Below are positions 1 through 32,458 of a DNA stretch of 32,458 bases, piece by piece. Numbering within the stretch: the stretch's first letter is position 1; every line of letters starts with the position of its first letter. The notes under the pieces are model-generated. The model did not search any database. It worked only from the letters and a program-made list of their open reading frames with translations, and had not been told where the DNA came from. Source of the stretch: a bacterium (GTDB lineage: Bacteria > Armatimonadota > UBA5829); NCBI GenBank assembly GCA_021373255.1, contig JAJFTD010000078.1, forward strand, positions 1-32,458, given 5' to 3'. The position numbers and the translations under genes are program-made.

Positions 1-398
1 CAATCAGATATCATGTGGAACTTTTGAAACAGAGGAGAGACAAGCCTGATCACAGCCGGTAGATTCACTGCCACTATCGCCAAACCTATGACTTTTAACA
101 ACATTCGAAACACATCACGCAGGTTAACTCCAACAGGAATATTGATCACAGCATCATCATGAACAAAGCGACGGGCAAGCCCATCTGCCGCTCCCATAAG
201 GATACATGCTAACGCTAAGAGCACCGCGTAATCGATAAAAAATCCTTTGAGTCCAATATGCAACATTTGACGATCAGGTATATCCGCTGGCGGATACATG
301 TAGAACAACAAATCAGGAATAGACATTATTACCGAAATCAGGTACCACACCCCCAGCACTCTGAAGGCCATTGATAGCACATCACGCTTAGTCATCAT
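1..398 (-). CDS. Membrane protein, 3' end missing (partial)
   Basis: An open frame on the minus strand starts at ATG 398 and runs off the left edge with no stop, giving about 132 visible residues. The ATG is preceded by GAGGTGA at a good distance, and a second ATG follows immediately. The translation shows three hydrophobic stretches separated by short charged loops: roughly residues 8-30 (LGVWYLISVIMS), 50-70 (FIDYAVLLALACILMG) and 95-120 (LLKVIGLAVIVAVNLP). This suggests an integral membrane protein. I do not recognise the family. It is divergent from the protease gene at 526. Confidence 0.65.
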   Translation of the reverse strand, partial: MMTKRDVLSMAFRVLGVWYLISVIMSIPDLLFYMYPPADIPDRQMLHIGLKGFFIDYAVLLALACILMGAADGLARRFVHDDAVINIPVGVNLRDVFRMLLKVIGLAIVAVNLPAVIRLVSPLFQKFHMISD

Positions 399-525
399 CT
401 TCACCTCACATGGCAGTCACAAAAGAATTCGCCATACTGTGGGCTATTCCTGCATTTATCCATGACGGGTTTGATTTCACTGGCAGGCAGGTATGAGCTT
501 ATAAGGAGTTGTGAGGGGATGATTT

Positions 526-1629
526 ATGCGATTGATCAGATTATTTATAATCTCTTTATTGATAACTGCTGCTCTGTGCGGATGTGGAAACAGGCAACAG
601 GAGACTGGCCCTCAGATTGATGGCAAGGAAATAGTTGGGAAAGCAGTTCCGCCTGAAAAACCAATTGCGCCTGGGCAGTTGTGCGGAGCGGAGACCAGTG
701 TTATAAACGTGGCGAAGAGGGTCGGTCCGGCGGTGGTATCCGTGGTCAATATGAGTTCGCCAGGATTCGGGCAGCCGGCGCGCAGGGCTGGGCTTGGGTC
801 GGGGTTCATAGTTAGCCAGAATGGGTTAATTGTGACTAATGAGCACGTGGTGGCGGGCGCCAGTCGGGTGCAGGTGGTGTTGATAGGTGAGAAGACTGTC
901 GATGCAAGGGTGCTCGGTGGCGACCCTCGGATAGATATCGCTATTATTAAAATAAACGGCCGAAACTTACCTACGGTGAGTATGGGCAATTCAGACGCGC
1001 TCCAGGTGGGCCAGCAGGCTATTGCTATAGGTAACCCATTCGGGTTCGAGCGCACGGTTACTACGGGAGTAGTGAGCGCATTGAACCGCGCCATCCCCGG
1101 CGCGGGGACATCCCTGCGTGACCTTATCCAAACCGATGCCTCCATCAATCCCGGCAACAGCGGAGGCCCATTGCTCGATAGTTGCGGGCGTGTGATAGGC
1201 GTGAACACTGCTGTGATCCAGACACCTGAGGGCGGCGGTGGCCTGGGGTTCGCTGTACCTATCAATACCGCAAAGCGAGCAATTAGCGATGTGCAAAAGA
1301 GCGGGCGTATAATCGTGCCATGGATCGGGATTGCCTACACGGAGATCACTCCAGACCTCGCCAGGTCATACAATCTACCTGTGAACTATGGCGTAGTGGT
1401 CGGCTCGGTATCACCGGATAGCCCTGCGGACAGAGCGGGAATACGTCGTGGGGACATCATAGTCGCGATCAATGGCAAGAAGCTGCAAAGCGCGGGACAA
1501 CTGCAGGAGTGGATACGGGAGGCCTCCGTTGGTGATAAGCTCGATCTGACAATCCTGAGAGATCACAAACGTCGCAAGATAACAGTCACCCTTGCGCAGA
1601 TGCCTGAGAGTGTGGCGGCAGGAAGATGA
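526..1629 (+). CDS. HtrA/DegP-like trypsin-type serine protease, lipoprotein, one PDZ domain
   Basis: Predicted envelope quality-control protease of the HtrA/Deg family, 367 aa. The N-terminus (residues 1-20) is a lipoprotein signal with Cys20 as the likely lipidated residue. The chymotrypsin-fold domain carries the triad His107 (TNEHVV), Asp137 (DPRIDIAI) and Ser212 (NPGNSGGPLL). One PDZ domain follows at about 265-355 (GVVVGSVSPDSPADRAGI). The length fits one-PDZ DegS/HhoA-type members. The ATG follows GAGGGG by about 8 nt. A GC-rich hairpin sits downstream at 1840-1860. Family assignment is secure; which Deg paralogue it is, and its substrates, cannot be told. Confidence 0.95.
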   Translation: MRLIRLFIISLLITAALCGCGNRQQETGPQIDGKEIVGKAVPPEKPIAPGQLCGAETSVINVAKRVGPAVVSVVNMSSPGFGQPARRAGLGSGFIVSQNGLIVTNEHVVAGASRVQVVLIGEKTVDARVLGGDPRIDIAIIKINGRNLPTVSMGNSDALQVGQQAIAIGNPFGFERTVTTGVVSALNRAIPGAGTSLRDLIQTDASINPGNSGGPLLDSCGRVIGVNTAVIQTPEGGGGLGFAVPINTAKRAISDVQKSGRIIVPWIGIAYTEITPDLARSYNLPVNYGVVVGSVSPDSPADRAGIRRGDIIVAINGKKLQSAGQLQEWIREASVGDKLDLTILRDHKRRKITVTLAQMPESVAAGR

Positions 1630-1740
1630 TTTGGGAATGGTTTCGAGTGTCGGAAGGAAAACATGTATCAAATCACGTTGTACATCCGGTGGCTTCGGCA
1701 GCTCCGCAATCCGAAGCAACATGCGTTGTTTTTTCGGCTA

Positions 1741-1817
1741 TCTAGCCTTGTGACCTTATGACTTTATGACATTCTAACCCATTTTGCGTTTTTCGCCCTT
1801 TCGCGCTGTCGCGATTA
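1741..1817. repeat. Octamer repeat plus GCG-rich block, copy 1
   Basis: Tandem 8-mers of the form CTTRTGAC (1748-1771) are followed by a 43-bp block ending TGTCGCGATTAA (about 1775-1817). The same arrangement, nearly identical, lies at about 9271-9331, and the octamers alone recur at 25210-25243. It lies in the 287-bp gap 1630-1916, which otherwise holds only the hairpin at 1840. Confidence 0.7.
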
Positions 1818-1839
1818 AGATAAATTGAAATTAGTACGT

Positions 1840-1860
1840 GCCCCCGGGTGGTCCGGGGGC
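1840..1860. terminator. GC-rich hairpin between convergent genes
   Basis: A perfect 8-bp stem GCCCCCGG/CCGGGGGC with a 5-nt loop lies between the protease (+) and the exported protein (-). There is no clear U-run on either side, so it is only a possible bidirectional terminator. Confidence 0.45.
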
Positions 1861-1916
1861 TTGGTGGTCAGCAATCGCGGAGCGTGATAGCCCGCTGGAG
1901 GTCGAAAGTTACATAG

Positions 1917-2894
1917 TTAAGGGGCTGTGCTGATTATCTGAATGTGCTTCGCTACATAGCCTGTAGCCAGGCTGCCATTGCCACTCATCTTCACCCGCAT
2001 TCCTGGACGCAAGTCCATAAACGCCATCCTCTGCATCTGTTCCTGGACAATGGTGTCGTTATCAGCAGCCACTACTATGACTGATCTCTCTGTGGCCATT
2101 TTGAATGTGAATGAATCGTAGTCTATCTGCTGGATCACACCAACCACACTGGTGGGCAGCATAGGCAGGGCATTTTGCGCTTCCGAGGCTGTCCGAGTAA
2201 CACGCACGCTCTGCGCGTCGATCTCGTTTAGCCCCGTCAGGTTGCCGGTGACAAGCACCGCATCGCCCAGGTTCAACCGCCCCATTCCAATGCGGGTTCC
2301 TCCGCCATTTGTAAGCGTGGCTCTACCCATGTTAATGGTATAGTTGCCCTGCGAAGTTTGAACTTTTAACTGGCTGCCGCCATAGTTAACATCAGTTATC
2401 AGTCCCCTGCTCTCCCAGTTTGCTGGTGAGACAGGTTCCGCCTGGATTGGGCAAGACTCTGGATTGGTGCTGGTCGCGCTCTTGTCGATGATTATCTTAA
2501 CCATCGGCTCAGGCCCACTGCCGGCCTGGGCTGGTTCAGAGGGTTCCTTGAAAACGCGTATTCTTGCCGCGTCTACTTCGCATGATTCATCGACGACACC
2601 ATATACTCTGACTATGTCCCCCACCTTGGGCACATATCGCTCAGTCTCTGAGTCGCCCATAAGTACTATCGAACGACCGGCGTCGATCTTGTAGATCTGG
2701 TTGTCTTTTCCTAGAATGTAGAAGATCTGGCCGTCGACTTTTGTAATAGTTCCCGTTGCCAGCCATGTTTGGCCGGGCGGAGTCTTTATAGCGCACGTAT
2801 CGCCGCCATTGGCATGTGCGCTGTATGTCAATCCTGTCAGTGCCATCACTGCGAACAAGATAGCTAGAGCCTTTTTAACATGCATGCCCTTCAT
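1917..2894 (-). CDS. Exported protein with repeated OB-like (DUF5666-like) modules
   Basis: Secreted or periplasmic protein of about 325 aa. The preferred start is ATG 2894 (MKGMHVKKALAILFAVMALT), preceded by GGGGG; a longer frame reaches 2942 but would begin beside an inverted repeat. A signal peptide ends near AHA-NGG. The mature part has three similar modules of the type 'G.I..VDG....L...G..Y.I..G......GD.V.V.G......I.A..I.V' (GTITKVDGQIFYIL; GLITDVNYGGSQLKV; GVIQQIDYDSFTFKM), as in DUF5666/OB-fold exported proteins. Function unknown. It is divergent from the MarR gene. Confidence 0.75.
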   Translation of the reverse strand: MKGMHVKKALAILFAVMALTGLTYSAHANGGDTCAIKTPPGQTWLATGTITKVDGQIFYILGKDNQIYKIDAGRSIVLMGDSETERYVPKVGDIVRVYGVVDESCEVDAARIRVFKEPSEPAQAGSGPEPMVKIIIDKSATSTNPESCPIQAEPVSPANWESRGLITDVNYGGSQLKVQTSQGNYTINMGRATLTNGGGTRIGMGRLNLGDAVLVTGNLTGLNEIDAQSVRVTRTASEAQNALPMLPTSVVGVIQQIDYDSFTFKMATERSVIVVAADNDTIVQEQMQRMAFMDLRPGMRVKMSGNGSLATGYVAKHIQIISTAP

Positions 2895-2927
2895 CGCCCC
2901 CTTGCTCTGAGGCCGTGGCCTTATTCC

Positions 2928-3003
2928 GCCCGCATTATTCACGAACTGCGGTTACGACAAGCACTACTGGCGTAACCGCCATATAATCAGGAATAATGCG
3001 GGC
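2928..3003. repeat. Nested inverted repeat (76 bp)
   Basis: Outer arms of 13 bp (2928-2940 and 2991-3003; GCCCGCATTATTC) are perfect complements. Inside them lie perfect 9-bp arms (2948-2956 and 2971-2979; GCGGTTACG). The element sits in the divergent intergenic region between the exported protein and the MarR gene. Confidence 0.8.
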
Positions 3004-3096
3004 TAGTTATCATCACTATCGGTGTACCCCTGCACGCTGGCTGCTTAAACGATATAAAAATTTGTACGGCAGAGCTGGTTTAGAAGTGCGGATGAG

Positions 3097-3105
3097 TGGT
3101 ATAAT
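3097..3105 (+). promoter_or_regulatory. Extended -10 promoter of the MarR-nifU operon
   Basis: TGGTATAAT is a perfect -10 hexamer (3100-3105) with an upstream TGN extension and only a weak -35. It lies about 32 nt before the MarR start. The short inverted sequence TTAAGGGGCTTAA near 3121-3133, between promoter and ATG, overlaps the ribosome binding site and could be an operator; that part is inference. Confidence 0.6.
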
Positions 3106-3136
3106 GAAGTTGCTAATTAGTTAAGGGGCTTAAGCA

Positions 3137-3697
3137 ATGTCGCTGGAACAGAGTGGAATAGTAAGAGACTCAACGGAATATGCCGAGATATTGGCAGAGG
3201 CATTCGTCGAAGTGGTACAAAAAGCCGCGAAAGACGCAATGTGCTGCGAGTTTGCCAGCGATGAAATTACCCCTGCACTAATGGAGTGTTTACAGTATGT
3301 TTACCTCCATGGCGCATCTCCTATAAGGGAGATAGCCTTGGGGTTGGAGATAAGCGTTTCGGCGGGAAGCCAGCTTGTAGACAGGCTAGTGAAGAAGGAT
3401 CTGGTAACCAGGCGCGAAAACCAGGAAGATAGGCGGCTTATAGTGGTGGAACTCACCGATGCAGGCCGCGAACTGGTAAAACAAATGCGGAAACGCAGGT
3501 CTAGCTGGTTCGAGTCTGTGGTAAACGCCTTGCCGGAGCCCAAGAGACGCGCATTGCTAGAAGGCCTGGAAGGTTTCCTTGAGGTATCGTTATCCAGAGA
3601 GGACAAGATCGACCGGGCGTGCGTGAAGTGCGGTATGGAGCATGTTTCCTTCTGCGTAATTAATAAACTTAAAGACGAGCGGACCTCCGCCCGTTGA
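3137..3697 (+). CDS. MarR-family regulator with C-terminal Cys/His motif
   Basis: DNA-binding winged-helix protein, 186 aa. The MarR core spans about 45-150, with the recognition region EISVSAGSQLVDRLVKKDLV and the wing RRENQEDRRLIVVELTDAG containing the conserved DRR. After the domain there is a compact motif C162-x2-C165-x3-H169-x3-C173 (CVKCGMEHVSFCVINK), suited to bind a metal or Fe-S cluster; Cys36, Cys37 and Cys51 are also present. The gene is followed after 22 nt by a NifU/IscU scaffold, so it may sense Fe-S or metal status and control that operon. The fold call is firm; the sensing role is inference. Confidence 0.88.
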   Translation: MSLEQSGIVRDSTEYAEILAEAFVEVVQKAAKDAMCCEFASDEITPALMECLQYVYLHGASPIREIALGLEISVSAGSQLVDRLVKKDLVTRRENQEDRRLIVVELTDAGRELVKQMRKRRSSWFESVVNALPEPKRRALLEGLEGFLEVSLSREDKIDRACVKCGMEHVSFCVINKLKDERTSAR

Positions 3698-3719
3698 TAC
3701 TTTTAATGGAGTTATTGTG

Positions 3720-4160
3720 ATGAACCAGGCCTACAGCACCAAAGTTATGGAACACTTCGCCAGCCCACACAACGTGGGGGAGATCCCGGATGCCGATGGT
3801 ATCGGCAAAGTCGGCAACCCAGTATGCGGCGATATAATGAATATGTATATCAAGGTGGAGAACAACGTCATTACAGACGTCAAGTTCAAGACATTCGGAT
3901 GCGGAGCCGCGATAGCGACCAGCAGCATGGCCACTGACCTTATCAAGGGCAAGACAATCGAAGAAGCCCTTGCGCTCACCAATGATGCCGTAGCCGAGGC
4001 ATTGGGCGGACTCCCAAAGGTAAAAATGCACTGTTCGGTGCTGGCTGAGCAGGCGGTGAGAAGCGCTGTTGACGATTATCTCAGGAAGACAACCGGTAAA
4101 GGACTTGAGCTCAAGTCTGATAAAGACCTCCACCACGATCACGAAGAGGTGGAAGCATAG
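3720..4160 (+). CDS. NifU/IscU-type Fe-S cluster scaffold protein
   Basis: Scaffold on which Fe-S clusters are assembled before transfer to apoproteins, 146 aa from ATG 3720 (a GTG one codon earlier is possible). The three ligand cysteines are visible: Cys36 (GNPVCGD, with Asp38), Cys61 (FKTFGCGAAIA) and Cys105 (KMHCSVLAEQ). The C-terminal tail HHDHEEVEA is His/acid-rich. No cysteine desulfurase (IscS/NifS) lies in the window. It is in an operon with the MarR regulator; the NifU C-terminal-type gene follows after a hairpin-rich gap. Confidence 0.93.
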   Translation: MNQAYSTKVMEHFASPHNVGEIPDADGIGKVGNPVCGDIMNMYIKVENNVITDVKFKTFGCGAAIATSSMATDLIKGKTIEEALALTNDAVAEALGGLPKVKMHCSVLAEQAVRSAVDDYLRKTTGKGLELKSDKDLHHDHEEVEA

Positions 4161-4197
4161 GCTAGGGTGTATGCCAAGTATACGGAATAGCAGATTT

Positions 4198-4293
4198 GTA
4201 TCGGGAAACCCTTAGTTGAGTTGTATCGGGAAACCCTTTTCCCGATACTCCCACTGTATACGAAGGGGTTTCGGGACGGGGGCGTCCCGAAAC
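4198..4293. repeat. Two tandem hairpins in the nifU intergenic gap
   Basis: A direct repeat GTATCGGGAAACCCTT occurs at 4198-4213 and 4223-4238. The second copy forms an 11-bp stem (4223-4233/4238-4248). A second perfect 11-bp hairpin GTTTCGGGACG/CGTCCCGAAAC follows (4268-4278/4283-4293). The whole 26-bp first palindrome recurs exactly, in inverted orientation, at 9206-9231. Confidence 0.85.
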
Positions 4294-4361
4294 AACCTCT
4301 TTAAGAACCCATAGATTATGTATATCGGCACCCCATTCGGGGTTCGAAAGGAGCAAACAAA

Positions 4362-4613
4362 TTGACAGAACAGACAAAAGACGATCTGTACGGAAGAGTG
4401 CAGGCAGTATTAGAGCAAATTAGACCCAATCTTCAGGCTGACGGCGGCGACGTCGAGCTGCTGGATGTGGTGGACGGTATCGCGCAGGTGAGACTGCAGG
4501 GCGCATGTCATGGTTGCCCAATGGCGGCGATGACCCTCCAGATGGGTATAGAAAGAATACTCAAAAGCGAGATACCGGAGATTCAGGGCGTGGAGAACGT
4601 TCCGGAAGAATAG
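4362..4613 (+). CDS. NifU C-terminal domain protein (Nfu-type Fe-S carrier)
   Basis: Small Fe-S cluster carrier of the Nfu/NifU C-terminal family, 83 aa. The start is TTG 4362, chosen because AAAGGAGC lies about 9 nt upstream and the family's N-terminal helix begins here. The motifs are RPNLQADGGDVEL and the cluster-binding Cys49-x2-Cys52 (ACHGCPMAAMTLQ). In nitrogenase-type NifU this domain is fused to the scaffold; here scaffold and carrier are separate genes about 200 bp apart. Confidence 0.93.
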   Translation: MTEQTKDDLYGRVQAVLEQIRPNLQADGGDVELLDVVDGIAQVRLQGACHGCPMAAMTLQMGIERILKSEIPEIQGVENVPEE

Positions 4614-4651
4614 TAAATGACGTTAATCAGCCCTGGATGCGGAGGTAGGTT

Positions 4652-5080
4652 ATGGCATCTGTGGTTGATGATCTCAATAATCTCCTGGCTCGGGAGCGAG
4701 GCGAAGTGGAAGCTCTCAGGACAGTAGTTCAGGACCTGCATTCCACCGATCCCGATTTGGCCGATAGTGGAGACGATGTAGTACAAGCTGGTTCGTGGTG
4801 CTGCAATGGCCTGTATAAAAGAATCAGCCAGCTCGATGGCACGCCAACTCTTGACTCAACCGATCTTGAGCGGCAAGTGTCGGATAAGCCGGATGTGCCG
4901 TCAAAACTAAAGATGGTCTGCTCGCGCGAGAAAGATGACCGAAGTCAGGTAAAGCACCTGCTTAAGCGGGATGACCTGGACAACGACACCAGGGAGTTCT
5001 TGCGTGAGATGCTTGATATGCATATGGAGAAAGCCAGGTGGTGTGAGTCCACGCTGGATCAGTGGAAGCATGAGGAGTAG
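4652..5080 (+). CDS. Ferritin-like helical protein (DUF6306-like), putative
   Basis: A 142-aa mostly helical protein with GGAGG 7 nt before its ATG. The layout resembles small ferritin-like four-helix proteins: LLARERGEVEALRTVVQDL, then WCCNGLYKRISQLDGTPT, then a paired Glu/His helix (LREMLDMHMEKARWCESTL). E15, E18 and the late MHMEKARWCE segment are candidate metal ligands. It follows nfu by 38 nt, consistent with an iron-handling block. The family call is by pattern only, and a metal-free helical protein is possible. Confidence 0.55.
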   Translation: MASVVDDLNNLLARERGEVEALRTVVQDLHSTDPDLADSGDDVVQAGSWCCNGLYKRISQLDGTPTLDSTDLERQVSDKPDVPSKLKMVCSREKDDRSQVKHLLKRDDLDNDTREFLREMLDMHMEKARWCESTLDQWKHEE

Positions 5081-5111
5081 TGTGGACATCGCCTGATTAC
5101 TGTACAATATA

Positions 5112-5137
5112 ACGCCCGGACCGATTGGTCCGGGCGT
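5112..5137 (+). terminator. Hairpin terminator after the Fe-S block
   Basis: An 11-bp perfect stem ACGCCCGGACC/GGTCCGGGCGT with a 4-nt loop lies 32 nt after the ferritin-like gene stop. Only a broken T-rich stretch follows. Confidence 0.6.
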
Positions 5138-5153
5138 CCTGCGTCTTTAATCT

Positions 5154-5345
5154 TCAAGCCGGGCAGCGAGGTTTTAACTGCCCCGAAGATTGGATGCCCC
5201 AACGCAGAAGGGCACTTTTTTGGGCGTCCATATTTGAGCGATAGTTTGCAAGGTCTTTCCGCAATGCGCTGTCGAGCTGATCTAGTATCATTCGCTCCGC
5301 CACAGCGGAGAACCCCGTAAACCCGAAACAACTTCTTCTGCTCAT
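5154..5345 (-). CDS. Possible small basic protein (63 aa), unrecognised
   Basis: In the 389-bp gap 5081-5469 a 63-aa minus-strand frame has GAAGGA 8 nt before its ATG. Its middle (AERMILDQLDSALRKDLANY) would be an amphipathic helix. I recognise no family. The start region contains the short palindrome CTCCGC/GCGGAG. It could be a remnant or noise; the only support is the ribosome binding site and helical composition. Confidence 0.25.
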   Translation of the reverse strand: MSRRSCFGFTGFSAVAERMILDQLDSALRKDLANYRSNMDAQKSALLRWGIQSSGQLKPRCPA

Positions 5346-5469
5346 GATGGCCGTCCTTCACACGATTTTTGAGCGGCAAACGAGTGTTGTCATTGTTGTC
5401 TACAGTTAGGTTTTCCACGTAAAACAACGGGTTGATCCCCGTACTAATGCTGGTTTATTGGAGAGAGTG

Positions 5470-6240
5470 ATGGCTGATGTATCAAGGATAAAAGTAGCTG
5501 CTTATCAAATGCCCGTAACGAGCGATCAGAGGAGCAATTTCAGCAAGATCAAAAATGGAATTAAGCAAGCAGCGGATGGTGGAGCGGCAATAATCGCGCT
5601 GCCGGAATGCGCGTTGTCCGGCTATCCCCCACTCCACCACAAGAGCATCAGCGACATAAACATTGATCTAATCGCCGATCTCAATCAGCAAATATGCGAC
5701 TGCGCAAAAGAAAACGGGATGTGGGTTGTTCTTGGTACAATCCTAACTAGCCCCAACGGTCTGACCAACTCCGCGCTTGTTATATCGAGCACTGGTGAGG
5801 TCGCCGGACGTTACGATAAGCTCCACCTAATGCCGGGCGATAAAGACTTTTTCACCCCCGGGTCCAACGCGCGAACTTTCAACATCAACGGCATCGATTT
5901 CGGTGCTCTTATCTGCTACGACGTCCGCTTCCCCGAACCGTTCAAATACTTGCGCGACCAGGGAGCGAAGTTCACAATAGTCAGCCTGAATGCATGCGGG
6001 TCCGACACCTGGAAAGCACCGGTAATGGAGGGCGCAATCCGCACAAGAGCAGCAGAGAACTCCTGCTTCATAATAGCCGCCAACGCCGCAGGCCCCCTGC
6101 AAATGTGCACCTCCCGTATATGCAACCCCCTCGGCCTGGACCTCGCCTCCGCCAACTACGACAGGGAGGAAATGCTCTTCGCGGAGCTGAACATTTGCGA
6201 AACAGACCAGGGGATATACTTCGATAAGCGCAAGTTTTAG
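5470..6240 (+). CDS. Carbon-nitrogen hydrolase (nitrilase superfamily)
   Basis: Amidase-type enzyme of 256 aa with the nitrilase Glu-Lys-Cys triad: Glu46 (ALPECALSGYPP), Lys117 (GRYDKLHLMPGD) and Cys149 (LICYDVRFPEP). The LICYDVRFPE motif and size are closest to omega-amidase/NIT2 or N-carbamoylputrescine amidase branches, but the substrate cannot be fixed. The start is ATG 5470 with GGAGAGAG just upstream; TTG 5458 overlaps that ribosome binding site and is less likely. It stands alone, with a 138-bp inverted-end repeat downstream. Confidence 0.9.
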   Translation: MADVSRIKVAAYQMPVTSDQRSNFSKIKNGIKQAADGGAAIIALPECALSGYPPLHHKSISDINIDLIADLNQQICDCAKENGMWVVLGTILTSPNGLTNSALVISSTGEVAGRYDKLHLMPGDKDFFTPGSNARTFNINGIDFGALICYDVRFPEPFKYLRDQGAKFTIVSLNACGSDTWKAPVMEGAIRTRAAENSCFIIAANAAGPLQMCTSRICNPLGLDLASANYDREEMLFAELNICETDQGIYFDKRKF

Positions 6241-6293
6241 CTCAATTATGATTTATGAATTGGGAAGGGGATAGCAGGAGAGCCAAATGAAAG

Positions 6294-6431
6294 GTTCGGG
6301 CACATCTCTGATGTGGCCCGCATTGGCCAAATGGCATCTCCGATGCCACCACGTATGTTCATAAACGATAGGTATGGGATCAAGAGATCCCATTTTGTTC
6401 CTTTCGGCACAGATCAGAGATCTGCCCGAAC
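6294..6431. repeat. 138-bp repeat element with inverted ends and internal hairpins
   Basis: The ends GTTCGGGCACATCTCTGATG (6294) and, as reverse complement from 6431, GTTCGGGCAGATCTCTGATC are imperfect inverted repeats of about 22 bp. Four small hairpins lie inside (6298-6319, 6332-6348, 6374-6393, 6410-6424). The left 55 bp recur at about 31345-31403 and the end sequence recurs at 30244-30264. It fills most of the gap 6241-6476. Confidence 0.8.
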
Positions 6432-6476
6432 GTTTCACGTATGATCCTTGCATAAAGCGAAGCACTGGCGGCAACG

Positions 6477-7199
6477 CTATCTTGACGATACCGTCTGAAC
6501 TTCGATCGTCCATGATACAATGTCTAAATCAGAATCGGTGACGGTGAAGTTGCCGGCGTCTGTGTCTTCATCGGTGAAGGCGCGGTCGGTGTTGGTGCTG
6601 ATTGTGATATAATCCTGACCAGCGGGGCCAAGGCCGTCTATCTCACGACCTTCTATGTATTGGTTGCCGTTGGGCAGGGCGTTGGTCGTGATGAAGTTTA
6701 TATCCAACTGCTGGATTTGGTCTGCAGGAATGGCGGTAGTGGCAATCTGGCTGAAATCTATGGTAAAACGAATCGCGGAGCCGCCCTCTATTATCTCTGT
6801 TCGGATTGTGGGCTGAGGCGAGGTTCTATTCAGGAAGAATGACCCTGGCAGCACTCCATAGACATAACCCTCCGGGTTTTGGGCGTCATACTGAATGAAT
6901 GACGTGAGTCCCACGCTTGCCTGGGCGTTTTGAGACGTCACCCAGCCTGTGCCGCCGTAGGGTGGGTAGAGCGCGGCAAGAGGGCCTGTATTCGGATCGT
7001 TATCATTATCTATGGCAACGAAGTAGTGCCGGTTGATCAAGGGCTGAGAAGCGTCTAGAGGGTTTATACTCCCCCGCACCTTGAGCGTTATAACCAACTG
7101 CCTGTTGGTCACGGCAGGAGTGCTGGGAAACTTGGCACAGCCCGTCAACGTAGATAAAACGACCGCAACACATATTATGATAACAATTTTTTTTAACAT
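6477..7199 (-). CDS. Lipoprotein of unknown function
   Basis: 240-aa exported lipoprotein. The start is ATG 7199 (MLKKIVIIICVAVVLSTLTG); a TTG at 7214 would add five residues. The lipobox is LTG-Cys21. The mature part is rich in Asn/Asp/Thr and predicted beta strands (NRHYFVAIDNDNDPNTGP; AIRFTIDFSQIATTAIPADQ), the look of a beta-sandwich envelope protein. I recognise no family. No Shine-Dalgarno is visible, and a TATAAT on this strand (7219-7214) would place the transcript start only a few bases before the ATG, suggesting a leaderless mRNA. Confidence 0.7.
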   Translation of the reverse strand: MLKKIVIIICVAVVLSTLTGCAKFPSTPAVTNRQLVITLKVRGSINPLDASQPLINRHYFVAIDNDNDPNTGPLAALYPPYGGTGWVTSQNAQASVGLTSFIQYDAQNPEGYVYGVLPGSFFLNRTSPQPTIRTEIIEGGSAIRFTIDFSQIATTAIPADQIQQLDINFITTNALPNGNQYIEGREIDGLGPAGQDYITISTNTDRAFTDEDTDAGNFTVTDSDLDIVSWTIEVQTVSSR

Positions 7200-7213
7200 G
7201 AGCTTATGGAGCA

Positions 7214-7219
7214 ATTATA
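7214..7219 (-). promoter_or_regulatory. Consensus -10 box for the lipoprotein gene
   Basis: TATAAT on the minus strand lies 14 nt before ATG 7199, inside the 29-bp gap to the divergent lnt start at 7229. The -35 is weak (TTACGT-like). Confidence 0.4.
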
Positions 7220-7228
7220 GCGCAAACT

Positions 7229-8848
7229 ATGAAAAAACGTAATCTCCTGCTGGCACTGGTTTCGGGCGTATTATTGGCATTGGCGATGCCCAGGCCGGGA
7301 ATATGGCTAATGTCCTGGATCGGCTTCGCACCCCTGCTAGTGGCAATCCGGGGCGAACGCCCAACCCGTGCTGCAATATACGGGCTCATAACAGGCGCAG
7401 TTTATTTTGGCATTGTTTTGTTTTGGATATCTTTGTTCGGATACTTGCCATGGGCTGCGGCGGCAGTGTTTCAAGGTCTGTACTTCGCGGCGTTTGCATT
7501 GGTGAGCTCCAAGCTGATGCCGGAGCGAGTAGGATGGAAAAGCTACGTGACCGTTCCTGCGGCCTGGACTGCCCTACAATGGGTGCGTTCGCTGGGGCCG
7601 TTTGGGTTCACGTGGGGGAGCATGGCGCACTCGCAGGCTGCAAACCTGCCGATGGTGCAATCGGCAGCGATAGCCGGGCCGTGGGTGATAGACTTCCTTG
7701 TGTGCATGTTCAATGTGGCTGTGGCCGGTATATGTAGTAACTCCAAGGCAATGTATTTCCTCTCCCTGGGGGAGAGGATTAAGGTGAGGGCGCAATGTCA
7801 CTCCGAAGATACGTTGTCCACCTCACCCCAGCCCTCTCCTCTCAGGCGACAGCGTTTCCGAAGGAAATGCGAAAGCCCCCAGGAGAGGGAGTTACTCGGC
7901 ATGGCGGTTGTGATCATAATAGTGTTGGCGGTTTGGGGCGCTGGTTATATTGCACTCAGAACCGCACCAGCTGCTCACCCGCGCACCAGGATTGCAATCA
8001 TTCAAGGTAATATGGACCAGGACGTTGTGCCTGATATAAACTACCTTGCATCGGCGTTTGTTAGATATTCCGAAATGAGCCGTGAGGCTGCAAAACAAGG
8101 TGCAGACTTCATCGTCTGGCCTGAAACCACTCTTCCGGTCGCCATAAACAGTTCCGACTGGGGAACATTGCTCTCGGCGCTGGCACAGCGGACGGGAAGC
8201 AACTACATCATTGGTGCGTATGATGCCTCGGATGATTCATCGATGCCGTTGTCCTATAACGGAGCGCATTTCTACAGCCGCAGCGGCAAAAAGCTGGGCG
8301 TGTATCACAAGGCGAGGCTGGTACCATATGGAGAGTATGTGCCCCTGCGAAAGCAAATGCCTTTCTTAAAACGATATAGGATAAGGGAGCAGGACGTGCT
8401 GGCGGGGAAGTCGCATGGGTTAATGCGCAGCGAGATCGGGAAAGTCGGCGTGAGCATCTGCTTTGAGTCGTTGTTCCCGCAAGTTTCACGGATCGAGACT
8501 CGTAATGGCGCACGTGTGCTCTTCATCATCACAAACGACGGCTGGTTCCAGCGCACCGCCGCAGCACGGCAGCACCTTATGATGGCGCAGCTCAGGGCTA
8601 TTGAGAACAGGCGTTATGTGGTGCGTGGAGCAGCCACGGGAATCTCGGCAGTGATCGACCCCCATGGCAGGATTGTGCGTGAGCTTGGCATATACCGGCA
8701 GGGCACTGTGATGGCTCGCGTGAGCGCGCTTGGCGGTTTTACCCCGTATGCGTTAATGGGAGACTGGTTCGCCTACTTATGCGCCGTGATAACACTGGTC
8801 TTCTACTCGCTTGCCTTGGTGGACTCGAAGACATCGCGCGGAAAGTGA
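7229..8848 (+). CDS. lnt: Apolipoprotein N-acyltransferase with in-frame repeat insertion
   Basis: Inner-membrane enzyme that adds the third acyl chain to lipoprotein Cys, 539 aa. N-terminal membrane helices occupy about 5-40, 45-95, 105-120, 145-170 and 222-244. The nitrilase domain (about 253-495) has the triad Glu299 (VWPETTLP), Lys361 (YHKARLVPYGEY) and Cys411 (SICFESLFPQ). A C-terminal helix lies at 508-530. Residues about 179-222 are abnormal: low-complexity, Arg/Ser/Pro-rich sequence encoded by a palindromic repeat (see 7757-7892), placed between two membrane helices. The frame stays open, so the protein may still work. No good ribosome binding site is seen before ATG 7229. Confidence 0.93.
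   Translation: MKKRNLLLALVSGVLLALAMPRPGIWLMSWIGFAPLLVAIRGERPTRAAIYGLITGAVYFGIVLFWISLFGYLPWAAAAVFQGLYFAAFALVSSKLMPERVGWKSYVTVPAAWTALQWVRSLGPFGFTWGSMAHSQAANLPMVQSAAIAGPWVIDFLVCMFNVAVAGICSNSKAMYFLSLGERIKVRAQCHSEDTLSTSPQPSPLRRQRFRRKCESPQERELLGMAVVIIIVLAVWGAGYIALRTAPAAHPRTRIAIIQGNMDQDVVPDINYLASAFVRYSEMSREAAKQGADFIVWPETTLPVAINSSDWGTLLSALAQRTGSNYIIGAYDASDDSSMPLSYNGAHFYSRSGKKLGVYHKARLVPYGEYVPLRKQMPFLKRYRIREQDVLAGKSHGLMRSEIGKVGVSICFESLFPQVSRIETRNGARVLFIITNDGWFQRTAAARQHLMMAQLRAIENRRYVVRGAATGISAVIDPHGRIVRELGIYRQGTVMARVSALGGFTPYALMGDWFAYLCAVITLVFYSLALVDSKTSRGK
7757..7892. repeat. Palindromic intergenic-type repeat inserted in the lnt coding region
   Basis: Left arm CTCTCCCTGGGGGAGAGG followed by AAGGTGAGGG; right part CACCTCACCCCAGCCCTCTC ending CCCCCAGGAGAGGGAG. 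The two parts are inverted copies of the GGGGAGAGG...GGTGAGG type repeat common between genes in many bacteria. About 135 bp (45 codons) were gained without breaking the frame. Confidence 0.85.
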
Positions 8849-8994
8849 ACCACAATGGGCGATAGTGACTCATCGTCCTCTTCCATTTGCGCCACCATCT
8901 CATCAGTCCGCTTGGACAGCATTAATGCACTATAGATCGAGAGCCCAGAGAGGAAGACCAGCCCTCCCAGGATGATTACCGCAATAGCCAGCAT
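8803..8994 (-). CDS. Small membrane protein, 63 aa
   Basis: A short gene with GGAGGA about 8 nt before ATG 8994. Residues 1-26 (MLAIAVIILGGLVFLSGLSI) form one membrane helix, followed by a cytoplasmic-type tail rich in Glu/Asp (QMEEDDES). No family recognised. Its last 46 bp overlap the 3' end of lnt on the opposite strand. It is 358 bp downstream of hemA on the same strand. Confidence 0.6.
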   Translation of the reverse strand: MLAIAVIILGGLVFLSGLSIYSALMLSKRTDEMVAQMEEDDESLSPIVVHFPRDVFESTKASE

Positions 8995-9205
8995 TGCCCC
9001 GTTCCTCCATCACCTAGATAAGGATACTTTCCCTTGCGCAGTGACGGGTGAAACGGGAGTTGAATCCAATCAATTCATATGACCAAGGGGGAAGGGGATT
9101 TTTATCGCGAAAGCAGGTGCTGGGCGTCCGTAACATGGTGTTGGGTGCATGAATAGTGCGTCTGGCTCTCGCGGTTCTTTCAGAACCACTGTTGCCCAAG
9201 GGGCG

Positions 9206-9231
9206 GTATCGGGAAAAGGGTTTCCCGATAC
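9206..9231. repeat. 26-bp palindrome, inverted copy of the 4223-4248 hairpin
   Basis: GTATCGGGAAA/TTTCCCGATAC with loop AGGG is the exact reverse complement of the hairpin between the two nifU-type genes. Together with the octamer block at 9271-9331 it makes up the recognisable content of the non-coding gap 8995-9352. Confidence 0.85.
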
Positions 9232-9270
9232 AACTTGCGCTATCGCTTCGACTTTCTTAACATTCTGGTT

Positions 9271-9331
9271 TATGACCTTGTGACCTTCTGACCCATTTCG
9301 CGTTTTTCGCCATTTCGCGTTGTCGCGATTA
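9271..9331. repeat. Octamer repeat plus GCG-rich block, copy 2
   Basis: TTATGAC-CTTGTGAC-CTTCTGAC is followed by CCATTTCGCGTTTTTCGCCA and then TTTCGCGTTGTCGCGATTAA. It matches copy 1 (1741-1817) with few substitutions. It sits just past the hemA stop. Confidence 0.75.
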
Positions 9332-9352
9332 AAAGCGCGCCAGGTATTATAG

Positions 9353-10645
9353 TTAATCTTTACGATGGTTATCGCTTGGCATGGGGTCCTGCTCCAGGCC
9401 GAACAGTTCGCGGACCAGGTCGAGTTTTTGGCTACCGCCATTGGCGGCGTAGTCTTTCATACGAAGAATGGGATCGTGGGTGAGTTTGGTTACGGCTGAC
9501 TTTATTGCCTTGCGGATGCACTCTAGGTCGTGGTCGGACAGGTGATCCAGCTTCGACGAACACCTTTCCCACTCGGACACATACACGGACTCGAACTTCG
9601 CCCTGAGCTGTTTTATCAGGGGAACCGCTTCGAGGGTGCGTATATACTCCATAAATGAGGCAGTCTCCTCACTGATCATCTCACGAACCTTATCCGCTTC
9701 CGATTCGCGTTCAGAGGCAGAGCGGTCGACCAGAAAACGGAGGTCATCAATGTTATACAAGAAGACCCCTTTCATTCCGGCGACCTCCGGCTCCACATCT
9801 CTGGGCACGGCTATATCTATCAGGAATATAGGAGCGCAAGGTCGGGACTCCATTACGCGCTGCATATGTTCCATGGTGATGACAGGTTCGCGAGATGATG
9901 TGGAACTGATCACCACATCTGCGCGGCAGAGCGCATCATCAAGATGCTCCATCTCGACAGCTTCTCCGCCAAGTTCCTCCACAAGGCTCTCCACGCGGGC
10001 AGGAGTGCGGCTGCATACGTAGACCTTTTCGACGCCGTTCGCCTTAAGGTGAGTGGTGGCGAGTTTGCTCATTTTTCCAGCGCCAATCAGCAGCGCGGTA
10101 CGGCCGTTTAGTGAGCCAAATACAAACCGGGCGAGTTCCACCGCCGCCGCACCTATCGAGAACGCGCCGCTGGAGATGCGGGTTTCGGTGCGGGCGCGTT
10201 TACCGACGGTTATAGCGCGCTGGAAAAGATTATTGAGAATGCGGCCAGTGGAGCAGGAGCCGTCTGCAATACAATAAGCACTTTTAATCTGACCAAGTAT
10301 CTGAGTCTCGCCGAGAGCCATCGAGTCCAGCCCGCTTGCAACTTCAAACAGGTGCTTCGCTGCGTGATGGCCGGGATAACAGTAGGCGCATGCATCGAGA
10401 TCGGAGCGCTCCACTCTGCCGTAGTCGGCAAGGAAGTCCAGCAGAAGGTCATCTTCGTTCTTTGAGTGGGCGACGACGTAGATTTCTGTGCGATTGCATG
10501 TTGAGACCACGCAGGCCTCATCTATTCTTGGGTTAGATTTGAGCTTATTCAGAGCAACGCCGATCTCGCCTTCGTCCACAGCCAGACGTTCGCGCAGTTC
10601 GACCGGCGCGGTCTTATGATTTACGCCGATTACTACTAAATGCAC
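9353..10645 (-). CDS. hemA: Glutamyl-tRNA reductase
   Basis: First committed enzyme of C5-pathway tetrapyrrole synthesis, reducing glutamyl-tRNA(Glu) to glutamate-1-semialdehyde with NADPH; 430 aa, normal length. The N-terminus GVNHKTAPVELRERL and the catalytic Cys50 (VVSTCNRTEIYVV) are intact, as are SGLDSMALGETQILGQIK and the Rossmann motif LLIGAGKMSKLATTHL. The C-terminal dimerisation helix region is present. The start is GTG 10645, overlapping the end of the precorrin-2 dehydrogenase gene by 10 bp, so the genes are probably coupled. It is the last clear member of the ccm-tetrapyrrole operon. Confidence 0.97.
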   Translation of the reverse strand: MHLVVIGVNHKTAPVELRERLAVDEGEIGVALNKLKSNPRIDEACVVSTCNRTEIYVVAHSKNEDDLLLDFLADYGRVERSDLDACAYCYPGHHAAKHLFEVASGLDSMALGETQILGQIKSAYCIADGSCSTGRILNNLFQRAITVGKRARTETRISSGAFSIGAAAVELARFVFGSLNGRTALLIGAGKMSKLATTHLKANGVEKVYVCSRTPARVESLVEELGGEAVEMEHLDDALCRADVVISSTSSREPVITMEHMQRVMESRPCAPIFLIDIAVPRDVEPEVAGMKGVFLYNIDDLRFLVDRSASERESEADKVREMISEETASFMEYIRTLEAVPLIKQLRAKFESVYVSEWERCSSKLDHLSDHDLECIRKAIKSAVTKLTHDPILRMKDYAANGGSQKLDLVRELFGLEQDPMPSDNHRKD

Positions 10646-11250
10646 TGCAGTGCCATCTCCCTTGCTTCCTGTGTTCGGCCTTCTCGCAGCAGCCTAAGTA
10701 TTCCGCCGTCCAGGAGTCGGCTAAACGCTGCCTCGCGCTCTGCGTGTGATTCATATTTCGCCTTGACCTCAGCGCGCGCTTCGCCCATAAGATCAGCCAG
10801 CAGCGCATACTCCGGCCCATAACGCTCTTCCAATTCCTGGCGAATCTTTTTACTGAGCGATGGGCTCTTGCCTGACGACGTGGTCGCAATCATAAGATCA
10901 CCTCGCCGAACTAAAGACGGCACGATAAAGCTGCACAGCTCTGGATCATCGACTACATTCACAGGAACACCGTTTCGCGACGCCTCATCCGCCACTTTGT
11001 TATTGAGTGCATGATCATCTGTAGCTGAGAAAACCAGTGTATATCCTGACACATCGCCGGGCTGATATGGGCGGTGAATTATACTTACTCCTGTGAGGTG
11101 TTCGAGCTCAGGCAGGACCTCCGGGGAGATAACCGTCACCCGCGCGCCTGCCTCAAGGAGTGACTTCGCCTTTCGAAGCGCGATCTCGCCCCCGCCTACT
11201 ATCAGACACGATTTCTCCGTCAGATCCAGCACTATCGGGTAGTATCCCAT
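10636..11250 (-). CDS. Precorrin-2 dehydrogenase / sirohydrochlorin ferrochelatase (CysG N-terminal type)
   Basis: NAD-dependent enzyme oxidising precorrin-2 to sirohydrochlorin for siroheme (or d1 heme) synthesis, 204 aa from ATG 11250 (MGYYPIVLDLTEKSCLIVGG). The Rossmann motif is VGGGEIALRKAKSLLEAGA; the characteristic VNVVDDPELCSFIVPSLVRRGDLMIATTSSGKSP follows. It is the stand-alone Met8-like form, with no methyltransferase domain. The upstream ccmF reading frame does not stop until 11153, giving a 98-nt overlap, unusually long. An upstream-extended start (11298) would overlap even more. Confidence 0.92.
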   Translation of the reverse strand: MGYYPIVLDLTEKSCLIVGGGEIALRKAKSLLEAGARVTVISPEVLPELEHLTGVSIIHRPYQPGDVSGYTLVFSATDDHALNNKVADEASRNGVPVNVVDDPELCSFIVPSLVRRGDLMIATTSSGKSPSLSKKIRQELEERYGPEYALLADLMGEARAEVKAKYESHAEREAAFSRLLDGGILRLLREGRTQEAREMALQCI

Positions 11251-13261
11251 AATTGAGCCCTGCGTTCTCCGAGCGCCTGCGCAGCATTGCCAACGCACCG
11301 CCCAGTATAATGAGCGCCGTTCCAGCCCACACGAGCCAGATCAGCGGTTTCCAGCTTACCTCAATCATAACCCTTTGCGCAAGAGTCCGCCCAGTAACTG
11401 CAAGCTCAACCCCAGCGGTCATCGTGGCCATATCCTTGCTGCCATTGCTCACAAACCTTTGGAACGTAAATGTATAACCGTCCACAGCCGCCGGACGCCC
11501 CTCATAAACCGTAACCTCGACAGGCGTGCCGTTCTTCGGTGTATATTCCAACCGGGCCATGTGTGATTCAACTTCCATACCAACCAGCCTGATCGTTGAA
11601 CCCGTACCGGGAATGTTGTATGGCAGCGCAGCCCAGCCATCATCAGTCATTGATGCCGTGGGAGTGATTGTCGGTACATCTATGCCCTTGGGCGATATAT
11701 AGAGGTCACCGAGAATCGATGATCTTATAAATGGCTTACGCACCGCGCCGTGCTCTGTGTATTCTACAGTGAGAGGGGCATCAATCTGATGTGACCCGCG
11801 GCGCATTATAATGTGGGTGATTTCGGTGGTGTCGGTTGGCCGGTCCGTGCGGTCGAGCGCAAAGCTCCAGCCGAGTGCAGAGTGGGTGGTGCCGTCGGTT
11901 TTCAACGGGAGTGTCATCAGCCTGCTCATTGACGATGCAACGACTCCCAGAATCAAAAGTGCAACGCCGATATGAGCGATGTGGGCGTTTCGGTTACGCA
12001 GAGTCCGTCGGATTACGTTATCACGGCTCCATGCGGCAAATGTGCCCAGAGCCATTAAAACGAGTATAGCAGCCGCGAGCGGCATCGACATGTGCGTGTA
12101 GAACTGCGGGCGAACAGCGGCCTGCCTGATCAGCGGCCATGAGGTGCCGATTAGAACGACCAGGGTGAAGAGGGTCAGAACGGCGACCCCGGCTGTGATA
12201 GCGGTATCTCTTGAGATTAATCGCCCATTCCTATCTTCGACGCGAGTGCCGGAGATTGCACGCCAGCGGCCTGTGATCAAAGCGATTGAGAGAAGTAGAT
12301 ATGACACTAAAAACGCCAGCAGGAAGCTATAAGTGCCCAGGTCTGCAAAAGAATGGACCGAAAAGTTAGACAGCACTCCGCTTCTGGTGAGGAATGATGC
12401 GTAAAGAACTAATACAAACGTACCCAAGGCCATGACGATATTGGCGCGAGCCATACGGTTCCGACTGCGTTGAAGGAGCAGGCCGTGGAGAAGTGCTGTG
12501 CTGGTGAGCCAGGGTATAAGGGAGGCGTTTTCTACAGGGTCCCAGCCCCAGTATCCGCCCCACCCCAACACTTCGTAGGACCACACCATCCCCAGCACGA
12601 TCCCAGCCGTAAGTGATACCCATCCAAACAACGCCCACGGCAGGCACAGCTTGACCCAGTCCCGCGTGTTGCCTTTGATCAAAGCGTAGATGGCAAATGC
12701 GGCAGGAACCGCAAGCGCGGCGTAGCCCAGGAATATGATTGGCGGGTGGATAGCCATCCAGGGATTCTTCAGCAGCGGATTCAGACCTTGGCCGAAAGAT
12801 CCGGTTTGATAATCGAGCATTTTCCGAAATGGATCAGCGACTATGAGCAGCAGCGTGAAGAACGCCTGCACCGAACACCAAAAGCTCATGATGATCGGCG
12901 ATACCGTCGCAAGGCGGCGCATTAAGAACAGGCCGATCACGCCTGCCATGAGTGTCCATATGAGAAGAGACCCCTCCTGGCCAGCCCACAGTGCGGAGAT
13001 TTTATAAATCAGGGCATCGTTAGGCCCGCTGTAATCGTGGATGTAGGCAATGTCGTAACGTGTCTCTGAAAGAATCGACTGAAGCATATAAAGCGTGGAG
13101 TAGCCGATGGCGATAAGGGATGTGATATATGTTCCACGCGCGAGGGATGCGGCGGGCGAGTTGGGTTTCTTGACGATGGCAAGCGCGAAGTACATCAGGA
13201 ATGAGATCGAGATGCACAAGAAAGAAGCGTATATGGGGAAGTTATCGGCTGTGATCGTCAC
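11153..13261 (-). CDS. ccmF: Cytochrome c heme lyase subunit CcmF
   Basis: Large multi-spanning membrane protein that attaches heme to apocytochrome c, 702 aa. The tryptophan-rich WWD motif is GWGGYWGWDPVENASLIPWL (about residues 233-252), with the family segments ALWAGQEGSLLIW and NPWMAIHPPIIFLGYAALA. The start is GTG 13261, overlapping the ccmE stop (TAGTG), with AGGCAGG upstream; GTG 13294 is an alternative. After the last membrane helix (WKPLIWLVWAGTALIILGGA) a polar tail of about 39 residues is almost wholly encoded in the overlap with the next gene, as if an earlier stop had been lost. Confidence 0.95.
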   Translation of the reverse strand: MTITADNFPIYASFLCISISFLMYFALAIVKKPNSPAASLARGTYITSLIAIGYSTLYMLQSILSETRYDIAYIHDYSGPNDALIYKISALWAGQEGSLLIWTLMAGVIGLFLMRRLATVSPIIMSFWCSVQAFFTLLLIVADPFRKMLDYQTGSFGQGLNPLLKNPWMAIHPPIIFLGYAALAVPAAFAIYALIKGNTRDWVKLCLPWALFGWVSLTAGIVLGMVWSYEVLGWGGYWGWDPVENASLIPWLTSTALLHGLLLQRSRNRMARANIVMALGTFVLVLYASFLTRSGVLSNFSVHSFADLGTYSFLLAFLVSYLLLSIALITGRWRAISGTRVEDRNGRLISRDTAITAGVAVLTLFTLVVLIGTSWPLIRQAAVRPQFYTHMSMPLAAAILVLMALGTFAAWSRDNVIRRTLRNRNAHIAHIGVALLILGVVASSMSRLMTLPLKTDGTTHSALGWSFALDRTDRPTDTTEITHIIMRRGSHQIDAPLTVEYTEHGAVRKPFIRSSILGDLYISPKGIDVPTITPTASMTDDGWAALPYNIPGTGSTIRLVGMEVESHMARLEYTPKNGTPVEVTVYEGRPAAVDGYTFTFQRFVSNGSKDMATMTAGVELAVTGRTLAQRVMIEVSWKPLIWLVWAGTALIILGGALAMLRRRSENAGLNYGILPDSAGSDGEIVSDSRRGRDRASKGEVTP

Positions 13262-13638
13262 TAATCCTGCCTGCCTTTGTATCTGGACGGGCACTTCACA
13301 AGCACCTGCTCGGCGTCAAACCCGTTTCCTCGATATTCACCACGCACAACGGCCTGGGAGGCACTGTCAAACCCCGACGGCTTTACGCCCTTGTAGAATA
13401 TATGAACAGCTTTGCCCTGCTTGTCTTTGAGAGTAAACAGAAGCTCATCGGAAGAATCGCTGTATCGACTGCTGCCTTGCACGATACTCCCCACGAACTG
13501 CACAGGCCCATCACCCGCAGTCTTGAGCTCTGCAACAGAGGTTATGTAGGGAGTCTGAGATTCATTGAGTTCTACCACTCCAAGAAACCCAAATCCAAGC
13601 ACCAGCAGAACCCCGAGAGCATATAACCACTTATTCAT
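13261..13638 (-). CDS. ccmE: Cytochrome c maturation protein CcmE-like heme chaperone
   Basis: Membrane-anchored periplasmic protein of the CcmE OB-fold type, 125 aa from ATG 13638 (MNKWLYALGVLLVLGFGFLG). The OB core is QFVGSIVQGSSRYSDSSDEL ... FTLKDKQGKAVHIFYKGVKPSGFDSASQAVVRGEY, which matches the CcmE pattern. The tail (VLVKCPSRYKGRQD) keeps LVKCPSRY. The usual heme-binding His of the HxxxY motif is not obvious here: the position reads with C instead (a CxxxY-type CcmE, as known in archaea and sulfate reducers). It overlaps ccmD by ATGA. Confidence 0.92.
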   Translation of the reverse strand: MNKWLYALGVLLVLGFGFLGVVELNESQTPYITSVAELKTAGDGPVQFVGSIVQGSSRYSDSSDELLFTLKDKQGKAVHIFYKGVKPSGFDSASQAVVRGEYRGNGFDAEQVLVKCPSRYKGRQD

Positions 13639-13739
13639 CGCTTGAGCTTTCTGAGCTTTGATTCCAGATGCATCATATAAGCGAACACGCCGGCCCACAC
13701 GATAATCGGCGCTGCCACCAGGGCAACCATATTAGACAT
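13635..13739 (-). CDS. ccmD: CcmD-like small membrane protein (34 aa)
   Basis: A very short frame from ATG 13739 with one membrane helix (MVALVAAPIIVWAGVFAYMM) and a basic tail (HLESKLRKLKR). This is the standard CcmD layout, lying between ccmC and ccmE. It overlaps the ccmC stop by 8 bp and its TGA overlaps the ccmE ATG. A longer in-frame extension to 13823 would lie inside ccmC and is not needed. Confidence 0.8.
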   Translation of the reverse strand: MSNMVALVAAPIIVWAGVFAYMMHLESKLRKLKR

Positions 13740-14424
13740 TGCGCGCCCTCCTCCAGGCGATTTCATACTCGGATATGCGGACGTGAATCCTGAACAGCCA
13801 TATATACAGCCACATGAACCCAATCATCGCCGCGCCCATTACTATTCTATACTCTATTGAAAGCGACGCCCTGTCCGGGTGCAGCCCGCCCATCATTCGG
13901 GGCAGCACGAACACCAGATAAGGCATTATCACGCACGCGAGAATGTTATACGCCGCACTAATTCTCGCCCTTGCGATGGTACCCGGTATCGCTCCTCGCA
14001 GGGCAAAATATGCTGCGTAGACTATCATTAGTATCAATATTGTGGTTTCGCGAGGATCCCAGTTCCAAGCCGCGCCCCACTGGACCTTTGCGAATATCAT
14101 ACCCGTAACAGTCGCCAGAGCCGTGAATGTGAAGCCGAGCCCGGCGGATATGGCAGATTTCGCATCCGAGGCTATCGTGCCGTTTTTGAGATATGCAATG
14201 GCATACACGGTCGAAACCAGATACGCCAGCACGGAGATCATCGCACATGGAACGTGGAATATGACAATGCGCGCCGCATCGGGTACGGCGAAACCAGCCG
14301 CGGGCGGTACATAAAGAAACGCCGCCGCAATAACGGCACTCATCCACGCCCCCAGGCCCCACTGAAGCGGGACAGGGATGCTTGGCCCGGTGCTGATTCT
14401 GTTATTTGTGTCTAATCTTCCCAT
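13732..14424 (-). CDS. ccmC: Heme exporter/handling protein CcmC
   Basis: Six-helix membrane protein of the heme-handling family that loads heme onto CcmE, 230 aa. The tryptophan-rich motif is VQWGAAWNWDPRETTILIL (about 114-132), with conserved His in IFHVPCAM (57) and in GGLHPD (177). The ATG (14424) lies 13 bp inside the end of ccmB, so translation is probably coupled. The length is normal for CcmC. Confidence 0.94.
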   Translation of the reverse strand: MGRLDTNNRISTGPSIPVPLQWGLGAWMSAVIAAAFLYVPPAAGFAVPDAARIVIFHVPCAMISVLAYLVSTVYAIAYLKNGTIASDAKSAISAGLGFTFTALATVTGMIFAKVQWGAAWNWDPRETTILILMIVYAAYFALRGAIPGTIARARISAAYNILACVIMPYLVFVLPRMMGGLHPDRASLSIEYRIVMGAAMIGFMWLYIWLFRIHVRISEYEIAWRRARNV

Positions 14425-15077
14425 ATAAACTTAAACAACATTAGACTCGCAGTGATGACTGTGCCGGAGTAATACGTAAGCAACCTGATATCGCTCGCTG
14501 CGCTGTGCCCGGACATCGCAAGGCCCGTACCGTGTATTGCCGAAGCCAGCACAGGCACTAATAATGGAAAACTGATTACAGCAAAGAGCGCCCCTTTAAC
14601 CGATGCCCTCGCCACCATCGCAGCCGCCATCGTAGCCCCGGCGCTTAGTGCAAAACTACCAACTAAGAGTAAGGCAATAAACGCGCCCCAGTGATCGACT
14701 CTGCAGCCCATTAACATAACGAAAAGCGGCACAGTGACGATCTGAACGCAGAGAAGGAGCATCCAGTTGAACGCGAGCTTGCCCAGATAAACGCTGTTTG
14801 GGCGCGTGGAAAACTTCAACAGCGCTGCAGTACGCATCTCTTCTTCGTGGACGAATGAGCGCCCCAGCCCCGACATCGCAGAAAAGTATAGCACAATCCA
14901 CAGCAGCGCCGACGCTACCTCACTCTTGCTCCCCCACCCGCTGAGAGTGAATGAAACCGCAATGGTGCTCGTCACGGCAAAGAGTAGAATTGCGCCCAGT
15001 GCGTGCCTGGCGCGCAGTTCGCAGGTAATATCTTTGCCAAGCACCGCCAACACACAGCGCAGATAATATCGCATCAT
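14412..15077 (-). CDS. ccmB: Heme ABC exporter permease CcmB
   Basis: Permease partner of CcmA, 221 aa with about six membrane helices. Family features are the N-terminal DITCELRARHALGAILLFA and the segment SAMSGLGRSFVHEEEMRTAA. The ATG 15077 overlaps the ccmA stop (ATGA). CcmAB with CcmC releases holo-CcmE in the System I pathway. Confidence 0.92.
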   Translation of the reverse strand: MMRYYLRCVLAVLGKDITCELRARHALGAILLFAVTSTIAVSFTLSGWGSKSEVASALLWIVLYFSAMSGLGRSFVHEEEMRTAALLKFSTRPNSVYLGKLAFNWMLLLCVQIVTVPLFVMLMGCRVDHWGAFIALLLVGSFALSAGATMAAAMVARASVKGALFAVISFPLLVPVLASAIHGTGLAMSGHSAASDIRLLTYYSGTVITASLMLFKFIWED

Positions 15078-15688
15078 CGTTTTGCGCCCAGATTCAGCAC
15101 AGTCTCACCCAGCGCCGCCTCAGCAGGATCATTAGTAGCCAGCACAACCATACCCAGCTTTGAGCGCCGCTCAATCATTCTCCACAGCATTTCCACGCCA
15201 TCAGCATCGAGATTGGTGGACGGTTCATCGAGCAGCAGCAGCTTTGGTTCATGGACCAGCGTCGCAGCCAGGCAGGCTCGCTGTCTCAGTCCTGAGGAGA
15301 GTTCACGCACAGGATCATCCGCTCGATTGGCCAGACCAACCTCTTCCAGCGTTTCCATAATCCGTCCGGTTTTGATCCCCCTCGCTCGAACCAGGAAAGC
15401 AAGATTTTCACGCGCGGAAAGCTCTGCATAAAGCCGGATATCAGGCGCGGCTATACCGGCCATTTCTTTTACGGAGTCGCGAGGGATGGGCGTTCCGTCT
15501 ATGGATATAGTCACATCACCTTCGGTGGGTGTGAGCAGACCGCCAATCACTCGCAGGAGGGTTGACTTGCCTGAGCCGTTTGGTCCAGTTATAATCATAC
15601 ACGACCCGCCGAACGTAAAGTTCAGCGACCTGAGTACTTCGCGTCCATCAAACTCATGTGTCAGGTTTGAAATGCTGAGTGAAACCAA
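15074..15688 (-). CDS. ccmA: Heme ABC exporter ATP-binding protein CcmA
   Basis: ABC ATPase, 204 aa. Walker A is GPNGSGKST (about 35-43), the signature is a degenerate ELSSGLRQR (LSSGL in place of LSGGQ, commonly tolerated in CcmA) and Walker B is LLLLDEPSTNLD. The start is TTG 15688, chosen because GGGAG lies 6 nt upstream and the family N-terminus begins here. It is the first gene of the operon, directly after a strong promoter. Confidence 0.94.
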   Translation of the reverse strand: MVSLSISNLTHEFDGREVLRSLNFTFGGSCMIITGPNGSGKSTLLRVIGGLLTPTEGDVTISIDGTPIPRDSVKEMAGIAAPDIRLYAELSARENLAFLVRARGIKTGRIMETLEEVGLANRADDPVRELSSGLRQRACLAATLVHEPKLLLLDEPSTNLDADGVEMLWRMIERRSKLGMVVLATNDPAEAALGETVLNLGAKR

Positions 15689-15716
15689 GGCGGCTCCCTG
15701 ATCAAATTAATGTGTA

Positions 15717-15745
15717 ATTATCCCACCGGTGAGGGTGAGCGTCAA
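15717..15745 (-). promoter_or_regulatory. Sigma70-type promoter of the ccm operon
   Basis: Read on the minus strand, TTGACG (15745-15740) and GATAAT (15722-15717) are separated by 17 bp. The expected start near 15710 leaves a leader of about 20 nt before the ccmA TTG. Confidence 0.75.
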
Positions 15746-15815
15746 GCTCAACTGTTGGATTGACCGCTAAACAATTGGGGGTAGGAATACCCAGAGTTTT
15801 GAGGAGGTAAGAGAT

Positions 15816-16835
15816 TTGCCTGGAACGAAGATAGTGCTTTTTGAGGTTGAGGATTGGGTGCGTGATTACCTGAAGCAGCGTGGGCTTGAGCCGCACGAGG
15901 TTAAGCTGGTAAACAAACCTCTGGACGAATCTACAGTCGACGAAGCTGAGGATGCGGACATAGTCTCCGTGTTCATATACTCACGCTTGGACAAGGCCGT
16001 GCTGGACAAGCTGCCCAATGTGAAATTCATAGCAACCCGTTCAACGGGATACGATCACATCGACCTCAAAGAATGCCAGAATCGCGGCATAGTAGTCTCC
16101 AATGTCCCTCGTTATGGCGAAAACACTGTTGCCGAGCATGCTTTCGCGCTGATATTGGCGCTGTCCAGGCGGTTGAAAGCATCCATCAAGCGAACAAACC
16201 AACTCGATTTCGACCTCAGCGGCCTGCGTGGGTTTGACCTAAAGGACAAAACGCTGGGCGTAATAGGAGCCGGAGCGATTGGGCTGCACAGCATCCGCAT
16301 TGGCCGAGGGTTCGGGATGAACGTGCTCGCTTACGATGCATTCCCGCATCCTATACTCGCGGAAGTTTTGGGCTTTGAATATACATCACTTGAGCGCCTG
16401 CTTAGCGAAAGCGACGTCATCACCCTCCATGTGCCGTTAATCGATGAAACCCACCATCTCATCAACAAAGAGAACATCTTCCAGATCAAACGCGGCGCTA
16501 TACTGATAAACACCGCGCGCGGGGCGGTAGTTGATAGTGAGGCCCTGGTGATCGCCCTGGATGTCGGCATCCTCTCCGGCGCGGGGCTGGACGTGCTCGA
16601 AGGGGAAGAGTCGATCAAGGAAGAAGCACAGTTGCTTTCAGACCAGCTCCCCGTGGAGAAACTGCGGGCCGTCGTACGCAGCTACACCCTCCTGCACCGT
16701 GATAATGTCATAATCACACCTCACGTGGCGTTCTACAGCGTTGAAGCTGAGCACAGGATCATCGACACTACGGTGGATAACATTGAGTGCTTCCTAAGCG
16801 GGTCGCCATGCAATGTGGTGAAACCTAAGAAATAA
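15816..16835 (+). CDS. D-2-hydroxyacid dehydrogenase (D-lactate dehydrogenase-like)
   Basis: NAD-dependent dehydrogenase of the D-isomer family, 339 aa. The cofactor motif is GAGAIG (151-156) with Asp174, indicating NAD rather than NADP. The catalytic residues are Arg235 (NTARGAVVD), Glu264 (DVLEGEE) and His303 (TPHVAFYS). The sequence is closest in feel to D-lactate dehydrogenases; substrate is not provable. The start is TTG 15816 with GAGGAGGT 8 nt upstream. It is monocistronic, with a hairpin at 16889. Confidence 0.93.
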   Translation: MPGTKIVLFEVEDWVRDYLKQRGLEPHEVKLVNKPLDESTVDEAEDADIVSVFIYSRLDKAVLDKLPNVKFIATRSTGYDHIDLKECQNRGIVVSNVPRYGENTVAEHAFALILALSRRLKASIKRTNQLDFDLSGLRGFDLKDKTLGVIGAGAIGLHSIRIGRGFGMNVLAYDAFPHPILAEVLGFEYTSLERLLSESDVITLHVPLIDETHHLINKENIFQIKRGAILINTARGAVVDSEALVIALDVGILSGAGLDVLEGEESIKEEAQLLSDQLPVEKLRAVVRSYTLLHRDNVIITPHVAFYSVEAEHRIIDTTVDNIECFLSGSPCNVVKPKK

Positions 16836-16888
16836 ATGTTGCTCAGCATACAGCTTATCAATTAACCACCTAAACGGTTTTTCATAAT

Positions 16889-16923
16889 AAAGTGGCCTCT
16901 GGAACTGCTCCAGGGGTCACTTT
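16889..16923 (+). terminator. Hairpin terminator after the dehydrogenase
   Basis: A 15-bp stem with two G-U pairs (AAAGTGGCCTCTGGA against TCCAGGGGTCACTTT, loop ACTGC) lies 54 nt after the stop. The U-tract is short. The rest of the gap 16836-17132 shows no gene. Confidence 0.6.
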
Positions 16924-17132
16924 GCATAGTCATCTGTAAACCTCGTCATCATTCCACTTGCCTACAATATCCACATAAATGTGTTATGACTTACAAGCAC
17001 TGCGTTGTCACCGATTGCGAACCATTGTGAGATTATCAAGTTTCAAGTGATAAATACACGGCTATCATACATCGACATATCATCGAACTGCGGCAGCTTA
17101 CGCTGCAGACTCTAGAGAGGAGAACGTGGAGG

Positions 17133-18431
17133 ATGAAGAAGACTGTCTCACTTGCGCTCATTATTACACTGATGCTTGCGGGGCTTCTTGCCGTTGGTGC
17201 GGCGGCTGACCCCGGAGCAATCTGGACCACTGATGAGGGGTGCTATTCGGTAAATCGCAACATCTACTTTGATAAGTGCGATGTATACCTCAATGGCGGC
17301 CCTGCTAACAGGAACGACCCAGGCCTGCCATATGGGCAATATTACTATCAAGTTACCGACCCGAGTGGCGTCACTCTCCTCAGCACTGCTGATATCACCC
17401 AGCGGCTGGTAACAGTGGGAAGTGACGGGCGTTTCGTTGAGTGCGTCCAGATTTGTCCATTCGATGATACTCCAAATAATGGCAACGAATACAAGGTTTG
17501 GCTGACAAAGTGCGAGGACTATGACCCCTATGACCTGACTTCGACCTTTGGTTTCAAGGCCGACAAGTCCAAGACAGATAATTTCAAGGTCGTGAAGTCT
17601 GCCTGTCCGCCGCAAATCGGTATCAGCGGATATAAGTTCTACGACGCAAATACCAACCGCTGCTGGGATAGTTGTGAACCGCCTATCAGTTGCTGGCTGA
17701 TAGCCCTATACAAGGACTATGTCTGCCCGGACAATCTGGTTGGATATGCCTACACCGACGAGTGTGGAAAGTATGTATTCCGAGACCTCGAACCCGGCAC
17801 GTATATTATTCGTGAAATCATGCCATTGGGAGATTGGGTTTCTACATGCCCGGAGTCGGAGATGCGATATGTAGAGCTGTGTAATGAGCCTGTAATCGAC
17901 ATGAACTTTGGCAATGTGTGCCTTGGATGCGGCGGTGGAAAGACCCTCGGTTATTGGAGCAACAAGAATGGCCAGGCAGCAATGGCCTGCAATTGGTGGA
18001 AGATATACAATTCTGATGGCGTTCTTAATTGCTATCCACTCAGTGGCCTGCCTTACACCAATGCATCCGCACCGTATCTATCCGATTGTTCGCAGATCAA
18101 GACATTCCTGCTCAACGCCAACGCGGTAGATATGCAATATATGCTGGCCGCTCAATGGCTGACGATGGCGATCAATGTCAGATGTGAATACGTGAATCCT
18201 TGTTCGATAGTTTACACCGGATGCTGCGAAGACGCTATCGGGTCACGTTTCATCCAGATAAGTGATCTTCTTTCGATGGTTCGTCTTGACGGTTGCAACT
18301 GGGACCGAGCCAAGCAGGAATGCTTCAAAAACGTGCTTGACTGTGCGAACAACAATCGGAATTTCGTGCAGCCATGCCCATGCCTGCCTATCGATTACCC
18401 GGATTGCTATCCGCCTTGCACTTGCAACTAA
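17133..18431 (+). CDS. Secreted cysteine-rich protein with SdrD B-like domain
   Basis: Exported protein of 432 aa with a Sec signal (residues 1-25, cleavage near AAA-DPG) and roughly thirty cysteines, so probably disulfide-stabilised outside the cytoplasm. About 165-255 is an SdrD B-like/prealbumin-like module (GISGYKFYDANTN ... GYAYTDECGKYVFRDLEPGT). After it comes CGGGKTLGYWSNKNGQ, the GYWSNKNG motif found in surface and cell-wall-associated proteins next to such domains. No LPxTG or other anchor is visible. GAGAGGAG and GGAGG precede the ATG. Role unknown: adhesion or a surface layer component is possible. Confidence 0.8.
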   Translation: MKKTVSLALIITLMLAGLLAVGAAADPGAIWTTDEGCYSVNRNIYFDKCDVYLNGGPANRNDPGLPYGQYYYQVTDPSGVTLLSTADITQRLVTVGSDGRFVECVQICPFDDTPNNGNEYKVWLTKCEDYDPYDLTSTFGFKADKSKTDNFKVVKSACPPQIGISGYKFYDANTNRCWDSCEPPISCWLIALYKDYVCPDNLVGYAYTDECGKYVFRDLEPGTYIIREIMPLGDWVSTCPESEMRYVELCNEPVIDMNFGNVCLGCGGGKTLGYWSNKNGQAAMACNWWKIYNSDGVLNCYPLSGLPYTNASAPYLSDCSQIKTFLLNANAVDMQYMLAAQWLTMAINVRCEYVNPCSIVYTGCCEDAIGSRFIQISDLLSMVRLDGCNWDRAKQECFKNVLDCANNNRNFVQPCPCLPIDYPDCYPPCTCN

Positions 18432-18445
18432 GGAGCATGCTTTGG

Positions 18446-18477
18446 GGGGCAGCGACCTGCGGGTTGCCGCCCCTTTT
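18446..18477. terminator. Terminator between convergent genes
   Basis: GGGGCAGCGAC pairs with GTTGCCGCCCC (one mismatch, one wobble) around a 6-nt loop, followed by TTTT on the + strand. It ends the Cys-rich protein transcript and lies only 5 nt from the stop of the convergent HEAT gene. Confidence 0.75.
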
Positions 18478-18481
18478 GCTG

Positions 18482-19618
18482 TTAGTGATATGTGCGCTTC
18501 AGATACTGCAGGCCAAAGTTTGCAAGTTGCCGCACTTTTTTATCTGGGTCATGAGAGCATTGCGCCAGAAGTCTTTCGGCCCATTCCAGCTTTCGGGGCG
18601 CGTTGAGAGCGAATTCCCTTATTTCACTGCATGCTTCAAACCTTACCAAGGCGTTCTTATCTTTGGTTGCAGCCGAAAGTGTGTCGATGATCTCGTGGTC
18701 GATGTTCCAGTTGGTGCGACAGGCGTTGTGGAGAGCTATTGAACCGAGGCTGACCACAGCCCCCTCTCTGACATCGGGTGAAGAGTCTGAACGAATACTG
18801 TGTTCCAGAGCCGCAATTACATCACCTGAGTCCTTGAAATTTGCCAACGCCGAGGCAGCCCTAAGCCGTACATCGGCCTGCTCACGCCGGTTTGCGAGAA
18901 CACTCCGTATATAAGGTGCGGTCGGGTCGGCGGTGCATAAATTGGACATGGTCTGAAATACATCCGAAGATTGGGCCGTTCCAAGAGGATTATCGCGGAT
19001 TCCATCGAACAGAATCGGCAGCGTCGTCTCGCCCGCAATCGTCACCGGGATTGCGAGTCTGCTATTGCCGGTCGATGTATCCCTAGCTGGCCGGCGGATG
19101 ACCCCATTAGGAGCCTGCATACGAGCATCGACAACCCATTGTGAGATATCGTGCACCCAATCATGACGCTTCCGACCCGCTGGGGTAGACGTGGTTACAC
19201 TTTCAACTGCTTGCCGCACTTCATCAGATTTCCAGAACCAATACAACATCAGCACGGCTTGGGTGCGAATACGATCGGGTTCCGAGGCATCAAGCAGCAC
19301 CTTTCGTATGTATGGTGCAGATGAATCGGCTTTTCCCGATTCGGCCATCTGCCTTACGATAGATAGACCGCCATAAAGGGCGTAGGGATCGCGCGACCTT
19401 GAGCGCATCTCATCGAAGATCAACGGGATAGCCTCATCCCCTGCAGCCGCCACTTCGACCCTGGCACGCACGGATGCGTTACCAGGAGAAAGTGCCTGTT
19501 TAACAAGATTGGCTGATACATTCGCCTGCCCTTGGGCATTTCTGCTGCAGCCAGGCAAGAGAAGCAGCATGGCAGTCACGGTGATAACCACCGCACATTG
19601 CAAGAATGACTTGGCCAT
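18482..19618 (-). CDS. HEAT-repeat lipoprotein
   Basis: 378-aa lipoprotein with signal LLLLPG-Cys24. The mature protein is built of alpha-helical HEAT-like repeats of about 30-40 residues: 'APYIRSVLANRREQADVRLR', 'VIAALEHSIRSDSSPDVREG', 'ATKDKNALVRFEACSEIREF', 'CSHDPDKKVRQLANFGLQYL', and earlier copies near 80-130. Such repeats are protein-binding scaffolds; the partner is unknown. AGGT lies 6 nt before ATG 19618. Confidence 0.8.
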   Translation of the reverse strand: MAKSFLQCAVVITVTAMLLLLPGCSRNAQGQANVSANLVKQALSPGNASVRARVEVAAAGDEAIPLIFDEMRSRSRDPYALYGGLSIVRQMAESGKADSSAPYIRKVLLDASEPDRIRTQAVLMLYWFWKSDEVRQAVESVTTSTPAGRKRHDWVHDISQWVVDARMQAPNGVIRRPARDTSTGNSRLAIPVTIAGETTLPILFDGIRDNPLGTAQSSDVFQTMSNLCTADPTAPYIRSVLANRREQADVRLRAASALANFKDSGDVIAALEHSIRSDSSPDVREGAVVSLGSIALHNACRTNWNIDHEIIDTLSAATKDKNALVRFEACSEIREFALNAPRKLEWAERLLAQCSHDPDKKVRQLANFGLQYLKRTYH

Positions 19619-19699
19619 AGGTACCTCAATTCAGGGTCTTCTAACATCCCAATATAGGAAGCGCGAGCAGGTGTCAGAAACGGTACACTTTGGTATATG

Positions 19700-19755
19700 T
19701 CCGGATTCAGAGATCCGGGATTGGCTTTGGGGTGGCAATTCGGAGATTGCCACCC
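19700..19755. repeat. Two constant-loop hairpins
   Basis: CCGGAT-TCAGAG-ATCCGG (19701-19718) and a 10-bp stem GGGTGGCAAT-TCGGAG-ATTGCCACCC (19730-19755). They belong to the family described in the findings and lie in the gap 19619-19798. Confidence 0.85.
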
Positions 19756-19798
19756 ATCAATCGTTAGCAGCGGCGCATGCGGAACACATTGCGTAGGA

Positions 19799-20080
19799 CT
19801 ACCACAGAAAATGCGAAGCCAACCACCACAGGCCCAGGCTGATTAGGAATGTGGGGAACAGGTAGCCGAGGTCGCGGAGGGCGGCTCGGCGGTCTTCTTT
19901 GCCGCCGAAGAATAGCAGGCACTCGGTTAGAATCAGCATCACGCTTCCAGCCGCCACTAGCCAGGGGGCCAGGGGGACTATTGTGGGGAGGATGTGCGCG
20001 TTGCCCATTGCGATGAGCATTACGCCTCCCACAACCAACACCAGCATCACACCTATAACGAGAACAAATGCAGCTATCAT
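19799..20080 (-). CDS. Small membrane protein, 93 aa
   Basis: Three hydrophobic segments: 1-25, 32-59 (PTIVPLAPWLVAAGSVMLIL) and 72-92 (LGYLFPTFLISLGLWWLASH). No family recognised. It begins 3 nt after the GTPase stop, without a clear ribosome binding site, so it is probably translated by coupling in the same operon. Confidence 0.65.
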   Translation of the reverse strand: MIAAFVLVIGVMLVLVVGGVMLIAMGNAHILPTIVPLAPWLVAAGSVMLILTECLLFFGGKEDRRAALRDLGYLFPTFLISLGLWWLASHFLW

Positions 20081-20083
20081 AAT

Positions 20084-21076
20084 TTATGCGTGAAGTTCTA
20101 CCACGTCGCCGTCTTCCAGCACGTGGTCACGGCCGATCTGCGCGCCTTCGAGCACGTTCTTCCCCCACACCCTCGCATATCGGAGATTGTGGACGAAGTC
20201 CTTGTGCACAATGGCAGCGAAATCCAGCAGTGTGCTTCCTTTCTTCAAAGTAAAAGGCCGGGACATATCCGGCGGCTTGCCTGGGACCTTTGTATAAACA
20301 CGGATGATCTCTAACGCATCGAAAATCACCCTACGAAGATCATCTATACCCTCGCCAGTCTCGACTGACACAGGGTGTATGGCAAATTCATTGCCATAAC
20401 ACTCGCGCAGAACATCGAGATTTTCAACCGCACCCGGCAGGTCCGTCTTGTTAGCGACTACGAGCGCGCGGCGTGCGACTGTTCCCGCTGGGTAGTCCAC
20501 CTCCGGCGCGTATTCGCCCACAAGCACTGTTCTTGAGTTCGACAACTCCACCCGAATGTCCTCGAAATGGTCCAAAAGCTCGTAGTTCGAACAGTCCAAA
20601 ACTACAACAACAATGTCCGCGTTCCTGACCAGACTGGTTAACCCGCGCTCAAAATGCTCATGGGAAATAGCAGGCGTGTCTATGAGTTGAATGGATATAT
20701 CATCAAACTCCATCATCCCCGGCATAGGCTCGCGCGTGGTAATGGGATAATCGTCAATCTCAGGTTCGGCGGAGGTAAGCTGTGCCAGAATGCTGGACTT
20801 GCCGGAGTTGGGCGGTCCCAGCAGCACCACCTGCCCCGCGTCCTGCCGTTCGATGTGATATAAATCCACATGCTTGCCGGTCTTGGACGACTGCTTTTCT
20901 TTCTCTCGAAGTTTTGATATCCGGCGTTTGATATCCGCCCGCAGCTTTTCAGTGCCCTTGTGCTTGGGAATGGTGGCATACATCTCATCCAGGGCTTCCA
21001 GCTTCTCTTCAGTTGACTCAGCCGCCCTGAACTTCGCCTCGGCAGCGAGGTAATCTGGAGTAAGGTTTGCGGGCAT
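20084..21076 (-). CDS. DRG/Obg-type GTPase with TGS domain
   Basis: TRAFAC-class GTPase, 330 aa. A helical, charged N-terminus (about 1-65) precedes the G domain: G1 GPPNSGKS (87-94), G2-like Thr in YPITTREP, G3 DTPA (133-136), G4 NKTD (209-212), G5 SVETG. A TGS domain closes the protein (about 262-330). This order is that of DRG/Obg-related GTPases, usually ribosome-associated; a bacterial member of the DRG-like type is less common than ObgE. It starts 3 nt after the TIM-barrel gene and is followed 3 nt later by the small membrane protein. Confidence 0.9.
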   Translation of the reverse strand: MPANLTPDYLAAEAKFRAAESTEEKLEALDEMYATIPKHKGTEKLRADIKRRISKLREKEKQSSKTGKHVDLYHIERQDAGQVVLLGPPNSGKSSILAQLTSAEPEIDDYPITTREPMPGMMEFDDISIQLIDTPAISHEHFERGLTSLVRNADIVVVVLDCSNYELLDHFEDIRVELSNSRTVLVGEYAPEVDYPAGTVARRALVVANKTDLPGAVENLDVLRECYGNEFAIHPVSVETGEGIDDLRRVIFDALEIIRVYTKVPGKPPDMSRPFTLKKGSTLLDFAAIVHKDFVHNLRYARVWGKNVLEGAQIGRDHVLEDGDVVELHA

Positions 21077-21079
21077 ACT

Positions 21080-21901
21080 CTAGCCGACCTCCCGGCAAAA
21101 CCGCAGAGCCTCCGCAGCCGCCGACCACGCCTCATCCTCAGCAAGTCCACAAAGCGAGGGCACTATATCAACGGTCGATATACCCCTCACGCCCCTTCGT
21201 CGAAGCATCTCAACCAGCGCGGCAATATCGGCTGTGCCTGCTATGGGAGGAGCGTGAAGATCATGGATACCATCGTTGTTATGCACGCGAACCTCATGGA
21301 TGGGTAAGTTGATCCTGTCCAGGTAGCGCCTGGCGGAGTTCAGTGGGAATATTGGGTCCTGCCCGGCACCCCGGCGGGCGCGGATGTTGAGCGCCCCGAG
21401 GTCGAGCACGATACCCATGTGCGGATACGCACGAAGATCGGCAACCTGCTCCAATTGCTCCTTGTTACGCGGCCAGTCCCTTACTCCAATGCTGAACCCG
21501 GCGCCGTTGGATACCGACAGCACATGCCTCAGCGCGTGGTGCATTAGAGTGGAGTGGTAGTCTTGCACGCTACCCTCGTCAGGCAGAAATGCAGGCTCGT
21601 AGTTCACCGAATGCAGCAGGCCGGTATCCTCGTGCCATCTCATATAGAGTTCGATATCGGAAAGCAAGGAGTCAATAGGAATGGGTGAACCATCATCCTC
21701 AAAGGCAGCATTGAATGAGACTGCAAGGCTGTGTTCCAAGATGGCAGCCTCAACATCACCCAGAGTGCCGCGACACAGCGCACAAGCGTCGCGCGCGCAC
21801 AAGCTCACGGCATCGAAGCCCATATCCGCAAACCGTTCGATCCGGCTCGCAAGGCTCCCATCCCGAAAGTTCCACACCGTAATCCCTACCAGGTCTGCCA
21901 A
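21080..21901 (-). CDS. TIM-barrel sugar isomerase/endonuclease-like protein
   Basis: 273-aa protein of the xylose isomerase-like TIM-barrel superfamily. Features are WNFRDGSLASRIERFADMGFDAVSL at the N-terminus, a metal-site-like GIVLDLGALNIRA, HEVRVHNNDGIHDLHAPP and a final ISTVDIVPSL strand in place of the usual ...E. Substrate unknown. The start is TTG 21901, chosen because GGAGGG lies 7 nt upstream. First gene of a three-gene operon with the GTPase. Confidence 0.78.
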   Translation of the reverse strand: MADLVGITVWNFRDGSLASRIERFADMGFDAVSLCARDACALCRGTLGDVEAAILEHSLAVSFNAAFEDDGSPIPIDSLLSDIELYMRWHEDTGLLHSVNYEPAFLPDEGSVQDYHSTLMHHALRHVLSVSNGAGFSIGVRDWPRNKEQLEQVADLRAYPHMGIVLDLGALNIRARRGAGQDPIFPLNSARRYLDRINLPIHEVRVHNNDGIHDLHAPPIAGTADIAALVEMLRRRGVRGISTVDIVPSLCGLAEDEAWSAAAEALRFCREVG

Positions 21902-21944
21902 CTTTCAGCCCTCCATGGATGCACGATTGTTAATCACGCCCTTT

Positions 21945-22045
21945 ATCTGCAACCCTGCGACTGAAGTCACTGCAACAAAGGCACAAAGTCCACCTTCGTG
22001 GACTGAGGCGGTTTTAACCGCAGGGGTTTCAACCATGTTGCAGAT
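21945..22045. repeat. 101-bp repeat with short inverted ends and a 34-nt module
   Basis: The ends ATCTGCAAC (21945-21953) and GTTGCAGAT (22037-22045) are inverted. Positions 21957-21990 hold a 34-nt module that recurs twice, in opposite orientations, at 30353-30386 and 30390-30423. It separates the TIM-barrel gene from the nadE stop. Confidence 0.75.
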
Positions 22046-22053
22046 CACCCAGC

Positions 22054-23793
22054 TTACTCTCTGTATCTATTCGTAATCGGCAGCCTGCGGTCGCGGCCGA
22101 AGGCCTTCGGAGTAATCTTTACGCCCGGTGCAGCCTGACGACGTTTGTATTCATTGCGGTCGACCATGCGGATTACCCGGCGGACGATTTCCTCATCATA
22201 GCCCATCGCTGCGATCTCACGGATGCCTCTGTCTTCCTGCACATAAGCCTCGATGATCGGGTCCAGGATTTCATATGGCGGAAGAGTGTCCTGGTCAGTC
22301 TGATTCGGCTTGAGTTCGGCCGAAGGAGGACGGGTGATGATCGTCTCGGGTATCACCGGCGAGATTGTGTTGCGATAGTTCGCCAGTTTGTAGACCAGGG
22401 TTTTGGGCACGTCCTTTATGACGGCGAACCCACCGGCCATGTCCCCGTAAAGCGTGGAATAGCCGCAAGCCATTTCACTCTTGTTGCCAGTGGTAAGCAC
22501 GAGCAGGTTGAACTTGTTGGAGAGCGCCATCAGCAGGTTTCCACGAATGCGGGCCTGCAGGTTTTCTTCGGCGACACCGTGTTCCGTGCCTTTGAATACT
22601 TCGGAAAGGGCACGGTTGTAGGAATCGAATATATCGCTGATCGCAATCCAATCCGCCCTGATTCCGAGATTATCAGCAGCCTTTTGCGCGTCGGATTGTG
22701 TAGCGTCTGAGGAGAACATCGAGGGCATAATCAGCACCCTTACGCGGTCCGCACCGAGTGCGTCCACCGCCACACATGCCGTAATCGCAGAGTCGATACC
22801 GCCGCTCATGCCCAGCACAACTTCCTTGAAGCCGTTTTTGTTCACATAATCGCGTGTGCCCATGACCAGCGCGGAGTAGACCTCCTCAACATCGCTCGGC
22901 GGTTGGCTGGTAACCGATGTGTTGCCATTGCGATCGACGGCTGCCACCGGTTCAAGAACAACCTCCGGCACCTCGGTCCTTATGGAGCTTCTGAGTTTGG
23001 CCTTGCGCCTGCGTGGGTCCACCAGCCTCTGGTGCATAACCAGACCCAAGTCCACATCTACAATCGCAAGCTGCTCTTCAAATGCTTTACATCTAAATTC
23101 CACGTTCCCCGACGGCCCCACTACAAGCGAATGGCCGTCGAAAACGAGTTCATCCTGGCCACCGACAGCATTCAGATAGACGAACACGCAGGTATTGTCC
23201 GTCGCGCGCGCCCCCAGCATCCGCTCACGATATCGCCACTTGCCTGCATGGAATGGAGAAGAGTTGATACCTATGATGATCTGTGCGCCACCAACTAACG
23301 CTTGCTGAGAATGCGGGCCGCCCGCATACCAGGCGTCTTCACACACCTCCACGCCAAAGGTCACATCGCCCAGCGTATACACACTGGTCTTCATTCCGGC
23401 CTGGAAATAGCGGTCCTCGTCAAATACGCCATAATTGGGCAGGTAAAACTTATGCTGAATGCCGGCTATGCGACCATTATGCAGTATGGCGGCGGCGTTG
23501 TATATGTCTTCGGCAACATCCACAAACCCCACGATGGCAGTAATGCCCTGCGTGGCTGCCGCAATCCGCTGGATGGCGTCCATATTGTCATCCACGAAGT
23601 TCTGCTTGAGCAGCAGGTCCTCCGGCGGGTAGCCAGTGACGGCAAGTTCGGGAAACACAACTATATCCGCACCGCGCTCACGGGCGAGGTCGATATTCTC
23701 GATTATACGGCGTGTATTCCCATCAATATCACCCACCGTCATGTTCAACTGCGCAAGTGCCAGCCGCAGCATATGCGAACGATTGCTTCGCAA
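22054..23793 (-). CDS. nadE: Glutamine-dependent NAD+ synthetase
   Basis: Final enzyme of NAD synthesis: an N-terminal glutaminase supplies ammonia to the C-terminal synthetase. 579 aa. The glutaminase (nitrilase-type) triad is Glu49 (VVFPELAVTGYPPEDLL), Lys115 (QHKFYLPNYGVFDE) and Cys151 (GVEVCEDAWY). The synthetase has the P-loop SGGIDS (330-335) and the GNKSEMACGYSTLYGDMAGGFAVIKD region. The start is TTG 23793 because AGGAGG lies 6 nt upstream; ATG 23772 (MLRLALAQLN) is the usual family start and is possible, but a small hairpin TGCGAA/TTCGCA sits just before it. Confidence 0.96.
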   Translation of the reverse strand: MRSNRSHMLRLALAQLNMTVGDIDGNTRRIIENIDLARERGADIVVFPELAVTGYPPEDLLLKQNFVDDNMDAIQRIAAATQGITAIVGFVDVAEDIYNAAAILHNGRIAGIQHKFYLPNYGVFDEDRYFQAGMKTSVYTLGDVTFGVEVCEDAWYAGGPHSQQALVGGAQIIIGINSSPFHAGKWRYRERMLGARATDNTCVFVYLNAVGGQDELVFDGHSLVVGPSGNVEFRCKAFEEQLAIVDVDLGLVMHQRLVDPRRRKAKLRSSIRTEVPEVVLEPVAAVDRNGNTSVTSQPPSDVEEVYSALVMGTRDYVNKNGFKEVVLGMSGGIDSAITACVAVDALGADRVRVLIMPSMFSSDATQSDAQKAADNLGIRADWIAISDIFDSYNRALSEVFKGTEHGVAEENLQARIRGNLLMALSNKFNLLVLTTGNKSEMACGYSTLYGDMAGGFAVIKDVPKTLVYKLANYRNTISPVIPETIITRPPSAELKPNQTDQDTLPPYEILDPIIEAYVQEDRGIREIAAMGYDEEIVRRVIRMVDRNEYKRRQAAPGVKITPKAFGRDRRLPITNRYRE

Positions 23794-23916
23794 GATAATC
23801 CTCCTACTACAACAGCATACAGAGTAAAAAAACCATATGCTCAAGTTATCCGGCGCTTTTGCCGATAAATCACATGGAAATACAGCACTGATTACCATAA
23901 AGGATGGTGTAGTATC

Positions 23917-24393
23917 GTGCCACAAGTAAAGACAAAAAACTTAGTAAAACCCAACAAACGCGCAGCCGCCACTGTCTCTGCAGTAAAGCAGACTACGTCA
24001 ACCGACGCGCACAATTTGATCTCGAAAATGCTGGACTATGAAGCCGCAGCTCGCAATCGGGGTCTGCATCAGTCGCCAGGCCGTTTTGAGATGCTCACAG
24101 CATCAGAGCGGCAGTTCTACCGCGCCGAGTTAATCGCAGATTATATCAGGTTAAGTGCAGGAAAAATGGGCGATACACAGGCTTATTTCGACTCTACGCT
24201 TGATAATTTCTGCACCAAGATTTGCGACATGGGCGTTCCTTCGCACGAGCTTATCGGCACATATCTTGCCGCAGTAGATATCGTGTCAAAGGAAGAACCC
24301 TTGAACAAAATTCCAGCCCTCATCGACGCTGTCCGCAGCACCATGATAACAGTGCTTCAGAGCTGTGTCGAGTCAATGGGAGCGCGAGCCTAA
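23917..24393 (+). CDS. Protein of unknown function, 158 aa
   Basis: Starts at GTG 23917 after GGATG; divergent from nadE. A basic, Lys/Ala/Thr-rich N-terminus (1-30) precedes a helical domain (ERQFYRAELIADYIRLSAGK ... LIGTYLAAVDIVSKEEPLNK ... STMITVLQSCVESM). The helical domain vaguely resembles the N-terminal helical domain of RsbU-like or sensory regulators (a short conserved pattern YxxYLxxxD-like), but I cannot name a family. Signal peptide and membrane helices are absent. Confidence 0.7.
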   Translation: MPQVKTKNLVKPNKRAAATVSAVKQTTSTDAHNLISKMLDYEAAARNRGLHQSPGRFEMLTASERQFYRAELIADYIRLSAGKMGDTQAYFDSTLDNFCTKICDMGVPSHELIGTYLAAVDIVSKEEPLNKIPALIDAVRSTMITVLQSCVESMGARA

Positions 24394-24425
24394 GTAGCAA
24401 TCGGATAAACGTATCATAGGTAAGT

Positions 24426-25082
24426 CTATAGCGAGTGCTTTAGCACGACTATCTGCCGTTCGTGCGGGAGCGACTCCGGCGTCACGTCCAGAACTGAGCC
24501 GGGCATGACGGTCACATTGGTCTTGCCGTCAATATAACTTTCCACGCCTGTGATGGGGAACCAGCACTTCTCGGTCCGGTAATGCATAGGCACGACTATC
24601 TTCGCCTCGACCTGCTCCGCAACCTTATCTGCCTGAGCCGGACCTATAGTGTAATTGCCGCCAACAGGAATGAGAGCAATATCAGTCGCGCCGATCTCCG
24701 CTGCCTGATCCGCCGTGAGCACGTGTCCGAGGTCACCCATGTGCGTCACTCTGAGCCCGTCTACACTTATTATAAATACGGTATTTCGCCCCTTTACCTC
24801 ACCAAACGAATTATCATGAAACGTCTCGACTCCCCGGATATCCACTTCATTAGCTCCGAACTTGCCGTTGCCTTTTATGACCACAGGTGTCCCGTGCGCA
24901 ACATGTATCGCTGAATGGTCGCGATGGCCGTGGCTGACAGTGATTATATCTACCGCCTCATGGAATGGGTTATAGCTCATCAAATCCGTATACTCGCTCG
25001 GGTCAAACGGGTCTGTAAGAATGCGAGTTCCGGCTTCGGTAGTGATCAAGAATGACGAATGTCCCAGATATTTAATGTGCAT
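24426..25082 (-). CDS. UPF0173 metal-dependent hydrolase (metallo-beta-lactamase fold)
   Basis: 218-aa MBL-fold protein from ATG 25082 (MHIKYLGHSSFLITTEAGTR). The metal motif SHGHRDHS (H51, H53, D55, H56), MGDLGHVLT and PMHYRTEK are as in the UPF0173/YtkL family. Substrate unknown. A start at 25115 would add 11 unconserved residues. It stands alone; repeats lie upstream. Confidence 0.92.
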   Translation of the reverse strand: MHIKYLGHSSFLITTEAGTRILTDPFDPSEYTDLMSYNPFHEAVDIITVSHGHRDHSAIHVAHGTPVVIKGNGKFGANEVDIRGVETFHDNSFGEVKGRNTVFIISVDGLRVTHMGDLGHVLTADQAAEIGATDIALIPVGGNYTIGPAQADKVAEQVEAKIVVPMHYRTEKCWFPITGVESYIDGKTNVTVMPGSVLDVTPESLPHERQIVVLKHSL

Positions 25083-25115
25083 AGGCTCTTTAGCACCTCG
25101 CTCGGGATAAGTCAT

Positions 25116-25250
25116 AAGGCCATAAAGTTGTAAGGCTAGAAAGTTAGGGAATGGATAGCGTTCCTTCCCACCATCAAACCATCAGTCCATCTAACCATCA
25201 GACTTTTAACTTTATGACTTTTTGACCTTGTGACCTTATGACCCTATATG
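25116..25250. repeat. Tandem short repeats upstream of the UPF0173 gene
   Basis: CCATCAAACCATCAG/CCATCTAACCATCAG are adjacent direct repeats (about 25172-25201). They are followed by octamers of the YTTNTGAC type in tandem (about 25206-25243), matching those at 1748 and 9271. The gap 25083-25408 shows no gene otherwise. Confidence 0.7.
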
Positions 25251-25366
25251 ATCAGATTTCCCATATTGGGACTAGATTCAGCATTAATTAAGAGTTGGTT
25301 TGTTAGCGGCATTATATGTCCTGAGTAGGTTGCTGTCAACGCGCAAGACGGGTATTAGCAAATCGG

Positions 25367-25375
25367 TGATACAAT
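25367..25375 (+). promoter_or_regulatory. Extended -10 promoter of the J-domain gene
   Basis: TGATACAAT: TGN plus TACAAT, with no good -35. It would start transcription near 25382, downstream of the first in-frame GTG (25376), which supports the later start at 25409. Confidence 0.5.
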
Positions 25376-25408
25376 GTGAGTATCAGGTTTTCCCGTGGAG
25401 CGGTAGCA

Positions 25409-26059
25409 GTGGAGACAGATGATTACTATCAACTGCTGGGAATAAGCAGGTTCGCGTCGCAGGAAACCATCAAGCACGCGTTCCGCACCCGTATTCGAGG
25501 CCTGCATCCAGACCACAATGTGATGGACCCGCAGGCATCCGACCGAACGCGCGCGATTATCGAGGCATATAAAGTCTTAAACGATCCCCCCAGCCGCAGG
25601 CAGTATGATCTTGCCCGACTGTTCACCACTCCCACTCCAGTTCCCGCAACTACCAATATCCAGCAACAGACTTTACCCTACTATTTTTTGACTCTATTCA
25701 GCATAGCTCGAGTTGTGGCGGCAATTCTGTTGCTTGTGATTGGAGTGGCAATCGTATCTGGCGCAATCTCTATAAACCGAACTCCTGTTTACCGGGCAGT
25801 TCTAATTGATCAGCCGGACAGCGCACCGCTGAGGAGCATGCCAGTGATTGTGGAACCGTCTCTTACACAATCCGTGGAGTGGTATCAGGCCAGGGAGTAT
25901 CAGTTGAGCTTGGCGAACAGGTGGGCGGAGTGGAAGATGACTGACACATATAGGCAGTCAGCCCGGGCAGCATCAAAGCGTGGTGATAAAGTTTTGGCCA
26001 GATTCTATAACACAGCTATACAACACGCGTTACACCCAACCCTGATTGGTCTCATGTAG
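25409..26059 (+). CDS. Membrane J-domain (DnaJ-like) protein
   Basis: 216 aa from GTG 25409 (GGAG 8 nt upstream). An N-terminal J domain (about 3-65) has DDYYQLLGISRFASQETIKH, the essential HPD tripeptide (LHPDHNV) and VLNDPPSRRQYDLARL, so it should stimulate an Hsp70. A single membrane helix follows (about 98-122, VVAAILLLVIGVAIVSGAIS), then a 90-residue helical region without Cys repeats. This is a type III J protein tethered to the membrane; its client is unknown. It converges with the zinc-finger gene. Confidence 0.88.
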   Translation: METDDYYQLLGISRFASQETIKHAFRTRIRGLHPDHNVMDPQASDRTRAIIEAYKVLNDPPSRRQYDLARLFTTPTPVPATTNIQQQTLPYYFLTLFSIARVVAAILLLVIGVAIVSGAISINRTPVYRAVLIDQPDSAPLRSMPVIVEPSLTQSVEWYQAREYQLSLANRWAEWKMTDTYRQSARAASKRGDKVLARFYNTAIQHALHPTLIGLM

Positions 26060-26066
26060 AAGTGGC

Positions 26067-26615
26067 TCACACGTAGCGAATTCTGCTTACAGCAGCAGCT
26101 GCAATAACCACCAGGGCAATAGCCGGAAACGGGGATGGAACAAAGAGATCTGAGATCACACGCAGCACGCCCATGGGTGGGGCCGCATGGGAAGACTCCA
26201 TAAAGAGTGTAGCAACGAGTATCCTGCCGCCCAGTGCGCCGAGTATCAGCGTGCTTGCAGCAATAACTTCCATCAAGCGCCCCAGCTTCCGCCGCGAGGC
26301 ACGCAGGATCATCTCACCAGCAAACCCACCATAGGCAAATGCAAGAAACAGCGAAAAGATGCCGCCGATGAACTCGACGCCCCATCCTGCGCCCATACCC
26401 AGCAGCAACCCAACTGCACCGGCGGAAATTGCTTGAACCGGTGACGGGCTGAACAGCGCGCCGTTCTTCTGTGACCCGCACTCCCGGCACTTAGCGCCAA
26501 CCGGCGTCTGCACCATGCATTTGGGGCATATCGGAGTGCCGCATGTAGCGCATTTGAGGCCCGTTTCGACCTTGGGATGGCGTGCGCAGGTTATAATGGT
26601 GTTGTTTTCATTCAT
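26067..26615 (-). CDS. B-box-type zinc-finger membrane protein
   Basis: 182 aa. The N-terminus carries a zinc-binding array C10-x2-H13, C22-x2-C25, C30-x2-C33, C43-x2-C46 (CARHPKVETGLKCATCGTPI, then CPKCMVQTPVGAKCRECG), the pattern of bacterial B-box/rhomboid-associated zinc fingers. Four hydrophobic segments follow (AISAGAVGLLLGMGAG; GGIFSLFLAFAYGGFAGEMI; VIAASTLILGALGGRILVA; FPAIALVVIAAAAV). Function unknown. No ribosome binding site before ATG 26615; the palindrome ATCATATGAT lies just upstream. Confidence 0.82.
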   Translation of the reverse strand: MNENNTIITCARHPKVETGLKCATCGTPICPKCMVQTPVGAKCRECGSQKNGALFSPSPVQAISAGAVGLLLGMGAGWGVEFIGGIFSLFLAFAYGGFAGEMILRASRRKLGRLMEVIAASTLILGALGGRILVATLFMESSHAAPPMGVLRVISDLFVPSPFPAIALVVIAAAAVSRIRYV

Positions 26616-26668
26616 ATATCAGTACCAATCATATGATATCAACACTATGAACCTGCGGTCAAGAATTG

Positions 26669-27766
26669 CTATTCACCAAACGTCCGGGCAACTTCTTTGA
26701 GCTGGGTAATAATCTTGATATTCTGAGGGCATTTTGGCTCACACTGGCCGCACTCTATGCACTCTGACGCGTTCTTCCCCTCCGGGAACCATTGGTTGCC
26801 GAAGTTCATATACTGGTGCTTAGCGTGATCCGTGAGGCCATAGAGCCGGTGCATATTCATTATTTTGAAGTTCTCAGGTATATTTACTTCATTTGGGCAC
26901 GGCATACAGTAGTTGCAACCCGTGCAGTAAAGCTCAGCGAGGCGCTTATTTTCAGCGAGCGCATCAGCAATTGCTTGTTTCTCATCCAAACTCAGAGCTT
27001 CGTCACGGTAGGCCACGGCAGTGTTCTCTTCCATTTGCTCCATAGTGCTCATTCCTGAGATGGCGCAAGTAACATTTTGGTTAGAAAGCACGAAACGAAG
27101 TGCGACCTCAGCGGAACTCTTCACCTCAGTTGGTATCATCTTGCGTATCTGCTCAGAAGGCGCTCCGAGCCTGCCTCCACCGACTGGCCCCATTACTATA
27201 ACGCCGAGCCCCTTTTCATGAGCATAAGCTATTACATCTTCATTCTTACGGTCCAGCAGGTTGTATTGAAGTGTTAACCCCTCGAATTCACCTGTATCCA
27301 GAAGTTTGATTATATTCTCAGGCGAGTCGTGAGTTGAGAAGCAGATGTGCTTGATAACTCCCTCATCCTTTGCCCGCTGGATCGTCTTCATCAGGCCCTC
27401 TCCAACAAGCACCCTGGTATAGAAATCCCAAGTGAGACCGTGGACGACCTGGTAGAAGTCTATATAATCAGTATCCAGCTTTTCTAGTGACTGGTTCAGT
27501 CGCCCCCACCAGGCATCGGGGCTGTTATCAGCGCCACCAGGATTCTTGGTGGACAGGTATATCTTTTCTCGCCAACCTTTGAGGGCTTTGCCGCATTTGT
27601 TCTCGCTATCACCATATACAAGGGCTGTATCGAGGTAGTTCACCCCAGCCTCGAATGAACGCTGCATGATTCTCACTGCTTCGTCATCGTCCTTCGGAAG
27701 ACGCATCGCGCCAAATCCGAGGGCCGAAAGTTTAATGCCCGTGTTTCCAAACTCTCTGTATTGCAC
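26669..27766 (-). CDS. Aldo/keto reductase with C-terminal ferredoxin-like 4Fe-4S domain
   Basis: 365 aa from GTG 27766 (MQYREFGNTGIKLSALGFGA), chosen for GGGAG upstream; TTG 27799 is an upstream alternative. The TIM barrel has the AKR tetrad Asp46, Tyr51, Lys74, His109 (YLDTALVYGDSE; YQVVHG). The C-terminal part (about 285-355) has two cysteine clusters, CTGCNYCMPCP and CIECGQCEPKCP, suited to two 4Fe-4S clusters. Enzymes of this architecture are predicted oxidoreductases; the substrate is unknown. Confidence 0.94.
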   Translation of the reverse strand: MQYREFGNTGIKLSALGFGAMRLPKDDDEAVRIMQRSFEAGVNYLDTALVYGDSENKCGKALKGWREKIYLSTKNPGGADNSPDAWWGRLNQSLEKLDTDYIDFYQVVHGLTWDFYTRVLVGEGLMKTIQRAKDEGVIKHICFSTHDSPENIIKLLDTGEFEGLTLQYNLLDRKNEDVIAYAHEKGLGVIVMGPVGGGRLGAPSEQIRKMIPTEVKSSAEVALRFVLSNQNVTCAISGMSTMEQMEENTAVAYRDEALSLDEKQAIADALAENKRLAELYCTGCNYCMPCPNEVNIPENFKIMNMHRLYGLTDHAKHQYMNFGNQWFPEGKNASECIECGQCEPKCPQNIKIITQLKEVARTFGE

Positions 27767-27895
27767 TTCAAATACTCCCTTCGCCAGCGCACTGCTCAAC
27801 CGCTGGGTTGTCCCATTTTACACCATCATACCGCAAGGTCAACCTATTATGAACTCTGTTACCCAATTATGTGAAATCTGGTTGTGCCGAATTGG

Positions 27896-27922
27896 GGAAC
27901 GCGTATTGATCTCGCACACGTA
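27896..27922 (+). promoter_or_regulatory. ECF-sigma-like promoter of sRNA candidate 1
   Basis: GGAAC (27896-27900), 18-bp spacer, CGTA (27919-27922): the classic ECF sigma factor pattern. The same pair precedes candidate 2. Confidence 0.5.
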
Positions 27923-27927
27923 ATTAA

Positions 27928-28006
27928 AATGAAGTTAGAAACTATCTTCTTCTCCTTTCACCTCCTTACCTAATACCCTGGCTGGATATCAGCCGGGGTT
28001 GTTTTT
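27928..28006 (+). ncRNA. Candidate small RNA 1 with anti-Shine-Dalgarno stretch
   Basis: About 78 nt from the predicted start to the end of the terminator. The 5' half ends in a single-stranded CU-rich tract (CTTCTTCTCCTTTCACCTCC, then TT) with the 16S-like sequence CACCTCCTTA. The 3' end is a 9-bp hairpin (27976-27984/27990-27998) and a T-run (28002-28006). No + strand gene follows, since the next gene is on the minus strand, so it is not a leader. A 14-codon frame from ATG 27929 exists but is not frame-conserved with unit 2. Confidence 0.55.
27976..28006 (+). terminator. Intrinsic terminator 1
   Basis: CCCTGGCTG/CAGCCGGGG with one T-G wobble, 5-nt loop, then TTGTTTTT. Confidence 0.8.
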
Positions 28007-28055
28007 CAACCAGCGGATTAGTTGCTCAAAAAAATAGTATCTATTTATTAATCCG

Positions 28056-28081
28056 GGAACGTACGAAATAGCGTATGCGTA
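28056..28081 (+). promoter_or_regulatory. ECF-sigma-like promoter of sRNA candidate 2
   Basis: GGAAC (28056-28060), 17-bp spacer, CGTA (28078-28081), followed by the same AATAAAATGA-type stretch as unit 1. Confidence 0.5.
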
Positions 28082-28087
28082 GAATAA

Positions 28088-28173
28088 AATGACAAAGATA
28101 CTGGTTATCTTTTCTCCTTTCTCCTCCTTTCCTTCCGACCCCGGCTTGCAGGCAAGCTGGGGTTGTTTTTTTT
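28088..28173 (+). ncRNA. Candidate small RNA 2 with anti-Shine-Dalgarno stretch
   Basis: About 86 nt, a diverged copy of candidate 1: CU-rich tract CTTTTCTCCTTTCTCCTCCT then TTCC, followed by a strong hairpin and eight Ts. Alignment to unit 1 needs a 2-nt indel before the CU tract, which argues against a shared coding frame. Confidence 0.55.
28139..28173 (+). terminator. Intrinsic terminator 2
   Basis: CCCCGGCTTGC/GCAAGCTGGGG with a G-T wobble, then TTGTTTTTTTT. It is 8 nt from the stop of the minus-strand pyrimidine-nucleoside phosphorylase gene. Confidence 0.85.
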
Positions 28174-28181
28174 GTACATAG

Positions 28182-29483
28182 TTAATGGATGACCTCGTAA
28201 ATCAGGGGCGGAACCTGGGCAAGCTCCCCGATTTGGTAAGCCTCCAGAATGGCGGATGAGGCTGACGGTATAGTCTGTGGGTCGTTTGCATAGATCAGAG
28301 CAAGTACCTCGCCAACTTCGACTGCATCCCCCAGCTTCTTCATAACAACCAAACCTACCGCCGGATCGATGGTATCCTCTTTCCTCTCACGTCCGGCTCC
28401 GAGGATCGACGCAGCAGTGCCGATTCGAGCACAATCAATCGCTTTGACATATCCCGATGTGGCACTCTTGACCTCGTGCACAATCGCAGCCTGCAGAAGA
28501 ATATTAGGATCATCGATCACACGAGGATCACCATCTTGAGCGTTGATAATCTCAATGAACTTGGCAAGTGCGCTGCCGGATGCCAGGGCTGATATAGATG
28601 CATTTCTCGCATCTTCCAAGTCTGTGTACTGTCCAGCTATGTATAACATTAATGCTGATAATTCTACACACAGCTCACGTAAGTCCGATGGTCCACCACC
28701 CTTGAGAGTCTCTATGGCCTCAGCAGCCTCCAATGCGTTGCCCACGGCACGACCCAGGGGCTGGTTCATGTCAGTTATCGCCGCCGAGACCTTGCGGCCG
28801 AATGCAGTGCCGATAACAATCATAGTTTGGGCAAGTTCACGGGCTTGCTCAATGCTGTGCACAAACGCACCGCTACCGACTTTTACATCCAGCAAGATGA
28901 CATCGCTGCCACACGCTATCTTTTTGCTCATCACACTGGCGGCTATCAATGGAATACTCTCCACGGTGGCAGTGACATCTCGTAAGGCATATATCTTCTT
29001 GTCCGCCGGCACAATACCATGCGTTTGGCCGGTTATTGCTGCCCCGATTCGGCTCACTTGAGATATGAAGCGGTCCACATCCAGCGCAGTATTGAAGCCG
29101 GGAATGGACTCCAACTTGTCCAGGGTGCCGCCGGTAAACCCAAGGCCCCTGCCGGACATCTTCGCTACCTTGAGCCCGCATGCAGCGAGCATAGGTACGA
29201 CAACCAAGGTGGTCTTATCGCCCACCCCTCCAGTGCTGTGTTTGTCTACCTTTGTACCAGTTATTGAGTCAAGGTTTAACACAGTCCCACTCTCGACCAT
29301 AGCCTGAGTCAGCGCAGAGGTCTCAGCAAAGGAAAGTCCTCGTATATAAACAGCCATTAGGAAAGCCGACATCTGGTAATCCGGCACTTCACCCCAAGCA
29401 TAACCTGACACTATGCCTTTGATCTCTTTGGATGATAGCTCCTTGCCGTCGCGCTTTGCGGCGATTATGTCCGGTATTCGCAT
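28182..29483 (-). CDS. pdp: Pyrimidine-nucleoside phosphorylase
   Basis: Cleaves pyrimidine (deoxy)nucleosides with phosphate in nucleoside salvage; 433 aa. The family signature SGRGLGFTGGTLDKLESIPGF is cleanly present, with the phosphate/substrate segment KHSTGGVGDKTTLVVVP, Lys-rich KVGSGAF and the C-terminal domain (DPAVGLVVMKKLGDAVEVGE). The start is ATG 29483 with AGGAG 8 nt upstream; GTG 29492 overlaps the spacer. Whether it prefers uridine or thymidine cannot be told, so deoA is an alternative name. Confidence 0.95.
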   Translation of the reverse strand: MRIPDIIAAKRDGKELSSKEIKGIVSGYAWGEVPDYQMSAFLMAVYIRGLSFAETSALTQAMVESGTVLNLDSITGTKVDKHSTGGVGDKTTLVVVPMLAACGLKVAKMSGRGLGFTGGTLDKLESIPGFNTALDVDRFISQVSRIGAAITGQTHGIVPADKKIYALRDVTATVESIPLIAASVMSKKIACGSDVILLDVKVGSGAFVHSIEQARELAQTMIVIGTAFGRKVSAAITDMNQPLGRAVGNALEAAEAIETLKGGGPSDLRELCVELSALMLYIAGQYTDLEDARNASISALASGSALAKFIEIINAQDGDPRVIDDPNILLQAAIVHEVKSATSGYVKAIDCARIGTAASILGAGRERKEDTIDPAVGLVVMKKLGDAVEVGEVLALIYANDPQTIPSASSAILEAYQIGELAQVPPLIYEVIH

Positions 29484-29552
29484 TGATCGCACTCCTCTTG
29501 GGAAGGTATTTTAATGGTATATGCTGCATAATTCGTTGGGAGATAATATAAG

Positions 29553-30206
29553 ATGAACAAGTACATGTGCTCATTGTTGATATGCTTCGCCCTGTGGGCT
29601 GCCGTATCCTCGTCAGCATTTTCACAGCAGCAAATACCACCGGAATCGCTGGATAAGTTGCAAAATATCTTCGCGGACGTGCGTGACAGGCTCTGGGAGG
29701 TAAACGATGAATTCTGGCACAGTGGCGAATACGAACGGTGTATCGCGACAATGCGCCTGATCGTGCAGATCGATCCACACGATATAGATGCCTACGACAA
29801 CACCGCATGGCTTATGCAAAACGATTTTCGAGATGAGGAAGCAGAAGCATTTCTGAAAGAAGGGCTTGCAAACAACACCGACCGCTATGACATGTACTTC
29901 AATCTCGGTTACTTTCTATACATGCATGAGAGATACGATGAAGCCGTGCAGTTTCTGACCATGGCAACCGCATTCGATCCACCGAACTTCGTGTGGCACA
30001 GCCTCGCCCACGCCTATGAACACGCGGGACGCACGACTGAGGCGCTAGACCTGTGGGCCACGCGCATACAAGCCGAGCCTGATGACCCAGTCGCCACAAA
30101 CCAATTCAACAGGATGCTCAAAGGTGGACCGCAGTCAGACACCCCGGCAATGATGTCACGATGGCGAGAAGAGAGAAAGCGGCTGGAAAAGGGAATTGAG
30201 AATTGA
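29553..30206 (+). CDS. Exported TPR-repeat protein
   Basis: 217 aa with a Sec signal peptide (MNKYMCSLLICFALWAAVSS, cleavage near AFS-QQQ). About four tetratricopeptide repeats follow (EFWHSGEYERCIATMRLIVQ; DIDAYDNTAWLMQNDFRDEE; MYFNLGYFLYMHERYDEAVQ; WHSLAHAYEHAGRTTEALDL). TPRs bind proteins; partner unknown. It is exported and divergent from pdp. A MITE-like element lies directly downstream. Confidence 0.85.
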   Translation: MNKYMCSLLICFALWAAVSSSAFSQQQIPPESLDKLQNIFADVRDRLWEVNDEFWHSGEYERCIATMRLIVQIDPHDIDAYDNTAWLMQNDFRDEEAEAFLKEGLANNTDRYDMYFNLGYFLYMHERYDEAVQFLTMATAFDPPNFVWHSLAHAYEHAGRTTEALDLWATRIQAEPDDPVATNQFNRMLKGGPQSDTPAMMSRWREERKRLEKGIEN

Positions 30207-30251
30207 GAGTGAAGAATTAAGAATTAGGGAAGAGATAGCTTTAGGTTCGGG

Positions 30252-30476
30252 CAGATCTCTGATCAGTACTGTCGAAAGTTCATTTATACTGTCTGCTTTT
30301 CCAGTCGACGAAAGCTATCGCAGTCTCTGCGAGTCTGCTGTCGCTGCGAGTCGACTTCGTGCCTTTGTTGCAGCGAATTCATTCGCCGGGCGACTAAAGT
30401 CACGGCAACAACAGCACAAAGTCCCTCTACAGGGACTCGGAAAGAGCAACTTTCGACAGTACTGATTGCAAATCTG
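30252..30476. mobile_element. MITE-like 225-bp element
   Basis: The ends are inverted repeats: a perfect 19-bp core (ATCAGTACTGTCGAAAGTT at 30262-30280; its complement at 30448-30466) inside a 29-bp imperfect end (30252-30280 and 30448-30476, 25 of 29 positions). It has no open reading frame of a transposase. Inside are two 34-nt modules in opposite orientation. It fills most of the gap 30207-30612. Confidence 0.75.
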
Positions 30477-30612
30477 GGACCATCAGGGTGGGCGGTTTTG
30501 CGAAAGGGATTTCTCGAAACAACGGATTCGCCACATGTTATTGGAACAAATCCTACAGCCGGACGGTCGAAGGAATAACTTGCACAACAGTATGACAGAA
30601 AGAGAGTTTATT

Positions 30613-31191
30613 ATGAACTATTCAGTTACACGCAAAGTTCTTTATATTGCAATATTCCTTTGGCTGGCGTCAAGCTGTATTCTGAACGCCGATACTGCCC
30701 AGAGTGTCCCACAGAAGCAGGTGCAGATCAAGGCTGAGGTCGTTGAGGTGCCTTCAGAAGTAAACAATCATATCAGTCTACTAATGAATAAGGTTTCCGA
30801 AAATCCTACATCCGCGGCTTTTAGTCTTGATCTGGTCACCGCGCTACGGAAGCCGCCGATCGAGAGTCTTGTTTCTCCGATAATAACGACTATCGATAAT
30901 AAAGACGCCAAGATTTCCGTACAAACCGTTGCCGAGAAATATGTGTGGCAAAAAAGCCTCCGGGTCTTGCCACACATCAATGACGACAAGACGATATCCC
31001 TCCGAACTTTTATATCATTCAAGAAGACGGCGAAGCCAGGGATCGGCACTAGTGACTCTGAGGAGGCGTTTGCCACAACAAGCAGGCATCATGACAGAGA
31101 GAGCATTGTAGTCGGTGGATTCGTCCGCACTAGCGAAGACGGTCAGAATAAGTATCTTTACGCAATACTGACTCCTTCAGTAGTCGAGTAG
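30613..31191 (+). CDS. Secretin-like domain protein, short
   Basis: 192 aa from ATG 30613 (MNYSVTRKVLYIAIFLWLAS; GAGAG 8 nt upstream; signal peptide to about residue 25). The rest resembles the C-terminal secretin domain of GspD/PilQ: VQIKAEVVEVP, SPIITTIDNKDAKISVQT, LRVLPHINDDKTISLRTFIS and SIVVGGFVRTSEDGQNKYLY. Complete secretins are far longer and have N domains; this lacks them, so it is either a fragment-like homologue or a distinct family. An upstream-extended frame to 30466 would overlap the MITE-like element. Confidence 0.65.
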   Translation: MNYSVTRKVLYIAIFLWLASSCILNADTAQSVPQKQVQIKAEVVEVPSEVNNHISLLMNKVSENPTSAAFSLDLVTALRKPPIESLVSPIITTIDNKDAKISVQTVAEKYVWQKSLRVLPHINDDKTISLRTFISFKKTAKPGIGTSDSEEAFATTSRHHDRESIVVGGFVRTSEDGQNKYLYAILTPSVVE

Positions 31192-31202
31192 ATTTCCAGC
31201 TC

Positions 31203-31237
31203 AATGGAGCCGAAGCGTCTTATCCGGCTCCATTTTT
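31203..31237 (+). terminator. Intrinsic terminator after the secretin-like gene
   Basis: AATGGAGCCG/CGGCTCCATT, 10-bp perfect stem, followed by TTTTT. Confidence 0.85.
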
Positions 31238-31267
31238 GTCTTGGGAACTTTTTATGCTTTTATGCTT

Positions 31268-31486
31268 CGGGACTGCTTTTCGTCCCGAAGCACTTCGAAG
31301 AGCCGGGACTTCGGGACGAAAAACTTGTCCCGCAGTATCGTGAGTTCGGGCAGATGTATCATCTGGCTCGCATTGGCAAAATGGCATCTCCTGATGCCAC
31401 CGCTTAACGCGTACGTGAACACGGCGTGCTGGGGAAGCGGATCACAGATCCGCAAGAGGTGGGTCCAGGATCGCAGATCCTGGACC
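31268..31486. repeat. Cluster of hairpins in the gap 31238-31515
   Basis: CTTCGGGAC/GTCCCGAAG near 31268-31293; a copy of the 6294-6352 block at 31345-31403; CAGAT/ATCTG (31351-31365); TGGCAT/ATGCCA (31382-31399); GCGGAT-CACAG-ATCCGC (31437-31453); and a 10-bp GGTCCAGGAT-CGCAG-ATCCTGGACC (31462-31486). No gene seen here. Confidence 0.85.
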
Positions 31487-31515
31487 ATCGACATCATACA
31501 TCAAGAACTATGCTG

Positions 31516-32458
31516 CTATGCAGCCAGCTTTCTGACGCGCTCGGTGTACGTGCGCACTAGTTCGCTGGCGGTGTCTTCGTTGGATGCTTCGGCGTAGACG
31601 TGGAAGCAGGGCTCGGATGAGTCGGGGAGCACCAGCGCCCAGGTTTGGCCGTTTATTATCTTTATGCCGTCGGTGTAATCGGCGTTTGGGCCGCCCTCTT
31701 CTTGGGCGAGCACACGCATTATCTTGCCTTTGTGCTCCCATGGGCAGGGCACGTCTTGAGCGGCAAGATTGAAGCGGGGTATAGAGTCTACAAGTTCGGC
31801 GAACGAGCGTCCATCTTTCTGCAACAGATGCACCAGCTTCACAAAGGCGTACATCGCATCCATTGATGGATGGAACTCAGGGCAGACGAACCCTCCCCGG
31901 CAGTCACATGCAAGCTGCACGTCACCATCTTCGGCTCTCGCCATAAGCGCGCGGGGATCAGTTTTGGTGCGAAGTATACTGCCGCCGGATGCTTCCACTA
32001 TATCTTCCATAGCCGCCGGGGCAGTCACTGGGACGGCCACAACCGAATTAGGCGACTGTGAAGCGAAGAGTGAAGCAAATGCAGCGGTGAGAGTGTTGGG
32101 GTCGATCACACGGCCCTGGTTGTCAACCACTAGAAGTTTCTCGCCCTCGGGGTCCATTAGTACACCCGCGTCGGCGTTTAAGGTAACTACCACTCGCGAA
32201 AGATTGTCCAGCACCGCCCGCTCGGTCTGCTCGTCCTTGATCAGGCGAGTGACATCGGCATAAGCGTTCAAAGACACAGTGTCCCACTTCAGCTTACCAA
32301 GCATTGCAGTAAAGACCGTGCTCAATCGGCTGAATGCGTAATCTATCACAATTTTGGGCGGTCGACCGGATTCAGGTGCGCTGCCCAGGGCATTATGGAA
32401 CGCCTCCGAATACTCCAGGATAGCGTGAGAACCGAACTCCATATCACCCACCCGCTCG
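31516..32458 (-). CDS. Mannose-1-phosphate guanylyltransferase/phosphomannomutase-type fusion, C-terminal part (partial)
   Basis: The C-terminal part (about 313 residues) of a phosphohexomutase-like protein. The frame continues past the right edge (residues ERVGDMEFG before HAILEYSEAF), so the start is outside. KIVIDYAFSRLSTVFTAMLG, TLNADAGVLMDPEGEKLLVVDNQGRVI and FHPSMDAMYAFVKLVHLLQK match the degenerate mutase half of proteins fused to an N-terminal sugar-1-phosphate nucleotidyltransferase. The final domain is a substrate-binding alpha/beta cap (NADYTDGIKIINGQTWALVL). Whether the catalytic Ser and the transferase half are intact cannot be judged. It supplies nucleotide sugars for envelope polysaccharide. 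Confidence 0.85.
   Translation of the reverse strand, partial: ERVGDMEFGSHAILEYSEAFHNALGSAPESGRPPKIVIDYAFSRLSTVFTAMLGKLKWDTVSLNAYADVTRLIKDEQTERAVLDNLSRVVVTLNADAGVLMDPEGEKLLVVDNQGRVIDPNTLTAAFASLFASQSPNSVVAVPVTAPAAMEDIVEASGGSILRTKTDPRALMARAEDGDVQLACDCRGGFVCPEFHPSMDAMYAFVKLVHLLQKDGRSFAELVDSIPRFNLAAQDVPCPWEHKGKIMRVLAQEEGGPNADYTDGIKIINGQTWALVLPDSSEPCFHVYAEASNEDTASELVRTYTERVRKLAA

What the first reader, a model, noticed from the sequence alone, without database searches (positions are those of the whole stretch)
27886..28173. Two tandem sibling small RNAs with ECF-type promoters and anti-Shine-Dalgarno tracts
Two units about 160 bp apart share, in order, GGAAC, 17-18 bp, CGTA, an AAAATGA stretch, a CU-rich tract containing CTCCTTTC and CCTCCTT, a GC hairpin with the same outer CCC(C/T)GGCT...GGGG, and TTGTTTTT. 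Upstream and downstream bases are diverged, and the 2-nt indel rules out a conserved reading frame. The CU-rich core equals the 3' end of 16S rRNA and would pair with ribosome binding sites. GGAAC-N17-CGT promoters belong to ECF sigma factors. Together this suggests paralogous trans-acting sRNAs of a stress regulon. Some alphaproteobacterial stress sRNAs use similar CCUCC motifs, but I know of no described family matching this one.
Basis: partly seen in the sequence, partly recalled or inferred. Interest (0 to 1): 0.85.

Follow-up and report, generated by a model that had tools for sequence, protein, structure and literature searches.

The report
Envelope-stress small RNAs in Armatimonadota
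Next to each other in this uncultured bacterium sit two genes for short regulatory RNAs that are probably switched on by a cell-envelope stress sigma factor and block ribosome binding sites; they belong to an undescribed RNA family found across a whole class of a phylum in which I found no described regulatory small RNA.

Summary
Both units lie in one intergenic gap, with the flanking genes on the other strand. Each is an ECF promoter (GGAAC-N17/18-CGTA), a short RNA with a 5' hairpin, a CU-rich core, and an intrinsic terminator. The host belongs to Armatimonadota, same genus as MAG UBA5829. The pair is conserved in the genus. Relatives occur through the family, order and class. A covariance model built without the promoter finds new members that carry the promoter at the right place. 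Rfam has no match. The likely cognate sigma factor was found: an ECF sigma/zinc-finger anti-sigma/HtrA operon, the only one of 30 ECF loci examined in this genome with the same promoter; 28 of 30 homologues in related genomes have it too. In one sister family the same RNA body has sigma-54 promoters instead. The core matches the 16S rRNA tail, so blocking of Shine-Dalgarno sites is the best mechanism. A porin-like gene is the best predicted target in the genus, but shuffled cores do almost as well genome-wide, so targets are unproven. It works like FoxI/FoxJ and LhrC and is not a detected member of any known family. No transcript data were available.

The parts
27896..27922 (+). ECF-type promoter of unit 1 (GGAAC-N18-CGTA)
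   Evidence: sequence; same element at the same place in relatives and before the ECF sigma gene and its homologues
27929..28006 (+). sRNA unit 1 (type A), predicted transcript; 5' end estimated 7-8 nt after CGTA
   Evidence: covariance-model match 27928-28008, E 3.5e-12 (a training sequence); fold z = -3.0
27931..27950 (+). weak 5' hairpin of unit 1 (GAAG...CUUC)
   Evidence: minimum-energy fold; inferred
27951..27967 (+). CU-rich core of unit 1 (TCTCCTTTCACCTCCTT), predicted to pair with ribosome binding sites
   Evidence: matches 16S tail GGATCACCTCCTTTCTA of the class
27975..28006 (+). intrinsic terminator of unit 1
   Evidence: stem pairs covary in relatives
28056..28081 (+). ECF-type promoter of unit 2 (GGAAC-N17-CGTA)
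28088..28173 (+). sRNA unit 2 (type B), predicted transcript
   Evidence: covariance-model match 28090-28176, E 4.4e-16 (training sequence); fold z = -3.3; 84-92% identical in G001, G003 and G004
28093..28114 (+). 5' hairpin of unit 2 (AAAGAUA...UAUCUUU)
28113..28129 (+). CU-rich core of unit 2 (TCTCCTTTCTCCTCCTT)
28136..28173 (+). intrinsic terminator of unit 2
26669..27799 (-). flanking gene, aldo/keto reductase with ferredoxin domain (starts 5' of unit 1, opposite strand)
28182..29492 (-). flanking gene, pyrimidine-nucleoside (thymidine) phosphorylase; its stop lies 9 nt past unit 2 on the opposite strand

Best explanation
Two paralogous, independently transcribed, terminated small RNAs of about 80-90 nt form part of the non-coding arm of an envelope-stress ECF sigma factor (a SigE/RseA/HtrA-like operon at G000:C103). 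When the anti-sigma releases the sigma factor, it transcribes its own operon and these sRNAs from GGAAC-N17/18-CGTA promoters. The single-stranded CU core, an anti-Shine-Dalgarno sequence held between a 5' hairpin and the terminator, pairs with the ribosome binding sites of mRNAs, probably with Hfq help, and lowers translation of abundant envelope and secreted proteins. Shown by sequence: anatomy, conservation, the shared promoter, the sigma/anti-sigma/HtrA operon, and the presence of an hfq gene. Inferred: transcription, sigma specificity, SD pairing, target identity, Hfq use, and the direction of regulation.
For: Conserved units in genus, family and order. A model built without the promoter finds four new members at E < 1e-6 (G006, G010, G011, G004A), all with the promoter at the right place. 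Promoter-plus-core pattern: 84 hits against 45 for the reversed control in 28 genomes, including two further CU-rich units in this genome. The ECF sigma gene has GGGAAC-N17-CGTA 18 nt before its start codon; 1 of 30 examined ECF loci in the genome has it, and 28 of 30 homologues have it, against a background of 0.009 per strand-kb. The operon is sigma, zf-HC2 anti-sigma, trypsin plus two PDZ domains. Hfq is present. The core matches the 16S tail. Terminator pairs covary. In five species of the genus a porin-like gene has a start region in the best 0.2-1.1% for pairing.
Against: There are no transcript data. Secreted and membrane-like genes pair better than others (p = 0.0012), but shuffled CU cores do as well in 11 of 40 trials, so the enrichment is mostly composition. 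The porin-like target is not a notable match outside the genus. A few genomes have the ECF homologue but no model match (G009, G022-G024).
Confidence: 0.7

Rival explanations
1. The RNAs are 16S-tail mimics that act as a general translation brake, occupying Shine-Dalgarno sites indiscriminately or binding a ribosomal factor, without a specific target set.
For: Type A cores contain the 16S 3' end (UCACCUCCUUUC in G002, G015, G016, G018). Shuffled CU cores predict targets almost as well as the real one.
Against: The core holds a second conserved block (CUCCUUU) that the 16S tail lacks; the type A / type B difference and the separate 5' hairpins are each conserved within the genus.
Confidence: 0.18
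2. The CU tract is a binding site for an RNA-binding protein (a sponge) instead of an antisense seed.
For: Short, unstructured, multi-copy CU tracts would suit a sponge; no target is proven.
Against: The core equals the anti-Shine-Dalgarno sequence, a simpler reason for its conservation; no CU-binding regulator was identified.
Confidence: 0.08
3. The units encode short peptides (an ATG begins MTKILVIF... in unit 2).
For: Unit 2 has a 30-codon frame from ATG.
Against: The ATG becomes GTG or CTG or is shifted by an extra base in relatives; the frame runs through the terminator; no ribosome binding site precedes it.
Confidence: 0.02
4. The units are cis elements (leaders, attenuators or antisense tails) of the neighbouring genes.
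For: They lie close to the thymidine phosphorylase gene in most of the family.
Against: Both neighbours are on the opposite strand and do not overlap the predicted RNAs. In G015, G016 and G018 the unit lies beside other genes, and other paralogues lie elsewhere in the genome.
Confidence: 0.02

Closest known systems
FoxI and FoxJ of Fusobacterium nucleatum (PMC11005410)
   Same: sigma-E dependent sRNAs that share the promoter type of the sigma gene; conserved C-rich seed; repress an abundant porin (FomA) and other envelope proteins.
   Different: No sequence relation found; here the seed is a doubled CU anti-SD core, the units are tandem paralogues, and targets are only predicted.
LhrC1-5 of Listeria monocytogenes (PMC4132741)
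   Same: Multicopy sRNAs of 111-114 nt induced by envelope stress; redundant CU-rich motifs that block the Shine-Dalgarno site of a surface protein mRNA.
   Different: LhrC is controlled by the LisRK two-component system, not an ECF factor, and has CU motifs in two loops and a linker; no Rfam match here.
RybB/MicA/MicL of enterobacteria (own knowledge)
   Same: Non-coding arm of an envelope-stress sigma-E; repress outer membrane proteins.
   Different: Different seed sequences and single copies; no homology found.
CcsR/cuckoo RNAs of Alphaproteobacteria (CCUCCUCCC hairpins, PMC3927594; promoter and host-gene context from own knowledge)
   Same: Repeated anti-SD motifs in stress-related RNAs.
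   Different: There the motif sits in hairpin loops downstream of a DUF1127 gene in one transcript; here it is unpaired and each unit has its own promoter and terminator.

Membership tests
ECF (sigma-E-like) dependent sRNA | promoter of the same -35/-10 type as the sigma gene's own promoter | tested here: met
ECF (sigma-E-like) dependent sRNA | sigma factor encoded with an anti-sigma factor and envelope protease | tested here: met
   zf-HC2 anti-sigma and HtrA-like protease
ECF (sigma-E-like) dependent sRNA | transcription depends on the sigma factor | not testable with these tools
   needs RNA data or in vitro transcription
trans-acting anti-SD sRNA | independent promoter and intrinsic terminator with an unpaired seed complementary to Shine-Dalgarno sequences | tested here: met
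trans-acting anti-SD sRNA | defined mRNA targets with conserved pairing | tested here: inconclusive
   porin-like gene in the genus only; shuffled cores nearly as good
LhrC and every other Rfam 15 family | covariance-model score at or above the gathering threshold | tested here: not met
   no hit in the window; only sub-threshold chance-level hits in the region; relatives' loci match only tRNA
CcsR/cuckoo RNAs | CCUCCUCCC motif in hairpin loops | tested here: not met
   core is CUCCUUUC(A/U)CCUCCUU and unpaired in most predicted folds

The most novel reading that the evidence does not exclude
A class-wide family of 16S-tail-mimic RNAs in which one RNA body has been moved between sigma factors (ECF in three families, sigma-54 in another, sigma-70 in one species), so that different stresses feed one general brake on translation initiation.
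Probability: 0.2. Interest if true: 0.8.

Novelty: new variant of a known kind. Interest (0 to 1): 0.62.

Why it matters
I found no described regulatory sRNA in Armatimonadota (search of open papers only), and no Rfam family matches. Together with FoxI/FoxJ in Fusobacteriota, a sigma-E-like factor with CU-rich sRNAs in another deep phylum would support the idea that an RNA arm of envelope stress has arisen repeatedly or is very old. The promoter change from ECF to sigma-54 on the same RNA body would be a clear case of an sRNA rewired between regulons.

Tried and rejected
Peptide-coding reading: no conserved start or frame. Known RNA family: no Rfam hit. Cis element of the neighbours: wrong strand, and the neighbourhood changes. 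Plasmid origin: no match. Genome-wide target prediction by pairing energy: secreted genes are enriched, but shuffled cores give nearly the same. Exact double Shine-Dalgarno search: mostly the sRNA genes' own reverse strand, too few mRNAs to use. Of the three non-Armatimonadota hits of the genome-contig scan, L158 and L164 show no terminator-like context, and L157 looks like the reverse strand of a ribosome binding site. The first aligner output put the core out of register; a trimmed alignment was used instead. An early scan missed the promoter upstream of four ECF homologues because of its motif filter; corrected.

Full report
Observation. GGAAC at 27896 and 28056 is followed after 18 and 17 nt by CGTA, then a CU-rich core (27951-27967 and 28113-28129), then a GC-rich hairpin with a T run. 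Both predicted RNAs fold better than shuffled sequence (z = -3.0 and -3.3); the fold is a weak 5' hairpin, an unpaired core and the terminator. The gap lies between an aldo/keto reductase gene and a thymidine phosphorylase gene, both on the other strand, so the RNAs are not leaders or tails of these genes.

Conservation. BLASTN finds the units in all four other species of the genus and more weakly in the family and order. Fetched loci show 15 complete units in ten genomes including this one. Two types, A (unit 1) and B (unit 2), sit side by side in G000 and G002-G004; only type B was found in G001. In G002-G004, G007 and G013 the unit also lies beside what reads as the end of the thymidine phosphorylase gene, and in G015, G016 and G018 it lies beside what reads as the end of a 2-oxoacid dehydrogenase E2 gene (read by eye from the sequence; not tested by a family search). 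In the alignment of 13 units 18 columns are invariant, and most of them are the core TCTCCTTTC-N-CCTCCT. The terminator stem keeps pairing through changes on both sides in 6 of 9 pairs.

Independent test with a covariance model. The model was built from the RNA part only, without promoters. Among 28 genomes of the class, 21 have matches at E up to 0.01; not all of the weak ones need be real. Four matches at E < 1e-6 were not in the training set (G006, G010, G011, and the type A unit of G004), and all four have GGAAC-N-CGTA at the expected place. Weaker matches led to tandem arrays in another family (G019, G025) with GGAAC-N-CGTC promoters and to units in G021 and G005. A promoter-plus-core pattern gives 84 hits against 45 for the reversed control in the class. 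It reveals further types, two of them in this genome: G000:C105 (79805) and G000:C170 (177). The C105 type lies near tRNA arrays in both G000 and G015.

Organism. A scan of named genomes with the full pattern returns mostly Armatimonadota MAGs, including UBA5829 itself; its 12,086-base contig matches in length the G002 contig that carries the units, so the window's genus is that of UBA5829.

Cognate sigma factor. GGGAAC-N16/17-CGTA occurs 15 times in this genome, 5 times when reversed. One site lies 18 nt before the start codon of a 197-aa ECF sigma gene. The gene is followed by a zf-HC2 anti-sigma factor and an HtrA-like protease with a trypsin domain and two PDZ domains; the closest NCBIfam models are SigE and SigW, both below cut-off. 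Among 30 ECF loci examined here only this one has the CGTA promoter. Of 30 homologues in related genomes (this one included) 28 have GGAAC-N17/18-CGTA upstream or close to the predicted start (for 24 of them, for four that the first scan missed); the two without it belong to genus g5, whose sigma genes are distant (46% identity) and which has no sRNA match. The background rate is 0.009 per strand-kb.

Promoter exchange. In G020 and G026, of another family, tandem units with the same kind of core and terminator have sigma-54 promoters (TTGGCACGAATCTTGCA, exact to the consensus in two units of G020), and both genomes encode sigma-54. The body AGAAACATCTTTTTCTCCTT is identical over 20 nt between a G026 unit and the ECF-type unit of G015. 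In G017 the unit has a sigma-70 promoter, TTGACA-N17-TATAAT. These promoters are consensus matches and not proof of use.

Mechanism. The class's 16S 3' end reads GGATCACCTCCTTTCTA (from G019 and G025; the 16S gene of this genome was not found by the pattern). The core contains that anti-Shine-Dalgarno sequence plus a second CUCCUUU block. Hfq is encoded. Pairing of the core with 571 start regions from a 719-kb sample of two species favours secreted or membrane-like genes (p = 0.0012). Shuffled CU cores reach the same p in 11 of 40 trials, so this is not specific. The strongest start region in the sample belongs to a porin-like secreted protein (Porin_4, E 2.4e-5, below cut-off). Its orthologues in all five species of the genus rank in the best 0.2-1.1%, but those in the rest of the family do not. 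I therefore hold SD blocking of envelope-protein mRNAs as the most likely mechanism (about 0.6) and the ECF-dependent sRNA identity as near certain for a sequence-only case (about 0.9).

Comparison. FoxI/FoxJ (PMC11005410) and LhrC (PMC4132741) work in the way proposed here. Rfam finds no member of any known family, and the defining loop motif of the alphaproteobacterial CCUCCUCCC RNAs (PMC3927594) is absent.

Noticed in passing
L146 1039-1500; L147 1015-1300: Tandem CU-core/terminator sRNA units with sigma-54 type promoters in two genomes of a sister family.
   Followed up: partly
L145 850-1750; L155 1200-1550; L271 480-850: Tandem arrays of two to four units with GGAAC-N-CGTC promoters and the core CUUCCCACCCUCCUUUCUCU in another family.
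   Followed up: partly
L263 1006; L265 550; L266 489; L267 498: Another CU-core type with a GCUUGC hairpin under the same ECF promoter; near tRNA arrays in L263 and L265.
   Followed up: partly
window 28166-28177 and relatives: GTAC follows the terminator T run in most units (TTTTTTGTAC) across genera; reason unknown.
   Followed up: no
G008, G012, G014 (genus g5): These genomes lack a close ECF homologue, sRNA matches and the porin-like gene; sigma-54 is also missing in the two checked (G008, G012). Possibly one event of envelope reduction.
   Followed up: no
L037 1549-1582: A core without ECF promoter or terminator near a contig end in G018; possibly a decayed copy.
   Followed up: no
window 526-1629: A second HtrA-like protease with a lipoprotein-like start in the window; its start region pairs well with the sRNA core.
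   Followed up: no
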